From positions 3,344,001-3,408,000 of the forward strand of contig AP019701.1 in NCBI GenBank assembly GCA_006738865.1: a stretch of DNA of 64,000 nt. The letters run 5' to 3'. How positions within the stretch are numbered: position 1 is the first letter of the stretch; each line of letters opens with the position of its first letter. Both the position numbers and the translations under genes were made by a program. This DNA is from Allostella sp. ATCC 35155. Its GTDB lineage: Bacteria > Pseudomonadota > Alphaproteobacteria > ATCC43930 > Allostellaceae. Below are positions 1 through 64,000 of the stretch, in pieces. The notes beneath the pieces were generated by a model, which searched no databases, was not told the DNA's origin, and worked only from the letters and a program-made list of their open reading frames with translations.

Positions 1-2
1 GC

Positions 3-1028
3 AACGGCGGCTCCGACGTGATCAACGGCGGCAACGGCGCCGATTTTGCGAGCGGCGGTGACGACAACGATTCGATCTTCGGCGGATTGGCTTTCCGTGC
101 CGACGATTCGCTGTTCGGCGCCAGCGACACGCTCTACGGCGATGCCGGCAACGACTGGATCTTCGGCAGCGAGGACAGCGTCGGCGACTACATCGACGGT
201 GGCGACGACAACGATACCCTCGTCGCGACGGCCGGGATCGACGACCACATGTCCAGCGACACGCTGCTGGGCGGCGCCGGCGACGACAGCATCTACGGCC
301 TCAACGGCGCCGACAGCATCGACGGCGGCGACGGTGCCGACGAAGTCCACGCAGGCGACGACTTCAATACGGTCGACGGCGGGCAAGGCGACGACACGCT
401 CTACGGCGGCGACGGCAACGACCTCCTCTACGGCGGGTCCGACTCCGACTCGCTGCTCGCAGGCGCAGGCCAGGACACCGTCGAGGGCGGTAGCGGCGAC
501 GACATCGTCCTCGGGGAGAACGGCACCGACACGCTCTACGGCAATGACGGCGACGATCTCCTCAACGGCGGGAAGCACCACGACATCCTGACCGGCGGCG
601 ACGGCAGCGACACCTTCGCCTTCCTGCAGGCCGACACGTCCAACTTTAGCGACACGATCGCCGACCTGGAGATCGGCGACCGGATCGCGTTCTTCAATTA
701 CGAGGACGCGACCAAGGCGGCCGATGCGGCGGTGACGAACAACCCGCTGTCCGTGACCCACAAGGACAACATCCTGGTCGCGACCAACCAGGCCTACTCG
801 ATCGCCCAGTTCGACCAGTTCCTGACGGCGGGCGATGCCGACAGCGACAAGCCCGGCTTCTACGTCTTCTTCAATTCCTCGACGAACCTCGGCGAAATCT
901 GGTTCGACACCAACATGACCAGCACCGATGGCGCCGAACTGGTCGCAGCCATCACCAACGTGTCGAGCGCCGCCGACCTCAAGGACGTGATCAACCGCGA
1001 CTCCTTCATCATCGAGTTCGATACCTGA
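3..1028 (+). CDS. RTX-type calcium-binding protein, C-terminal part (5' truncated by window edge)
   Basis: The reading frame is open from base 3 with no proper start, so the gene begins outside the window. The visible part is a run of glycine/aspartate-rich nonapeptides of the GGxGxDxLx type. These bind Ca2+ in a parallel beta-roll and are typical of proteins exported by type I secretion. They are followed by a non-repeat C-terminal domain of about 100 residues (from about residue 240 of the visible part) that is almost the same as in the next two genes. The tail ends in FIIEFDT, an acidic/hydrophobic end like type I secretion signals. No enzymatic domain is visible. It is the first of three tandem paralogs, and its repeat block has diverged most. 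The family call is firm and the cell function is unknown. Confidence 0.85.
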   Translation, partial: NGGSDVINGGNGADFASGGDDNDSIFGGLAFRADDSLFGASDTLYGDAGNDWIFGSEDSVGDYIDGGDDNDTLVATAGIDDHMSSDTLLGGAGDDSIYGLNGADSIDGGDGADEVHAGDDFNTVDGGQGDDTLYGGDGNDLLYGGSDSDSLLAGAGQDTVEGGSGDDIVLGENGTDTLYGNDGDDLLNGGKHHDILTGGDGSDTFAFLQADTSNFSDTIADLEIGDRIAFFNYEDATKAADAAVTNNPLSVTHKDNILVATNQAYSIAQFDQFLTAGDADSDKPGFYVFFNSSTNLGEIWFDTNMTSTDGAELVAAITNVSSAADLKDVINRDSFIIEFDT

Positions 1029-1183
1029 CACCGGCTCGCCGGAAAGCACAGTGGTCGTCTTTCGGGCGAGCGCCCACCGTCGCATATTGCTGCATCATCG
1101 GATGATGGAGTAGTTGTTCATCGCAATGGCGAGCTACGCTTGGCTTGCCCAGGCGAACATGGCGACTTGGTGGGGGGCGGGAC
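1029..1183. other. Intergenic region between RTX paralogs 1 and 2
   Basis: About 155 bases carry no convincing gene or terminator. A short perfect inverted repeat, CATCATC-G-GATGATG, lies at 1093-1107. It could be an operator or weak hairpin, but it has no T-run. A GC-rich Shine-Dalgarno-like stretch (GGGGGGCGGGA) sits at 1172-1182 just before the next start. Confidence 0.3.
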
Positions 1184-2863
1184 ATGGCGACGATCACCGG
1201 CAACGACAATGCGAACACCCTGAACGGGAAGAGCGGAGCCGACTTCATCGATGGCATGGGCGGAAACGACCGCATCGATGGGAAGGACAAGGACGACAGC
1301 ATCTACGGCGGCAACGGCAACGACAGCATCCTCGGCGGCACGGGCGACGACACGCTCTACGGCGGGAACAATTCGTTCTTCTATGCCGACGGTGCCGACA
1401 CGCTCTATGGCGGCAATGACGAGGATCTGCTGTACGGCGGCGAGCAGAACGACCGCATGTCGGGCGACAACGGGCTCGACACGCTGTTCGGCGGCAACGG
1501 CAACGACACCATGCTGGGCGGCAACGGCAACGACCTGCTGTTCGGCGAGGACGGCGACGATTCGGTCAATGCCGGCAAGAACAGCGACCTCGTCTATGGC
1601 GGCACCGGCAACGACTGGCTGTTCGGCGACCATGGCGCGGACACCATCATCGGCGGCAACGGCGGCGACGTGCTGCGCGGCGGCGAGGGCCGCGACCTCC
1701 TGATCGGCTACGAGCCGGGGGCGGAGACGCAGGACGGCGGCAATTATTTCGAGGCCGGCGACAACGACGACTCGCTCTTCGGCGGCGGCGCCTTCGACAC
1801 GATGTTCGGCGAACTCGGCAACGACCTCATCTACGGCGCCGCAGGCAACGACCAGATCAACGGCAACAGCGGCATGGACACGGCGTTCGGCGGCAATGGC
1901 GCCGACTCGATCCATGGCGGCGGCGACGACGACAGCCTGTTCGGCGGCTCCGGAAACTGGTTCTACGATTCCCTCGTCGGCGCCAGCGACACGCTCTACG
2001 GCGACGAGGGCAACGACCGGCTCTTCGGCAGCGAGGACAGCGTCGGCGACCGCTTCGACGGCGGGGACGGCAACGACACGCTCTATGGCAGCTACGGCTA
2101 CGACACCATGATCGGTGGCCAGGGCGACGACAGCATGCTCGGCGGCAACGGCGGCGACAGCATGCTCGGCGGCGACGGCGACGACGAGATTTATGGGAGC
2201 TACGGCTACGACACCATGCTCGGCGGCCAGGGCGACGATTATCTCAGCGGCGGCAACGGCAACGACCTCGCCTATGGCGGCAGCGACGACGACGAGATCG
2301 ACGGCGGCTGGGGCAACGATACGCTCTACGGCGACGACGGCGATGACTACATCCATGGCGGCGAGGACGAGGACGTCGTCAACGGCGGCGCCGGCAACGA
2401 CTATGTCGAAGGCGGCAACGGCAACGATATCCTCTACGGCGAAAGCGGATCGGACACCTTCGGCTTCGACGAGGACGACGACGGCGTCGACACCATCGCC
2501 GACCTCGAGCTCGCCGACCGGATCGATCTCAACGACTTCAGCGTCGCGGACCAGCTCGACGCGGCGGTGACGAACAATCCGCTGTCCGTGACCCACAAGG
2601 ACAACATCCTGGTCGCGACCAACCAGGCCTACTCGATCGGCCAGTTCGACCAGTTCCTGACGGCAGGCGACGCCGACAGCGGCAAGCCCGGCTTCTACGT
2701 CTTCTTCAATCCATCGACGAACCGCGGCGAGATCTGGTTCGACACCAACATGGTCAGCACTGACGGCGCGGTGCTGATCGGCGTGATCGACAATGTCGAC
2801 AGCGCCTCGGACCTCAAGGACGTCATCAGCAAGTCGACCTTCATCGTCGATTACGACAACTGA
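1184..2863 (+). CDS. RTX-type calcium-binding repeat protein (paralog 2)
   Basis: This 559-residue protein is built almost wholly of RTX nonapeptides from residue 1 (MATITGNDNANTLNG) to about residue 425, followed by the shared C-terminal domain (TNNPLSVTHKDN... to FIVDYDN). There is no Sec signal peptide and no catalytic domain, which fits a type I secreted structural or adhesive protein. The ATG at 1184 was chosen because a G-rich ribosome-binding stretch precedes it and because the third paralog starts identically; an in-frame TTG at 1145 is less likely. The gene has exactly the same length as paralog 3 and is near-identical outside residues about 315-410. No type I transporter genes are visible in the window. 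Confidence 0.85.
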   Translation: MATITGNDNANTLNGKSGADFIDGMGGNDRIDGKDKDDSIYGGNGNDSILGGTGDDTLYGGNNSFFYADGADTLYGGNDEDLLYGGEQNDRMSGDNGLDTLFGGNGNDTMLGGNGNDLLFGEDGDDSVNAGKNSDLVYGGTGNDWLFGDHGADTIIGGNGGDVLRGGEGRDLLIGYEPGAETQDGGNYFEAGDNDDSLFGGGAFDTMFGELGNDLIYGAAGNDQINGNSGMDTAFGGNGADSIHGGGDDDSLFGGSGNWFYDSLVGASDTLYGDEGNDRLFGSEDSVGDRFDGGDGNDTLYGSYGYDTMIGGQGDDSMLGGNGGDSMLGGDGDDEIYGSYGYDTMLGGQGDDYLSGGNGNDLAYGGSDDDEIDGGWGNDTLYGDDGDDYIHGGEDEDVVNGGAGNDYVEGGNGNDILYGESGSDTFGFDEDDDGVDTIADLELADRIDLNDFSVADQLDAAVTNNPLSVTHKDNILVATNQAYSIGQFDQFLTAGDADSGKPGFYVFFNPSTNRGEIWFDTNMVSTDGAVLIGVIDNVDSASDLKDVISKSTFIVDYDN

Positions 2864-2895
2864 CGCTGGCCGCGAGGTTAGCGGACTACTCTTCG

Positions 2896-2924
2896 GGGGG
2901 TCGCCAGAGGGCGACCCCCTTTTT
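2896..2924 (+). terminator. Rho-independent terminator after RTX paralog 2
   Basis: A perfect 10-bp stem (GGGGGTCGCC / GGCGACCCCC) with a 4-base AGAG loop is followed directly by five T residues. It lies 33 bases downstream of the stop, so each RTX copy is probably its own transcription unit. Confidence 0.85.
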
Positions 2925-2958
2925 CTTGTGCTGACACCAAGCGATCCGGGGGCGGGAC

Positions 2959-4638
2959 ATGGCGACGATCATCGGCACCGAAAATGCGAACACCCTGAAC
3001 GGGAAGAGCGGCGACGACTTCATCGATGGCCTGGGCGGCAACGACCGCATCGACGGCAAGGACAAGAACGACAGCATCTTCGGCGGCAACGGCAACGACA
3101 GCATCCTCGGCGGCACGGGCGACGACACGCTCTACGGCGGGAACAATTCGTTCTTCTATGCCGACGGTGCCGACACGCTCTATGGCGGCAATGACGAGGA
3201 TCTGCTGTACGGCGGCGAGCAGAACGACCGCATGTCGGGCGACAACGGGCTCGACACGCTGTTCGGCGGCAACGGCAACGACACCATGCTGGGCGGCAAC
3301 GGCAACGACGCGCTCGGGGCCGGAGATGGCGACGATTCGGTCAACGGCGGCAAGAACAGCGACCTCGTCTATGGCGGCACCGGCAACGACTGGCTGTTCG
3401 GCGACCATGGCGCGGACACCATCATCGGCGGCAACGGCGGCGACGTGCTGCGCGGCGGCGAGGGCCGCGACCTCCTGATCGGCTATGAGCCGGGGGCGGA
3501 GACGGCGGACGGCGGCAATTATTTCGAGGCCGGCGACAACGACGATTCGCTGTTCGGCGGCGGCGCCTTCGACACCATGTTCGGCGAACTCGGCAACGAC
3601 CTCATCTACGGCGCCGCAGGCAACGACCAGATCAACGGCAACAGCGGCATGGACACGGCGTTCGGCGGCAATGGCGCCGACTCGATCCATGGCGGCGGCG
3701 ACGACGACAGCCTGTTCGGCGGCTCCGGAAACTGGTTCTACGATTCCCTCGTCGGCGCCAGCGACACGCTCTACGGCGACGAGGGCAACGACCGGCTCTT
3801 CGGCAGCGAGGACAGCGTCGGCGACCGCTTCGACGGCGGGGACGGCGACGACACGCTCTATGGCAGCTATGGCTACGACACCATGATCGGTGGCCAGGGC
3901 GACGACACGATCGACGGCGGCAACGGCAACGACAGCATCCTCGGCGGCGACGACGACGACCAGCTCCATGGCGGCTTCGGCTACGACACGATGTACGGCG
4001 GCCAGGGCGACGATCTCTTGAGCGGCGGCAATGGCAACGACCTCGTCTTCGGCGAGGACGGCGATGACGAGGTCGGCGGCAGCTATGGCAACGACACGCT
4101 GTCAGGCGGCTATGGCGACGACTACGTCCATGGCGGCGATGACGAGGACTCCGTACTCGGCGGCGACGGAAACGATTACGTCCAAGGCGGCAACGGCAAC
4201 GATATCCTCCACGGCGAAAGCGGATCGGACACCTTCGGCTTCGACGAGGACGACGACGGCGTCGACACCATCGCCGACATCGAACTCGCCGACCGGATCG
4301 ATCTCACCGACTTCAGCGTCGCGGACCAGCTCGATGCGGTGGTGACGAACAATCCGCTGTCCGTGACCCACAAGGACAACATCCTGGTCGCGACCAACCA
4401 GGCCTACTCGATCGCCCAGTTCGACCGGTTCCTGACGGCGGGCGACGCCGACAGCGGCAAGCCCGGCTTCTACGTCTTCTTCAATCCATCGACGAACCGT
4501 GGCGAGATCTGGTTCGACACCAACATGGTCAGCACCGACGGCGCGGTGCTGATCGGCGTGATCGACAATGTCGACAGCGCCCAGGACCTCAAGAATGTCC
4601 TCAGCAAGTCGAGCTTCATCATCGACAACGACAACTGA
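2959..4638 (+). CDS. RTX-type calcium-binding repeat protein (paralog 3)
   Basis: This 559-residue protein starts MATIIGTENANTLNG and consists of tandem GGxGxD-type Ca2+-binding nonapeptides, then the same C-terminal domain as its two neighbours, ending FIIDNDN. The start is preceded by a GGGGGCGGG ribosome-binding stretch identical to that of paralog 2. Long DNA blocks are identical to paralog 2 at a constant offset of 1775 bases, whereas the repeat block at residues about 315-410 differs greatly. That pattern points to duplication followed by gene conversion or local repeat replacement. It is probably secreted by a type I system encoded elsewhere. The function is unknown. Confidence 0.85.
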   Translation: MATIIGTENANTLNGKSGDDFIDGLGGNDRIDGKDKNDSIFGGNGNDSILGGTGDDTLYGGNNSFFYADGADTLYGGNDEDLLYGGEQNDRMSGDNGLDTLFGGNGNDTMLGGNGNDALGAGDGDDSVNGGKNSDLVYGGTGNDWLFGDHGADTIIGGNGGDVLRGGEGRDLLIGYEPGAETADGGNYFEAGDNDDSLFGGGAFDTMFGELGNDLIYGAAGNDQINGNSGMDTAFGGNGADSIHGGGDDDSLFGGSGNWFYDSLVGASDTLYGDEGNDRLFGSEDSVGDRFDGGDGDDTLYGSYGYDTMIGGQGDDTIDGGNGNDSILGGDDDDQLHGGFGYDTMYGGQGDDLLSGGNGNDLVFGEDGDDEVGGSYGNDTLSGGYGDDYVHGGDDEDSVLGGDGNDYVQGGNGNDILHGESGSDTFGFDEDDDGVDTIADIELADRIDLTDFSVADQLDAVVTNNPLSVTHKDNILVATNQAYSIAQFDRFLTAGDADSGKPGFYVFFNPSTNRGEIWFDTNMVSTDGAVLIGVIDNVDSAQDLKNVLSKSSFIIDNDN

Positions 4639-4648
4639 GCCGGCGCGA

Positions 4649-4700
4649 CCGGGTCGGCGGATGGGACGGCCATCCTCCGACCCGGCCGACGGGCCTTTTC
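4649..4700 (+). terminator. Probable terminator after RTX paralog 3
   Basis: A long imperfect hairpin (arms 4649-4664 and 4670-4685, one mismatch, loop GACGG) is followed after a short C/G stretch by CCTTTTC. It fits a rho-independent terminator for the plus-strand gene that ends at 4638. Confidence 0.6.
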
Positions 4701-4737
4701 ACTTGCGGTCCGGATCGATCTCCGGCCGCCGCAAAGC

Positions 4738-4772
4738 AAAACGGCCCACCCCGCCGGTGCGGGGTGGGCCGT
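4738..4772 (-). terminator. Rho-independent terminator of rpsD
   Basis: A perfect stem of 12 to 14 bp (ACGGCCCACCCC / GGGGTGGGCCGT, 4741-4752 and 4761-4772) is followed on the minus strand by TTTTGCTTTG. It lies 24 bases downstream of the rpsD stop, and the converging RTX terminator lies next to it. Confidence 0.85.
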
Positions 4773-4796
4773 ATTCGTCCGGCCGAAGGCGTCCGG

Positions 4797-5411
4797 TCAG
4801 CGCGAGTAGAACTCGACGACCTGGTTCGGCTCCATCTGCACCGGATAGGGCACGTCGGCCAGCTTGGGCGCGCGGACGAAGGTGCCGGTGAACTTCGTCT
4901 GGTCGACCGACACGTAGTCCGGGATGTCGCGCTCGGCCAGCTGTGCCGCCTCGAGGACGATCGCGAGCTGGCGCGACTTCTCCTTCACCGCGATCACGTC
5001 GCCGTCCTTCACCATGTAGGACGGGATGTTGACGCGCTTGCCGTTCACCGTGACATGGCCGTGGCTGACGAACTGGCGCGCGGCGAACACGGTCGGCACG
5101 TACTTCATGCGGTAGATGACCGCGTCGAGGCGACGCTCCAGCAGCTCGATGAGATTCTCGCCGGTGTCGCCGCGGCGACGAACCGCCTCGTCATAGATGC
5201 GGCGGAACTGGCGCTCGCCGATATTGCCGTAGTAGCCCTTGAGCCGCTGCTTGGCCATCAGCTGGGTGCCGAAGTCCGACGGCTTCTTGCGCCGCTGGCC
5301 GTGCTGCCCCGGCCCATATTCGCGCCGGTTGACCGGGCTCTTGGGGCGGCCCCAGAGATTGATGCCGAGGCGGCGGTCGATCTTGTGCTTCGATTCGGCG
5401 CGTTTGGTCAT
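4797..5411 (-). CDS. rpsD: 30S ribosomal protein S4
   Basis: This 204-residue protein has the usual length of bacterial S4. The N-terminal part carries the conserved NLWGRPKSP and [10 protein letters not shown] segments. The S4 RNA-binding domain follows at about residues 93-155 ([33 protein letters not shown]). It has no N-terminal zinc-binding Cys cluster, so it is the zinc-free form. S4 nucleates 30S assembly on 16S rRNA. It stands alone here rather than in the alpha operon, as in many alphaproteobacteria, with its own promoter and terminator. Confidence 0.98.
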
Positions 5412-5513
5412 GCGCCTTCCTTTCCGTCTTGTGTCCCGGTAGTCCGGCAGGCGGCCGGCATCGGCCGCTGCAGGCGGGGTGAGGCACCCACGTTCCCGGG
5501 AATGAAGGCGCGC

Positions 5514-5541
5514 AAGATAGCCGGAACCGCTCTCCGGTCAA
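5514..5541 (-). promoter_or_regulatory. Sigma-70 promoter of rpsD
   Basis: On the minus strand TTGACC (5541-5536), a 16-base spacer and TATCTT (5519-5514) form a good housekeeping promoter about 100 bases upstream of the rpsD start. Confidence 0.7.
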
Positions 5542-5562
5542 GCAAAAGCCGCCGCAGCGCCG

Positions 5563-6387
5563 TCATGCCGCGGGGGCGTCGCCCTCGCGGTCGGCCTTGC
5601 GCGGCCGTCCCGGCGGCGGCGGCGCCTTGCGCAGCGCGTAGACGACGCCGTGCAGCGTGCGGATCTCCTGCTCGGTCAGGCCGGCGCGCTCGAAGGCGTT
5701 GCGGATCGACCGCATCATGTGCGGCCGCATGTCCGGCGCCTGGAAGAACCCGCCCTCGTCGAGGCCGGCTTCGAGCCGGTCGAAGAAGTTGAGCAGCTCG
5801 GCACGCGTCGCCGGCCGCGTCCCGTTGTAGGGCAGCTCCTCCGCCGGCGTCTCGTCGCCCGACTGGAACCATTCGTGGCAGACCAGCAGGACGGCCTGGG
5901 CGAGGTTGAGCGAGGAGAAGCCCGGGTTGAGCGGCACCGTCAGGATGGTGTCGGCGAGCGAGATGTGGTCGTTGACGAGCCCGGTGCGCTCGGGCCCGAA
6001 GAGCAGCGCGACGCGCTCGCCGGCCGCCGTCGCCTGGCGCAATTCGGCGGCGGCGCGGCGCGGCGTCACCACCCGCTTCACCATCTCCCGCGGGCGGGCC
6101 GAGGTGGCATAGACATGCCGGCAGTCGGCGATCGCCGCCTCCAGGGTCGGGAAGACCTCGGCCGCCTCCAGCACCATGTCGGCGCCGGACGCAGCTGCGA
6201 TGGCGCGCGGCGCCAGCCGGCTCTCGCGCGGGGCGACGAGGCGCAGCCGCGTCAGGCCGCAATTCAGCATCGCGCGGGCAGCACTGCCGACATTCTCGGC
6301 CAGCTGCGGCTGCACCAGGATGACGACCGGCCCCGCCTCCCCCTCGTCACCCGGTGTGGCGACCCGCGCGAGATCGGTGCCCGACAT
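5563..6387 (-). CDS. trmJ: TrmJ-like SPOUT RNA methyltransferase
   Basis: This 274-residue SpoU/TrmH-superfamily methyltransferase is probably the group that 2'-O-methylates position 32 of tRNAs using S-adenosylmethionine. The N-terminus shows VQPQLAENVGSAARAM. The knotted SPOUT cofactor site is seen in LLFGPERTGLVNDHI and LNPGFSSLNLAQAVLL. The start ATG at 6387 shares one base with the stop of the upstream citramalate synthase gene (TGATG), so the two are translationally coupled; a longer in-frame start at 6423 would lie inside cimA. The C-terminal alpha-helical extension typical of TrmJ is present (ELLNFFDRLEAGLDEGGFF). Confidence 0.88.
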   Translation of the reverse strand: MSGTDLARVATPGDEGEAGPVVILVQPQLAENVGSAARAMLNCGLTRLRLVAPRESRLAPRAIAAASGADMVLEAAEVFPTLEAAIADCRHVYATSARPREMVKRVVTPRRAAAELRQATAAGERVALLFGPERTGLVNDHISLADTILTVPLNPGFSSLNLAQAVLLVCHEWFQSGDETPAEELPYNGTRPATRAELLNFFDRLEAGLDEGGFFQAPDMRPHMMRSIRNAFERAGLTEQEIRTLHGVVYALRKAPPPPGRPRKADREGDAPAA

Positions 6388-7982
6388 CAGGCCGCGACCT
6401 CGGCCGGCAGGCGCATCAGGCAATAGGTGATGGCATCGTGCAGGGCGTTGTAGGAGGCGTCGATGACGTTGGTCGAGACACCCACGGTCGCCCAGCGCTC
6501 GAGCGCTGGGTGGTCGCTTTCGATCATCACCCGCGTCACCGCCTTGGTCGCGTCCTCCGGCGTCAGGATGCGGACCTTGTAGTCGACCAGCCGCATCGCC
6601 TCGAGCCCGGGGAAGGCCGGCACCAGCACCTTGCGCAGCGCCGTGTCGAGCGCGTTGACCGGCCCGTTGCCCTCCGCGACCGTCATGTGGCGCTCGCCGT
6701 CGACCGTCACCTTGATCGTCGCCTCCGACAGCGTGACCAGGTCGCCGCGCACGTTCCAGCGCCGCTCGTCGATGACGCGAAAGCCGTCGAGACGGAAGAA
6801 TTCCGGCACGGTCCCAAGCGCCCGCCGTGCCAGCAGCTCGAAGCTGGCCTCGGCGCCGTCATAGGCATAGCCGTCGAACTCGCGTCGCTTCACCGTGTCG
6901 ACCAGGGTGGCGAGCTTAGGGTCGTCGGGCCCGATCTCGATGCCGGCGTCGCGCAGGCGGGCCAGCACATTCGACCGCCCGGCCTGGTCCGACACGATGA
7001 TGTGCCGCCGATTGCCGACCAATTCGGGCTCGATATGCTCGTAGGTGCGCGGATCTTTCTCGACCGCCGAGACGTGGAGCCCGCCCTTATGGGCGAAGGC
7101 GCTGTCGCCGACATAGGCGGCGTGGCGGTTGGGGGCGCGGTTCAGCCGCTCGTCGAGCAGCCGCGACAGGCCCGTCAGCCGCTTCAGCCCGTCGCGGTCG
7201 ACGCCGGTCTCCATCCCCATCTTCAGCACCAGTGAGGGGATGAGCGAGATGAGGTTGGCGTTGCCGCAGCGTTCGCCGAGGCCGTTCAGGGTGCCCTGCA
7301 CCTGCCGCACCCCCGCCCGCACGGCGGCCAGCGAGTTGGCGACGGCATTCTCGGTGTCGTTGTGGCAGTGGATGCCGAGCCGCTCGCCCGGGATGCGGCG
7401 CGTCACCTCGCGGACGATCGCCTCGATCTCGTGCGGCAGGGTGCCGCCGTTGGTGTCGCACAGCACCATCCAGCGCGCGCCGGCATCGCGGGCCGCCTCC
7501 AGGCAGGCCATCGCGAAGTCCGGATTGGCCTTGTAGCCGTCGAAGAAATGCTCGGCATCGTACATCGCCTCGCCCTTGCGGGCGGCGGCGTGGCGGATGC
7601 TGTCGGCGATGAGCTGCAGGTTCTCGTCCTGGCCGATGCCGAGCGCGACCTCGACATGGAAGTCCCACGCCTTGCCGACGAGGCAGGCCGCGTCCGAGCG
7701 GCCGGCCAGCACGGCGGCGAGGCCGGGGTCGTTGTCGACGCTGCGGCCCGGGCGGCGGGTCATGCCGAAGGCGACGAGCTTCGCGGTCGAGAGCGCGGGC
7801 GGCGCGGCGAAGAACTGCTCGTCGGTCGGGTTGGCGCCCGGCCAGCCGCCCTCGACATAGTCGATGCCGGCAGCGTCGAGGGCCCGCGCGATGGCGACCT
7901 TGTCGGCGACGCCGAAATCGACGCCCTGGGTCTGCGCCCCGTCGCGCAGCGTGGTGTCGAACAGATGGACGCGGTCGGACAT
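6387..7982 (-). CDS. cimA: (R)-citramalate synthase
   Basis: This 531-residue enzyme of the isopropylmalate/homocitrate synthase family should condense pyruvate with acetyl-CoA to citramalate, a threonine-independent route to 2-oxobutyrate and isoleucine. The DTTLRDGAQTQGVDF motif at the N-terminus and HCHNDTENAVANS mark the HMGL-like TIM barrel with its divalent metal site. A C-terminal LeuA-type allosteric domain (from about residue 395, WNVRGDLVTLSEATIKVTV) suggests feedback control. The length and the YVEGGWPGANPTDEQFF segment match the CimA subgroup rather than LeuA. It starts 5 bases after cysS ends and overlaps trmJ. Confidence 0.93.
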   Translation of the reverse strand: MSDRVHLFDTTLRDGAQTQGVDFGVADKVAIARALDAAGIDYVEGGWPGANPTDEQFFAAPPALSTAKLVAFGMTRRPGRSVDNDPGLAAVLAGRSDAACLVGKAWDFHVEVALGIGQDENLQLIADSIRHAAARKGEAMYDAEHFFDGYKANPDFAMACLEAARDAGARWMVLCDTNGGTLPHEIEAIVREVTRRIPGERLGIHCHNDTENAVANSLAAVRAGVRQVQGTLNGLGERCGNANLISLIPSLVLKMGMETGVDRDGLKRLTGLSRLLDERLNRAPNRHAAYVGDSAFAHKGGLHVSAVEKDPRTYEHIEPELVGNRRHIIVSDQAGRSNVLARLRDAGIEIGPDDPKLATLVDTVKRREFDGYAYDGAEASFELLARRALGTVPEFFRLDGFRVIDERRWNVRGDLVTLSEATIKVTVDGERHMTVAEGNGPVNALDTALRKVLVPAFPGLEAMRLVDYKVRILTPEDATKAVTRVMIESDHPALERWATVGVSTNVIDASYNALHDAITYCLMRLPAEVAA

Positions 7983-7987
7983 GATGC

Positions 7988-9361
7988 TTACCCCGCCCGC
8001 CGCCAGAGCGTGCCCTGAGGAGTGTCCTCCAGCACGACGCCCTGGTCGGCGAGCTGCTTGCGGATGCGGTCGGCCTCGGCGAAGTCGCGGGCCTTGCGGG
8101 CGGCGACCCGGGCCGCGACCAGCGCATCGATCTCGGCGTCGCCGCCGGCATCGGCGCCCTTGAACCAGGCCTCCGGCGACTGCTGCAGTAGCCCGAGCAG
8201 GCCACCCATGGCCACGAGCCCGGCCGAAGCCCCGGCGCGGCCTTCGTTGACGAGCGCGAGCTGACGCTTCAGGTGCAGGTCGATCGCGGCCGGCGTGTTG
8301 AGGTCGTCCTCCAGCGCGGCCAGGAACCCGCCATCGATCGCCCCCTCACCCTCCGGTGGCGTGCGGCGCAGGGCGCCATAGAACCGGTCGAGGTCGGCAC
8401 GCGCCTCGGTGATCCGCTCGTCCGTCAGGTCGAGCGGCTGGCGATAGTGCGTCTTCAGCAGGGCAAGGCGGATCGCCTCCCCCGGGATGCCGTCCTCGAG
8501 CAGCTGGCGCACCGTCCAGAAGTTGCCGAGCGACTTCGACATCTTCTCGCCGTTGACCATGACGAAGCCGTTATGGACCCAGTGGCGGGCGAAATGCGTC
8601 TCGGTGCGCGTGCCGCCATGGGCGCAGACGCTCTGTGCGATCTCGTTCTCATGGTGCGGGAAGACGAGGTCGATGCCGCCGCCATGGATGTCGAAGACCG
8701 GGCCCAGCGTCGCCTCGCTCATGGCCGAGCACTCGATGTGCCAGCCGGGGCGGCCGCGGCCCCAGGGGCTGTCCCAGCCGGGGATGTCGTCGGGCGAGGG
8801 CTTCCACAGCACGAAGTCGGCCGGATCGCGCTTGTAGGGCGCGACGTCGACCCGGGCGCCGGCGATCATCTCGTCGCGGTTGCGGCGGGACAGCTGGCCG
8901 TATTCGGCGAAGGACGGCACCGAGAAGAGGACGTGCCCGTCGGCGGCATAGGCGTTCCCGGCCCCGATCAGCCGCTCGATGATCCGGATCATGCCGGCGA
9001 TGCTCTCGGTCGCCCGCGGCTCGTGCGTCGGCCGCAGCGCACCCAGCGCGTCCATGTCGGCATGGTACTGCGCCAGCGTGCGCTCGGTCAGCGCACGGAT
9101 CGGCTCGCCGTTCGCCCGGGCGGCGGCATTGATCTTGTCGTCGACGTCGGTGACGTTGCGGACATAGACGACATGGCCCTCGCCATAGACGTGGCGCAGC
9201 AGCCGGAACAGCACGTCGAAGACGACGACCGGCCGGGCATTGCCGACATGCGCGAAGTCGTAGACCGTCGGTCCACACACATACATCCCCACCCGTTTCG
9301 GGTCGCGGGGATGGAGGGGCTCCAGCGCCCTCGTCAGCGTGTCGTGGAGGCGAATGGTCAC
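7988..9361 (-). CDS. cysS: Cysteinyl-tRNA synthetase
   Basis: This class I aminoacyl-tRNA synthetase of 457 residues charges tRNA-Cys. The signature [18 protein letters not shown] carries the zinc-ligand Cys and the HIGH-type motif. WHIECSAMS and [19 protein letters not shown] hold further zinc/cysteine-binding residues, and [11 protein letters not shown] is the KMSKS loop. The length is normal for bacterial CysRS. It lies between gltX (72-base gap) and cimA (5-base gap) in the same direction, within a translation and amino-acid operon. Confidence 0.97.
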
Positions 9362-9433
9362 GGGACCGGTGTCCTGTCTGGCAGTGGTCGTGGACGGAAT
9401 GTCGGGTGCCGCGGCGTCAGGCCCTCTTGGGCA

Positions 9434-10780
9434 TCAGGCCGTCTCGCCGGCGAGGCGCTTCAGCACCCGCTCGCGGCCGAGGAGCGGTAGCAGATTGCGC
9501 ATCTCCGGTCCATGGTCGCGGGCCGTCAGCGCCCGCCGCAGCGGCAGGAACAGGGCCTTTCCCTTGCGCCCGGTCGCCGCGGCGACCGCCTGCGTCCATG
9601 CCTTCCAGGTCTCGCCCGTCCAGGGCTCGGGCGGCAGGGCGTCCGCCGCCGCCCGGGCGAATGCGGGTTCGTCGATCAGCGGCGCCAGCGGCCCGCGGCA
9701 GACCTGCCACCAGTCCGCCGCCTCCGAAAGGCGGGCGAGATTGGGCCGCACCGCCTCCCAGAACTCCGGCCCGCAGGCGCCGAGGCCGACCTGCGCCAGC
9801 CGCTCGGCCACCGCGGCGTATGGCAGCAGGTGCAGGACCTTGGCGTTGACCTGCCACAGTTCCTCGACCTCGAAATGCGGCGGCGAGCGCCCGAACCGGG
9901 CGAGGTCGAAGCCCGCCACCAGGCGATCGAGATCCGCCGCCGGCTCGACCGGATCGGCGGTGCCCAGGCGGGCGAGCAGGCTGGCGACCGCCATCGCCTC
10001 CACGCCTTCGGCGCGCAGCGAGCGCAGCGACAGGCTGCCCTGGCGCTTCGACAGCTTCTCCCCCTGCCCGCCGGCGAGCAGCGGCAAATGCGCGAAGACC
10101 GGGCCGGACGCCGTACCGCCCAGCGCCCGCCAGATCTGGATATGGACGGGCGTGTTGGCGATGTGGTCGTCGCCGCGCACGACATGCGTGATGCCGAGTT
10201 CGAGGTCGTCGACGACGGAGGCGAAGGTGTAGATCGGCTGGCCGTCGGCGCGCAGCACGACCGGATCGCTGACATGCCCGCCCTCGAACGCCATCCGGCC
10301 ATGCACCATGTCGTCCCAGGCGACGGCCTCGTCCGCCAGCCGGAAACGCCAGTGCGGGCGCCGCGCCGCCCCCTCCAGCGCCCGGCGCTCGTCCTCCGTC
10401 AGGCGTAGCGCCGCGCGGTCATAGACGGGCGGCCGATGGCGGGCGAGTTGGGACTTGCGCTTGAGGTCCAGCTCCTCCGGCGTCTCGTAGCAGGGATATA
10501 CCAGCCCCCGCGCCCGCAGCCCGTCGAAGGCGGCGCGATAGGCCGGCAGCCGGTCCGACTGGCGCGCGAAGCGGTCCCATCCGAGCCCGAGCCAGGCGAG
10601 ATCCTCGGCGATGGCCGTGGCATAGCGTTCCTCCGAGCGCTCCCGGTCGGTGTCGTCGAGGCGCAGCAGGAAGCTGCCGCCGGCGCTGCGGGCAAAGAGC
10701 CAGTTGACGAGCGCGGCGCGCGCATTGCCGACATGGAGGAAGCCGGTCGGGCTCGGGGCGAAGCGGACGGAGACGGACAA
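9434..10780 (-). CDS. gltX: Glutamyl-tRNA synthetase
   Basis: This class I synthetase has 448 residues. The HIGH region is [18 protein letters not shown] near residue 8, and the KMSKS region is [13 protein letters not shown]. The DTDRERS and [10 protein letters not shown] segments are typical of GluRS. It is slightly shorter than E. coli GltX. Alphaproteobacteria often carry two gltX paralogs, one of which may serve tRNA-Gln through the amidotransferase route. Which paralog this is cannot be told here. It follows nadE by 20 bases and precedes cysS. Confidence 0.94.
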
Positions 10781-10800
10781 GGGCAGCCACCCGGCGGCCT

Positions 10801-12456
10801 TCAGCCGCGAAAGCCGTTGGTGATGGGATAGCGCCGGTCGCGGCCGAAGGCGCGCCGGGTGATCTTAACGCCGGGCGCCGTCTGGCGCCGCTTGTGCTCG
10901 GCCCGATCCAGCATGCGGCGGACATGGCGCACCGTATCCGGCTCGTGGCCGCGGGCGACGATCTCCGCGATCGTCGCCTCCTCCTCCACGAACCCGCGCA
11001 GGATCGCGTCCAGCTCGTCATAGGGCGGCAGCGCATCCTGGTCGACCTGGCCCGGCTTCAGCTCGGCGCTCGGCGCCTTGGTGAGGATGCGCTCCGGAAT
11101 GACCCGGCCCGGCGGCCCGAGACCGCCCGGCGGCGCCGCCGCATTGCGCCACCGGGACAGCGCATGGACGGTCGTCTTGTAGACATCCTTCAGAGGCGCG
11201 AAGCCGCCGCACAGGTCGCCATGGAGCGTCGCATAGCCGACCGCCAGCTCGGACTTGTTGCCGGTCGCCAGCACCATGTGGCCGAGCTTGTTGGACAGCG
11301 CCATCAGGACGACGCCGCGCGCCCGCGCCTGGATGTTCTCCTCGGTCGCGTCGGCGGCCCGGCCGGCGAACTCGCCTTCCAGCATTGCGGCAAAGGCGTG
11401 CATCGCCGGCGCGATCGGGATCGTGGACAGCGGGATGCCGAGCAACGCCGCACAGGCGGCCGCGTCCGCGATACTGTCCTCGGAGGTATAGGGCGAGGGC
11501 ATCATGACCGCGCGCACCCGGTCCGGGCCCAGGGCGTCGACCGCGACCGCCGCGGCGAGCGCGCTGTCGATCCCGCCCGACAGGCCGAGGACCACCCCCG
11601 GAAACCCGTTCTTGCCGACATAGTCGCGCAGGCCCAGCACGAGGGCGCCGTAGGTCGCCGCCGTGCCCTCGGCCGGCGCGACCATCGGGGCCCGACTGCA
11701 ACTCCAGCCCTCCGCGCCGCGCATCCAGACGGATACCGCCACCTGCTCGGCGAAGGCCGGCAACTGCGCCCGCAGCGACCGGTCCGCATCGAGCGCGAAC
11801 GAGGCGCCGTCGAACACCAGCTCGTCCTGCCCGCCGACCTGGTTGACATAGATGAGGGGCAGGCCGGTCTCCGTCACCCGCTCGACGGCGCACGCGAGCC
11901 GGCGGTCGCCCTTGTCGCACTCGTAGGGCGAGCCGTTCGGGACGACCAGGATCTCCGCCCCGGATTCCGCCAGCGTCTCGGCCACGTCGGGCGTCCACAT
12001 GTCCTCGCAGATCATGACCCCCAGGCGGACGCCGCGACACATGACCGGCCCCGGCAGGGCACCGGCGGCGAAGACACGGGCTTCGTCGAAGACGCCGTGA
12101 TCGGGCAGGTCGTGCTTGAGGCGGACGCCGGCGACGCGGCCGCCGTCGAGCAGCAGCACCGCATTGTAGAGGCGGCCGTCGACCCGCCAGGGCACGCCGA
12201 CCAGCATCGCCGGGCCGCCGTCGGCCGTTTCGGCGGCCAGTTCCTCGGCTGCCGCCTGCAGCCGGTCCTGAAAGGCCGGCTGCAGCACCAGATCCTCCGG
12301 CGGATAGCCGGCGAGCACGAGTTCGGGATAGACGACGAGATCCGCGCCCTCGGCGGCGGCGGCGGCGCGCGCCTCCCGCACCCGGCGCAGATTGCCCGCG
12401 ACGTCACCGACCGTCGGGTTGATCTGCGCCATGGCGATGGAAAGGCGATCCGACAT
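10801..12456 (-). CDS. nadE: Glutamine-dependent NAD+ synthetase
   Basis: This 551-residue two-domain enzyme amidates deamido-NAD to NAD+ using glutamine. The N-terminal nitrilase-fold glutaminase domain (about residues 1-260) shows [16 protein letters not shown] with the catalytic Glu, [13 protein letters not shown] with the Lys, and GVMICEDMW with the nucleophile Cys. The C-terminal synthetase domain shows the PP-loop [19 protein letters not shown] and [16 protein letters not shown]. It is the first gene of the minus-strand operon and has a strong promoter in front. Confidence 0.96.
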
Positions 12457-12483
12457 GGACCTTCCGGGGTTGAGGAGCCGCGG

Positions 12484-12513
12484 AAGCTAGGTTCCGCGCC
12501 GGCCGGCTGTCAA
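12484..12513 (-). promoter_or_regulatory. Sigma-70 promoter of the nadE operon
   Basis: On the minus strand TTGACA (12513-12508), an 18-base spacer and TAGCTT (12489-12484) lie about 30 bases before the nadE start. The consensus -35 is the best seen in this region. Confidence 0.65.
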
Positions 12514-12591
12514 CGAAAGGGGGCGGCCACGCATGGCTGCCATCCGCACAAAGCCGGTCTCGGCACAGCGGAAATCCGCGACCTTGCCGGC

Positions 12592-13737
12592 ATGATACCC
12601 GCCGCCGCACGCGCCACGGCTGCCGGCCTGTGCGCGATCCTGGTCGGCATCGGCATCGCGCGCTTCGCCTACACGCCGCTGCTGCCGGCCCTGATCGGTG
12701 CCGGCTGGTTCCCGCCATCGGCGGCCGCCTATCTCGGCGCGGCCAATCTGATCGGCTATCTCGCCGGGGCGATGGCGGCGCGACGGATCGCACGGGTCAC
12801 CTCCGCCACGGCGGTCCTGCGAATGTCCATGGCGGTATCCGCCCTGTCCTGCTTCGCATGCGCGGCGCCGGTTTCCTTCGCGTGGTATTTCGCCTGGCGC
12901 TTCCTCGCCGGGTTCGCCGGCGGCGGGCTGGTGGCGCTTGCGGCTCCGACCGTCCTGCCCCTGGTGGCGCCCGGCCGGCGCGGGCTGGCGAGCGGCGCGA
13001 TCTTCACCGGCGTCGGCATCGGCATCGTCGCGGCCGGCACGCTGGTCCCGTTCCTCCTGCGCGACGGGCCGGCCGCCGCCTGGATCGCGCTCGGCGCCGC
13101 CAGTTCCGCACTGACCGCATGGGCGTGGTTCGCCTGGCCCGGTTCCGGCCCCGTGGCTCCGCCGCCGCCGGTCCGGCGCGCCGCTCCGGCGATGCGGCCG
13201 CTCTATCTCGCCTATGCGCTGAATGCGGTCGGGCTCGTCCCGCACATGGTCTTCCTGGTCGACTTCGTGGCACGCGGCCTCGGCCAGGGCGTGGAAGTCG
13301 GGGCGCGCTACTGGGTGCTCTACGGCGTCGGCGCGCTCTGCGGCCCGATCCTGGCCGGCCATGCCGGCGATCGCATCGGTTTCGGCCCGGCCCTGCGCTG
13401 GGCCTTCGCCATCCAGGCAGGACTGGTCGGGCTGGTCGCGGCCGTCCCGACCACTCCGGTCCTGCTCGTCTCCAGCCTCGTGGTCGGTGCCTTCACGCCG
13501 GGCATCGTCCCGCTGGTCCTGGGACGAACCCGCGAACTGCTGCCCGGCGACCCGGTCGGCCAGGGCGCCGGCTGGAGCGTGGCGACCACCGCCTTCGCCG
13601 TCGGGCAGGCGGCGGCGGCCTACGGCCTGTCCTGGCTCTTCGCCGCGACCGGCGACCATCGGCTGCTGTTCGGGCTGGGCGCGGCCGCGCTCCTGGCCGC
13701 CCTTGCCGTCGAACTTGCCGCCGGTCGCCGGACGTGA
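12592..13737 (+). CDS. YbfB/YjiJ-type MFS transporter
   Basis: This 381-residue membrane protein has about twelve hydrophobic segments and the MFS layout. The opening, with GIGIARFAYTPLLPALIGAGW, and the early LGAANLIGYLAGAMAARRIA segment match the YbfB/YjiJ family of major-facilitator transporters, whose substrates are mostly unknown. The ATG at 12592 was chosen because the hydrophobic N-terminus starts directly there; a much longer open frame upstream is antisense to nadE. It is divergent from nadE across a 135-base gap. A small-molecule efflux role is likely but the substrate is unknown. Confidence 0.82.
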   Translation: MIPAAARATAAGLCAILVGIGIARFAYTPLLPALIGAGWFPPSAAAYLGAANLIGYLAGAMAARRIARVTSATAVLRMSMAVSALSCFACAAPVSFAWYFAWRFLAGFAGGGLVALAAPTVLPLVAPGRRGLASGAIFTGVGIGIVAAGTLVPFLLRDGPAAAWIALGAASSALTAWAWFAWPGSGPVAPPPPVRRAAPAMRPLYLAYALNAVGLVPHMVFLVDFVARGLGQGVEVGARYWVLYGVGALCGPILAGHAGDRIGFGPALRWAFAIQAGLVGLVAAVPTTPVLLVSSLVVGAFTPGIVPLVLGRTRELLPGDPVGQGAGWSVATTAFAVGQAAAAYGLSWLFAATGDHRLLFGLGAAALLAALAVELAAGRRT

Positions 13738-13745
13738 CGGCCGTA

Positions 13746-14060
13746 CTACTGAATCATCAGGTTGTTGCGGACGCCCTTGACGCCGGAGACGGAGCGGGCC
13801 ACCCGCGTCGCCTTGGACTTGGCGGCCGCCGAGTTCACTGCGCCGCTCAACTGCACGATCCCCTCGTCGGTGCGCACGTCGATCTGGAACAGGTTCAGTT
13901 CCTTGTCGTCGATGAGCTGGGCCCGCACCTTCGTGCTGATCGCGGTGTCGTCGATATACTCGCCGGTGCTCTGGTTCCGGGAGTCGCCGGCACAGCCGGC
14001 CAGCGGCGCGGCGAGCAGCCCGGCGGTGACGAGGGCGGCGACGAGGTACGAGGTCTTCAT
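13746..14060 (-). CDS. BON-domain lipoprotein
   Basis: This 104-residue protein has a lipoprotein signal peptide (MKTSYLVAALVTAGLLAAPLAGC, lipobox LAGC with Cys23). It is followed by one BON domain (about residues 38-102), with DTAISTKVRAQLIDDKEL, the VRTDEGIVQLSGAV core and the terminal GVKGVRNNLMI. BON domains bind phospholipid membranes and occur in OsmY-like stress proteins. The protein is probably anchored in the periplasm. The start is the ATG directly before the signal peptide. It converges with the MFS gene (8-base gap). Confidence 0.85.
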   Translation of the reverse strand: MKTSYLVAALVTAGLLAAPLAGCAGDSRNQSTGEYIDDTAISTKVRAQLIDDKELNLFQIDVRTDEGIVQLSGAVNSAAAKSKATRVARSVSGVKGVRNNLMIQ

Positions 14061-14198
14061 CGGATGTCCTTTCTGGATCGGCGATCGGTTCGGAACGCTG
14101 GCGACGTTCCGTCTATCACGCGGCAGGAACGCCGCAGGCGATCCACGGTTCCGCCGACGCGGCTGACCGCCCGCCGGCGCATGCGCTAGAAGAGCGCC

Positions 14199-14699
14199 AT
14201 GATCGACCCCGATTCCTTCGCCGTACGGCCGGCGGTCGCCGCCGACGCCGCCACCCTGGTCGCCCAGACCGAGGCCCTGGCCGCCTTCCACGGCAAGCCC
14301 GGCGCCGCCACCGTGACGGCCGCGGACGTCCTGCGCGACGGGTTCGGCCCGCACCCGCTCATCTGGTTCTGGCTGGCCGAGGAGCGGGCGACCGGCCGTG
14401 CGGTCGGCTATATCCAGCTGTGCCAGGGCTATGCCGCCTGGCTCGGCCGACCGACCCTCGTCGTCAACAACCTCTTCGTCGACGAATCCGTGCGCGGCGC
14501 CGGCCTCGGCCGCCGGCTGATGGCGGCCGCGGCGGGGTTCGCCCGCGGGCGCGGCATCGAGCGCATGGAACTGCACGTCGTCGACTGGAACCCGGCCCGG
14601 CAGTTCTACGAGGCCATGGGCTTCCAGGTCATGAAGGATTATCGCTGCCGCATCGAGCGGGCCGCCCTCGACCGGCTCGCCGCCGGCACCCAGGCCTGA
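14199..14699 (+). CDS. GNAT-family N-acetyltransferase
   Basis: This 166-residue acetyl-CoA-dependent acetyltransferase shows the GNAT core: beta4 (LVVNNLFVDESVRGAG) and the pyrophosphate-binding loop RGAGLGRRLMAAAAGFA. The C-terminal NPARQFYEAMGFQVMKDY is the typical motif B end. The substrate cannot be read from the sequence. It is followed 26 bases later by an oxidoreductase gene in the same direction. Confidence 0.88.
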   Translation: MIDPDSFAVRPAVAADAATLVAQTEALAAFHGKPGAATVTAADVLRDGFGPHPLIWFWLAEERATGRAVGYIQLCQGYAAWLGRPTLVVNNLFVDESVRGAGLGRRLMAAAAGFARGRGIERMELHVVDWNPARQFYEAMGFQVMKDYRCRIERAALDRLAAGTQA

Positions 14700-14725
14700 A
14701 CGTCCACCGCAACAGGAGCCGACCC

Positions 14726-15751
14726 ATGTCCACCCATCGCCGCTTCGTGCTTGCCGAACGCCCGGTCATGCGCGCGCCCCGCCCGAGCGACTTCCGCATC
14801 GAGGAAGGCCCGCTGCCCGAGCCCAAGGCGGGCGAGGTGCTGATGCGCACGGTCTTCCTGTCGCTCGACCCGTACATGCGCGGGCGGATCAGCGCGGTGA
14901 AGTCCTATGCGAAGTCGGTCGAGCCCGGCGAGACGATGGTCGGCGAGGCCGTCGGCGAAGTCGTCGCCTCGCAGGCGGAGGGCTTCCGGCCGGGCGACCT
15001 CGTGCGCGGCCATATCGGCTGGCAGACGCACGGAATCCTGCCGGCCGCCCAGGCCCGCCGGATCGTGCCGGCCGGCTTCCCCCTTTCTTATTATCTCGGC
15101 GTGCTCGGCATGCCGGGCCGCACCGCGTACTTCGCGCTGCTCGACATCGGCCAGCCCAAGCCGGGCGAGACCGTACTGGTATCGGCGGCCTCGGGCGCGG
15201 TCGGGCAGCTCGTCGGCCAGATCGCGAAAATCAAGGGCGCCCGGGCGGTCGGCATCGCCGGCGGGCCGGACAAGATCGCCTACTGCCGCGAGATCGGCTT
15301 CGACGCCGCCTTCGACTACAAGGGTAAGGACGACGAGGCCCTGGTCAAGGCGGTCGCCGAGACCTGCCCCGACGGCGTCGACGTCTATTTCGACAATGTC
15401 GGCGGCATCATCCACGACGCGGCCATGGCGAATCTCAACCTGCGCGGCCGCGTCATCATCTGCGGCACCATCTCGGGCTACAACCGGCTGGAACAGCCCG
15501 ACATCGGCCGCCGCCACCTGCGCGTGATGCTGGTGAAGCGGGCCCGGATGCAGGGCTTCCTCGTCGGCGACTATGCGGCGCGGGACGCCGAGTTCGAGGC
15601 GGACATGCCGGCTTGGCTGAAGGATGGCCGCATCCGCTACCGCGAGGACGTCGTGGAGGGCTTCGAGCGCACGCCGGAGGCCTTCGCCGGCCTGCTCGAA
15701 GGACGGAACTTCGGCAAGCTGGTCGTGCGCGTCGGCGCAGACCCGGCATAG
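14726..15751 (+). CDS. NADP-dependent medium-chain oxidoreductase (CurA/leukotriene B4 12-hydroxydehydrogenase-like)
   Basis: This 341-residue zinc-free MDR-family alkenal/enone reductase has the GroES-like N-terminal domain (VFLSLDPYMRGRI is the family mark). Its Rossmann domain carries VLVSAASGAVGQLVGQIAK, and the FDNVGGIIHDAA segment and end GKLVVRVG are typical. Such enzymes reduce the C=C bond of alpha,beta-unsaturated carbonyls with NADPH. The ATG at 14726 follows a good ribosome-binding site (ACAGGAG). It probably forms a pair with the acetyltransferase upstream. Confidence 0.9.
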   Translation: MSTHRRFVLAERPVMRAPRPSDFRIEEGPLPEPKAGEVLMRTVFLSLDPYMRGRISAVKSYAKSVEPGETMVGEAVGEVVASQAEGFRPGDLVRGHIGWQTHGILPAAQARRIVPAGFPLSYYLGVLGMPGRTAYFALLDIGQPKPGETVLVSAASGAVGQLVGQIAKIKGARAVGIAGGPDKIAYCREIGFDAAFDYKGKDDEALVKAVAETCPDGVDVYFDNVGGIIHDAAMANLNLRGRVIICGTISGYNRLEQPDIGRRHLRVMLVKRARMQGFLVGDYAARDAEFEADMPAWLKDGRIRYREDVVEGFERTPEAFAGLLEGRNFGKLVVRVGADPA

Positions 15752-15863
15752 GGCGACGGACGCGGCCCGGCGCGAAGTGCCGCAACGCGACCGCCATGGA
15801 TGATTTCCGGATCGGTCGCTCCCATCTCTGGGGGCGACCTTCGGAGCGAAGAGGATCCCTGCC

Positions 15864-16508
15864 TTGGAAAGTCTGATCGCCGACGTCGGCGATTTCATCT
15901 CGGCCAACCAGTTCTGGGCCGGGCCGCTGTTGGGGCTGATCGTCTTCGGCGAGTCGCTCGCCATCGTCGGGCTGCTGGTGCCGGCGACCGCCCTGATGCT
16001 GGTGACCGGCGGCCTGATCGCGACCGGCACGCTGGACGCCTGGATCGTCCTGCCCTGGTCGATCGGCGGGGCGGTGATCGGCGACGCCGTCTCCTACTAT
16101 GTCGGCCGGATCATGGGGCCCAGCATCATGCGACGCTGGCCGCTCAACCAGCATCGCCACTCGGTCGCGCGCGCCCGCCTCTTCTTCCGCCGCTACGGCA
16201 CCGCCTCGATCTTCTTCGGACGCTTCCTCGGGCCGATCCGGTCGACCATCCCGCTGGTGGCGGGCACCATGCTGATGAGCAACCGCAAGTTCCAGTTCGC
16301 CAACCTCACCTCGGCCGTGGTCTGGGTGCCGGTGATGCTGGCGCCGGGCTGGGCGGCGGCCAAGGGGCTGGGCGACCTCGGCGCGGTCCACGAATCCGGG
16401 TGGATCCTGCTCGGCCTCGGCATCGTCGTGTTCAGCCTGCTGGCCTTCTGGGTCGGATACCGCATCCTGCGCGGCCAGCCGCGCCGGCGCGGGCGGCGGA
16501 CGGCTTGA
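15864..16508 (+). CDS. DedA/VTT-family membrane protein
   Basis: This 214-residue integral membrane protein of the SNARE-associated/VTT superfamily has the family hallmark FGRFLGPIRSTIPLVAGTMLM and the N-terminal ESLAIVGLLVPATALML. DedA proteins act as polyprenyl-phosphate or phospholipid flippase/scramblase-type carriers. The start is a TTG at 15864 with GAGGA upstream; no ATG lies close enough to keep the first membrane segment. It converges with the peroxidase gene at a zero-base gap. Confidence 0.85.
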   Translation: MESLIADVGDFISANQFWAGPLLGLIVFGESLAIVGLLVPATALMLVTGGLIATGTLDAWIVLPWSIGGAVIGDAVSYYVGRIMGPSIMRRWPLNQHRHSVARARLFFRRYGTASIFFGRFLGPIRSTIPLVAGTMLMSNRKFQFANLTSAVVWVPVMLAPGWAAAKGLGDLGAVHESGWILLGLGIVVFSLLAFWVGYRILRGQPRRRGRRTA

Positions 16509-17642
16509 TCATTCGGGCGTCAGCGTCCGCAGGAACGCCACCAGATCGGCCTGTTCGCCGGCGCTGAGGCGCAGGGGCCGGACCAGCCGGCTGCCGTCGG
16601 CGTGGAGCCGCTCCTCGTCGATCTCCGAATAGTGCCGGACGACCGCCTCCAGCGTCGGAATGCGCCCATCATGCATGTAGGGCGCCGTCGCCGCGACCCC
16701 GCGCAACGAGGGCACCCGGAAGAGGCCGAAATCGCGGTGCCGGGCGACGAGATGGCGCGTCGGTCGGGCATCGCCGCCGTCGTTCCACCGGCCGAGGCGG
16801 GTGAACGGGCTGGCGCGCAGCCGGTCGATGCCGCCGATGCGGCCGGGGTCGACGCGACCCCGCTCCAGGAAGTACCCGACCCCGACATCCTCGAACTCGC
16901 CATGGCTGAAGGCCGCGCCGGCATGGCAGAGGCTGCAATTGCCGCGCCCGACGAAGAGCCGCAATCCGCGCAGAGCATCGGCCGGATATCCGGCCGCGGC
17001 ATCCGGCCGGCCGGCCGCCAACCCGTCGCGCAGACGGTCGAAGCGCGTGCGGCGCGACACCAGCGTCTCCTGGAAGGCGGCCAGCGCCTTGGCCGCATCG
17101 ACCGCGAGCCCGGTTTCGTCCTCGGGCGCGGCACGCGCCGGCAGCGCCCGGTGCAGGGCGGAGAGGTGTTCGTCCTCGCGCAGCAGGGCCGCCACCCGGC
17201 CGGGCGTGCCGCCCATCTCCCCCGGCTCGAGAATGGGGCGCAGGCTGGCGGCCCAGAGGCTGTCGCTCGCCCCGTCCCAGCCGAGCCAGCGCCGACCGCG
17301 CGCGTCGAGCAGCGAGGGCGCATTGCGGTCCATCGGCGCGAGGCCGACGCTGCGCGTCCGGCCGTCGGTCCAGGCGAGTTCCGGCCGGTGACAGGTCGCG
17401 CAGGACACCGCGCCGTCGGCCGAAAGCCGGGGCTCGAAGAAGAGCGCCCGGCCCAGCGCCGCCGCCGCCGGATCGCCCGACAGGCGGTTGCCGCCGTCCG
17501 GGCGCCATGGCGGCGGCCAGGGTCCGTGGCGGAGGATGCGGGTCCGCTCCTCCGGCGACAGGTCGGCCGTCGCCGGCCCCGGCAGAAGCAGCAGCACGAG
17601 GGCGCCCAGCGCGGCCGCGAGGCGCCGCCGGGCGATGCTCAC
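16509..17642 (-). CDS. MauG-like di-heme cytochrome c peroxidase
   Basis: This 377-residue exported di-heme protein has a signal peptide (RRRLAAALGALVLLLLPGPATA). Two c-type heme motifs are visible: CATCH at residues 81-85 and CSLCH at 236-240. The APYMHDGRIPTLEAVVRHY segment and QETLVSRRTRFDR are conserved in the bacterial cytochrome c peroxidase/MauG family. It would act in the periplasm either as a peroxidase or in substrate maturation. The GTG start at 17642 overlaps the stop of the YtkA-like gene (GTGA), so translation is coupled. It is the last gene of a three-gene unit. Confidence 0.88.
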   Translation of the reverse strand: MSIARRRLAAALGALVLLLLPGPATADLSPEERTRILRHGPWPPPWRPDGGNRLSGDPAAAALGRALFFEPRLSADGAVSCATCHRPELAWTDGRTRSVGLAPMDRNAPSLLDARGRRWLGWDGASDSLWAASLRPILEPGEMGGTPGRVAALLREDEHLSALHRALPARAAPEDETGLAVDAAKALAAFQETLVSRRTRFDRLRDGLAAGRPDAAAGYPADALRGLRLFVGRGNCSLCHAGAAFSHGEFEDVGVGYFLERGRVDPGRIGGIDRLRASPFTRLGRWNDGGDARPTRHLVARHRDFGLFRVPSLRGVAATAPYMHDGRIPTLEAVVRHYSEIDEERLHADGSRLVRPLRLSAGEQADLVAFLRTLTPE

Positions 17643-18040
17643 TCGACCGCCTCCTCCGCGACCAGCCGCTCGGTGCGGCTCGGCGTGCCGACGTCGAAGG
17701 TGATCTCCCAGCGGCCGGCCATGTGGAACACCATGCCGTCCGCGCGCCAGCTTCCGTCCGCTTCGCGGGACAGCAGCGGCGCATAGTTCATCCCGTGGCC
17801 ATGCTCGGGCATCCAGGCGTCGAGCCGGACGAGGTCCGGCGCCGGCGCGCCGGCCCGGCCGCACAGCACGATCCGCAGGCGGAAGACCTCGCCCAGTTCG
17901 AACTCCGCCGGCTCCGGGCGGAAGGCCAGCGTGTAGCGGGGCCGCTCGATGCGCCGGACATCCGCCTCTCCCAGGGTCGCGCCGCAATCGGCCGCCGCCG
18001 CGGCCGCGGGCCAGAGCAGCACGAGGGCCGCCGCCTTCAC
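17639..18040 (-). CDS. YtkA/FixH-like periplasmic protein
   Basis: This 133-residue protein has a short signal peptide (VKAAALVLLWPAAAAAA) followed by a single beta-sandwich-like domain ending in the YtkA-type hallmark MPEHGHGMNYAP and DGMVFHMAGRWEITFDV. The His/Met content around HGHGM suggests a metal- or heme-related role, but none is proven for this family. The start GTG at 18040 overlaps the amidohydrolase stop, and its own stop overlaps the peroxidase start, both as GTGA. It is thus locked into one translational unit with its neighbours. Confidence 0.75.
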   Translation of the reverse strand: MKAAALVLLWPAAAAAADCGATLGEADVRRIERPRYTLAFRPEPAEFELGEVFRLRIVLCGRAGAPAPDLVRLDAWMPEHGHGMNYAPLLSREADGSWRADGMVFHMAGRWEITFDVGTPSRTERLVAEEAVE

Positions 18041-18894
18041 TGGCCGCGCCCCGCCGGAAAGGCGCCGAACAGCGCGTCGGCATTGCGCCAGGCGATGCGC
18101 TCGGCCAGATCGGCCGGCAGCCCCGACAGCCATTCCCGGGACCAGGCGGCGTGCCGGCCGACATAGTGCCAGCGCTCAGGCGCGAAGGTGTCGGTGCCGA
18201 CCATGAAGCGATCGGGAAACGCCTCGAACACCGCGCGCCATTCCGGGTCGACGCGGCCGTCGCGGGCGTGATCGCTGCGGAAGGCGAGGTCGCACCACAG
18301 GTTGGGGTGGCGCTCCAGCATGGCGCGGACATTGCCGGGGGCGTCGAACCCGGCATGGGCCCACAGGATGCGTGCGGCCGGATCCTGGCGGAACAGCCGC
18401 TCGACCGCGGCGGCGTCCGAATGGGCGTGCAGGAAGAGGCCGTGCTGGCGGGCAAGTTCGACCAGCCGCCGCACCACCGGCAGGTCGGCATCGGCGCCAT
18501 ATACGTGGAACTCGCCGATCCCGACATAGCGGAACCGCGCGAGGCGATCCTCCAGATGCGGGATGATCGTCGGGTCGTGCATCCAGGTGCCGAGTTCCCC
18601 GCGGCGGCGATAGGGACGCAACGCCGGCACGATCAGGTCCGGCGCGGCGGCATGGAGCTTCTGGGTGCCGTCGTCGCTGGAACTCGACACCAGGGCGCGG
18701 CGGATGCCGGCCGCACGCAGGATGCCGATGGCGTCCCCGGGCGGCAGGAAATCCCAGGCGTCGGCGCTGTAGTGGAGATGGGCGTCGACGATCGGCAGAT
18801 CCGCCGCGCGTGTCGACGGCGCCGTCGCCGCCAGCAGCCCGGCCAGCCCCAGCCGGACTGCCCAGCCCATGCCCCCGCACTTGCCCTGGCCCAT
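18037..18894 (-). CDS. Exported amidohydrolase-2 family metal-dependent hydrolase
   Basis: This 285-residue protein has an N-terminal signal peptide (GWAVRLGLAGLLAATAPSTRA) and a TIM-barrel hydrolase domain. VDAHLHYS gives the HxH metal motif, FLHAHSDAAA and ILWAHAGFD the further His ligands, and MVGTDTF the catalytic Asp strand. The substrate is unknown. Start choice is open between the first ATG and the Met eight residues later. It leads the trio with the YtkA-like and di-heme peroxidase genes, which suggests one shared periplasmic process. Confidence 0.82.
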   Translation of the reverse strand: MGQGKCGGMGWAVRLGLAGLLAATAPSTRAADLPIVDAHLHYSADAWDFLPPGDAIGILRAAGIRRALVSSSSDDGTQKLHAAAPDLIVPALRPYRRRGELGTWMHDPTIIPHLEDRLARFRYVGIGEFHVYGADADLPVVRRLVELARQHGLFLHAHSDAAAVERLFRQDPAARILWAHAGFDAPGNVRAMLERHPNLWCDLAFRSDHARDGRVDPEWRAVFEAFPDRFMVGTDTFAPERWHYVGRHAAWSREWLSGLPADLAERIAWRNADALFGAFPAGRGQ

Positions 18895-18932
18895 GATCCC
18901 TCCCCCTCTGCGGCGGCGGGATCGCCGCCCGC

Positions 18933-20102
18933 TCAGCGATCGAGATAGCGCAGCAGGAACTCGCGGCCCACCTTCACGCTGGGATTTCCGTCATAGGCGA
19001 CGATGTCGGCCGTGGCATAGGTCTCGGTCCAGGTTTCCGGCAGGTACGAGCCGGTGCCGATCACGTCGACCGGCACCTCGGCGATCGCCATCGCCTTGCA
19101 TTTGGCCGGGGTGAATCCCGAGCTGGCCACGATGCGGGCCGCCTGGAACCCGGCCTCGTCGAGCTGGACCCGGAGGTGCCAGATGGCCGCGGCCGAGACG
19201 CCGGTGCCGACGAGATGCCGCAGTTCCGTCTCCGTGCGGTAGCCCTTGATCGCGCGCGGGGCGCGCCGGTCGAGGATGGCATAGGAGCTGTTGAGGTCCA
19301 GCCCCTCGACATAGCGCCCGCCATGGGTGTCGAGCCGGAAGGAGAGCCGGCCGGCGGCCGCCATCTCCGGGAAGCGCCGGCAGACCGCGAGCGCGTCGGT
19401 CACCTCCTGGGCGAAATAGTCGACCAGGACCGTCATCGGCTCGTCGGGGAACGCCTCATGGTACATCTCGGCCGCCCGCACGGTCGATCCGGCATAGCCG
19501 ATCAGCGCGTGCGGCATCGTCCCCATGCCCTGCGCGTTGCCGAAATGATGGGCGGTCGCGTCGGTCGCGTTGCCGATGAAGCCGCGTGCCCCCGAATCGC
19601 GCTTGGCGGCCGTCGACCCGACGCTGGCGGCATAGGCCATCATGTCGGCCATCTCCTGGCCGGCGCAGTGGCGCGCGTCCATCGCCAGGAACGACACGTT
19701 CGGCAGGTCGACACACATCTGGTAGGCGTTGTAGGCGGCGACGCAGGCCGGCCCCAGCTTCTGGAGGTAGATCGTCTCCAGGTCGACCAGGTGATAGAGC
19801 GGGCCGGACAGCATCATCAGCGGCTCGCCGGCACCGACCCAGGCGCCCTCGGGATAGCGCAGCCGGATGTCGAAGGCGACACCGCGGGCTGCCGCCATCG
19901 CCTCCAGCCAGGCGACCGCGAGCCGCGGGGTGCAGATCACCGGCCGGCGCATGAAGACGGCGTAGGTTACGTCGACGTCGCCGAAGCGGCCGACCGTGTC
20001 CTTGGTCTTGAGGAAGTACTTGTCGGCCAGCCGCGCGACCTGGTCGGCGGCAGGCGATGGGGCCGCACCTGCCGGTGCGGCCCTGGCCCCGTCTGCGGGC
20101 AT
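18933..20102 (-). CDS. Nicotinate phosphoribosyltransferase
   Basis: This 389-residue enzyme of the NAPRTase family should convert nicotinate and PRPP to nicotinate mononucleotide in NAD salvage. DKYFLKTKDTVGRFGDVDV, YPEGAWVGAGEPLMMLSG and LETIYLQKLGP belong to the N-terminal region. FLAMDARHCAGQEM, GSTAAKRDSGARGFIGNAT and VSAAAIWHLRVQL lie in the PRPP/substrate-binding barrel. The early residues (MPADGARAAPAGAAPSPAAD) are low-complexity, so the true start may be downstream. The DAHP synthase gene ends 16 bases before its start, in the same direction. Confidence 0.85.
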   Translation of the reverse strand: MPADGARAAPAGAAPSPAADQVARLADKYFLKTKDTVGRFGDVDVTYAVFMRRPVICTPRLAVAWLEAMAAARGVAFDIRLRYPEGAWVGAGEPLMMLSGPLYHLVDLETIYLQKLGPACVAAYNAYQMCVDLPNVSFLAMDARHCAGQEMADMMAYAASVGSTAAKRDSGARGFIGNATDATAHHFGNAQGMGTMPHALIGYAGSTVRAAEMYHEAFPDEPMTVLVDYFAQEVTDALAVCRRFPEMAAAGRLSFRLDTHGGRYVEGLDLNSSYAILDRRAPRAIKGYRTETELRHLVGTGVSAAAIWHLRVQLDEAGFQAARIVASSGFTPAKCKAMAIAEVPVDVIGTGSYLPETWTETYATADIVAYDGNPSVKVGREFLLRYLDR

Positions 20103-20118
20103 CGACGGATTCGAGCGG

Positions 20119-21504
20119 TCAGGCGTTGGCGGCGGCGGGCCGACGCGACAGCCCGAGGCGCTCGGCCTTCAGCTGCTCGGCCAGCAGGAAGGCCAGTTCC
20201 AGCGCCTGGCTGGCGTTCAGCCGCGGGTCGCAATGGGTGTGGTAGCGGTCCGACAGGTCGGTGTCGCTGATCGCCTGGGCCCCGCCCGTGCACTCCGTCA
20301 CGTCCTGGCCGGTCATCTCGAAATGCACCCCGCCCGGATGCGTCCCTTCGGCCTGGTTGACGGCGAAGAAGGTGCGCACCTCGGCCAGGATGCGGTCGAA
20401 CGGCCGCGTCTTGTAGCCGGTGCCCGACTTGATGGTGTTGCCGTGCATCGGATCGCAGCTCCACACCACCTTGCGCCCCTCGCGCTTCACGGCGCGCAGG
20501 ATGGCGGGCAGCTTCTGGGCGACCTTGTCGTGGCCCATGCGGACGATGAGCGTCAGGCGTCCCGCCTCGTTCTCGGGGTTGAGGATGTCGCAGAGCCGGA
20601 TCAGCTCGTCGGTGTCCATCGACGGGCCGACCTTCATGCCGATCGGGTTTCGGATCCCGCGCAGGAACTCGATATGGGCGCCGTCGGGCTGGCGGGTGCG
20701 GTCGCCGACCCACAGCATGTGCGCCGAAACGCCGTACCACTCGCCGGTCGTCGAATCGATCCGCGTCATCGCCTGCTCGTAGGGCAGCAGCAGCGCCTCG
20801 TGCGAGGTGAAGAAATCGGTCTCGCGGATCTGCGGCGTCGTCTCCGAGGTCAGGCCGCAGGCGGCCATGAAGTCCAGCGTCTCGGTCAGGCGGTCGGCCA
20901 GCTCGCGGTAGCGCTCGCCGAGCGGGCTGCGGTCGACGAAGCCGAGGTTCCAGCGATGGACCTGATGGAGGTCGGCATAGCCGCCCTGGGCGAAGGCACG
21001 CAGCAGGTTCAACGTCGCCGCCGACTGGCTGTAGGCGCGCACCATGCGCTCGGGGTCGGGCTGGCGCGCCTGGGCCTCGAACTCGATGCCGTTGATGTTG
21101 TCGCCGAGATAGCTCGGCAGGCTGACGCCCCCGATCTCCTCGACCGGCGAGGAGCGCGGCTTGGCGAACTGCCCCGCGAGGCGGCCGACCTTCACCACCG
21201 GGCAGGCGGCGCCATAGGTCAGGACCACCGCCATCTGCAGCAGCACCCGGAAGGTGTCGCGGATGTTGTTGGGATGGAACTCGGCGAAGCTCTCGGCGCA
21301 GTCGCCGCCCTGCAGCAGGAACGACTTGCCCTCCGCCACCCGGCCCAGCGCGGCCTTCAGCCGGCGCGCTTCGCCGGCGAAGACGAGGGGCGGAAAGTTG
21401 CGCAGCGTACCCTCGACGCGGCCGAGCGCCGTCTCGTCGGGATACTGGGGCATGTGCTTGGCGGGCTTCGCGCGCCAGCTGTCGGGCGTCCACTTCTGCG
21501 GCAT
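20119..21504 (-). CDS. Class II DAHP synthase (3-deoxy-7-phosphoheptulonate synthase)
   Basis: This 461-residue plant/Mycobacterium-type DAHP synthase catalyses the first shikimate step from phosphoenolpyruvate and erythrose 4-phosphate. Marks of the class are [68 protein letters not shown] and the C-terminal [19 protein letters not shown]. The ATG at 21504 gives [21 protein letters not shown], the usual N-terminus of the family, with GAGGAAACG upstream. A longer open frame upstream is unlikely to be used. Confidence 0.95.
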
Positions 21505-21704
21505 GTTCGTTTCCTCGGGGGGCGGCCCGTCGGCGCCCCTGCGGGGTGCGGCGGTCCGGTTCTCCAACCAATGATCCAACCGCTTCTCATACCGCGCACG
21601 GCCGCCCGGCGCCAGCCGCCCGTGCGCGCCGTCGCCGCCGCCGCGGCAGACCTGCAACAGGTGGGGTCGGCCAGGGGGCCGATTGATCTGGTGGGGCGAC
21701 TTGT

Positions 21705-21730
21705 CCAATCGGATGGACCCATCCGATTGG
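21705..21730. promoter_or_regulatory. Perfect 12-bp inverted repeat between lysE and DAHP synthase genes
   Basis: CCAATCGGATGG at 21705-21716 and its exact complement CCATCCGATTGG at 21719-21730 are separated by two bases. It lies 10 bases after the lysE stop and about 200 bases before the DAHP synthase start. No T-run follows on either strand, so a protein operator is as likely as a terminator. The rest of 21505-21739 shows no gene. Confidence 0.5.
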
Positions 21731-21739
21731 GTCGCACCA

Positions 21740-22399
21740 CTAGCTCGCCCGTCCCAGCAGCTCGATCCGCACCTCGTCGGCCAGTTTGAGGCCGAGAAGG
21801 ATCATCACCGCGCCGGCCGTCCGGTCGAGCCAGACGGACAGCCGGCGGTAGTGGTTGCGGGCGACGGGCGTCGACAGGACGAACGCGACCGTCGCGTACC
21901 AGACCAGCGACTGGGCGGTGACCAGTGCCGCCGCGGCGGCCAGGAACCAGACCGGCGCCCCTGCCGGCACCAGCAGGGCGAAGACGCTGGTCCAGAAGAC
22001 CGCCGACTTCGGGTTCCCGAGCGTGGTGGCGAAGCCGGCGAGGAACGGCGACCGTCCGCCCGGACCGGAGCAGCCGACCGCGGCGTCTCCCGCCCCGGCG
22101 GCGACCGGCCGGCGAGCCGCGCGCAGCATCCGCCAGCCGACATAGACGAGGTAGGCGGCTCCGGCGAGGCGGAGCCCGTGATAGAGTTCGCCGGCGCGGA
22201 GCAGCACGAGGCCGATGCCGGCCAGGCTGAGCGCCACCCACAGGAACGTCGCCGCGGCCACCCCCGTCGCGGCGCGCAGCCCCGCCCGCCGCGAGATCGC
22301 CGCCGAGCAGTAGCTGACCACGACGGTGTTGGGGCCGGGGATCATGGCCATCAGGATGTGAATGGCCGAGAGGTGGAGAAGTACGGACAGAGGGTCCAT
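21740..22399 (-). CDS. LysE/RhtB-family amino acid exporter
   Basis: This 219-residue membrane protein has about six hydrophobic segments. The family signature [18 protein letters not shown] lies in the first segment, with GVAAATFLW, the [12 protein letters not shown] segment and [17 protein letters not shown] following. LysE/RhtB proteins export amino acids such as lysine, threonine or homoserine lactone; the substrate is not readable here. The ATG at 22399 gives a start right before the first membrane segment. It is divergent from the hydrolase-OsmC fusion gene. Confidence 0.88.
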
Positions 22400-22525
22400 T
22401 GCAGCGGGGCTCCCGCGATCGAGGATGCGCGCGATCATGCGCGGATCGTGCCGGAGCGGTGGCGCCCGCGTGACGGTCGCGAGGGAAATCCGCATGATCG
22501 CCGCGACATGACGAAGGAGCGGGAG

Positions 22526-23749
22526 ATGACGTCGGAACGCTTCACCTTTGCCGGATCGAACGGCGCCGAACTGGCCGCCCGGCTCGACCGGCCGCCCGGA
22601 CGGGTGCGGGCGACCGCGCTGCTCGCCCACTGCTTCACCTGCGGCAAGGACGGGCTGACGGCGGCCCGGCTGGCGGCCGCGCTCGTGGAACGGGAATTCG
22701 CCGTGCTGCGGTTCGATTTCACCGGCCTCGGCGACAGCGGCGGGGAATTCGCCAATTCCGGCTTCGCGGGCGATGTCGGGGACGTGGTCGCGGCGGCCGG
22801 CGCCCTGCGCGAACGCGGCATGGCGCCCGGCCTGCTCGTCGGGCACAGCCTCGGCGGGACCGCGGTCCTGGCTGCGGCCGGGCGCATTCCCGAGGCGCGC
22901 GCCGTCGCCACCGTCGGCTCGCCCTTCTCGCCCGCCCATCTGCTGCGCACGCTGGGCCGGCCGGCGGACTTCGATGCGGACGACACCGTCGAGGTCGCGA
23001 TCGCCGACCGCCCGTTCCGGCTGTCGCGGGGGTTCTTCGCCGATCTCGAACAGCACGACCTCGGCGGCCGCATCGCCGCGCTCGGCCGGGCGCTGCTCGT
23101 CTGCCACGCCCCCCTCGACGAAGTCGTGTCCATCGAGGAGGCGACGCGGATCTTCGTGGCCGCCCGCCATCCCAAGAGCTTCGTCGGCCTCGACGCGGCC
23201 GACCACCTGCTGACCCGGCGCGAGGATGCCGCCTTCGCGGGCCGGATGATCGCCGAATGGGCGGCGCGCTATGTCGGCGGCCCCGACGCCATCGCCGAGC
23301 CGGCAACCGGGACGGATGGAGCCGGCCGCGTGCTGGTGCGCGAGGCCGGCACCGGCCGCTATGCCCAGGTCATCCGCGCGGGACGGCACCAGCTGCCGGC
23401 GGACGAGCCGGAAGCGGTCGGCGGCGACGATACCGGCCCGACGCCGTACGACCTGCTGCTCTCGGCTCTCGGGGCCTGCACGGCGATGACCCTGCGCATG
23501 TATGCCGAGCGCAAGGGCTTGGCACTCGGCCAGATCTCGGTCGCGCTCGACCATGCCCGCCTGCATGCCAGCGATTGCGCCGAGTGCGAACATCGTGACG
23601 GCATGGTCGACCGCATCGAACGCCGCATCACGGTCGCGGGTGGCGTCGACCCTGAGACGGCGGCCAAGCTCGCCGAGATCGCCGACAAGTGTCCCGTCCA
23701 CCGTACGCTGGAAGCCGGCCCGACGGTGGTGACGCGGGTGCTGCCCTAG
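22526..23749 (+). CDS. Alpha/beta hydrolase-OsmC fusion protein
   Basis: This is a 407-residue two-domain protein. Residues about 1-255 form an alpha/beta hydrolase with oxyanion/nucleophile motifs LLAHCFTCGKD and LLVGHSLGGTAVL, and an HLLT acid/base end. Residues about 275-407 form an OsmC/Ohr-like domain with the two redox Cys in LLSALGACTAMTLRMY and ADKCPVHRTLE. OsmC domains reduce organic hydroperoxides, and the hydrolase half may act on lipid esters or peroxidised esters. The start is the ATG at 22526 behind AAGGAG; an upstream ATG at 22508 lacks such a site. The fusion is known in proteobacteria. Confidence 0.9.
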   Translation: MTSERFTFAGSNGAELAARLDRPPGRVRATALLAHCFTCGKDGLTAARLAAALVEREFAVLRFDFTGLGDSGGEFANSGFAGDVGDVVAAAGALRERGMAPGLLVGHSLGGTAVLAAAGRIPEARAVATVGSPFSPAHLLRTLGRPADFDADDTVEVAIADRPFRLSRGFFADLEQHDLGGRIAALGRALLVCHAPLDEVVSIEEATRIFVAARHPKSFVGLDAADHLLTRREDAAFAGRMIAEWAARYVGGPDAIAEPATGTDGAGRVLVREAGTGRYAQVIRAGRHQLPADEPEAVGGDDTGPTPYDLLLSALGACTAMTLRMYAERKGLALGQISVALDHARLHASDCAECEHRDGMVDRIERRITVAGGVDPETAAKLAEIADKCPVHRTLEAGPTVVTRVLP

Positions 23750-23896
23750 CCGGACGGCCAGCCCAGCGAATCCGGCTCCGCCTGTGCCCGGTTGCGCGGA
23801 TGGGGCGCGTCGGCCACTATCCCCGGCATAAGGTTCCGCGTCGAATCGCGGCCGCCCCGCAGGAACAACCCGCGGGCACATCGGGGAGGACGGCAC

Positions 23897-24675
23897 ATGG
23901 CGGTGGAGGGGACGCCCCTTCTCAGCGTGCGCGATCTGTCGATCCGCTTCGGGGGCATCGTCGCCCTCGACGGCGTGAGCTTCGATGTGCGGGCGGGCAC
24001 CATCGCTGGCCTGATCGGTCCGAACGGCGCCGGCAAGACCACCCTCTTCAACTGCCTGAACCGCCTCTACCAGCCGAGCGCCGGCCGGATCGCGTTCGAG
24101 GGTCGCCCGATCCTGGAGGCGCCGCGCCACCAGATCGCCGCCCTCGGCATCGGCCGCACCTTCCAGAACCTCGCCCTCTTCCGGTCGATGTCGGTCCTGG
24201 ACAATGTCCGGGTCGGCGGCCATTGCCGGATGCGCGCGGGCTTTCTCGCGCACGCCCTGGGGTTGCCCGGGGTCGGGCGCGAGGAGATGGAGTTGGAGGG
24301 CGAGGCGCAGCGCCTCATCGACCTTCTCGAACTCGGTCCCGTCGCCCATGTCCCGGTGGCGGCCCTGCCCTTCGGTACGCAGAAGCGGGTCGAACTCGCA
24401 CGCGCCCTGGTGACGCGGCCGAAGCTGCTGCTGCTCGACGAGCCGGCGGGCGGCCTCAACCATGAGGAAGTCGACGGCCTGCGCACGCGCATCCGCGACA
24501 TCCGCGACCGCCTCGGGGTCACCGTGCTGCTGGTCGAGCATCACATGAACCTCGTGATGACGGTGTCGGACCAGGTCGTCGCCCTGAACTTCGGACGGAT
24601 CATCGCCGACGGGCCACCCGACGCGGTGCGCAGCGACGAGGGCGTCATCCGCGCCTATCTCGGCGAGGACGCCGC

Positions 24676-24679
<4 letters not shown>
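23897..24679 (+). CDS. livG: Branched-chain amino acid ABC transporter, ATPase LivG
   Basis: This 260-residue ABC ATPase has Walker A GPNGAGKTTLFN, Q-loop GRTFQNLALF and Walker B LLLLDEPAGGLNHEE. The LPFGTQKRVELARAL signature segment is the LivG form of the usual LSGGQ. It has a GGGGAGGA ribosome-binding site. It is the first gene of livGFHMK, a high-affinity uptake system for branched-chain or related amino acids, and its stop overlaps livF (GTGA). Confidence 0.95.
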
Positions 24680-25389
<710 letters not shown>

Positions 25390-25401
25390 CGAGGCCGGCC
25401 C

Positions 25402-26271
25402 ATGGAAGCCTTCCTGCATCAGGTCCTTTCCGGGCTGGCGACCGGCAGCATCTACGCCATCGTCGCGCTTGCGCTGGTGATGATCTACCAGGCGACGCAC
25501 CTCGTGAACTTCGCCCAGGGCGAGATGGCCATGTTCTCGACCTATCTCGCCTGGACGATGCTCGACGCCGGCTTCCCGTATTGGCTCGCCTTCGCCGGCA
25601 CGGTCGCCCTCTCCTTCGTCCTCGGCGTGGCGATCGAACGCATCGTCATCCGCCCGGTCGAAAAGGCGCCGGTACTGGCCGTCGTCATCGTCTTCATCGG
25701 CCTGCTGGTCATCCTCAACAGCGTCGCCGGCTGGATCTACACCTACACGATCAAGAGCTTCCCCAGCCCGTTCCCCGACCGCACCATCCTCGGCGGCTAC
25801 GTCTCGGCGCACGAACTGGGCGTGATGGCGGTGACGATGGGGGTGCTGGCGCTGCTCTTCCTCTTCTTCCGCTTCACCCCGCTCGGCCTCGCCATGCGCG
25901 CGGCCGCCCAGAACCCGGTGTCGAGCCGGCTCGTCGGCATCCGCGTCGGCTGGATGCTGGCGCTGGGCTGGGGGCTGGCGGCCGCCATCGGCGCCGTCGC
26001 CGGCATGCTCGTGGCACCGATCGTCTTCCTCGACCCCAACATGATGGCCGGCATCCTGCTCTACGGCTTCGCAGCCGCGCTGCTGGGCGGCATCGACAAC
26101 CCGGCCGGCGCCGTCGTCGGCGGCTTGGCGGTGGGCGTGCTGGAGAACCTGTCCGGCGCCTACCTCGTCGGCACCGAACTCAAGCTCACGGTGGCGCTCG
26201 TGCTGATCGTCGGCGTCCTGCTGGTGCGCCCGTCCGGCCTGTTCGGCCGCGTCGTGGTCAGCCGGGTCTAG
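25402..26271 (+). CDS. livH: Branched-chain amino acid ABC transporter, permease LivH
   Basis: This 289-residue permease has about eight membrane segments. SGLATGSIYAIVALALVMIY is the LivH N-terminal mark, followed by THLVNFAQGEMAMF, the FRFTPLGLAMRAAAQN cytoplasmic coupling loop and AAALLGGIDNPAGAVVGG. It pairs with LivM in the inner membrane. It lies 12 bases after livF and 4 bases before livM. Confidence 0.95.
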   Translation: MEAFLHQVLSGLATGSIYAIVALALVMIYQATHLVNFAQGEMAMFSTYLAWTMLDAGFPYWLAFAGTVALSFVLGVAIERIVIRPVEKAPVLAVVIVFIGLLVILNSVAGWIYTYTIKSFPSPFPDRTILGGYVSAHELGVMAVTMGVLALLFLFFRFTPLGLAMRAAAQNPVSSRLVGIRVGWMLALGWGLAAAIGAVAGMLVAPIVFLDPNMMAGILLYGFAAALLGGIDNPAGAVVGGLAVGVLENLSGAYLVGTELKLTVALVLIVGVLLVRPSGLFGRVVVSRV

Positions 26272-26275
26272 GGCC

Positions 26276-27250
26276 ATGGCCCGGCTCCTCGGACCGGACG
26301 GCCGCCGCGTCGGGCTGGCGCTGCTGCTGCTCGCTGCCTGCGTCCTCCCCTTCCTCCTGTCGAGCTACCGGACGTTCCAGCTCACATCGGCGCTGACCTA
26401 TGCGATCGCGCTCGTCGGGCTCAACATCCTGACCGGCTGGAACGGACAGATTTCCCTGGGGCACGGCGCCTTCTACGCCATCGGCGCCTATGTCGCGGCG
26501 ATCCTGATGGACCGGTTCGGCGTGCCGTACTGGGCGACCATCCCGGTGGCGGGGTTTGTCTGCCTCGGCGCCGGCTATCTCTTCGGCCTGCCGGCCCTGC
26601 GCCTGGAGGGGCTCTATCTCGCACTCGCCACCTTCGCGCTGGCGCTGGCGACGCCGCAGCTCCTGAAATGGAAGCATCTGGAGGAATGGACCGGTGGGGT
26701 GCAGGGCATCGTCATCCTGAAGCCGGACGCGCCCTTCGGGCTGCCGCTCGACCAGGACCAGTGGCTCTACTTCTTCACGCTGGCGATCACCGTCCTCATG
26801 TTCTGGCTCGCCCGCAACCTGCTGGCCGGCCGCATCGGCCGTGCGCTGGTGGCGATCCGCGAGCAGCCGACGGCGGCCGAGGCGATGGGCGTCGACATCG
26901 CCTTCTACAAGTCGATGACCTTCGGCGTCAGCGCGATGTTCACCGGCGTCGCGGGCGCGCTCGGTGCCATCGTCATCCAGTTCGTCGCGCCGGACAGCTT
27001 CACGCTGTTCCTGTCGATCACCCTGCTGGTCGGCATCGTCGTCGGCGGCCTCGCCTCGCTGTCCGGCGCGATCTGGGGCGCGCTCTTCATCCAGTTCATC
27101 CCCAACGTCGCCGACCATATTTCCAAGGCGGCGCCATGGGCGATCTACGGCCTCTTCCTCATCGCGTGCATGTATCTGATGCCGACCGGAGTTGCGGGCC
27201 TGCTGCGCGCGGCGGCCGCCCGCCTCGACAGGGCGCCACCCGGCCCCTGA
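26276..27250 (+). CDS. livM: Branched-chain amino acid ABC transporter, permease LivM
   Basis: This 324-residue permease has about nine hydrophobic segments. NILTGWNGQISLGHGAFYAI and FGLPALRLEGLYLALATFAL are the LivM marks. ALVAIREQPTAAEAMGVDI is the coupling loop, and GGLASLSGAIWGALFIQFIP follows. It forms the second half of the membrane channel with LivH and is followed 32 bases later by the binding-protein gene. Confidence 0.95.
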   Translation: MARLLGPDGRRVGLALLLLAACVLPFLLSSYRTFQLTSALTYAIALVGLNILTGWNGQISLGHGAFYAIGAYVAAILMDRFGVPYWATIPVAGFVCLGAGYLFGLPALRLEGLYLALATFALALATPQLLKWKHLEEWTGGVQGIVILKPDAPFGLPLDQDQWLYFFTLAITVLMFWLARNLLAGRIGRALVAIREQPTAAEAMGVDIAFYKSMTFGVSAMFTGVAGALGAIVIQFVAPDSFTLFLSITLLVGIVVGGLASLSGAIWGALFIQFIPNVADHISKAAPWAIYGLFLIACMYLMPTGVAGLLRAAAARLDRAPPGP

Positions 27251-27282
27251 ACGAAAGACCGCGCCCGAGAGGAGACGTCTTG

Positions 27283-28485
27283 ATGCGTATCCGGACCCTC
27301 GCCCTGCCGCTCGCCGCAGCGGCCCTGCTGGCGGCCCAGCCGGCCGCCGCCCAGAAGAAGTACAGTCCCGGCGCCACCGACACCGAGATCAAGGTCGGCA
27401 ACGTCAATCCCTACAGCGGGCCGGCCTCGGCCTATGGCGCCATCGGCAAGGCGATCGGCGCCTATTTCGCCAAGGTCAACGACGAGGGCGGGATCAACGG
27501 CCGCAAGATCAACTACATCACGCTGGACGACGGCTACAGCCCGCCCAAGGCGGTCGAGCAGACCCGGCGGCTGGTCGAGCAGGACCAGGTGCTGCTGGTG
27601 TTCCAGCCGCTCGGCACGCCGTCGAACACGGCGATCCACAAATACATGAACGCCAAGAAGGTGCCGCAGCTCTTCGTCGCGACCGGCGCCACCAAATGGG
27701 GCGATCCCAAGCGCTATCCCTGGACGATGGGCTGGCAGCCGAACTACCAGACCGAGGGCCGGATCTACGCCCGCTACATCCTGGAGAACAAGCCGGCGGC
27801 GAAGATCGCCGTCCTCTACCAGAACGACGACTACGGCAAGGACTACCTCAAGGGCTTCAAGGACGGGCTCGGCGCCAAGGCCTCGATGATCGTCGCCGAG
27901 GCCTCCTACGAGGTCACCGACCCGACGGTCGATTCCCAGATGGTGTCCCTCAAGGCGTCCGGCGCCGACACGTTCTTCAACATCACGACGCCGAAGTTCG
28001 CGGCCCAGGCGATCCGCAAGGCCTACGACATCGACTGGAAGCCCGTGCAGTTCCTCAACAACGTCTCCAACTCGGTGGGCTCGGTGCTCACTCCGGCGGG
28101 ACTGGAGAAGTCGGTCGGGCTGATCAGCTCCTACTATCTGAAGGACCCGACCGACCCGCAATGGGTGAAGGATCCGGCCTATCTCGACTGGCTCGCCTGG
28201 ATGAAGAAGTACAATCCGGACGCCAACCTCAACGACACCTTCAACGTCTACGGCTACACCGCCGCCCAGACGCTGGTGCAGGTGCTGAAGCAGTGCGGCG
28301 ACGACCTGACGCGCGAGAACGTCATGCGCCAGGCGGCCAACCTGAAGAAGGTCGCGCTGCCGATGCTGCTGCCCGGCATCACGATCGACACCGGGCCCGA
28401 CGATTTCTATCCGATCGAACAGATGCAGCTGATGCGCTTCAACGGCAAGACGTGGGACGCATTCGGCCAGCCGATCGGCGGCTGA
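27283..28485 (+). CDS. livK: Branched-chain amino acid ABC transporter, substrate-binding protein
   Basis: This 400-residue periplasmic binding protein has a Sec signal peptide (MRIRTLALPLAAAALLAAQP, cleavage near AAAQ) and a type I Leu/Ile/Val-binding fold: GATDTEIKVGNVNPYSGPAS, NDEGGINGRKINYITLDDGY, AVLYQNDDYGKDYLKGFKD. The ligand cannot be fixed; the YSPPKAVEQTRRLVEQD type occurs in proteins for amino acids and also for aromatic acids or amides. A GAGAGGAG ribosome-binding site precedes the ATG. A stem-loop follows the gene, closing the operon. Confidence 0.93.
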   Translation: MRIRTLALPLAAAALLAAQPAAAQKKYSPGATDTEIKVGNVNPYSGPASAYGAIGKAIGAYFAKVNDEGGINGRKINYITLDDGYSPPKAVEQTRRLVEQDQVLLVFQPLGTPSNTAIHKYMNAKKVPQLFVATGATKWGDPKRYPWTMGWQPNYQTEGRIYARYILENKPAAKIAVLYQNDDYGKDYLKGFKDGLGAKASMIVAEASYEVTDPTVDSQMVSLKASGADTFFNITTPKFAAQAIRKAYDIDWKPVQFLNNVSNSVGSVLTPAGLEKSVGLISSYYLKDPTDPQWVKDPAYLDWLAWMKKYNPDANLNDTFNVYGYTAAQTLVQVLKQCGDDLTRENVMRQAANLKKVALPMLLPGITIDTGPDDFYPIEQMQLMRFNGKTWDAFGQPIGG

Positions 28486-28492
28486 CGGCACG

Positions 28493-28522
28493 GGAACACC
28501 GCCGCCCCGGCGGCGGTGTTCC
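28493..28522 (+). terminator. Stem-loop at the end of the liv operon
   Basis: A perfect 12-bp stem (GGAACACCGCCG / CGGCGGTGTTCC) with a CCCCGG loop begins 8 bases after the livK stop. There is no T-run, so it may act as a terminator with Rho or as an mRNA 3' end block. Confidence 0.6.
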
Positions 28523-28606
28523 GCAACACTCCGTTACATTTGCGACAAGCGGCGGCAAATCGCCCGCCGCATCTTCCCGGCTCCAGCCGACGCCCGGGAG
28601 GAAGTC

Positions 28607-28906
28607 ATGCAGGCGATGGGGACGAGAGGGCGGATCGCGCCGCTGATGGCGGGCGCCCTGCTGCTCGGTGCCTGCGCGCCGTCATCGCCCTTTGCGGCTG
28701 ACGACCCCGCCGATCCGGCACTTCCCGTCGCCGCAACCTCCTACGCGTCCCCCTTCGCGGGACAGCCCCGCTTCGCCACGGTCGAGGCGCGGCCCTGGCG
28801 CCGGACCAACGACCTCGTCCGGCGCCTCGGAGGACCGGCCGGTCATCTGCGCGAGCCGGCGGAGGCGGACGATCCGGCGACCGGCGGCGGGAACGCCCGC
28901 CCGTGA
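28607..28906 (+). CDS. Small lipoprotein at the head of the copper locus
   Basis: This 99-residue protein has a lipoprotein signal (LMAGALLLGACAPSS, lipobox LGAC with Cys23). The rest is proline/alanine-rich and has no recognised domain. The start has a good ribosome-binding site (GGGAGGAAG). Its stop overlaps the GTG of the TolC-like gene (GTGA), so it is translationally coupled to the copper genes that follow. The function is unknown. Confidence 0.65.
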   Translation: MQAMGTRGRIAPLMAGALLLGACAPSSPFAADDPADPALPVAATSYASPFAGQPRFATVEARPWRRTNDLVRRLGGPAGHLREPAEADDPATGGGNARP

Positions 28907-30300
28907 AGCGCGCGGTCCTGGCGGTCCTGCCGCTTCTGCTCCAGGCCTGTGCCGGCCTCGTCGAGGAGCGCGGCTTCGCCGCGGTGCAGACCGAGGCGCG
29001 GGCGGCGATCGGGCAGGACGTGACCTGGATCCGCACGGACGAGGAACGGAACGCGGCCCGGGCGCGCGTCGCGGCGCTGCTGGCGGAACCATTGACCGCG
29101 GACGCTGCCGTCGCGGTCGCCCTCCTCAACAATCGCGGCCTTCAGGCCGATTTCCACCGCCTCGGCCTGTCGGCGGCCTCCCTGGTCGCGGCGCTCACTC
29201 CGCCCAATCCGGGCTTCTCCTTCGGCCGGCTGCGCGGCGGCGGCGTGCTCGAGCTGGAGCGCGCCGTCACCCTCGACCTGCTGGGCCTGCTGACGCTGCC
29301 GCTCGCGGCCGCGATCGAGGAGCGGCGCTGGGAACAGGCCAAGCTGGAAGCGCTGGATGCGGTGCTGCGAACCGCGAGCGAAGCCCGCCTCGCCTTCGTC
29401 GGTGCCGTCGCGGCCGAGCAGATCCTGGCCTACATGGAGCAGGCCCGATCCGCTTCGGAGGCGAGTGCGGAGATGGCACGGCGCCTCGGGCTCGCCGGCA
29501 CCTACAGCCGCATGCAGCAGGCGCGCGAGCAGGTCTTCCACGCCGAACTGCTGGTCCAGTATGCGCGGGCGCGCCGGGCCCGCACGGCAGCCCGGGAACG
29601 GCTCGCGCGGGCGCTCGGCCTGCGCGATCCGGGCCACCAGCTGCGGCTGCCGGACCGCCTGCCCGATCCGCCGGCGAAGCTGCCCGAGCGCACCGATCTC
29701 GAAGCCCGGGCGATGGCGGCGCGGCTCGACATCCGCATCGCCCGCATGGAGGTCGAAGGCCTCGCGCGGAGCTACGGCCTCACCCAGACGACCCGGTTCG
29801 TCAACGTGCTGGAGGCCGGCTGGCAGGACAAGCGCGAGACCGGATCGCCGAGGGCCCACGGCTACGAGATCGCGATCACGGTGCCCATCTTCGACTTCGG
29901 CACGACGCGGGTCGCACAGGCCGAGCACACCTACATGGCGGCCGTCCACGACCTCGCCCGCAAGGCGGTGGCCGCCCGCTCGGAGGTGCGCGAGCGCTAC
30001 GAGGAGTATCGCCTCGCCTGGGACCTCGTGCAGCACTACCGCCGAACGCTCGTGCCGGGCCGCAAGGCGATCTCGGACGAGCAGCTCCTTCGCTACAACG
30101 GAATGCTGGTCGGCGTGTTCGAGCTGCTCGCCGACGCCCGGGAGCAGATCGCCGCCGTGATCGCCGCCATCGAGGCCGAGCGCGACTGGTGGGATGCCGA
30201 AACGGCGCTGGAGATGGCCCTTCTCGGCGCTGATGCCGGGCCCGCCGGCAGTCCCGCCCCCCTCGCCTCCTCCTCGCGCCGCCCGGCCGGCGGCCACTAA
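28903..30300 (+). CDS. TolC-family outer membrane lipoprotein
   Basis: This 465-residue protein has a lipoprotein-type N-terminus (VLAVLPLLLQACAG, Cys16) and the OEP architecture. Two repeats of long helices with LNNRGLQADFHRLGL and EARLAFVGAVAAEQILAYMEQA are followed by the second half with HGYEIAITVPIFDFGTTR and RYNGMLVGVFELLADA. Such proteins form trimeric outer membrane channels for efflux pumps, here presumably for copper. No RND pump or membrane-fusion gene is next to it, so its partner must lie elsewhere or it acts differently. It is followed 36 bases later by a multicopper oxidase. Confidence 0.85.
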   Translation: MKRAVLAVLPLLLQACAGLVEERGFAAVQTEARAAIGQDVTWIRTDEERNAARARVAALLAEPLTADAAVAVALLNNRGLQADFHRLGLSAASLVAALTPPNPGFSFGRLRGGGVLELERAVTLDLLGLLTLPLAAAIEERRWEQAKLEALDAVLRTASEARLAFVGAVAAEQILAYMEQARSASEASAEMARRLGLAGTYSRMQQAREQVFHAELLVQYARARRARTAARERLARALGLRDPGHQLRLPDRLPDPPAKLPERTDLEARAMAARLDIRIARMEVEGLARSYGLTQTTRFVNVLEAGWQDKRETGSPRAHGYEIAITVPIFDFGTTRVAQAEHTYMAAVHDLARKAVAARSEVRERYEEYRLAWDLVQHYRRTLVPGRKAISDEQLLRYNGMLVGVFELLADAREQIAAVIAAIEAERDWWDAETALEMALLGADAGPAGSPAPLASSSRRPAGGH

Positions 30301-30336
30301 GCCGGCCAACGGAGCCCGACCTCCCATGATCCCCCG

Positions 30337-31722
30337 ATGCCGATGATCCATCGACGCTCCCTGCTGGCCGGCGGCGCGGCAGCGGCCGCCGCTGCCGCCC
30401 TGCCGCGCGGTGCGGTCGCGACCCTGCCGGAGCCGGTCGGCCAGACCTCCGCCGACACGCAGCCGCCGCTGGCGCCGCCGAACGGCCGGCCGTACCAGCC
30501 GGTGGCGACGCTCAACGGCTGGACCCTGCCCTGGCGGATGCGCAACGGCTGGAAGGAGTTCCACCTGATCGCCGAGCCGGTCGAGCGCGAGATCGCGCCC
30601 GGGATGGTCGCCAACCTCTGGGGCTACAACGGCCAGAGCCCCGGCCCGACCATCGAGTGCGTCGAAGGCGACCGGGTGCGCATCTTCGTCACGAACGCCC
30701 TGCCCGAACACACCACGATCCACTGGCACGGCATCCTGCTGCCGAGCGGCATGGACGGGGTCGGGGGCCTGACCCAGCCGCAGATCAAGCCGGGCAAGAC
30801 CTTCGTCTACGAGTTCGTGATGAAGAAGAGCGGCACGTTCATGTACCACCCGCACGCCGACGAGATGGTGCAGATGGCGATGGGCATGATGGGCTTCCTC
30901 GTCGTCCACCCGCGCGATCCGGGCTTTCGCCGCGTCGACCGCGACTTCGTCTTCCTCATCAATGCCTATGACGTCGAGCCGGGAAGCCGGGTGCCGAAGG
31001 TCATGACCATGACCGACTTCAACCTCTGGACCTGGAACAGCCGCGCCTTCCCCGGAATCGCGCCGCTGCCGATCCGCAAGGGCGACCGGGTGCGCATCCG
31101 CATCGGCAACCTGACCATGACGAACCATCCGATCCACCTGCACGGCTACGACTTCCGCGTCACCGGCACGGATGGGGGCTGGATCGATCGCGCCGCACAG
31201 TGGCCGGAGGTGACGACCGACGTCCCGGTCGGTGCCATGCGGGTCATCGAGTTCACGGCCGATGAGCCGGGCGACTGGGCATTCCACTGCCACAAGTCGC
31301 ATCACACCATGAACGCCATGGGCCATGACGTGCCGACGATGATCGGCGTCGACCATCGCGGGCTGGCCGCGAAGATCGTGAAGCTGGTTCCCGACTACAT
31401 GGTGATGGGCGAGCGCGGCATGGCCGACATGGGCGACATGGAGATGCCCCTGCCCGACAACACCCTGCCCATGATGACCGGCGCCGGCCCGTTCGGGCCG
31501 ATCGAGATGGGCGGCATGTTCACCGTCGCCAAGGTGCGGGAGGGGCTGGCGCGCGACGACTATGGCGATCCCGGCTGGTACCGCCATCCGCCCGGGACCG
31601 TCGCCTACGAGTGGACCGGACCGGCGGACCGGCCGGTCCGCGCGCGCACCGCGCCGACACCACCGGCCGCCGTCCGCGCGGTCAAGCCGCGTCCGCCCGG
31701 CGGCGGGCACGGACATCACTGA
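30337..31722 (+). CDS. Multicopper oxidase (copper tolerance type)
   Basis: This 461-residue periplasmic oxidase has a twin-arginine signal (HRRSLLAGGAAAAA). All copper motifs are present: HWHG at 129-132, HPH at 171-173, HPIHLHG at 264-270, and HCHKSHH at 317-323 followed by Met328 as T1 axial ligand. After the last copper motif about 130 residues continue, rich in Met (MADMGDMEMPLPDN, MGGMFTV), as in copper-resistance oxidases. Oxidation of Cu(I) to the less toxic Cu(II) in the periplasm is the likely role. The start at 30337 or the Met two codons later are both possible. Confidence 0.92.
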   Translation: MPMIHRRSLLAGGAAAAAAAALPRGAVATLPEPVGQTSADTQPPLAPPNGRPYQPVATLNGWTLPWRMRNGWKEFHLIAEPVEREIAPGMVANLWGYNGQSPGPTIECVEGDRVRIFVTNALPEHTTIHWHGILLPSGMDGVGGLTQPQIKPGKTFVYEFVMKKSGTFMYHPHADEMVQMAMGMMGFLVVHPRDPGFRRVDRDFVFLINAYDVEPGSRVPKVMTMTDFNLWTWNSRAFPGIAPLPIRKGDRVRIRIGNLTMTNHPIHLHGYDFRVTGTDGGWIDRAAQWPEVTTDVPVGAMRVIEFTADEPGDWAFHCHKSHHTMNAMGHDVPTMIGVDHRGLAAKIVKLVPDYMVMGERGMADMGDMEMPLPDNTLPMMTGAGPFGPIEMGGMFTVAKVREGLARDDYGDPGWYRHPPGTVAYEWTGPADRPVRARTAPTPPAAVRAVKPRPPGGGHGHH

Positions 31723-31736
31723 CTTCGAGGAATCCC

Positions 31737-32210
31737 ATGCTGCGTCACGCTGCGTTCGCCGTCGCCATGCTGTCCGCCGCGACCGTCGCCGCCTCGCCCG
31801 GCCACGGGCCGGCGCAGGGGCATGACGCGCGCGCCTATGGCGAACCCGGCGACCCCCATCGCCCGGCCCGGGTCGTCCAGGTGACGATGCGGGAGAGCGA
31901 CGGCCGGATGACATTCACCCCGGACCGCATCCTGGTTCGCCGCGGGGAGCAGATTCGCTTCGTGCTGCGCAATCGCGGGGCGCTCGACCACGAACTCGTG
32001 GTGGCGACGCTGGACGAGAACCTCGCCCACGCCAAGGAAATGGAGAAGTTCCCGGAGATGGAGCACGACGACCCCAACGCCAAGAGGCTGCGGCCCGGAG
32101 CATCCGGCGAGATCCTGTGGCGGTTCACCCGCGCGGGAGCGTTCGACTTCTCCTGCCTCATTCCCGGCCATCGCGAAGCCGGGATGTTCGGCACCGTCAT
32201 CGTCAAATAG
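31737..32210 (+). CDS. Cupredoxin-domain periplasmic copper protein
   Basis: This 157-residue protein has a signal peptide (MLRHAAFAVAMLSAATVAAS) and a plastocyanin-like domain. The type 1 copper ligands appear complete: His85 (GALDHELVV), Cys140, His145 and Met150 in FSCLIPGHREAGMFG. The N-terminal part after cleavage is His-rich. Such proteins occur beside multicopper oxidases and CusF in copper islands and probably bind or pass copper or electrons. It follows the oxidase by 14 bases with GAGGAA as ribosome-binding site. Confidence 0.88.
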   Translation: MLRHAAFAVAMLSAATVAASPGHGPAQGHDARAYGEPGDPHRPARVVQVTMRESDGRMTFTPDRILVRRGEQIRFVLRNRGALDHELVVATLDENLAHAKEMEKFPEMEHDDPNAKRLRPGASGEILWRFTRAGAFDFSCLIPGHREAGMFGTVIVK

Positions 32211-32226
32211 GTCGGAGGATCCGATC

Positions 32227-32517
32227 ATGCGCATCCTGCCCCGTCTCGCCCTCGCGACCGCCTGCTTCACGGCCGCTGCGGCGTTCGCCCAGCCCGCACG
32301 GATCGAGGGTGAGGTGCGCCGGATCGACACCAGCGCCGACAAGGTGACGATCCGCCACGGGCCCATCGCCGACTGGGACATGCCGTCGATGACGATGGTC
32401 TTCCGCGTCGCCGATCGCGGGATGCTCCAGAGGGTCAAGGTCGGCGACAGGGTGCGTTTCCTGGCCGAGCGGGGCGGCGGCGCCATGACCATCACCGAGA
32501 TCGAGAAGATGCCGTAG
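32227..32517 (+). CDS. CusF-like periplasmic copper-binding protein
   Basis: This 96-residue protein has a signal peptide (to about AFA21) and an OB-fold CusF domain. It aligns on HGPIADWDMPSMTMVF: His44, Met55 and Met57 match the Cu(I) ligands of E. coli CusF. The cation-pi Trp position (CusF Trp44) appears to be Met52, with a Trp two residues earlier. It likely chaperones periplasmic Cu(I). A GGAGG ribosome-binding site precedes the ATG. It is the last gene before the two-component pair. Confidence 0.88.
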   Translation: MRILPRLALATACFTAAAAFAQPARIEGEVRRIDTSADKVTIRHGPIADWDMPSMTMVFRVADRGMLQRVKVGDRVRFLAERGGGAMTITEIEKMP

Positions 32518-32538
32518 GCTGGTGCTAGGATCGGCGGC

Positions 32539-33258
32539 ATGAGTGGCGGGGAGACGGCCGCGCGCATCCTGGTGGTGGACGACGACGGCGAAATCCGCCG
32601 CCTGCTCGCCGGGTTTCTCGGCCGCAACGGCTTTGCCGTCGCGACCGCGCGCGACGCCGCCGACATGGAGGCCGCTCTGGCCGCCGAAATGCCGGACCTC
32701 GTCGTGCTCGACCTCGTCCTGCCGGGCGTCTCCGGCCTGGAACTCTGCCGGCGCATCCGGGCGCGCTCGGACCTGCCCGTCATCATGCTGACGGCGCGCG
32801 GGGACGACACCGACCGCATCGTCGGCCTCGAGGTCGGCGCGGACGACTACCTGCCCAAGCCGTTCAATCCGCGCGAGCTGCTGGCGCGCATCCGCGCGGT
32901 GCTGCGCCGCGCCGGCACGCGCGATGCCGCGGCCGCCGGACGCTCCCGGCTCGCGTTCGCGGGCTGGGTCCTCGACCCGCGGCGGCGCGAACTGCTCGAT
33001 CCCGACGGGGCGGTGGTCGATCTGACGGCCGGCGAGTACGACCTGCTGTTCGCCCTCGTCGCCCGGCCGCACCGCGTGCTGTCGCGCGAGTTCCTGCTGG
33101 AGCAGTCGGGGCGCCTCACCGATCCGTTCGATCGCAGCATCGACGTGCAGGTGAGCCGGCTGCGCCGCAAGCTCGAGCGGGGGGCCGGCGAGCAAGGTCT
33201 GATCAAGACGGTGCGCGGTGCCGGATACCTGTTCCAGCCGGACGTAGAGCCCTTCTGA
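32539..33258 (+). CDS. OmpR-family response regulator (copper-type)
   Basis: This 239-residue protein has a receiver domain (VVDDDGE acidic pocket, Asp58 in VVLDLVLPG as phosphoacceptor, Lys in YLPKPFNPREL) and a winged-helix output domain (LTAGEYDLLFALVARP, RSIDVQVSRLRRKLE, IKTVRGAGYLF). Its position behind copper genes and before a sensor kinase suggests a CopR/CusR-like activator of the upstream periplasmic copper genes, but no operator could be assigned. Confidence 0.93.
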   Translation: MSGGETAARILVVDDDGEIRRLLAGFLGRNGFAVATARDAADMEAALAAEMPDLVVLDLVLPGVSGLELCRRIRARSDLPVIMLTARGDDTDRIVGLEVGADDYLPKPFNPRELLARIRAVLRRAGTRDAAAAGRSRLAFAGWVLDPRRRELLDPDGAVVDLTAGEYDLLFALVARPHRVLSREFLLEQSGRLTDPFDRSIDVQVSRLRRKLERGAGEQGLIKTVRGAGYLFQPDVEPF

Positions 33259-33273
33259 GGGAGGCTGACCGCG

Positions 33274-34251
33274 ATGCCGAACCTGGACACCGTCGCCGGC
33301 CGCGTCATCGTCGTGCTCATGATCGGGCTCGGCATCTCGCACGTCGGCAGCATCTGGCTGTACGAGGCGGGCGGGCACGGGCCGCCGGGCGACCATGCGG
33401 GGCTCATCGCCTCGACGACCGCGATGGCGGTCGGCACGCTCGCCGTCTCGATCCTCCTCGTGCGCTGGCTGACGGCACCGCTGCGGACGCTGGCGGCAGC
33501 AGCCGACCGGATCGGCCGCGACATGGCGACGCCTCCGCTGCCGGAAAGTGGCCCGCGGGAGGTGCGACGGGCTGCCGGCGCATTCAACCGGATGCAGGGT
33601 CGCCTCCAGCGGATGATGGCCGAACGAACGGAGACCCTGGCCGCAGTCTCCCACGACCTGCGGACGCCGATCACCCGACTGCGGCTGCGCACGGAACTGA
33701 TCGGCGACGAGACACTGCAGCGCGCGGTCGCCGGCGACCTCGACGAGATGGAGGCCATGATCGACGGGGCCCTGGCCTTCCTGCGCGACGACTCCGCCGA
33801 CGAACCGGGGCGGCCAATCGACCTCGCGGCATTGGTCGCGACGGTCGTCTCGGAGGCGGCCGACGCGGGCCGCACCGCGACCATGGACGAGGGTGCGCTG
33901 CTGGCGCCGGCCGTCGTCGTCGGTCGGCCGATGCTGCTGAAACGGGCCTTTGCCAATCTCGTCGACAATGCGGTGAAGTATGGCCGTGCGGCGAGCGTCG
34001 CGATCGCCGCCGTTCCCGATGGGATCGCCGTCCGGATCACGGACCGCGGCCCCGGCATCCCGCACGCCGAACGCGACAGCGTCTTCGCACCCTTCCGGCG
34101 GCTCGGCGATCCCGATACTGCCCCCGCCGGCAGCGGCCTGGGGCTGACGGTCGCCCGCACGGCCGTCGAGCGACACGGCGGCGCCATCCGCTTCGAGGAT
34201 GCCCCCGATGGCTTCCGGGTCGTCGTGACGCTGCCGAGGACGGTCCCTTGA
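33274..34251 (+). CDS. Sensor histidine kinase with minimal periplasmic loop
   Basis: This 325-residue membrane kinase has a first membrane segment (about 9-30), a loop of only some 15 residues holding three histidines (YEAGGHGPPGDHAG), a second segment (about 45-65) and a HAMP domain. His127 in VSHDLRTPITRLR is the phosphorylation site. The ATPase domain has NLVDNAVKYG, DRGPGIP and GSGLGLTVA. The short loop leaves no classical sensor domain, so metal sensing may occur at the membrane. Its stop codon overlaps the -35 box of the next promoter. Confidence 0.92.
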   Translation: MPNLDTVAGRVIVVLMIGLGISHVGSIWLYEAGGHGPPGDHAGLIASTTAMAVGTLAVSILLVRWLTAPLRTLAAAADRIGRDMATPPLPESGPREVRRAAGAFNRMQGRLQRMMAERTETLAAVSHDLRTPITRLRLRTELIGDETLQRAVAGDLDEMEAMIDGALAFLRDDSADEPGRPIDLAALVATVVSEAADAGRTATMDEGALLAPAVVVGRPMLLKRAFANLVDNAVKYGRAASVAIAAVPDGIAVRITDRGPGIPHAERDSVFAPFRRLGDPDTAPAGSGLGLTVARTAVERHGGAIRFEDAPDGFRVVVTLPRTVP

Positions 34252-34278
34252 CCTTCCCATGATGGGAAGGACTACATG
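34248..34278 (+). promoter_or_regulatory. CueR/MerR-type promoter and operator
   Basis: TTGACC (34248-34253) and TACATG (34273-34278) are separated by exactly 19 bases, the overlong spacer typical of MerR-family promoters. The spacer region holds a perfect odd palindrome with 9-base arms, CCTTCCCAT-G-ATGGGAAGG (34252-34270). CCTTCCC/GGAAGG is very like the E. coli copA CueR site. It lies before the copper ATPase gene, with cueR two genes further on, and overlaps the kinase stop codon. Confidence 0.88.
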
Positions 34279-34313
34279 CCGGGCCAATGGCAACCAACCG
34301 GCTGGAGGCGACG

Positions 34314-36839
34314 ATGGCGCGCGGCCACGGACATCATGATCACCCGGACCCGAAGTCCGCAGCGCATGCCTGCTGCGGCGGCCATGGCGGCGCGGCCAAG
34401 GCGAAGGATCCCGTCTGCGGCATGACCGTCGATCCCGCCACGGCAAAGCACCGGGCCGAGCATGACGGGCGAACCTGGTACTTCTGCTGCGCCGGTTGCC
34501 GCGCCAAGTTCGAAGCCGATCCGGCCCGACATGCCGAGGCGGCCGACGCCGCGTCGTCCAAGGCCACCGATCCGGTCTGCGGCATGACGGTCGACCCCGC
34601 CACCGCGAAACACCGCATCGAGCATGACGGACGGCCCTACTTCTTCTGCAGTGCCGGCTGCCGGACCAAGTTCGAGGCGGACCCGGAGCGGTATCTGAAA
34701 CCGCGTCCGGCCGCACCGCCGGCCGCGGCGGATGCGGTCTACACCTGTCCGATGCACCCGGAGGTGCGGCAGGTCGGCCCCGGCTCCTGCCCGATCTGCG
34801 GCATGGCCCTCGAGCCCGAAATGGCGACCGCCGACGCCGGGCCCAATCCCGAGCTGATCGACATGACCCGGCGCATGTGGATCGGCCTCGCGCTAACGCT
34901 TCCGGTCTTCGTGCTGGAGATGGGCGGCCACCTGGCCGGCATCCACCTGCTGGAGCCGGCCCTGTCGAACTGGGTCCAGCTCGCCTTCGCCACGCCGGTC
35001 GTGCTGTGGGCGGGGTGGCCGTTCTTCGTCCGCGGCGGGCAGTCGCTCGTCACCCGCAACCTCAACATGTTCACCCTGGTGGCGCTGGGGACCGGGGTCG
35101 CCTGGCTCTACAGCATCGTTGCGACCGTCGCGCCCGGTGCCTTTCCGCCGGCCTTCCGCGACCATGGCGGAACGGTGGCGGTCTATTTCGAGGCGGCGGC
35201 GGTCATCACCGTCCTGGTGCTGCTGGGCCAGGTGCTGGAGCTGCGCGCCCGCGAGCAGACGTCCGGCGCCATCCGCGCCCTGCTCGATCTCGCGCCGCGC
35301 ACCGCCCGCCGGCTGCGCCCGGACGGGCAGGACGAGGAGGTCGCGATCGACGCGGTCGTGCCCGGCGACCGGCTGCGCGTGCGGCCGGGCGAGAAGGTTC
35401 CGGTCGACGGCCGTGTCCTCGAAGGGCGCGCGGCGATCGACGAATCGATGGTCACCGGCGAAGCCATGCCGGTGACGCGCGAGGCGGGCGACCGCCTGCT
35501 CGCCGGCTCGGTCAACGGCTCTGGCGGCTTCGTCATGGCGGCCGAGAAGGTCGGCCGCGACACCATGCTGGCCCGGATCGTCCAGATGGTGGCCGACGCC
35601 CAGCGCAGCCGTGCCCCGATCCAGCGCCTCGCCGACCAGGTCTCCGGCTGGTTCGTGCCGCTCGTGATCGCGACGGCGGCGCTCGCCTTCGCGGCCTGGA
35701 CCACCTTCGGACCGGAGCCGCGCTTCACCTACGGGCTGGTCGCCGCCGTCGCGGTGCTCATCATCGCTTGCCCCTGCGCGCTCGGCCTCGCCACCCCCAT
35801 GTCGATCATGGTCGGCGTCGGCCGCGGCGCCCAGGGCGGCGTGCTGATCCGCAATGCCGAGGCGCTGGAGCGCATGGAGCGCGTCGACACCCTCGTCGTC
35901 GACAAGACCGGCACGCTGACGGCCGGCCGGCCGGCGCTCTCGGAGCTGCTGCCGGCCGCGGGCTTCGACGCGGACGGGCTGCTGCGGCTGGCGGCCGCGG
36001 TCGAACGCGCCAGCGAGCACCCGATCGGCCATGCCATCGTCCAGGCGGCCGCCGCGCGGGGGATCGCCCTGCCCGACGTCGCCGACTTCGCCTCCCCCGT
36101 CGGCCGCGGCGCGGAGGCCACCGTCGAGGGCGTCCGGGTGCGCATCGGCAGCGCCGCCTTCCTCGCCGAGGCGGGGATCGCGGTGGCGCCCCTGGAGGGC
36201 GATGCCGACCGGCTGCGGGCCGAGGGCGCGACCGTCGTCTTCTGTGCGGCCGGCGACCGTCTCGCCGGCGCCGTCGCAGTGGCCGACCCGATCAAGGAGA
36301 CGACCCCAGCCGCGCTCGCCGCCCTGCGCGCGGAGGGCGTGCGCATCGTCATGCTGACCGGCGACAACGCCCGCACCGCGGCCGCGATCGCGACGCGGCT
36401 CGGCATCGCAGAGACCGAGGCCGAGGTGACGCCGGACCGCAAGGCGGCCGTGATCGCCGAGCTGCGGCGGGCGGGCCGCGTCGTGGCGATGGCCGGCGAC
36501 GGCATCAACGACGCCCCCGCCCTGGCGGCGGCCGACATCGGCATCGCCATGGGCACCGGCACCGATGTGGCGATGGAGAGTGCCGGCATCACCCTGCTGG
36601 AGGGCGACCTCGGCGGCATCGTGCGTGCCCGCCGCCTCTCCCGCGCGGTCATGCGCAACATCCGGCAGAACCTCTTCTTCGCCTTCGCCTACAATTCGGC
36701 GGGCGTGCCGATCGCGGCCGGCGTGCTTTATCCGGCCTTCGGCATCCTGCTGTCTCCGGTGGTCGCGGCAGCGGCGATGGCGCTCTCCTCGGTCAGCGTC
36801 ATCGGTAACGCGCTGCGCCTGCGCCGGGTGCGGCTGTGA
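34314..36839 (+). CDS. copA: Copper-exporting P1B-type ATPase with two YHS domains
   Basis: This 841-residue transporter has a His-rich start ([10 protein letters not shown]), then two YHS domains (each [16 protein letters not shown] plus a Cys-containing end), then a heavy-metal-binding segment YTCPMHPEV...[10 protein letters not shown], and eight membrane segments. The transport motif is [11 protein letters not shown] (about residue 486), followed by DKTGTLTAG (about 530), [21 protein letters not shown] and [16 protein letters not shown]. The usual HMA (GMxCxxC) domains are absent. It exports Cu(I) from the cytosol. The ATG at 34314 was chosen for the GGAGG five bases before it; an in-frame ATG at 34287 has no such site. 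It sits behind the CueR-type promoter. Confidence 0.93.
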
Positions 36840-37312
36840 CGGCCCCCGTCACCATCGGCGAGGCGGCCGCCGCGTCCGGCGTCTCGGCCAAGATGATCCG
36901 CTACTACGAGGCGGTGGGGCTGATCCCGCCCGCCGGCCGCACCCAAGCCGGCTACCGCACCTACGCCGCCGCCGACATCCATACGCTGCGCTTCGTGCGG
37001 CGGGCCCGTGATCTCGGATTCGGTGTGGACGAGATCGCCGCCCTGCTCGCGCTGTGGCGCGACCGGTCGCGCGCCTCGGCCGACGTCCGGCGCGTCGCCG
37101 TCGACCACATCGCCCAACTGCAGCAGCGCATCGCCGAACTGCAGGCGATGGTGCGGACGCTGGAGCATCTCGCGCACCACTGCCATGGCGACGACCGCCC
37201 GGACTGCCCGATCCTCGACGACCTGGCACGGACGGCCACGCCCGCGCATCCCCAGCCCGCCAACCGCTTCGCACCGGGGCAGCGGCGGGCCCACCAGGAG
37301 ACTTCAGAATGA
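36836..37312 (+). CDS. cueR: CueR-like MerR-family copper regulator
   Basis: This 158-residue regulator has an N-terminal winged helix ([20 protein letters not shown]), a dimerisation helix, and a metal loop with Cys116 and Cys124 ([13 protein letters not shown]) spaced exactly as Cys112/Cys120 of E. coli CueR. Ser81 in RASADVRR matches Ser77, the mark of monovalent-metal sensors. It should bind the palindromic 19-base-spacer promoter before the ATPase gene and activate it on Cu(I). The GTG start overlaps the ATPase stop, so regulator and pump are co-transcribed, giving autoregulation. Confidence 0.93.
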
Positions 37313-37761
37313 AACGACGGGAACTGCTGCTCGCCGCGGGCGCCGCGCTGCTGCCCGCCAACCTTGCGGCCGCCTCGCCGGCGAAGACGCTGACGGTATT
37401 CAAGGATCCCGCATGCGGCTGCTGTGACGGCTGGGTCGCCCATATGCGGCAGGCCGGCTTCCGCGTCACCGTGGCTGCGGGCGACGTGTATGCGGCGAAG
37501 GAGCGCCTGGGCGTGCCCGAGGACCTCGCCTCCTGCCACACGGCGACCGTCGACGGCTATGTGATCGAAGGCCACGCCCCGGCCGACGCCGTCCGTCGCC
37601 TGCTCGCCGAGCGCCCGGCCGCGACGGGGCTCGCGGTGCCGGGCATGCCGGCGGGTTCGCCCGGGATGGAGGGCGGCGCGCCCGAGACCTACGACGTCGT
37701 CGTCTTCGGCCCGCGCTCGCGCGCCACCTTCGGCCGCTACCGGGAGACGCGCGCGGTGTGA
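37309..37761 (+). CDS. DUF411 metal-binding protein
   Basis: This 150-residue exported protein has an N-terminal signal ([22 protein letters not shown]) and the DUF411 mark DPACGCCDGWVAHMRQAGF, followed by LASCHTATVDGYVIEGHAPADAV. The Cys-rich loop suggests metal binding, and DUF411 genes are common in copper clusters. It overlaps the cueR stop (ATGA), so it belongs to the CueR-controlled unit with the ATPase. Confidence 0.88.
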   Translation: MKRRELLLAAGAALLPANLAAASPAKTLTVFKDPACGCCDGWVAHMRQAGFRVTVAAGDVYAAKERLGVPEDLASCHTATVDGYVIEGHAPADAVRRLLAERPAATGLAVPGMPAGSPGMEGGAPETYDVVVFGPRSRATFGRYRETRAV

Positions 37762-38127
37762 GCGCGCGGCCCCGGATCGGCCGATCCCGACGTTCCATCG
37801 CACCGGAAGGAAGGACCTTGCCCTGAGCGCGAACCGCAGCGGGGCGGGGTCACGGAAAGGCGCTCCGGCGGGCGCCCGTGCGTCCTTCGGCTTCGCTCAG
37901 GACGAGGACGTTCCGTCGCGTGGGAAGGACGAAAGGCCATGACCGCATGGAAAGGAAGGACCTTGTCCTGAGCGCGAAGCGCAGCGGAGCGGTCGAAGGA
38001 CGCACCGTCCCCGGCGGCACGCCCGCCAAGCGGGCGCCCGTGCGTCCTTCGGCTTCGCTCAGGACGAGCGACGTGCCGTCGCATGGGAGGGGAAACCTGC
38101 CCGGGCCGCCGTCATGCTCCGGGCGCC
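37762..38127. repeat. Intergenic region with four copies of a hairpin-forming dispersed repeat
   Basis: About 365 bases between converging genes hold no gene. Two forward copies (about 37879-37907 and 38040-38068; core CGTCCT...AGGACG around TCGGCTTCGCTC) and reverse copies (a degenerate one near 37809-37845 and a long-form one at 37961-38004) alternate. Each copy can fold by its CGTCCT/AGGACG arms. The same family occurs near 51.8, 52.1, 60.6 and 63.1 kb. Confidence 0.75.
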
Positions 38128-39294
38128 CTACCGCAGCGGTTCGAGGATGCTGACGTAGTTGGCGACGCAGGCGCCGCCCATGTTGAAGACGCCGGCCAGA
38201 TTGGCGCCCTTGACCTGGATGCCGCCGGCGGTCCCGGTCACCTGCTGCGCCGCCAGGACGTGCATCGACACGCCGGTGGCGCCGATCGGGTGGCCCTTCG
38301 ATTTGAGGCCGCCCGAGGGGTTGACCGGTAGCTTGCCGTCCTTCTCGGTCCAGCCTTCGAGTAGCGCCCGGGCGCCCTGGCCGCGCGGCGTCAGGCCCAT
38401 CGCCTCGTATTCGAGCAGTTCGGCGGAGGTGAAGCAGTCGTGCGTCTCGACGAGGTCGAGATCGTCGAGCGTCAGCCCCGATGCCGCGAACGCCTTCTTC
38501 CAGGCGACCTCGCAGCCCTCGAACAGCGTGATGTCGCGCTTCGACATGGGCAGGAAGTCGTTGACCTGTTCCGCCGCCCGGAAGACCACGGCCTTCGGCA
38601 TGGCGAGCGCGGTGTCGACGTCGGCGAGGACGACGGCGGCGGCCCCGTCGGAGACGAGCGAGCAGTCGGTGCGCTTGAGCGGGCCGGCGACGAGCGGGTT
38701 CTTGTCCGAGATGGTGCGGCAGAATTCGTAGCCGAGATCCTTCTGCATCTGCGCCAGCGGGTTGGACGCGCCGTTGCGGTGGTTCTTGGCCGCGATCCGG
38801 GCCAGGGCGTCGGACTGGTCGCCGTGCTTCTGGAAATAGGCCTGGGTGATGCGGCCGAAGACGCCGGCGAAGCCACCCTCGGTCTCGCCTTCCTCCGCCA
38901 AGTAGCTGGCGCGGATCAGGATGTCGCCGACGGCGGGGCCAGTCACCTCGCTCATCTTCTCGACGCCGATCGCCAGCACGCGGCGCGCGCGGCGCGCGGC
39001 GATCGCGTTCAGGCCCTGGTGAATGGCGGCCGAGCCGGTGGCGCAGGCGTTCTCCACCCGGGTCGCCGGCTTGAACCGGAAGAGGTCCGAGCCCTGCATG
39101 ACGAGCGAGGACGGGAACTCCTGGCGCACGAACCCGGCATTCATGTGCCCGACATAGATGGCGTCGATGTCCGCCGGCGACAGGCCGGCATCGGCCAGCG
39201 CGTCGGCCGCGACGCGCACGATCAGGGATTCGAGGGTCTCGCCCTCCAGCTTGCCGAACTTGCTGTGGGCCCAGCCGACGATACAGGCGGTCAT
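38128..39294 (-). CDS. Thiolase-family protein (acetyl-CoA acetyltransferase-like)
   Basis: This 388-residue thiolase-fold enzyme has Cys84 in the nucleophile segment RVENACATGSAAIHQG, the ETHDCFTSAELLEYEAMGL segment, and His in GGLKSKGHPIGATGVSM. The pattern, with single domain and HDCF, matches the SCP-x/lipid-transfer-type thiolase-like group rather than classical PhaA. It would cleave or form beta-ketoacyl-CoA. The ATG at 39294 gives MTACIVGWAHSKFGKLEG, the normal start of the group; longer in-frame starts add only low-complexity residues. Next to it lie LysR genes that may control it. Confidence 0.88.
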   Translation of the reverse strand: MTACIVGWAHSKFGKLEGETLESLIVRVAADALADAGLSPADIDAIYVGHMNAGFVRQEFPSSLVMQGSDLFRFKPATRVENACATGSAAIHQGLNAIAARRARRVLAIGVEKMSEVTGPAVGDILIRASYLAEEGETEGGFAGVFGRITQAYFQKHGDQSDALARIAAKNHRNGASNPLAQMQKDLGYEFCRTISDKNPLVAGPLKRTDCSLVSDGAAAVVLADVDTALAMPKAVVFRAAEQVNDFLPMSKRDITLFEGCEVAWKKAFAASGLTLDDLDLVETHDCFTSAELLEYEAMGLTPRGQGARALLEGWTEKDGKLPVNPSGGLKSKGHPIGATGVSMHVLAAQQVTGTAGGIQVKGANLAGVFNMGGACVANYVSILEPLR

Positions 39295-39472
39295 GGAACG
39301 GCTCCGGTCGTTTGGCGATGATGCTGCGACTATAGAGCCAAGATGGGCCGCCGCCATACCGAGCGGTAGGTGCTCGCGCCAAGTCAATGGTCACCGGGAA
39401 CCGGACCCCCACCCGGAGCCCGGCCCCCGGCTGCCCGCGCCGGGGAGGATCGGGGGAGGCGCGGGCGACGGG
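39295..39472. other. Intergenic gap upstream of the thiolase gene
   Basis: The 178 bases between the truncated LysR gene and the thiolase gene show no reading frame for the missing LysR effector domain, so the short LysR gene is not a simple frameshift. Confidence 0.5.
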
Positions 39473-39820
39473 TCAGGCGGTCCTGCACTCCAACGACAGG
39501 CCGCCCTCATGCTCGCCGGAGGTGCGCGTGCGGCCGATCGCGCCGACCGCCGCCTCCAGGTCGGCCATCGCGTCCAGGGTCCGGCAGACCTCGATATAGA
39601 GCGAGCGGGCTTGCGGCGTCGGTTCGAGGCGCCGCCCCAGGCCGCGCACGAAGAGCTGCAGGGCGAACGCCCGTTCGAGCCGACCGATGAGCTGGCTGAT
39701 GGCCGGTTGCGACAGCCCGAGGCGTTCCGCCGCCCGGGTGGCGCTGCCCGTCTCGCAGACGATGCGGAATGCCTGGAGGTTCCGGTGTCGAAGCTGCTGC
39801 CGCATCGCGTCCCTGTCCAA
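39473..39820 (-). CDS. LysR-type HTH-only protein A
   Basis: This 115-residue protein contains the LysR winged helix (RHRNLQAFRIVCETGSATRA, LSQPAISQLIGRLERAFAL) and the linker helix, then ends. The effector-binding domain of about 200 residues is missing. The start is TTG at 39820 behind a very good GAGGAGG site; an ATG five codons later is possible. It is closely similar to the short protein at 41012-41371 through the first 85 residues ([22 protein letters not shown]). It may be a DNA-binding antagonist or a decayed gene. Confidence 0.7.
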   Translation of the reverse strand: MDRDAMRQQLRHRNLQAFRIVCETGSATRAAERLGLSQPAISQLIGRLERAFALQLFVRGLGRRLEPTPQARSLYIEVCRTLDAMADLEAAVGAIGRTRTSGEHEGGLSLECRTA

Positions 39821-39941
39821 AACCGCGCCTCCTCTTGGTGTTTGCGCAGTCTGTACTCAGCAGCACCCCCACCGGATGCACGCTTCTGGGCAGCGATTTG
39901 ATAACCGAAGGTTCGCAGCCGCCGGCCGCGCCGGCGCCGGG

Positions 39942-40910
39942 TCAGACGGGTCGGGGCCGCCGCGCCCGCCGTGCGGCTGGCCCGGCCACCGGGAGGGCGG
40001 GCAGCGCAGCGTTGACGGCGTCGAACTGGGCCCGGAGGTCGGCGCGGAACGAAACCAGGAACGGATGCGGTTCGACGCCGCGCCGCCGCAGCAGGAAGAT
40101 GTCCCAGCCGACTGCGGGCAGCAGCGGCAGGATGACCATCGCGCGATCGCGGTGTCGCCAGGCGGAGACGGCGGCCATGATGCCGATGGCTTGGCCCTGC
40201 CCCACGAAATCGCACAGTGTGAACCCCGGAGCCTCGATCGCCGGCACCAGCGGATGTCCCGCCTCCGAGAACATCCGGTCGATCAGCGGCCGGTAGCGCG
40301 AGGAGCGGGTCAGGGTCGCGATCGCTTCGCCGTCGAGATCCCCCGGCCCGAGCGAATCGCGTTCGGCCAGCCGATGACCCGCCGGAACGGCGGCGACGAT
40401 CGGGACCGTGGCGAGATGCTCGGTGTCGACCTTGTCGCCCGTGCCGGGCTCGGTCGAGATGGCGACGTCCAGCGCCCCCGCGACCAGGAGCGGTTCGAGA
40501 TTGCCGGGATAGCGCGGATCGAGGTGGATCTGGATCTGCGGGTACTCGCCGCGCAGGCGGTCGATCGCATCCGGCGCGAATCCCATCGCGACGGACGGAA
40601 CGGCCCCGATCGTGATGCGCCCGCCGCTGCCGGCGTCGCGGGCCGCCGCCTCGAACCGCGCCAGCGCCTGCAGCACCTCGCAGCAGGACGGGTAGACGAC
40701 GCGCGCCTCCGGGGTCGGTGCCAGCCGGCGGGCGCCGGCGCGCTCGAACAGCTTGGCTCCGATCGCCTTCTCCAGCGCGAATATGGTCTGGCTGATCGCG
40801 GGCTGGGACACGCCCATCCGCTCCGCCGCACGGGTGACGCTGCCCGTCTCGTAGACGTGACGGAATGCCTCCAGGGAACGAAGACGCGTGAGATTGCGAA
40901 GCTCTAGCAA
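39942..40910 (-). CDS. LysR-family transcriptional regulator (full length)
   Basis: This 322-residue regulator has an N-terminal HTH ([24 protein letters not shown] split by the usual turn) and a complete periplasmic-binding-protein-like effector domain (from about residue 97, [20 protein letters not shown]). [22 protein letters not shown] lies in the second lobe. The C-terminal tail is Arg/Ala-rich. The ligand and targets are unknown. It is flanked on both sides by LysR genes that encode only the HTH part. Confidence 0.92.
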
Positions 40911-41011
40911 ACCGGAGGTACCGTCGGTGCGGGAGGGGCGGCTGGGGCGGCCCCTTCTATCCCAAGCGGCGCCCGGGTGATAAGCCCTGCTTCTGGGAAA
41001 ATCGCCGCCGG

Positions 41012-41371
41012 CTACTCCGCCACCGGACGCTCCCAGGGAATCCGGTCGGCGGAAGACCCGGCCCGGCCGTCCGGACGGGCTCCGGATATCGCCCGGGCGC
41101 GCATCTCCAGGCTGGTCATCGCGTCAAGGACGCGACACACCTCTTCGAACAGGCGCCGCGCCTCGGGCGTCGGCTCCAGCCGGCGGCCGGCACCGCGCGT
41201 GAACAGCGCGAACCCGACGGCGCGCTCCAGGCCGGCCAGCAGTTGGCTCACCGCCGGCTGGCTAATTCCCAGTATTTCTGCCGCTCGCGTCGCACTGCGC
41301 GTCTCGACCGTGAGGCGAAAGGCGGCCAGCGTGCGATGACGCAACTGCTGGCGGAACTCCTGCGGATCCAA
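41012..41371 (-). CDS. LysR-type HTH-only protein B
   Basis: This protein of about 119 residues holds the LysR winged helix ([37 protein letters not shown]) and linker helix but no effector domain. Only 100 bases remain before the next gene. The TTG at 41371 was chosen because it aligns with the TTG start of the paralog at 39820 and has GGGAG seven bases upstream; an in-frame ATG at 41446 would add 25 residues absent in the paralog. The length matches the paralog closely, which argues against random decay. Confidence 0.65.
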
Positions 41372-41506
41372 GCGACGCTCCCGAACTGGCTCTGCACGAA
41401 TACAAACGTCCAAACGCTGGTCGTTCTTCCGCGTTCCCGGGTTCATCCACTTGCAGTCGATTCGCGCGCCGCTCGACCGCGCGCGGCGCGTGCCATCGGC
41501 CCTCGC

Positions 41507-41535
41507 TTGACCCTCCGTGGGGCGGTGACTAGGTT
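41507..41535 (+). promoter_or_regulatory. Sigma-70 promoter of glyQ
   Basis: TTGACC (41507-41512) and TAGGTT (41530-41535) are separated by 17 bases and lie about 38 bases before the glyQ ATG. Confidence 0.6.
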
Positions 41536-41572
41536 GCGGCGCACAAAAATTCCTCGGGGAACCCGAATTCCA

Positions 41573-42496
41573 ATGGCCTCCAACGGTGCCCGCGGTCGGG
41601 GAACCGGCCTCAGCTTCCAGTCGCTGATCCTGACGCTGCAGAACTTCTGGGCGGAGCAGGGCTGCGTCATCCTGCAGCCGCACGACGTGGAAGTGGGCGC
41701 CGGCACGTTCCATCCCGCGACGACGCTGCGGGCGCTGGGTCCGCGCCCCTGGCGGGCGGCCTACGTCCAGCCGTCACGCCGGCCGACCGACGGCCGCTAT
41801 GGCGAGAATCCTAACCGGCTGCAGCACTACTACCAGTTCCAGGTGATCCTGAAGCCGTCACCACCCGACAGCCAGGCGCTCTACCTCGAGAGCCTGCGGC
41901 GCCTCGGCATCGATCCGCTGGCGCACGACATCCGCTTCGTCGAGGACGACTGGGAGAGCCCGACGCTCGGCGCCTGGGGCCTCGGATGGGAAGTCTGGTG
42001 CGACGGGATGGAGGTCAGCCAGTACACCTATTTCCAGCAGGTCGGCGGCATCGAGTGCAATCCGGTCTCGACCGAGCTGACCTACGGGCTGGAACGCCTC
42101 GCCATGTACATCCAGGGCGTCGACAGCATCTACGACCTGGAGTTCAACGGCGTCGCGGGGCCCGGCCGCATCACCTACGGCGACGTCTTCCTGCGCAACG
42201 AGCGCGAGTTCTCGGCCTTCAACTTCGAGCGCGCCGACACCGGCCTGCTGCTGCGCCACTTCGTCGATGCCGAGAAGGAGTGCCAGAGCCTGCTCGACGC
42301 CAGGCTCGCCCTGCCCGCCTACGACCAGTGCATCAAGGCGAGCCACACCTTCAACCTGCTCGACGCGCGCGGCGTCATCAGCGTGACCGAGCGGGCCGCC
42401 TATATCGGCCGCGTCCGGACCCTGGCGAAGGGTTGCTGCGAGGCCTGGCTGGCGGGCGAGCTCGCCGAGGCCCAGTCGGCCGCAGCGGGGGCCTGA
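41573..42496 (+). CDS. glyQ: Glycyl-tRNA synthetase alpha subunit
   Basis: This 307-residue catalytic subunit of the alpha2beta2 bacterial glycyl-tRNA synthetase shows the near-invariant class II features: [57 protein letters not shown] and [20 protein letters not shown]. The ATG at 41573 starts eleven residues before the conserved region. glyS follows after 3 bases and ppdK after that. Confidence 0.97.
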
Positions 42497-42499
42497 GCC

Positions 42500-44587
42500 A
42501 TGGCCGAACTGCTGCTCGAACTCTTCTCCGAGGAGATCCCGGCGCGGATGCAGGTCCGCGCCGCCGAGGATCTGCGCCAGCTGCTGGCCGACGGCCTCGC
42601 CAAGGCCGGGCTCGCCCATGACGGCGGCCGTGCCTTCGCCACGCCGCGCCGCCTCGTCGTCGTCTTCGACGGCGTCCCGGAAGCGACGCCCGACCTCGCC
42701 GAGGAGCGCAAGGGCCCCCGCGTCGGCGCCGCCCAGCCGGCGATCGACGGCTTCCTGCGTGCGGCCGGCGTCGCCAGCCTCGACGCGTGCGAGAAGCGCG
42801 CGACCGACAAGGGTGAGTTCTGGTTCGCCGTCATCCGCAAGACCGGCCGCGTCGCCGCCGACGTCCTGCCTGCCATCGTCACCCAGGCGGTGACCCAGCT
42901 GCCCTGGCCGAAGTCGATGCGCTTCGGCCATTCCCAGTTCCGCTGGGTCCGGCCGCTGCACCGCGCGCTCTGCCTGTTCGACGGCAAGCCGCTGGCGGGC
43001 GAACTGGTCCTCGACGAGGTCACGCGCTTCCCCTTCACCGATCGCTCCAGCGGCCACCGCTTCCTCGCGCCCGGCGAGTTCGCCGTCACCGGGTTCGCCG
43101 AGCTGAAGGAAAAGCTGGCCGCCGCCAAGGTCGTCCTCGACCCGGCCGACCGCCAGCACGCGATCCTGGAGCGCGCGACCTCCCTGGCCGCGGCCGAGGG
43201 GCTGACGCTGCGCGAGGATGCGGGCCTGCTGGCGGAGGTCGCCGGCCTCGTCGAGTGGCCGGTCGTGCTGATGGGCCGCATCGACGATGCCTTCATGGAC
43301 GTGCCGGCCGAGGTGCTCGTCACCTCGATGCGTACCCACCAGAAGTATTTCGCGCTGGACCGGATAGACGGCAGCCTCGCCCCGCGCTTCCTCGTGGTCG
43401 CCAACATGGCGGCGGCCGACGGCGGCGCGGCGATCGTCGCCGGCAACGAGCGGGTTCTGCGCGCGCGCCTGTCGGACGCCAAGTTCTTCTGGGACCAGGA
43501 CCGCAAGGTGCCGCTCGGCGACCGCGTGCCGGCGCTCGACAAGGTCGTGTTCCACGCGAAGCTCGGCACCATGGGCGAGCGGGTGGCGCGGCTGCAGGCG
43601 CTGGCGGCCGAGCTGGCGCCCGCCATCCCGGGCTGCGACCGCGACCTCGCCCGGGCGGCGGCCGGGCTCGCCAAGGCCGATCTCACCTCCGGCATGGTCG
43701 GCGAGTTCCCCGAGCTGCAGGGCATCATGGGCCGCTACTACGCCCGCCAGGACGGCGAGCGCGCCGAGGTGGCCGAGGCGATCGCCCAGCACTATTCCCC
43801 GCTCGGCCCGAACGACCGCTGCCCGTCCGAGCCGGTGGCGGTGGCCGTCGCGCTCGCCGACAAGATCGACGCCCTGGTCGGCTTCTTCGCGATCGACGAG
43901 AAGCCGACCGGCTCCAAGGATCCCTATGCCCTGCGCCGCGCCGCGCTCGGCGTCATCCGGCTCATCGTCGAGAACAAGCTGCGGCTGGCGCTGACGCCGG
44001 TGTTCGACACGGCCCTCGCCCTCTATCGCCCGGCCCTTGGCGATACGGCCCCCGCGAGCGTCTCCCCCGCCCTGCTCGACTTCCTCGGCGACCGCCTGAA
44101 GGCGCATCTGCGCGGCGAGGGCGTGCGCCACGACCTCGTCTCGGCGGTCTTCGGCACCGGCGGGGAGGACGATATCGTCCGGCTGCTGGCGCGGGTCGAG
44201 GCGCTGGGCGCGCTGGTCGGCAGCGAGGACGGTGCCAACCTGCTGGTCGCCTATCGCCGCGCCTCGAACATCGTGCGCATCGAGGACAAGAAGGACGGGC
44301 CGCACGACGGCGCCGTCGACCGCGCGGCCCTGACGGAGGCCGAGGAGATCGCGCTGGCGGACGCCCTCGCCGGGGCCCTGCCGGCCGTACGCGCGGCCGT
44401 TGCGGCGGAACGATATGGCGAGGCCATGCGTTTGGTCGCCGGACTACGGGGGCCGGTCGATGCGTTCTTCGACCGGGTCACCGTCAATGCGCCGGATCCC
44501 GCGCTGCGCGCGAACCGGCTGCGGCTCCTGTCGGAGATCCGCCGCACGCTGGACAGCGTCGCGGACTTTTCACGCATCGAGGGTTGA
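42500..44587 (+). CDS. glyS: Glycyl-tRNA synthetase beta subunit
   Basis: This 695-residue beta subunit has the typical start MAELLLELFSEEIPARM and an HD-like region, with LPWPKSMRFGHSQFRWVRPL, LVTSMRTHQKYFALD, GNERVLRARLSDAKFFWDQD and the C-terminal anticodon-binding part (SKDPYALRRAALGVIRLI, LRANRLRLLSEIRRTLDSVA). It binds tRNA-Gly and completes the synthetase with GlyQ. Confidence 0.97.
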   Translation: MAELLLELFSEEIPARMQVRAAEDLRQLLADGLAKAGLAHDGGRAFATPRRLVVVFDGVPEATPDLAEERKGPRVGAAQPAIDGFLRAAGVASLDACEKRATDKGEFWFAVIRKTGRVAADVLPAIVTQAVTQLPWPKSMRFGHSQFRWVRPLHRALCLFDGKPLAGELVLDEVTRFPFTDRSSGHRFLAPGEFAVTGFAELKEKLAAAKVVLDPADRQHAILERATSLAAAEGLTLREDAGLLAEVAGLVEWPVVLMGRIDDAFMDVPAEVLVTSMRTHQKYFALDRIDGSLAPRFLVVANMAAADGGAAIVAGNERVLRARLSDAKFFWDQDRKVPLGDRVPALDKVVFHAKLGTMGERVARLQALAAELAPAIPGCDRDLARAAAGLAKADLTSGMVGEFPELQGIMGRYYARQDGERAEVAEAIAQHYSPLGPNDRCPSEPVAVAVALADKIDALVGFFAIDEKPTGSKDPYALRRAALGVIRLIVENKLRLALTPVFDTALALYRPALGDTAPASVSPALLDFLGDRLKAHLRGEGVRHDLVSAVFGTGGEDDIVRLLARVEALGALVGSEDGANLLVAYRRASNIVRIEDKKDGPHDGAVDRAALTEAEEIALADALAGALPAVRAAVAAERYGEAMRLVAGLRGPVDAFFDRVTVNAPDPALRANRLRLLSEIRRTLDSVADFSRIEG

Positions 44588-44595
44588 TAAGAAAC

Positions 44596-47277
<2,682 letters not shown>

Positions 47278-47295
47278 CCAGACTCAGACGCGAGG

Positions 47296-47316
47296 TCGCC
47301 CGCCGCAATCGGGCGA
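47296..47316. terminator. Weak hairpin between ppdK and hipA
   Basis: A 7-bp stem (TCGCCCG / CGGGCGA) with a 7-base loop lies in the 45-base gap between the converging genes. It lacks a T-run and could serve either strand. Confidence 0.3.
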
Positions 47317-47322
47317 TCGCGG

Positions 47323-48645
47323 CTATCGCGGCCGCGAATAGGCGCTCGCCCCGAGGGATGGCGCGCCGTCCTCGTGCGCATCGGGATCGGGGGTGCCATC
47401 CACGCGGGCATTGGCGCGCACCTCGGTCGCGCGTCGCTCGATCTGCTCGCGGAAGATGTCCAGCATCCCTGTGCCGGTGGGCATCGCCGCAACCTCCGCC
47501 GCCACCGCCGTCAGCTCGTGCAGCAGCCGGCTCGTGACCTGCTCGACGCGTCGGATGGTTCCCCGTGCGGACAGGCCGGCCGCTTCGGCCATGCGGCGCC
47601 AGTGGCGGCCATGGATGTGGCGCCCCCGACGCTGGCCGGCGATGGCCTGCGCGTGGTTCTCGGTGATGCCTTGCCAGGCGAGGCCGGACATCAGGTCATA
47701 GAGCGGCGCGAGCCGCGCACCGTCGGCGCCCAGCATGATCGAGTAGTTCTTGGCATGGGAATCGACGTTGCCGATGGCGATGTTGAAGATCACCGCGTCG
47801 AGCAGGCGGTTGGTGTCGCGCGCCGTCATGTGCCGGCGGACGAGCGCGAACATGTCGGCGATCGAGGGTCCGCGCGTACCGGTGCCATTGAACTCGTACT
47901 TGGCGGCCGGGGCACGGGCGAGGGCCTGGCAGAAATCCTCCTGGTGCAGGCGACCGGTGGAAACGCCGCTGCCGACGCGATCGTAGCGGTCGACCAGCAG
48001 GTAGGCCCGCCCACCCGCAAGCCCGGTCGAAACCGCCGCCACATCGAGGCCGACGCGCCGCGCCAGGACCATGCAGAGCGCCTCGTTGTGAACGCTGCCG
48101 GCCAGACGGGGGTTGTCGGGCTTCAGGATATGGGTCGACGGCGCGCCATGGATCGGCACGGCGATCCGGCCCTCGACCAGTGCCACCGGCAGCTTGTCCT
48201 GCGCGCCGGCGAGGCTCATCGACACGCCCTCGTCTCCGGCCAGGAACGGCCGCGCCGGCAGCTCGTCGATGATCCGTCCCAGCGCCGCCCCGTCAGGGAT
48301 CGCCCGATAGCCGGGCTCCCCGGTCGGTGGCTGTGGCGCGATGCGCAGCGCCCCCGCGAGATCCCCGCCGACCCGGGCGACGACCCCCAAGGCATCCTCC
48401 GGGGCAGCCCCCAGGACCCGTGTCATGGCCCTGAGCGGCTCGCCTTCCGGCAGCAGGTTCATCAGCCAGGGCCAGACCAGATCGCTGCCGTGAGGCTCGT
48501 GCTGCAGCGGCATGGAGAGCGAGATCGGAAAGCGATCCGGGTTCGAAAGCCACGCCGCCTCGTACATCAGCGTCGCCCCCTGGGTGGTGGCTTGGATCGT
48601 CGCCACCCGCTGGTCACCAAGATGAACGGGCAGCGCCGCGCTCAT
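47323..48645 (-). CDS. hipA: HipA-like toxin kinase
   Basis: This 440-residue Ser/Thr kinase of the HipA family has the N-subdomain 1 (YEAAWLSNPDRFPISLSMPL), the activation loop region SMSLAGAQDKLPVAL, and the HNEALCMVLARRVGLDVA segment. The catalytic loop is NIAIGNVDSHAKNYSIML, and LAPLYDLMSGL carries the metal-binding Asp. HipA kinases slow growth by phosphorylating GltX or other targets. All key residues seem present, so the enzyme is probably active. The ATG overlaps the hipB stop (ATGA). The C-terminal 60 residues beyond the kinase are family-typical helices. Confidence 0.92.
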   Translation of the reverse strand: MSAALPVHLGDQRVATIQATTQGATLMYEAAWLSNPDRFPISLSMPLQHEPHGSDLVWPWLMNLLPEGEPLRAMTRVLGAAPEDALGVVARVGGDLAGALRIAPQPPTGEPGYRAIPDGAALGRIIDELPARPFLAGDEGVSMSLAGAQDKLPVALVEGRIAVPIHGAPSTHILKPDNPRLAGSVHNEALCMVLARRVGLDVAAVSTGLAGGRAYLLVDRYDRVGSGVSTGRLHQEDFCQALARAPAAKYEFNGTGTRGPSIADMFALVRRHMTARDTNRLLDAVIFNIAIGNVDSHAKNYSIMLGADGARLAPLYDLMSGLAWQGITENHAQAIAGQRRGRHIHGRHWRRMAEAAGLSARGTIRRVEQVTSRLLHELTAVAAEVAAMPTGTGMLDIFREQIERRATEVRANARVDGTPDPDAHEDGAPSLGASAYSRPR

Positions 48646-48866
48646 CCCGCGGACCGGCCGACAGCGGTCAGGCGAAGCCCCACGGCGTGGGCTGCTGCCA
48701 GTGCCTTGCCCAGTTGGGCCGTCGGCTTTCCCGCCTCCAGCTCGACGATGAAGCGCTCGCCACTGTTGATGGCGAGCGCCAGTTCCCGCTGCGTGAGCCC
48801 AAGGGCCTTGCGGGCCGAAGCAATCGCCACACCGAGCTGGTTGGCATTCTCAATCAGTTCATTCAT
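48642..48866 (-). CDS. hipB: HipB-like antitoxin
   Basis: This 74-residue XRE-family HTH protein (LGVAIASARKALGLTQREL, RFIVELEAGKPTAQL) is the usual antitoxin and autorepressor of hipA. The ATG at 48866 fits the family start, but its first base is part of palindrome O1 and its ribosome-binding site is weak; a TTG at 48905 would give 13 more residues. It overlaps hipA by four bases. Confidence 0.9.
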   Translation of the reverse strand: MNELIENANQLGVAIASARKALGLTQRELALAINSGERFIVELEAGKPTAQLGKALAAAHAVGLRLTAVGRSAG

Positions 48867-48981
48867 CCCGATCGGGAAGAAATCATGGTCGCGGAACGAG
48901 GGCAACGAAATTTCTTCCCGAACGGGAAGTTTTCGGTACTCAGGCGAGCCAATAGCACATTCTTCTTCCCGACCGGGAAGC
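48866..48981 (-). promoter_or_regulatory. Three-operator control region of hipBA
   Basis: Three palindromes of the type CTTCCCG-NN-CGGGAAG lie before hipB. O1 is at 48866-48877 (TCCCGATCGGGA), O2 at 48914-48929 and O3 at 48966-48981; O2 and O3 are perfect 7-base arms. Their centres are about 50 and 52 bases apart, near five helical turns, so bound HipB dimers would sit on one face of the DNA. No clear promoter boxes could be assigned. Confidence 0.85.
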
Positions 48982-49010
48982 CATCGGCGGCCAATGTTCC
49001 CGTCAGGCTC

Positions 49011-49910
49011 TCAGAACCGCGCCCAGTCCGGCCGCTGCGGCACCAGCTTCGCCGGGCCGGCCTCGATCGGGCGGCCGGCGGCGGTGGCGGCCTCGGCGGC
49101 TTCGAGGCGGACGAGGGCGAGGCCGAGGCCGTCCTGGCCGGAGCGCATCTCGCCGACGTCCTTGCCGTCGAAGGTCAGCGGTGTGCCGGGCTCGGGCATC
49201 GGGCCGTCTATGGCGACCGGCATCAGGCGCTTGCGGACGAGGCCGCGATACTTGGTGCGGGCCGTCAGCTCCTGGCCCATGTAGCAGCCCTTCTTCCAGT
49301 CGATGCCGTTGAGTTCGTCAAAGCCGGATTCGAGCAGGATCGCCTTCTCGATCGGCAGGTCGCGGCTGCCGTCCGGCACGCCCTGGGCGAGGCGCAGCCG
49401 GTCATATTCCGCGAAGGGCGCCTCGACGAAACCGCGCGCCTGCGCCGCCTTCTCGGCCTCGCCGCGCGGCAGCACGGCGCGCAGGCCGAGCGCGGCGAGG
49501 CGCGGATCGACATAGGCGACGCCGCCCGCGGTCTCCGACGCCGCCCCCGCCTCCTCCGCCAGGCCGAAGGGCCGTCCGGCGCCGGGGCCGAAGAGGGCGA
49601 GCACCGTCCAGTCGTCGCCACCGTCGCCGAGCGTCACCTTGGAGCGCAGCCGGTACATCGACAGGCGCTTCAGGAGGTCCGCCCTGCGCCCCGCCTCGAC
49701 GTCGAGCAGCAGCGTCTCGCCCAGTTCGACGATGAAGAGGTCGTGCAGGAACTTGCCCTGCGGCGTCAGGAAGGCGGCATGGATCGCCCGGTCCGACGCG
49801 ACGCGCTCGACGTCGTTCGAGACGAGGCCCTGCAGGAAGGCCCGGCGGTCGGGTCCGGCGACGGTCAGGATCGACCGGCCGTCCAGCACGGTGAAATGAA
49901 GCGCGGACAT
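49011..49910 (-). CDS. ygfZ: YgfZ/GcvT-family folate-binding protein
   Basis: This 299-residue tetrahydrofolate-dependent protein aids iron-sulfur cluster assembly and repair. The family signature KGCYMGQELTARTKYRG is present with its conserved Cys. The N-terminal VLDGRSILTVAGPDRRAFLQ segment and LTPQGKFLHDLFIVE are GcvT-like. The ATG at 49910 has GGAGC-type sequence upstream on the minus strand. It reads toward hipBA, with 144 bases between the genes holding the operators. Confidence 0.92.
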   Translation of the reverse strand: MSALHFTVLDGRSILTVAGPDRRAFLQGLVSNDVERVASDRAIHAAFLTPQGKFLHDLFIVELGETLLLDVEAGRRADLLKRLSMYRLRSKVTLGDGGDDWTVLALFGPGAGRPFGLAEEAGAASETAGGVAYVDPRLAALGLRAVLPRGEAEKAAQARGFVEAPFAEYDRLRLAQGVPDGSRDLPIEKAILLESGFDELNGIDWKKGCYMGQELTARTKYRGLVRKRLMPVAIDGPMPEPGTPLTFDGKDVGEMRSGQDGLGLALVRLEAAEAATAAGRPIEAGPAKLVPQRPDWARF

Positions 49911-50045
49911 GGAGCGTCACCCAGGGGCTCGAATCGCGATAACAGAGTCCGATAGTTGGTCTTTGTCGCGCGCCGCCGCAAGTCCGGGCCTTCCGGCGAG
50001 ACTGGCCGCGCCGGCCCCGCTCGGCGTATAAGCCGCCCGCGAACC

Positions 50046-51011
50046 ATGACCGGCCTCCTCTTCATCACCTCGACCCGGATCGGCGACACCGTGCTGTCGA
50101 CGGGGTTGCTCGACCATTTCATGGGCATGCTGCCGGCCGCCCCGGTGACGGTCGCCTGCGGCCCGGCCGCCGCCCCCCTGTTCGCGCGGCTGCCGCGGCT
50201 GGAGCGGGTGCACGCGATGGCCAAGCGCCGCCGCGGCGGCCACTGGTTCGCGCTGTGGCGGGCCATGGCCGGCCGCCGCTGGGACGCCGTCGTCGACCTG
50301 CGCGGGTCCGCCCTCTCCTGGTTCCTCGCCGCCCGGCGCCGCTTCGTCCGCCGGCGCTGGGGCAGCGGCGACGACCGCCACCGCGTCGTCGAACTGGGTG
50401 CCGCCTTCGGCCTGGCGCCGCCGCCCGCCCCCCGCCTCTGGCTGGGCGATGCCGACCGGGCCCGCGCCGCCGCGCTGCTGCCGCCGGGGCGCCCGGTGCT
50501 GGCGATCGGCCCGACCGCGAACTGGGCCGGCAAGGAATGGCGCGGCGACCGCTTCGCCGCGCTGGCCCGCCGCCTCACCGCCATCGACGGCCCGTTGCCC
50601 GGCGCCGCCATCGCCGTGCTGGCGGCCGAGGCCGAGCGGCCGCGCGCGCAGCCGGTGCTGGACGCCCTGCCGGCCGGGGCCCGCATCGACCTCGTCGGGC
50701 TGTCCCTGCTGGAGGCGGCCGCCTGCCTCGAACGGGCCGCCCTCTTCGTCGGCAACGATACCGGCCTCATGCACATCGCGGCCGCCGTCGGCGCGCCGAC
50801 CCTCGGCCTCTTCGGCCCGTCCGACGAGCGCCACTACGCGCCCTGGGGCCCGCGGGCGGCCTGCGTGCGCACGCCGGAAAGCCATGCCGCGCTGACCGGC
50901 GCACCCGGCTTCGACCACCGCACCACCGGCAGCCTGATGGACGGCCTCACGGTCGCAGCCGCCGAGGCCGGCGCCCGCGACCTCCTCGCCCGCCTGGGCG
51001 CCGCGGCATGA
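50046..51011 (+). CDS. Glycosyltransferase family 9 (heptosyltransferase-like)
   Basis: This 321-residue GT-B enzyme has the N-terminal FITSTRIGDTVLSTGLLDHF, the GPTANWAGKEWRGDRFAAL segment and the donor-site region FVGNDTGLMHIAAAVGAPTLG with LFGPSDERHYAPWG. GT9 enzymes add heptose or other sugars to the lipopolysaccharide core. The ATG at 50046 starts exactly at the first beta strand. Its stop overlaps the GT2 gene (ATGA), so both form one unit. Confidence 0.9.
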   Translation: MTGLLFITSTRIGDTVLSTGLLDHFMGMLPAAPVTVACGPAAAPLFARLPRLERVHAMAKRRRGGHWFALWRAMAGRRWDAVVDLRGSALSWFLAARRRFVRRRWGSGDDRHRVVELGAAFGLAPPPAPRLWLGDADRARAAALLPPGRPVLAIGPTANWAGKEWRGDRFAALARRLTAIDGPLPGAAIAVLAAEAERPRAQPVLDALPAGARIDLVGLSLLEAAACLERAALFVGNDTGLMHIAAAVGAPTLGLFGPSDERHYAPWGPRAACVRTPESHAALTGAPGFDHRTTGSLMDGLTVAAAEAGARDLLARLGAAA

Positions 51012-51760
51012 CCCGCCTCACCGCCCTCGTCGTCGCCCGCAACGAGGCGGCGCAGCTCGCCGACTGCCTGGAGCGGCTGGTCTTCGCCGACGAGATCGTC
51101 GTCGTGCTCGACCGCACGACCGACCGCTCCGCCCAGATCGCCCGCCGCTTCGGCGCCTACATCCTCGAAGGCGCCTGGGAGCGCGAGGGCCAGCGCCGCA
51201 ACGCCGGCATCGAGGCCGCGACCGGCCCGTGGATCCTCGAGATCGACGCCGACGAGCGGGTGACGCCCGAGCTCGCGGCAGAGATCGGCTTCCTCATCGC
51301 CGTCTCGCCCTTCGCCTGGCACGAGCTGCCGGTCGACAACTACATCGGCCCGCACCTCGTCCGGCACGGCTGGGGCGGCTCCTTCGGCAAGCCGTCCTAT
51401 CCCGGCCTCTTCCGCAAGGGCGCCAAGGTCTGGGGGCCGCAGCGCGTCCATCCGCGCCTGACGCTCGACCCGCACAAGGGCCCGCGGCTGGAGAACCCGG
51501 TCGAGCACCTGGTCGACCGCAACCTGTCGGACATGCTGCAGCGCCTCGACCGCTACACCAGCCTGCGCGCGGCCGACCTGCGCGAGGCGGGCGATCCGGG
51601 CCGGCTCTCGACCAACCTGCGCCGCGTCCTCACCCGCTTCTGGCACTGCTATGTCGGGCGCAGGGGCTATCGCGAGGGCGGCTACGGCCTCGCCATCGCC
51701 ATCTGCGCCGCCCTCTACCCCCTGCTGTCGCACCTCAAGGCGACGCTGGAGGAGGAGTGA
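51008..51760 (+). CDS. Glycosyltransferase family 2 (LPS core type)
   Basis: This 250-residue GT-A enzyme resembles WaaE/KdtX. The N-terminal LTALVVARNEAAQLADCLERL and VFADEIVVVLDRTTDRSA lead to the nucleotide-sugar motif EIDADERVTPELAAEI (DxD-like DAD). The C-terminal helix region (GYREGGYGLAIAICAALYPLL) may touch the membrane. It probably builds the lipopolysaccharide core with the GT9 and GT4 enzymes beside it. A block of repeats follows its stop. Confidence 0.9.
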   Translation: MTRLTALVVARNEAAQLADCLERLVFADEIVVVLDRTTDRSAQIARRFGAYILEGAWEREGQRRNAGIEAATGPWILEIDADERVTPELAAEIGFLIAVSPFAWHELPVDNYIGPHLVRHGWGGSFGKPSYPGLFRKGAKVWGPQRVHPRLTLDPHKGPRLENPVEHLVDRNLSDMLQRLDRYTSLRAADLREAGDPGRLSTNLRRVLTRFWHCYVGRRGYREGGYGLAIAICAALYPLLSHLKATLEEE

Positions 51761-51974
51761 TGGGCGCGCTGCCCGGGTCGGTGCGTCCTTCGACTTCGCT
51801 CAGGACGAGGTCCTTCCTTCGCATGCGGGGGACAGGGCATGCACGGGCCGGTGCGTCCTTCGACCGCTCCGCTGCGCTGCGCGCTCCGGACAAGGCTCTT
51901 CCTTCCCACGCGATGGAAGGCCTTGGCCTGAGCGAAGTCGAAGGACGCACGGGCGGCCGCCGGAGCGCCGGGCC
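51761..51974. repeat. Dispersed hairpin repeats after the GT2 gene (block 1)
   Basis: Two forward copies and one reverse copy of the repeat family lie here: a short form at 51782-51810 (arms CGTCCT 51784-51789 and AGGACG 51802-51807), a long form at about 51851-51894, and a reverse copy at 51921-51950. No gene is seen. Block 1 is partly duplicated further on. Confidence 0.75.
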
Positions 51975-52062
51975 GTGACCCCGCCCCGCCTCTTCCAGGC
52001 CATGGCGGGTGCCGTCCAGGGCGCGGCAGAGTGTTTCTTCGTGCGGCTGGCTGGCGAACTGC
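51975..52062 (+). pseudogene. Duplicated 5' fragment of the GT4 glycosyltransferase gene
   Basis: From the GTG at 51975, 28 codons (VTPPRLFQAMAGAVQG, then AAECFFVRLAGEL) match the start of the intact gene at 52259 with few changes. After LAGEL the frame runs into repeat sequence. The similarity also covers about 48 bases upstream of the GTG, so 51927-52060 and 52211-52344 are a 134-base direct duplication with an offset of 284. The frame stays open until a stop overlapping the GTG of the intact gene (GTGA at 52259-52262). Confidence 0.8.
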
Positions 52063-52070
52063 CGGCGGCG

Positions 52071-52234
52071 GTGCGTCCTTCGACTGCTCCGCTGCGCTCC
52101 GCGCTCAGGACAAGGCCGTTCCTTCGCATGCGGGGGAAGAGCATGGCGGCAGCCTGGGCGAGGTTCCGGTCCTGGCCGTACTTCCTTCGCACGCGAAGGA
52201 CCCTCCTCGTCCTGAGCGAAGTCGAAGGACGCAC
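52071..52234. repeat. Dispersed hairpin repeats before the GT4 gene (block 2)
   Basis: A long-form forward copy (about 52071-52114) and a short reverse copy (52204-52234) of the repeat family surround some 90 bases without a gene. The inside segment carries GCATGCGGGGGA-like sequence also seen in block 1. Confidence 0.75.
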
Positions 52235-52258
52235 GGGCGCCTGCCGGAGCGCCGGGCC

Positions 52259-53290
52259 GTGACCCCGCCGCGCCTCTTCCAGGCCATGGCGGGTGCCGTC
52301 CAGGGCGGGGCGGAGAATTTCTTCGTGCGGCTGGCGGGTGGGCTGCACCGCGCGGGCGTGCCGCAGAAACTCGCGATCCGCAGCAACCCGGTGCGCGCCG
52401 CCGCGCTGCGCGCGGAGGGGGTGGAGCCGGTCGAGCTGCCGTTCGGCGGCTGGCTCGACTTCCGCACCCGGCCCGCCCTGCGCCGCCTTGCCCGGGACTG
52501 GCGGCCGGCGGTCGTGCTGACCTGGATGAACCGCGCCACCCGGATGATGCCGCGCGGACCCTGGGTCCATGCCGCGCGCATGGGCGGCTACTACGACCTG
52601 AAGTACTACCGCCACTGCCACCACCTCGTCGGCAACACGCCCGACATCGTCGCCCACATCGTCCGCCAGGGCTGGCCGGCCGAGCGCGCGCACTACCTGC
52701 CGAACTTCGTCGACGACCGGCCCGCCGCGCCGGCCGACCGCGCGGCCCTCGCCACGCCGGCGGACGTGCCGCTGCTGCTGGCGGCCGGGCGCCTCCACCC
52801 CAACAAGGGCTTCGACACGGCGCTGGAGGCCTTGGCCCGCCTGCCGGACGCCGTGCTGTGGCTGGCCGGCGAAGGGCCGGAGCGCGCCGCGCTGGAGGCG
52901 CAGGCGGCCCGCCTCGGCATCGCATCCCGCGTCCGCTTCCTCGGCTGGCGCGAGGACATGCCGGCGCTCCACGCCGCGGCCGACCTCTTCGTCTGCTCCT
53001 CCCGCCACGAGCCGCTCGGCAACATCGTGCTCGAGGCCTGGGCGCATCGGAAGCCGGTGGTCGCCGCCCGCTCGCCCGGGCCCGAGGGGCTGATCGCCGA
53101 CGGCGAGTCCGGCCTGCTGGTGCCGAAGGACGACCCGGCCGCCCTCGCCGCCGCCATCGCCCGTGTGCTGGCCGACCCCGCGCTCGCCGCCCGCCTCGGC
53201 GAAGGCGGACGCGCCGCGCTCGACCGGCAGTTCTCGGAGGCCGCCGTGGTCGGCCGGTATCTCGACTTCTTCGCCCGGATCGCCCGCTGA
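52259..53290 (+). CDS. Glycosyltransferase family 4
   Basis: This 343-residue GT-B glycosyltransferase has a C-terminal donor domain with LLLAAGRLHPNKGFDTALEA, VRFLGWREDMPALHAAADLF and SSRHEPLGNIVLEAWAHRKP (the EX7E motif). The GTG at 52259 was chosen because the frame further upstream is repeat sequence. The N-terminal domain shows AENFFVRLAGGLHRAGV. It likely adds sugar to the lipopolysaccharide core. It overlaps the next gene by one base (TGATG). Confidence 0.88.
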   Translation: MTPPRLFQAMAGAVQGGAENFFVRLAGGLHRAGVPQKLAIRSNPVRAAALRAEGVEPVELPFGGWLDFRTRPALRRLARDWRPAVVLTWMNRATRMMPRGPWVHAARMGGYYDLKYYRHCHHLVGNTPDIVAHIVRQGWPAERAHYLPNFVDDRPAAPADRAALATPADVPLLLAAGRLHPNKGFDTALEALARLPDAVLWLAGEGPERAALEAQAARLGIASRVRFLGWREDMPALHAAADLFVCSSRHEPLGNIVLEAWAHRKPVVAARSPGPEGLIADGESGLLVPKDDPAALAAAIARVLADPALAARLGEGGRAALDRQFSEAAVVGRYLDFFARIAR

Positions 53291-55077
53291 TGTGCGGCAT
53301 CGCCGGCCTGATGACGATGGACGGCCGCCCGCCGGCGCCGGCGGTGCTGGACGCGCTGCTGGCGGCGCTGGCCCATCGCGGGCCCGACGGCGAGGGCCGG
53401 CATGTCGCCGGCGGCGTCGGGATCGTCCAGAACCGGCTCGCCATCATCGACCTCGTGACCGGCGACCAGCCGATCCTGGAGCGCGCCCCGAATGGCGACG
53501 GTGCGGCGGGCGGCGGCGCCGCGCTCGCCGCCAATGGCGAGATCTACAACTACATCGAGCTGCGCGCCGCCCTCGACGGGGTCGCGTTCCAGGGCGCGTC
53601 GGACTGCGAGCCGCCGCTCCACCTCTATCGCCGCCACGGGCTCGACTATGCCCGCCACCTGCGCGGCATGTACGCCATCGCGATCCACGACCCGCAGGCC
53701 GGCCGCCTCGTCCTGTCGCGCGACCCGTTCGGCATCAAGCCGCTCTATTACGCCGAGACGGCGCAGGGCTTCGCCTTCGCCTCCGAGCCGCAGGCGCTGG
53801 TCGCTGCCGGGCTGGTCCAGCCGGAACTCGACACCGGTGCCCGGGCCGAGCTGCTGCAGCTGCAGTTCACGACGGGCGCGCGCACCATCTTCCGCGGCAT
53901 CCGCCGCCTGCTGCCGGGCGAGACGGTGGCGGTGGTCGCCGGCCGCATCGCCGAGCGGCGGCACCTGCCCGCCCTGCCCGCCGGCGCCCCGGCCGCAATC
54001 GGCGAGGCCGACGCGATGGCCCGCCTCGACGCGGCGCTGGAGGAGAGCGTGCGCCTCCACCAGCGTTCGGACGTGCCCTACGGCCTCTTCCTCTCGGGCG
54101 GGATCGATTCCGCCGCGGTGCTGGCGATGATGGCGCGCCTCGCCGAGCGGCCGGTGCGCGCATTCACCGCCGGCTTCGGCGGAACCGGCGCGGCGGACGA
54201 GCGGGCGGCCGCGCGCCGGCTGGCGGCGGCCGTCGGCGCCGAGCATGTCGAGGTCGACTTCACCGAGGCAGATTTCTGGCGCCTGCTGCCCGCCGTCGCC
54301 GCCGCCATGGACGACCCCGCCGCCGACTATGCCGCCCTGCCGACCTTCAAGCTGGCCCAGGTGGCGCGGCAGGAGCTGAAGGTCGTGCTGTCGGGCGAGG
54401 GCGGGGACGAGATCTTCGCCGGCTATGGCCGCTATCGCGTAGCGCAGCGGCCCTGGTGGCTGGGCCGGCGGCGGCTGCGCGGGCGCGGGCATCTCGACGG
54501 GCTCGGCATCCTGCGCCATGACGTCGCCGCCGGCTGGCGCGACGGCTTCGCGGCGGCCGAGGCGGCCACGGCGACGCCCGGCCGCACCCGGCTGCAGGCG
54601 GCGCAGGCGGCCGACTGTGCCGAATGGCTGCCCAACGACCTCCTGACCAAGCTCGACCGCTGCCTGATGGCGAACGGGGTCGAGGGGCGCACGCCCTTCG
54701 TCGACCCGGTGCTGGGCGGCTTCGCCTTCGGTCTGCCCGACGCCCTCAAGATCCGCGACGGGCGCGGCAAGTACCTGCTGCGCCGCTGGCTGGCGGGCGC
54801 CCTGCCCGCCGCCGACGCCATGGCCGCCAAGCAGGGCTTCACCGTGCCGGTGGCGGAATGGATGCGCCGGCGCGGCGACCGGCTGGGCCCGCTGGTCGCG
54901 GCCCACCCCGCCATCGCGCCGATCGCGGAACCCGCCGCCGTCGCCGCCCTTTTCCGCAGCGAGGCCAAGCGCGCCGGATTTGCCGCCTGGACGCTCCTCT
55001 TCTATGCCCTGTGGTTCGGCCGCCATATGCTGGGCCGGCCCGTCATGGACGACACGCTGGCGGCGCTCGCCGCCTGA
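53290..55077 (+). CDS. asnB: Asparagine synthetase B-like glutamine amidotransferase
   Basis: This 595-residue enzyme has an N-terminal Ntn glutaminase domain starting at the catalytic Cys2 (MCGIAGLMTMDG, with LAHRGPDGEG and ANGEIYNY). Its C-terminal synthetase domain has the PP-loop [32 protein letters not shown] and KLDRCLMANGVEGRTPFVD. In glycosyltransferase operons such proteins often amidate sugars or uronates of the surface polysaccharide, so asparagine synthesis is only one option. Its start shares one base with the GT4 stop. Confidence 0.88.
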   Translation: MCGIAGLMTMDGRPPAPAVLDALLAALAHRGPDGEGRHVAGGVGIVQNRLAIIDLVTGDQPILERAPNGDGAAGGGAALAANGEIYNYIELRAALDGVAFQGASDCEPPLHLYRRHGLDYARHLRGMYAIAIHDPQAGRLVLSRDPFGIKPLYYAETAQGFAFASEPQALVAAGLVQPELDTGARAELLQLQFTTGARTIFRGIRRLLPGETVAVVAGRIAERRHLPALPAGAPAAIGEADAMARLDAALEESVRLHQRSDVPYGLFLSGGIDSAAVLAMMARLAERPVRAFTAGFGGTGAADERAAARRLAAAVGAEHVEVDFTEADFWRLLPAVAAAMDDPAADYAALPTFKLAQVARQELKVVLSGEGGDEIFAGYGRYRVAQRPWWLGRRRLRGRGHLDGLGILRHDVAAGWRDGFAAAEAATATPGRTRLQAAQAADCAEWLPNDLLTKLDRCLMANGVEGRTPFVDPVLGGFAFGLPDALKIRDGRGKYLLRRWLAGALPAADAMAAKQGFTVPVAEWMRRRGDRLGPLVAAHPAIAPIAEPAAVAALFRSEAKRAGFAAWTLLFYALWFGRHMLGRPVMDDTLAALAA

Positions 55078-55106
55078 CCCTGCCCCACCCCAGCCGGAGG
55101 CCCCCG

Positions 55107-56444
55107 ATGCCGCAACCGTTCGATCTCGTCATCACCGGAGGGGAGACGTTCACGCCGATGGGCCTGTTTCCGGCCGATGTCGGCATCCGCGGCGGCCGGA
55201 TCGTCGCCATCGGCAACCTCGGCGGCGCCGACGCCGCCCGCCGCATCGATGCCCGGGGCCTCACCGTCCTGCCCGGCATCATCGACACCCAGGTGCATTT
55301 CCGCGAGCCGGGGGCCGAGCACAAGGAAGACCTGGCGACCGGCACCGCGGCGGCCGCCATGGGCGGCGTCACCACCATCTTCGAGATGCCGAACACCAAG
55401 CCGCTGACGCTGACCGAGGCCGACCTCGAGGAGAAGCTGTCGCGCGCGGCCGGCCGCGCCCATGTCGACCACGCTTTCTTCATGGGCGGCAGCGCGGCCA
55501 ATGCCGACCGCCTGCGCGGGCTGGAGCGGCTGCCCGGCTGCTGCGGCGTCAAGGTCTTCATGGGCAGCTCGACGGGCGACCTGCTGGTCGAGGACGAGGC
55601 GACGCTGGCCGCGATCCTCGCCAACGGCGTCCGCCGCATGGCCGTCCATGCCGAGGACGAGGCGCGCCTCAAGGAACGCAAGCACCTCGTCGCCGGCGGC
55701 GCCCCGCCGACCATGCACCCCGAATGGCGCGACGCCGAGACGGCGCTGATCGCGACCAGGCGGCTCGTCGGCCTCGCCCGGCAGGCGCGGCGCAAGGTCC
55801 ATGTGCTGCACATCACGACGGCCGACGAGATGGAGTTCCTCGCCCAGCACAAGGACCTCGTCACCGTCGAGACGACGCCCCAGCACCTGACGCTGGCGGC
55901 GCCCGAATGCTACGAGCGGCTCGGCACCTATGCCCAGATGAACCCGCCGATCCGCGACGCGCGCCATCGCGAGGGCCTGTGGCGGGCGATCGCCGACGGT
56001 GTCGTCGACGTGCTCGGCTCCGACCATGCGCCGCACACCCGCGAGGAGAAGGACAAGCCCTATCCCGACAGCCCGTCGGGCATGCCCGGCGTGCAGACGC
56101 TGGTGCCGCTGATGCTGAACCACATCGCCGAGGGGCGGCTGACGCTCGCCCGCTTCGTCGATCTCATGTGCTCGGGCCCCCAACGCCTCTACGACATTTC
56201 CGGCAAGGGGCGCATCGCGCTGGGATATGACGGCGACCTGACCCTGGTCGACCTCAAGGCCAAGCGGCGGATCGAGAATTCCTGGATCGTCAGCAAGTGC
56301 GGCTGGACGCCGTTCGACGGCATGCAGGTCACCGGCTGGCCGATCGCGACCGTGGTGCGCGGCCAGGTGGTGATGCAGGACGACCAGCTGCTGGGCAGCC
56401 CGATCGGCCGCCCGGTGCGCTTCATGGACTGCATGCCGGCCTGA
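55107..56444 (+). CDS. pyrC: Dihydroorotase (type I)
   Basis: This 445-residue amidohydrolase has metal motif DTQVHFREPGAEHKEDLATG, the Lys of KVFMGSSTGDLLVED for the carbamylated bridge, HVLHITTADEMEFL, and DVLGSDHAPHTREEKDKPY with the catalytic Asp. It converts carbamoyl aspartate to dihydroorotate in pyrimidine synthesis. A related hydantoinase-like role cannot be fully ruled out. The ATG at 55107 follows a GGAGG site. It lies 29 bases after asnB in the same direction. Confidence 0.88.
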   Translation: MPQPFDLVITGGETFTPMGLFPADVGIRGGRIVAIGNLGGADAARRIDARGLTVLPGIIDTQVHFREPGAEHKEDLATGTAAAAMGGVTTIFEMPNTKPLTLTEADLEEKLSRAAGRAHVDHAFFMGGSAANADRLRGLERLPGCCGVKVFMGSSTGDLLVEDEATLAAILANGVRRMAVHAEDEARLKERKHLVAGGAPPTMHPEWRDAETALIATRRLVGLARQARRKVHVLHITTADEMEFLAQHKDLVTVETTPQHLTLAAPECYERLGTYAQMNPPIRDARHREGLWRAIADGVVDVLGSDHAPHTREEKDKPYPDSPSGMPGVQTLVPLMLNHIAEGRLTLARFVDLMCSGPQRLYDISGKGRIALGYDGDLTLVDLKAKRRIENSWIVSKCGWTPFDGMQVTGWPIATVVRGQVVMQDDQLLGSPIGRPVRFMDCMPA

Positions 56445-56476
56445 CGGCCACCTTCTACCGTATCCCGACCCCACTT

Positions 56477-56758
56477 CTACCCCGGCCAGGGACAGTTCGC
56501 CCGCCCGCAGCCGCGGGCGCCCTTGGCCGGGATGAAGGCGCCGCAGGTGCCGCAGGCGACGAGATCCTCCACCGGCGGCGCCTCCGGCTCCGGCTCCTTC
56601 CGCCGCCGCCACGCCGCCGGCCGCTTCGCCTGCTCGCGCCGCACCTGCCCGCCCCGGTCCCGCGCATCGGCCATGCGCGAGATCCAGCGGAACAGCGTCC
56701 ACACGGTGACGATGATCCCGATGAGGGCGAGGAGCTTGGTGAGGGAGAGGCCGAACAT
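56477..56758 (-). CDS. Small membrane protein with C-terminal zinc-ribbon-like motif
   Basis: This 93-residue protein has one N-terminal membrane segment (LTKLLALIGIIVTVWTLF), a charged linker (VRREQAKRPAAWRRRKEPEP) and a Cys cluster at the end (CGTCGAFIPAKGARGCGRANC), giving two CxxC-like pairs for zinc. It resembles short PP0621-like proteins of proteobacteria, whose function is unknown. Its start lies at the edge of the AT-rich island. Confidence 0.75.
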   Translation of the reverse strand: MFGLSLTKLLALIGIIVTVWTLFRWISRMADARDRGGQVRREQAKRPAAWRRRKEPEPEAPPVEDLVACGTCGAFIPAKGARGCGRANCPWPG

Positions 56759-58660
56759 GCTAGATTGTTAAGGCAATCGACCGAGCAACACAACCTAGCA
56801 CCCACATAAGTGACCACAGGAGCAGACTGACGTCACCCCTTTTTGGAACCTAGTTTTGCAACTTGCCAAATTTCTTTATCCTAATACTATTAATCTTGCT
56901 CTCGGCGCCGATTTGCCGAACAGCCGACGTCGCTAAGTCTGAGACACGTTGACGCTCAGCCGATGCACCCTGGAACCGACCTGCCTTCAATGTCGCATAG
57001 ATCATTTGCCGCATTGTGGCGCCTTGTTCCGCCTTGAAGGCGGCAACGAAATTCTCTACGCGAAGCCTCGATAGCGTATCTATAGTGTCGTCAGTATCGT
57101 TCTGTACTAGATCAATCATGAGCTGCCGAGCATCAATCTCCACAGCCTCTACCTTTGCCCTGCGCTGCAGATCATCAACGAGCGTCGGATCGATATAGTC
57201 ACCAAATCCTTGCAGATCTCTCAACTGAGATGCCCAACCTCCATTCCAGTGAGCATCTACGAACATGGCAGTCACGTGGTCTGCCTCCTGTTCGTTGCCA
57301 ATATCCCTAAAAAGTCGTACTATTGAGTTTATCTTGGACAAGTCAAGGTACGCGATGTTTTCCTGAGCAAGAATAGTCATCCGCCGCACAATATCTTCAG
57401 CATTGCCCTGAAACGAGTCATGAAATAAATCCCATTCCTCTCCAAGAGCGGACCCTGTACGTATTCTCCTATCTCTCTCCTGATAATCTAGAACGATTGG
57501 GCGAATTAGATCAATTCCAAAATATCCGCTCCTAATACCAGATAATATAGCTTCATCTAAATCGGACTCCCACGCATGTCGATACCGATCCAACAGATCC
57601 GACCAAGCCAATTCTTCGGATGACAACGTTTTTTCAGCATCATTCTGCAGTATTCCCCATTTGAATCTTCTCAGGAAGTCATAAGTTGGAGCCAGACTGG
57701 GTTGGTCGTGACACCAGACGCTCAGCACAACACTCGATATGCAGGACTCCCATACTGCGCGATCGACATCATGAATTATCTCTTCGAGACGCCTCGCAAA
57801 ATCATAGCAACGACGAATGACGCGTATATTTGTTATATTCAATTTTACTGCACGATCGCGCACATACCCCGCGCACTCACCACTTCCAGATATCGCAATG
57901 TTAGCGGAGTATGCTGAATCGGGTTTAAATTCAAAATACTTGTCTACGACTTTGTCCAAATTTCGCCGAAACGCTTCTTTATCACAATCACTCAGTTCTT
58001 CTTGATTGAATATTATGCAGACTCGGCATTTTTGCTCAACTCTTAACCTCGAAACCATCCCCAGTAAATCGGAAATATCTATCTTGCTACTCTTGCGCTC
58101 AATATCATCAATGCAGACTATTTGATTTTGCATAGACATATACATTATATGGGACATTATATCTTTTGTTAGATTGTTCTCTATCCACTTCAGATTTCTA
58201 ACCAAGCCGAACGCACTTCCCCACGTAATTTTCTTCTGAATCTTTTTTATGCGATCAATATGACCCGCGACCCCTGTCCGATCGGATGGCTGACTATCGA
58301 AAAGCTTCACTGTTCTCGACAACAACATATTCTTTATCGAGTCTATGCTCTCTGCACCAAACGCAGATACATAAGAATAGTTTTGATCCTTCCTTCTACC
58401 TGAATTGGCTTCAGCTTGGACTGCATCATTCCATAAGTGCGTCTTCCCCACCCCCCAGGCACCTACGATACAAATTACGCCTGGAGTATCATCTCCGAGA
58501 AATCTAGCCACCTCATCTCGAAGTACTTTCATAGACATAGGAGCCTCACCATCGGAAGATCAGAATCAACACATCTGATAAACAGAGTTGCCACTCTCCT
58601 ATAGACCGATTCGTAATCGCTCTATTCTGTCCGCAATAGTATCCATGAAATCGCCGATCG
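56759..58660. mobile_element. AT-rich genomic island with a single NTPase gene
   Basis: Base composition changes abruptly from GC-rich to clearly AT-richer DNA at about 56759 and back at about 58660. The segment holds one long minus-strand gene and no integrase, transposase or clear terminal repeats. Its codon use (AAT, ATA, TTA, AGA) is unlike all neighbours. The left edge falls at the start of the small membrane protein gene, the right edge inside the 3' end of the sppA-like gene. It was very probably acquired by transfer. Confidence 0.8.
56850..58538 (-). CDS. KAP-like P-loop NTPase in an AT-rich island
   Basis: This 562-residue protein has a Walker A motif, GAWGVGKTHLW (Lys32), near the N-terminus. 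YSYVSAFGAESIDSIKNML fits the conserved strand of KAP-type NTPases. Walker B is QIVCIDDIER (139-147), and CRVCIIFNQEEL resembles the sensor strand. The C-terminal half (about 220-562) is helical with no recognised domain, and no membrane segment is evident. The ATG at 58538 follows GAGG. KAP and related STAND-like NTPases include phage-defence proteins, so a one-gene defence role is possible but unproven. Codon use and base composition mark it as foreign. Confidence 0.75.
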   Translation of the reverse strand: MSMKVLRDEVARFLGDDTPGVICIVGAWGVGKTHLWNDAVQAEANSGRRKDQNYSYVSAFGAESIDSIKNMLLSRTVKLFDSQPSDRTGVAGHIDRIKKIQKKITWGSAFGLVRNLKWIENNLTKDIMSHIMYMSMQNQIVCIDDIERKSSKIDISDLLGMVSRLRVEQKCRVCIIFNQEELSDCDKEAFRRNLDKVVDKYFEFKPDSAYSANIAISGSGECAGYVRDRAVKLNITNIRVIRRCYDFARRLEEIIHDVDRAVWESCISSVVLSVWCHDQPSLAPTYDFLRRFKWGILQNDAEKTLSSEELAWSDLLDRYRHAWESDLDEAILSGIRSGYFGIDLIRPIVLDYQERDRRIRTGSALGEEWDLFHDSFQGNAEDIVRRMTILAQENIAYLDLSKINSIVRLFRDIGNEQEADHVTAMFVDAHWNGGWASQLRDLQGFGDYIDPTLVDDLQRRAKVEAVEIDARQLMIDLVQNDTDDTIDTLSRLRVENFVAAFKAEQGATMRQMIYATLKAGRFQGASAERQRVSDLATSAVRQIGAESKINSIRIKKFGKLQN

Positions 58661-59444
58661 ATGGTCCCGAGCTCGCCGTCCTCGACCACATCCACCACCG
58701 CCGCTTCGGCGGCGGGTTCATCAGCGGCAGGCGGACATTCTCCCCGTGGCGGGCGCGCATCGTCGAGCGGATTTCGCCGACCGCGTCCGCGAGGCCGAGT
58801 TCGACGGCGCGCAGGCCGACCCAGACCTCGCCGGTGAAGAGGACTTCCGGCGGGGCCTTCAGCTTCGCCCCGCGGCGGGCGGTGACGTGGGCCTGGAAGA
58901 CCTGGTGCAGGTCGGCCTGGATGGCGGAGAGGCGGGCGACGTCCTCGGGCTTTTCGGGCAGGAACGGGTCCCACAGGGACTTGCGCTCGCCGGCGGTGTG
59001 GACGCGGCGCTCGATGCCGAGGCGGCGCAGCGCGTCCTGGAAGCCGAAGCCGGCGGCAATCACGCCGATCGAACCGACGAGGCTGGCCGGGTCGACGACG
59101 ATCTCGTCCCCCGCCAGCGCCAGCCAATAGCCGCCCGAGGCGGCGACATCCTCGACGAACACCGTCACCGGCAGGTTCTTGGCCGCCGACAGGTCGCGGA
59201 TGCGGCGCGCGATCAGGCTGGACTGGGCGGGCGAGCCGCCGGGGGAGTTGACGACGAAGGCGACCCCCTTCGCCCCCGGCATCGCGAAGGCGCGGTCGAG
59301 CACGGGCGCCAGGCCCGCCAGCGTGAGGCCGCCCTGCGAGAGCGTGCCGCCGCGGCCGATGACGCCGTCGAGCCGGACGACCGGCACCAGCGGCGGCCGC
59401 GGCAGGCCGAGGCGCAGCGCCAGGCGGTCGAAGCGAATGCCCAT
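58599..59444 (-). CDS. sppA: SppA-like S49 serine peptidase
   Basis: This 281-residue S49 protease has the nucleophile region ASGGYWLALAGDEIVVDP (Ser in VAASGGYWLA), VVNSPGGSPAQSSLIA, LVGSIGVIAAGFGF and the Lys base in AGERKSLWDPF. It is the short, soluble alphaproteobacterial type, and such enzymes degrade signal peptides or membrane protein fragments. The last 40 residues or so (from MNPPPKRRWWMW to RLRIGL) include AT-rich codons at the island border, so the natural C-terminus may have been replaced. The start ATG at 59444 lies 27 bases after the methyltransferase gene. Confidence 0.88.
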   Translation of the reverse strand: MGIRFDRLALRLGLPRPPLVPVVRLDGVIGRGGTLSQGGLTLAGLAPVLDRAFAMPGAKGVAFVVNSPGGSPAQSSLIARRIRDLSAAKNLPVTVFVEDVAASGGYWLALAGDEIVVDPASLVGSIGVIAAGFGFQDALRRLGIERRVHTAGERKSLWDPFLPEKPEDVARLSAIQADLHQVFQAHVTARRGAKLKAPPEVLFTGEVWVGLRAVELGLADAVGEIRSTMRARHGENVRLPLMNPPPKRRWWMWSRTASSGPSIGDFMDTIADRIERLRIGL

Positions 59445-59471
59445 GGTCGCGCGCCCTGCCCCGCCGCCGCC

Positions 59472-60278
59472 CTAGAGCACCAGCGGCGCGCCGGCGCGCA
59501 GGATCGATTCCGCGGGGGCGGTATAGCCGCCGTCCGGCCGGTGCAGCACGAGGCCGGGCAGGAGGCGCATCGGGGCGTTGCTGTCGCGCCGGGCCTGGAC
59601 GATGACGCGGCCGGCCGGCTTGTCGGCGCCGGGCCAGAACGGCAGGACCGCGATGTCGCCGACCCGGCCGGAGAGGATGGCGAGGAGCTGGTCGAGCCGG
59701 TCGGCGCGGTGGATGAAGGTGATGGTGCCGTGCTGCTTGGCCATCAGCAGGCAGAAGCGCACCCAGGCGGCGAGGTCCGCCTCCCCCTCCACCGTCGCGG
59801 CGGCCTTGCCGGCGTGCGGCGCGGGGTCGGCGCGGCCGGGCTCCATGTAGGGCGGGTTGGCCATGACATGGGTGAAGCTGGTCGGCGCGAGGCGCGGCGG
59901 CGGCCGCTGCAGGTCGCCGATCACGATCGAGGCGCGGTCGTCGAAGCCGTTGGCGTCGATGTTGCGGCTGGCGAGCTGGCCCAGCGTGCGCTGCAGCTCG
60001 AGCCCGACGACGCGCGCGCCCGGCACCCGCCAGGCGAGGCACAGCATCGCCGCACCGACGCCGGCGCCGACGTCCAGCACCATCTCGCCCGCCTGGGCGG
60101 GCACGGCGGCGGCCAGCAGCACCGGGTCGATCGCGACGCGATAGCCCTCGCGCGGCTGGCGCAGCTTCACCCGTCCGTCGAGCAGCGTGTCGTCCGTCAC
60201 CGCGATCGGCTGCTGGGCGGCGGCCGGCGCCGGCTGCCCTGCCGGCGGCCTCTGGGGGGGCTTCTGGGTGTCGGTCAT
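59472..60278 (-). CDS. TrmN6-like methyltransferase
   Basis: This 268-residue S-adenosylmethionine-dependent methyltransferase has motif I VLDVGAGVGAAMLCLA and the amino-methylation motif NPPYMEPG. The opening DDTLLDGRVKLRQPREGYRVAIDPVLLAAAV, read as the family start, and the overall length match the tRNA1(Val) A37 N6-methyltransferase group (TrmN6/YfiC-like). The first 25 residues are Pro/Ala-rich linker. It is followed by the sppA-like gene. Confidence 0.85.
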   Translation of the reverse strand: MTDTQKPPQRPPAGQPAPAAAQQPIAVTDDTLLDGRVKLRQPREGYRVAIDPVLLAAAVPAQAGEMVLDVGAGVGAAMLCLAWRVPGARVVGLELQRTLGQLASRNIDANGFDDRASIVIGDLQRPPPRLAPTSFTHVMANPPYMEPGRADPAPHAGKAAATVEGEADLAAWVRFCLLMAKQHGTITFIHRADRLDQLLAILSGRVGDIAVLPFWPGADKPAGRVIVQARRDSNAPMRLLPGLVLHRPDGGYTAPAESILRAGAPLVL

Positions 60279-60321
60279 GCCCTTCCTCTCTCGTCGTCGT
60301 GCGGCTGCCGCGCGCGGCCTC

Positions 60322-60540
60322 TCAGGCCGGCGGCAGCGATTCCCCCGCCTCGGCCAGCAGGCGCCGCGCGGCCGTCAGATCCCCTGCGTCCACCATCAGG
60401 CGCCGCTGGATGGCGCCGATGCTGCCCTCCATCAGGCTGGCATGGCCGTCGAGCACGATCGCGCCGATGCCGGCATCGGCGAGCAGCGCCGACAGCCAGG
60501 ACAGGCGTACGACGTCGTTGGTACGCAGGAGTTCCACCAT
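60322..60540 (-). CDS. DUF2007-domain protein
   Basis: This 72-residue protein, MVELLRTNDVVRLSWLSALL through GDLTAARRLLAEAGESLPP, matches the small DUF2007 (putative signal-transducing) fold, with the GIGAIVLDGH and RLMVDAGDLTAAR core. The ATG at 60540 gives the family start; an open frame further upstream runs through repeat sequence. It lies directly before the methyltransferase gene in the same direction and may be co-transcribed. The function is unknown. Confidence 0.85.
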   Translation of the reverse strand: MVELLRTNDVVRLSWLSALLADAGIGAIVLDGHASLMEGSIGAIQRRLMVDAGDLTAARRLLAEAGESLPPA

Positions 60541-60618
60541 CGGTGCCCTTTCTACCACGGACCGGCGGCCGATCACGGATTCGTGCGCGTGGGGCCAGGG
60601 CGACGGCGGCAGCTTCCG

Positions 60619-60736
60619 GTGCGTCCCTCGACTGCGCGTTCCGCTTCGCTGCACGCTCCGCTCGGGATGAGGCACGTTCTTCAATCCGATCGTGAAGAAA
60701 GCGCCTCATCCCGAGCGCGAAGCGGTCGAGGGACGC
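60619..60736. repeat. Dispersed hairpin repeats, GTCCC/GGGAT subtype, in a divergent promoter region
   Basis: A long forward copy (about 60619-60674) and a reverse copy (about 60702-60736) face each other. The stem bases differ from the 38-52 kb copies: GTCCC pairs with GGGAT instead of GTCCT with AGGAC. This lies between the divergent DUF2007 and polyprenyl synthase genes. Confidence 0.7.
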
Positions 60737-60828
60737 GATGGCTGCCGCGACCCAGCATCGCTTGACCCCGCCGGTCGGGCTTCTATGCTCCGCCGCGACC
60801 GCAACGACACCGCCGGAAGGGACCGCAT

Positions 60829-61839
60829 TTGGGCCTCGCCGCCACCGCCGCACCGGGCAGGACGCCCTCGCTGGACCCGCTGACGCGCCTCGTCGGCGAC
60901 GACCTCGTGCGCGTCAACCAGCGCATCGTCGAGAACATGCACAGCCCGGTGGCGCTGATCCCGCAGCTCGCGGGGCACATCGTCGCGGCCGGCGGCAAGC
61001 GCCTGCGCCCCATGCTGACGCTGGCCGCGGCCCAGCTCTGCGGCTACACGGGCGACCGGCACGTCGCGCTGGCGGCGTGCGTGGAGTTCATCCACACCGC
61101 CACCCTGCTGCACGACGATGTCGTCGACGAGAGCGACCTGCGCCGCGGCATCGCCACGGCCAACGCCGTCTGGGGCAACAAGGCGAGCGTGCTGGTCGGC
61201 GACTTCCTCTTCAGCCGCGCCTTCCAGCTGATGGTGGCGGACGGCTCGCTGGAGGTGCTGCGCATCCTCTCCCACGCCTCGGCCGTCATCGCCGAGGGCG
61301 AGGTGCTGCAGCTGGTGACGGCGAACGACACCGGCACCACCGAGGACGACTACCTCCAGGTCATCCGCTCCAAGACGGCCCAGCTCTTCGCCGCCGCCTG
61401 CCGCATCGGCCCGGTCGTCGCCGGCCGGCCGGAGGCGGAGGCCGACGCGATGGAGGCGTTCGGGCTCGACCTCGGCATCGCCTTCCAGCTGGTCGACGAC
61501 ATGCTCGACTATTCCGCGCTCCAGGCCGACCTCGGCAAGACGGTCGGCGACGATTTCCGCGACGGCAAGATCACCCTGCCGATCGTGCTCGCCTTCGCGC
61601 GCGGCGACGAGGCCGAGCGCGCCTTCTGGCGCCGCACCATGGAGGCGCAGGAGCAGGGGCCGGAGGATCTCGCCGAGGCCCAGGCGCTGCTGAAGAAGCA
61701 TGGCGTGCTGGAGGAGACGATGGAGCGCGCCCGCCGCTACGGCGAGGCGGCCCGCGCGCAGCTCGCCCGCTTTCCCGCCTCGCCCATCCGCGACGCGCTC
61801 GACGAGGTGGTCGCCTTCTGCATCGCGCGCGGTTTCTGA
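60829..61839 (+). CDS. ispB: Polyprenyl diphosphate synthase (ubiquinone side chain)
   Basis: This 336-residue all-trans long-chain prenyl transferase builds the octa- to decaprenyl tail of ubiquinone. The first Asp-rich motif is LLHDDVVDESDLRRG, the second is QLVDDMLDY, and GGKRLRPMLTLAAAQLCGY and GNKASVLVGDFLFSRAFQLM are typical. Length and motifs fit the IspB/DdsA group; the chain length cannot be told. The start is a TTG at 60829 with GGAAGGGA upstream; the next Met lies well inside the conserved region. Confidence 0.92.
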   Translation: MGLAATAAPGRTPSLDPLTRLVGDDLVRVNQRIVENMHSPVALIPQLAGHIVAAGGKRLRPMLTLAAAQLCGYTGDRHVALAACVEFIHTATLLHDDVVDESDLRRGIATANAVWGNKASVLVGDFLFSRAFQLMVADGSLEVLRILSHASAVIAEGEVLQLVTANDTGTTEDDYLQVIRSKTAQLFAAACRIGPVVAGRPEAEADAMEAFGLDLGIAFQLVDDMLDYSALQADLGKTVGDDFRDGKITLPIVLAFARGDEAERAFWRRTMEAQEQGPEDLAEAQALLKKHGVLEETMERARRYGEAARAQLARFPASPIRDALDEVVAFCIARGF

Positions 61840-61860
61840 GCCGCAGTTGCTTCCTTTGCC

Positions 61861-61889
61861 TTGCGGGGGCGCGGCCGAGGGGCTATAAG
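61861..61889 (+). promoter_or_regulatory. Promoter of tRNA-Pro
   Basis: TTGCGG (61861-61866), a 17-base spacer and TATAAG (61884-61889) lie 15 bases before the first base of the tRNA, a fitting distance for tRNA transcription. Confidence 0.65.
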
Positions 61890-61903
61890 CCGCCTCCGCC
61901 GGT

Positions 61904-61980
61904 CGGAGTGTAGCTCAGCCTGGTAGAGCACTGCTTTCGGGAGGCAGGGGCCGGAGGTTCGAATCCTCTCACTCCGACCA
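61904..61980 (+). tRNA. tRNA-Pro (anticodon CGG)
   Basis: The 77-base sequence folds as a complete cloverleaf. The acceptor stem is CGGAGTG/CACTCCG, the D arm GCTC...GAGC, and the anticodon stem CTGCT/GGCAG with loop TTCGGGA, giving anticodon CGG. The T arm contains GGTTCGAATCC, and CCA is encoded at the 3' end. It reads CCG proline codons, which are frequent in this GC-rich genome. Confidence 0.96.
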
Positions 61981-62047
61981 GCGTATCGCCCCTTCCCCGC
62001 TCTACCCACGCGAATTCCCATCCATAGCCTCGCAAGGGGGCCACGCC

Positions 62048-63031
62048 ATGGCCGATGTCTCGTCGCGCCCGAAGGTGCTCTATTTCATCCAGGGCAATGC
62101 CGCGCTCTACGACCTCGTGCGCGGGGCGACGCCGGACGACTATGAGCTGGTGACGCTGGAGACGGGCAGCGAGGCCGAGCGGCTGGAGAAGCTGGCCGAT
62201 GCGGAAGTCGTGATCGTCGGCGGCCATCGCCTGTCGCGCGAGCACATCGCGGCCGCATCCCGCCTGCGCCTCGTCCACCACCAGGGGGTGGGCTACCACG
62301 ACACCTGCGACGTCGACGCGCTGCGCGAGCGGCAGATCGCGCTGGCGCTGGCGCCGGGCGGCACCGCCATCGGTGTCTCCGAGCATGCGGTCATGATGAT
62401 GCTGGCGGTGTGCAAGCGCCTCGCCTTCATCGACGCCGAGCTGCGCCGCGGCGTCTGGCACGCCAACGACCTGCGCGCCGAGTCGCGCCAGCTGCACGGC
62501 ATGACGGTCGGCATCGTCGGCCTCGGCCGCATCGGCAAGGAGGTGGCCCGCCATCTCCAGGGCTTCGGCGTGACGCTGGTCTATACCGACATCCTCGACA
62601 TGCCCGAGGAGATCGAGCGCGAACTGAAGGTGCGCCGGGTGACGTTCGAGGAGCTGCTCGCCGTATCCGACCTGGTGACCCTGCACCTGCCGCTGACCGA
62701 GCAGTCCTTCCACATGCTGAACCGCGAGACGATCGGGCGGATGAAGCCGGGCGCGATCCTGATCAACTGCGCGCGCGGGCCGATCGTCGAGGAGGCGGCG
62801 CTGGTCGAGGCGCTGGATTCGGGCCACCTCTGCGGCGCCGGGCTCGACACCTTCGAGATCGAGCCGCCGCCGCACCCGACCCCCTTCGCCCGCTTCCACA
62901 ACGTCGTGCTGACGCCGCACAACGCACCCGGCACGCAGGACGCCATGCGCATGAAGATGGACGACATCTTCGGCAATATCGGCCGCTTCTACGGCGGGGG
63001 CGCGCTCGTCGACCGGGTGCCGCTGGGCTGA
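62048..63031 (+). CDS. D-isomer 2-hydroxyacid dehydrogenase family protein
   Basis: This 327-residue NAD(P)-dependent dehydrogenase has the nucleotide-binding segment VGIVGLGRIGKEVARHLQGF. The catalytic triad is complete: Arg in INCARGPIVEEAALVEAL, Glu in LDTFEIEPPP and His in VLTPHNAPGTQD. It might act on phosphoglycerate-like, glyoxylate or other 2-oxo acids; substrate is not readable. The ATG at 62048 follows AAGGGGG. Confidence 0.9.
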   Translation: MADVSSRPKVLYFIQGNAALYDLVRGATPDDYELVTLETGSEAERLEKLADAEVVIVGGHRLSREHIAAASRLRLVHHQGVGYHDTCDVDALRERQIALALAPGGTAIGVSEHAVMMMLAVCKRLAFIDAELRRGVWHANDLRAESRQLHGMTVGIVGLGRIGKEVARHLQGFGVTLVYTDILDMPEEIERELKVRRVTFEELLAVSDLVTLHLPLTEQSFHMLNRETIGRMKPGAILINCARGPIVEEAALVEALDSGHLCGAGLDTFEIEPPPHPTPFARFHNVVLTPHNAPGTQDAMRMKMDDIFGNIGRFYGGGALVDRVPLG

Positions 63032-63100
63032 CGCGCGGCTGCGACCTCCAACTGCTCCGCTTCGTCCTCATGTCGGGAAATGACGGGTTTCCGATGCCGT

Positions 63101-63186
63101 TGCGTCCCTCGACTTCGCTCGGGATGAGCAGATTTCTTCTTTTGTTGTAAGGACATACCTCATCCCGAGCGAAGTCGAGGGGCGCA
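63101..63186. repeat. Inverted pair of GTCCC/GGGAT-subtype repeats
   Basis: A forward copy at 63101-63128 and a reverse copy at 63159-63186 flank a 30-base AT-rich spacer (TTTCTTCTTTTGTTG). The whole can form a large hairpin between two converging genes and might act as a bidirectional terminator. Confidence 0.7.
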
Positions 63187-63208
63187 CGGTCGCTGCCCGC
63201 CACCAACC

Positions 63209-64000
63209 TCAGTCCCGCATCCCGCCGCGGGTGCGCAGATATTCGCGAAGCTGCCGCTCGCCGACGTCGCAGCCCGCGGCATAGGACACGCGGGCGAATC
63301 TGACCGGGATCGCCCGGACCGGCCGCACACGCCCGGCGATCTCCAGGATCAGCTTGCGCTTCACGGCGGCAGCGAAGCTGGCGAATCCGTCCGCGACCAC
63401 GATGAAGGCGCCGGGCCCGCCGATGACGCAGCCCTCGTAGTAGGCGTCGAGGTCGTCGAGCTGGGGGAAGTTGGCGGCGTTGGGCCGCTCGTTCAGGATC
63501 GGCAGGCCGTTGATGGTGACGCCCTGGGCAAGTGCGGCGTCGCGCGCCGCGTCGATCGCCGGCCCGTCATTGTTCGGCCCGTCGCCCGAGATGTCGATCA
63601 CCCGCCGCTCGCCGCGGAAGCCGGCGGCGCCGAAGAGCGGCAGGGCGAACTGGATGGCGCCGCTGATCGAGGTGCTGACGCCGGTCGCGATCGGCGCCTC
63701 GGCGATCCGCGCGGCCAGCGCCGCCGCCGACAGCGCGTCCTGGACGAGGTGCCATTCGGCGACCAGCCGGCGGTGGCGGTAGCCGGCCCATTCGAGATAG
63801 GTGACGGCAATGCGGCCATGGAGGCCGCCGCGGATGGCGGCCAGCACCTGCGGGTCGGTCAGCGCCGCGACGTAGCCGTCGCGCTGCAGCTTGGCCTCGT
63901 CGCGGTCGATCGAGCCCGAGACGTCGACCGCCAGCACCAGTTCCAGGTCGACCGGCTGGACGGCGGCCGCCGCGGCCGGGATCGCCAGGGCCGCCAGCAT
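63209..64000 (-). CDS. DUF1194 VWA-like periplasmic protein (possibly cut at the window edge)
   Basis: This protein of 263 visible residues has a short hydrophobic N-terminus (MLAALAIPAAAAA), then the DUF1194 core: LELVLAVDVSGSIDRDEAKL with a MIDAS-like DxSxS motif, the RRVIDISGDGPNNDGPAIDAA segment and DAYYEGCVIGGPGAFIVVAD. It resembles von Willebrand type A domains. The ATG at 64000 is the last base triplet of the window, so the signal peptide may start further upstream. The function is unknown; the family is common in alphaproteobacteria. Confidence 0.85.
   Translation of the reverse strand: MLAALAIPAAAAAVQPVDLELVLAVDVSGSIDRDEAKLQRDGYVAALTDPQVLAAIRGGLHGRIAVTYLEWAGYRHRRLVAEWHLVQDALSAAALAARIAEAPIATGVSTSISGAIQFALPLFGAAGFRGERRVIDISGDGPNNDGPAIDAARDAALAQGVTINGLPILNERPNAANFPQLDDLDAYYEGCVIGGPGAFIVVADGFASFAAAVKRKLILEIAGRVRPVRAIPVRFARVSYAAGCDVGERQLREYLRTRGGMRD

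Follow-up and report, generated by a model that had tools for sequence, protein, structure and literature searches.

A foreign one-gene island with a KAP-family NTPase, a candidate phage-exclusion gene

Introduction

What does a single AT-rich NTPase gene do in a GC-rich chromosome, and how did it get there? The question is raised by a short island in the 64-kb stretch of DNA analysed here as a whole (the window). An initial annotation had described this island as a sharp composition change over about 1.9 kb, foreign and devoid of a mobility gene, with one 562-residue KAP-like P-loop NTPase as a candidate defence gene. We asked whether the island was acquired, to which family the gene belongs, in which genomic settings its relatives are found and which function these settings suggest.

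Results

An acquired AT-rich island holds a single gene

The GC content in 500-base windows is 0.39-0.50 within the island and 0.63-0.81 outside, the profile dropping from about 0.72 and recovering inside a few hundred bases, and the limits given by the initial annotation (56759-58660) are very close to ours (Table 1). The KAP gene has a GC content of 0.449 and a GC3 of 0.448, compared to a GC3 of 0.92-0.97 in three other window genes and above 0.9 in the genes flanking it, and when the 64 kb is ranked by GC content in 1.7-kb windows, each of the 25 lowest overlaps this gene. One edge of the island falls just before the start codon of a Zn-ribbon-like gene and the other within the final ~20 codons of an S49 peptidase gene. 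Around the KAP gene, which is the only one of its kind in the 5.34-Mb genome, we found the S49 peptidase, the Zn-ribbon-like protein, a dihydroorotase-like enzyme and a methyltransferase, with no defence gene among these neighbours. Within the island we detected no second family-supported gene, tRNA, known RNA family or long terminal repeat, and neither a mobility gene nor an att-like repeat. Site-specific integration with att repeats was rejected, since the sole repeat shared by the two ends is a direct one of 7 bases, which is at chance level.

The site is empty in sister genomes. In three genomes of the same genus, whose S49 peptidase counterparts share 72-77% protein identity with the window protein, the S49 gene is separated from the Zn-ribbon-like gene by 3 to ~66 bp with no insert, versus ~1.9 kb in the window. 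Among 42 further genomes from the order, neither a search with the protein nor one with the PHROG profile detected a copy, and class-wide 7 of the 385 genomes have a match, own genome included. The KAP island is thus of foreign origin and horizontally acquired, as initially proposed.

At the 3' end of the S49 gene, the final ~20 codons (58599-58655) are AT-rich and encode a tail unlike that of the sisters, with the reading frame kept. Since the low GC content starts inside this gene and the C-terminal tail differs from those of the sisters, we infer that the 3' end of the S49 gene was replaced by exchange on insertion. A donor carrying an S49 gene next to the KAP gene was rejected, as no S49-like neighbour occurs among the relatives.

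Elsewhere in the window, interspersed repeats of up to 142 nt with the core CTTCGACTTCGCTCAGGACGAGG are found in both orientations (51763-52346, 37885-38069 and 63158-63180). The core has six copies in the 64 kb versus none in shuffled sequences. These repeats look like REP-type intergenic elements and give rise to false ORFs.

Table 1. Coordinates of the island, its gene and flanking genes in the window
Feature	Position	Strand	Basis
KAP-family P-loop NTPase gene, phrog_4740-like, 562 aa	56850..58538	minus	ORF, Pfam, PHROG, alignments
Acquired AT-rich island, ends approximate	56760..58655	none	GC profile; empty site in three same-genus genomes
S49 peptidase (SppA-like) gene, flanking	58599..59444	minus	Pfam; comparison with sisters
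93-aa protein gene, flanking; hydrophobic N-terminus, zinc-ribbon-like C-terminal end	56477..56758	minus	ORF; directly after S49 gene in sisters
N-terminal NTPase domain, ~residues 1-260, AAA+/STAND-like fold	57759..58538	minus	AlphaFold model, Foldseek
C-terminal all-helical domain, residues 262-562, proposed sensor	56853..57755	minus	Model pLDDT 91.1, best PDB E 0.06
Walker A GAWGVGKT, residues 26-33	58440..58463	minus	G26, W28, G29, G31, K32, T33 invariant in 87 sequences
Walker B IVCIDDIER, residues 140-148	58095..58121	minus	D144, D145, E147, R148 invariant in 87 sequences
C-terminal motif around A539, S547, N550, R553	56880..56924	minus	A539, N550, R553 kept in 94-97% of relatives

The gene belongs to a phage family of KAP NTPases

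The ORF begins with ATG and contains both motifs on which the initial annotation had relied (GAWGVGKTHLW and QIVCIDDIER). First, Pfam KAP_NTPase matches residues 18-203 with 26.4 bits, above the gathering cut-off of 20. Second, residues 1-557 of the 562 align with positions 1-623 of the 627 of the PHROG 4740 profile at E 3.7e-47. Because of these two matches, we consider the ORF to be beyond chance. KAP proteins are defined by a Walker A motif together with a Walker B motif of the hhhhDDL[DE]R type, and the window protein carries this signature as GAWGVGKT and IVCIDDIER, at invariant positions. Among the 87 family members aligned, 69 match Pfam KAP_NTPase at E 0.001.

All 87 sequences also match PDC-S49, a PADLOC candidate single-gene defence family that is unrelated to peptidase family S49. 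The match of the window protein to it (residues 24-208, E 1.2e-20) is confined to the KAP domain and covers positions 29-200 of the 624-position profile, so we did not assign the protein to PDC-S49. Judged by its profile match, the window gene is instead no orphan and is a full-length member of the described phage family PHROG 4740, which is functionally unassigned. The initial annotation had spoken of a candidate for an undescribed system, a description that is correct only in part. The family itself is on record as PHROG 4740, and the KAP NTPases Tmn and QatA are already known as phage-defence proteins.

A single-sequence scan of bacterial genome contigs returned nothing, and a query with the alignment retrieved relatives from bacterial genomes, in at least 229 stretches, and from 43 viral contigs. 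These relatives, mostly of 550-600 aa, share ~18-30% identity with the window protein. Their distribution is very sparse across Pseudomonadota, Cyanobacteriota, Acidobacteriota and candidate phyla, with full-length copies on plasmids of Rhizobium, Sinorhizobium, Agrobacterium, Nostoc, Pantoea and Klebsiella, and the full-length family is carried by temperate phages, phage-plasmids and plasmids. In the tree, the family crosses phyla and the window copy is placed among alphaproteobacterial copies on a long branch (2.08), at 30% identity or less to its relatives. For the protein ids of two E. coli relatives, phrog_4740 or PDC-S49, we found no paper in the literature collection searched.

A conserved NTPase core and a family-wide helical C-terminal half

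Across the 87 sequences, 22 positions are invariant, including G26, W28, K32, T33, F60, G61, D144, D145, E147, R148, N237 and R239. The reading frame of the window gene is intact over the full length of the family and every invariant NTPase residue is retained. The NTPase starts near residue 1, and no Pfam domain besides KAP_NTPase scores above cut-off. We saw no sign of a nuclease, TIR, protease or membrane segment in the protein, and a hydropathy scan found no transmembrane-like stretch (highest 19-residue value 1.07).

AlphaFold, run with the 87 sequences, gave a model of the whole protein with a pLDDT of 89.9 and a pTM of 0.81. For the NTPase part, Foldseek returned ORC/Cdc6, RuvB, TnsC, Apaf-1 and NRC3 at E ~1e-4 to 2e-3 with low TM scores. 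The C-terminal half was all helical when modelled alone; it matched no solved structure below E 0.06, and the matches at or above this value were to helical-repeat proteins only. Searches by sequence found no solved relative for the protein and chance-level matches for the profile, and the viral structure library yielded generic AAA proteins only. A repeat-like sensor is at most a reasonable guess for this half. The initial annotation had considered a new effector or sensor there; the C-terminal half is a uniform helical domain across the family and not a newly fused effector.

Relatives occupy three recurrent genomic settings

Clustering of the neighbours of 123 loci gave three settings that recur, with the remaining loci scattered. 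No gene is common to all 123 loci, and an operon partner was rejected, as partners recur only inside one phage type or one bacterial order.

The first setting is P2-like. The P2 portal gene is found beside the KAP gene in 17 of the 43 viral loci, of which 14 also have gpA; the order gpA - KAP - portal - terminase was confirmed with PHROGs in one P2-like viral locus, and in two E. coli P2 prophages an annotated KAP relative lies exactly between gpA and gpQ. These two E. coli members are WP_001518830.1 and WP_053877087.1. This site carries old and tin in P2 and is a hotspot of tested defence systems in E. coli, although partition genes, a toxin and other non-defence cargo are also found there and several systems cloned from it gave no activity (PMC9122126). 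The window copy lies elsewhere, on the chromosome, outside any prophage and with no phage genes around. At the hotspot of E. coli NZ_OZ547033.1 (L162:5970-9646), an LA2681-family HEPN gene precedes the KAP relative and is possibly a second defence gene. The relatives in the gpA-gpQ hotspot support the defence role that the initial annotation had proposed for the window gene. We regard the island as probably an acquired one-gene cassette whose soluble KAP-family NTPase acts alone in phage exclusion, that is, in anti-phage or superinfection immunity.

The second setting consists of phage-plasmids that we take to be SSU5-like. Here the KAP gene has a fixed place between the ParA-like and DnaB-like helicase genes, and the same order with ParA-like gene, DnaB-like helicase and primase recurs in 8/8 loci reaching far enough. 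The KAP copy of these phage-plasmids (as in L150:6898-13258) is diverged and an apparent core gene. This constant order, together with ORC/Cdc6 and other replication initiators among the fold relatives, would fit a phage or plasmid maintenance factor acting in replication, partition or copy control, of which the chromosomal copies are leftovers. However, the KAP gene of P2-like phages is accessory hotspot cargo and lies outside the replication module, many copies, the window copy included, stand alone on a chromosome, and ORC/AAA+ matches are common to all such NTPases (TM at most 0.3 by query length), so we consider a maintenance role unlikely.

The third setting is chromosomal. In 13 Desulfuromonadales-type loci the KAP gene has the same upstream gene, in 10 of them also a second one, with DnaJ-like and oxidoreductase genes nearby, and these KAP copies form a single clade with 100% support. 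In L101:6970-9680 and 12 similar loci, the KAP gene follows genes for proteins of 98 aa and 232 aa, neither of which has a PHROG match. A stable host role is possible in this order, and the common neighbourhood would agree with a bacterial housekeeping or stress NTPase that phages capture now and then. As a general account of the family we find this even harder to accept than maintenance, because outside Desulfuromonadales locations are variable, the cross-phylum distribution is very sparse and the window copy is an insertion missing from sisters. One housekeeping locus with vertical descent, which the initial annotation had named as evidence against defence, is thus seen inside Desulfuromonadales and not generally. 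The least probable reading of the window gene is that of a relic, now functionless, from an old prophage or plasmid: the lack of a mobility gene, the long tree branch and the reported tendency of KAP genes to become pseudogenes often (PMC3995785) would agree with it, but, as described above, neither the full-length reading frame nor any of the invariant NTPase residues has been lost.

The initial annotation had suggested a survey of defence genes around the relatives as a check of phage defence. With PADLOC, we found ~22 of 375 neighbouring proteins of genomic relatives (~62 loci) matching defence families at E <5e-49, versus 4-6 of 262 proteins in 16 random 20-kb stretches (Fisher p 0.004-0.02, with controls taken from other genomes and operon neighbours that are not independent). 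Counts were made at this threshold, where the match lists are complete, and family names were used to estimate the number of distinct proteins by hand. As the first control included a SIR2-HerA island by chance, we added a second one. Defence-type neighbours comprise PrrC (with a type I methylase), SoFic, ShosTA (ShosA), PsyrTA (PsyrT) and AbiLi, as well as Dpd (DpdF), JetD, PtuB, IetA, SngC and BrxH-type matches. The surroundings of several plasmid relatives include TIR, ThiF/JAB, S8 peptidase-ATPase, DEAD helicase or toxin-antitoxin genes. Defence genes are thus moderately enriched near relatives, with a rough control, and we take this as no more than supporting evidence.

Discussion

How could such a protein exclude phages? 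The helical C-terminal half may sense an infection signal, such as a phage protein or a DNA structure. Sensing would permit the AAA+/STAND-like core to oligomerise, driven by ATP, and the assembled form would stop the infection, either through a grip on phage DNA or on a replication complex, for instance, or through a shutdown of the cell. What we observe in the protein is the set of NTPase motifs and the layout of the domains; sensing, assembly and arrest by the NTPase are proposed by analogy with Tmn (PMC11846954), QatA (PMC12424860) and the general STAND/AAA+ switch logic.

Several observations count against phage exclusion. First, the fixed places in SSU5-like phage-plasmids and in Desulfuromonadales fit a more stable role. 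Second, the window copy has a long branch and no defence neighbour. Third, the P2 hotspot also contains non-defence cargo and systems that gave no activity when cloned. Fourth, the effect of QatA deletion in qatABCD is limited.

Beyond the window, we tentatively propose, at somewhat below even confidence, that these relatives form a widespread candidate single-gene defence family. Its members, soluble KAP NTPases marked by a helical C-terminal domain specific to the family and by a conserved N-x2-R end motif, would sense infection and stop it through the NTPase core, with no separate effector domain. If true, an effector-free NTPase blocking phages would point to a direct action of the switch itself. 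The family is compact, its gene stands alone in many settings and E. coli P2 prophages carry it, so a laboratory test would be easy; as a kind the gene is nothing unusual, but it makes a useful test case.

Comparison with known systems

Like the window protein, Tmn is a KAP-type NTPase encoded by a single gene, and it defends E. coli (PMC11846954). However, Tmn has two transmembrane segments where the window protein has none, and no Tmn-named PADLOC match was found for the latter at E up to 1. QatA multimerises and binds nucleic acid, and its deletion affects defence by qatABCD to a limited extent (PMC12424860). In contrast to that system, the window KAP gene has no adjacent qatB, qatC or qatD and no Qat profile match, and we do not class it there. 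With AVAST and bacterial NLRs, the window protein shares a STAND/AAA+-like ATPase, a helical C-terminal part and possibly a sensor-switch logic, and Foldseek finds it only weakly similar to Apaf-1 and NRC3; it differs from them by having no N-terminal effector domain, which places it outside these groups. The Caulobacter Lyp CARD-NLR was set aside, as its paper is unrelated to KAP proteins. For PifA of the F plasmid, associated with T7 exclusion, the PADLOC results of the window protein include no entry of that name, in a library that may have no PifA model.

Closer to the window gene, PDC-S49 has the KAP domain in common with it and differs in the C-terminal two thirds of its profile, which are unmatched. 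The likeness to PHROG 4740 is full-length, the difference being that the window copy is chromosomal and diverged. Superinfection immunity was suggested earlier for the KAP copies of Campylobacter prophages (PMC3995785). Finally, relatives of the window gene use the same gpA-gpQ site as old, tin, DUF4238 and other P2 systems (PMC9122126), with a different protein family.
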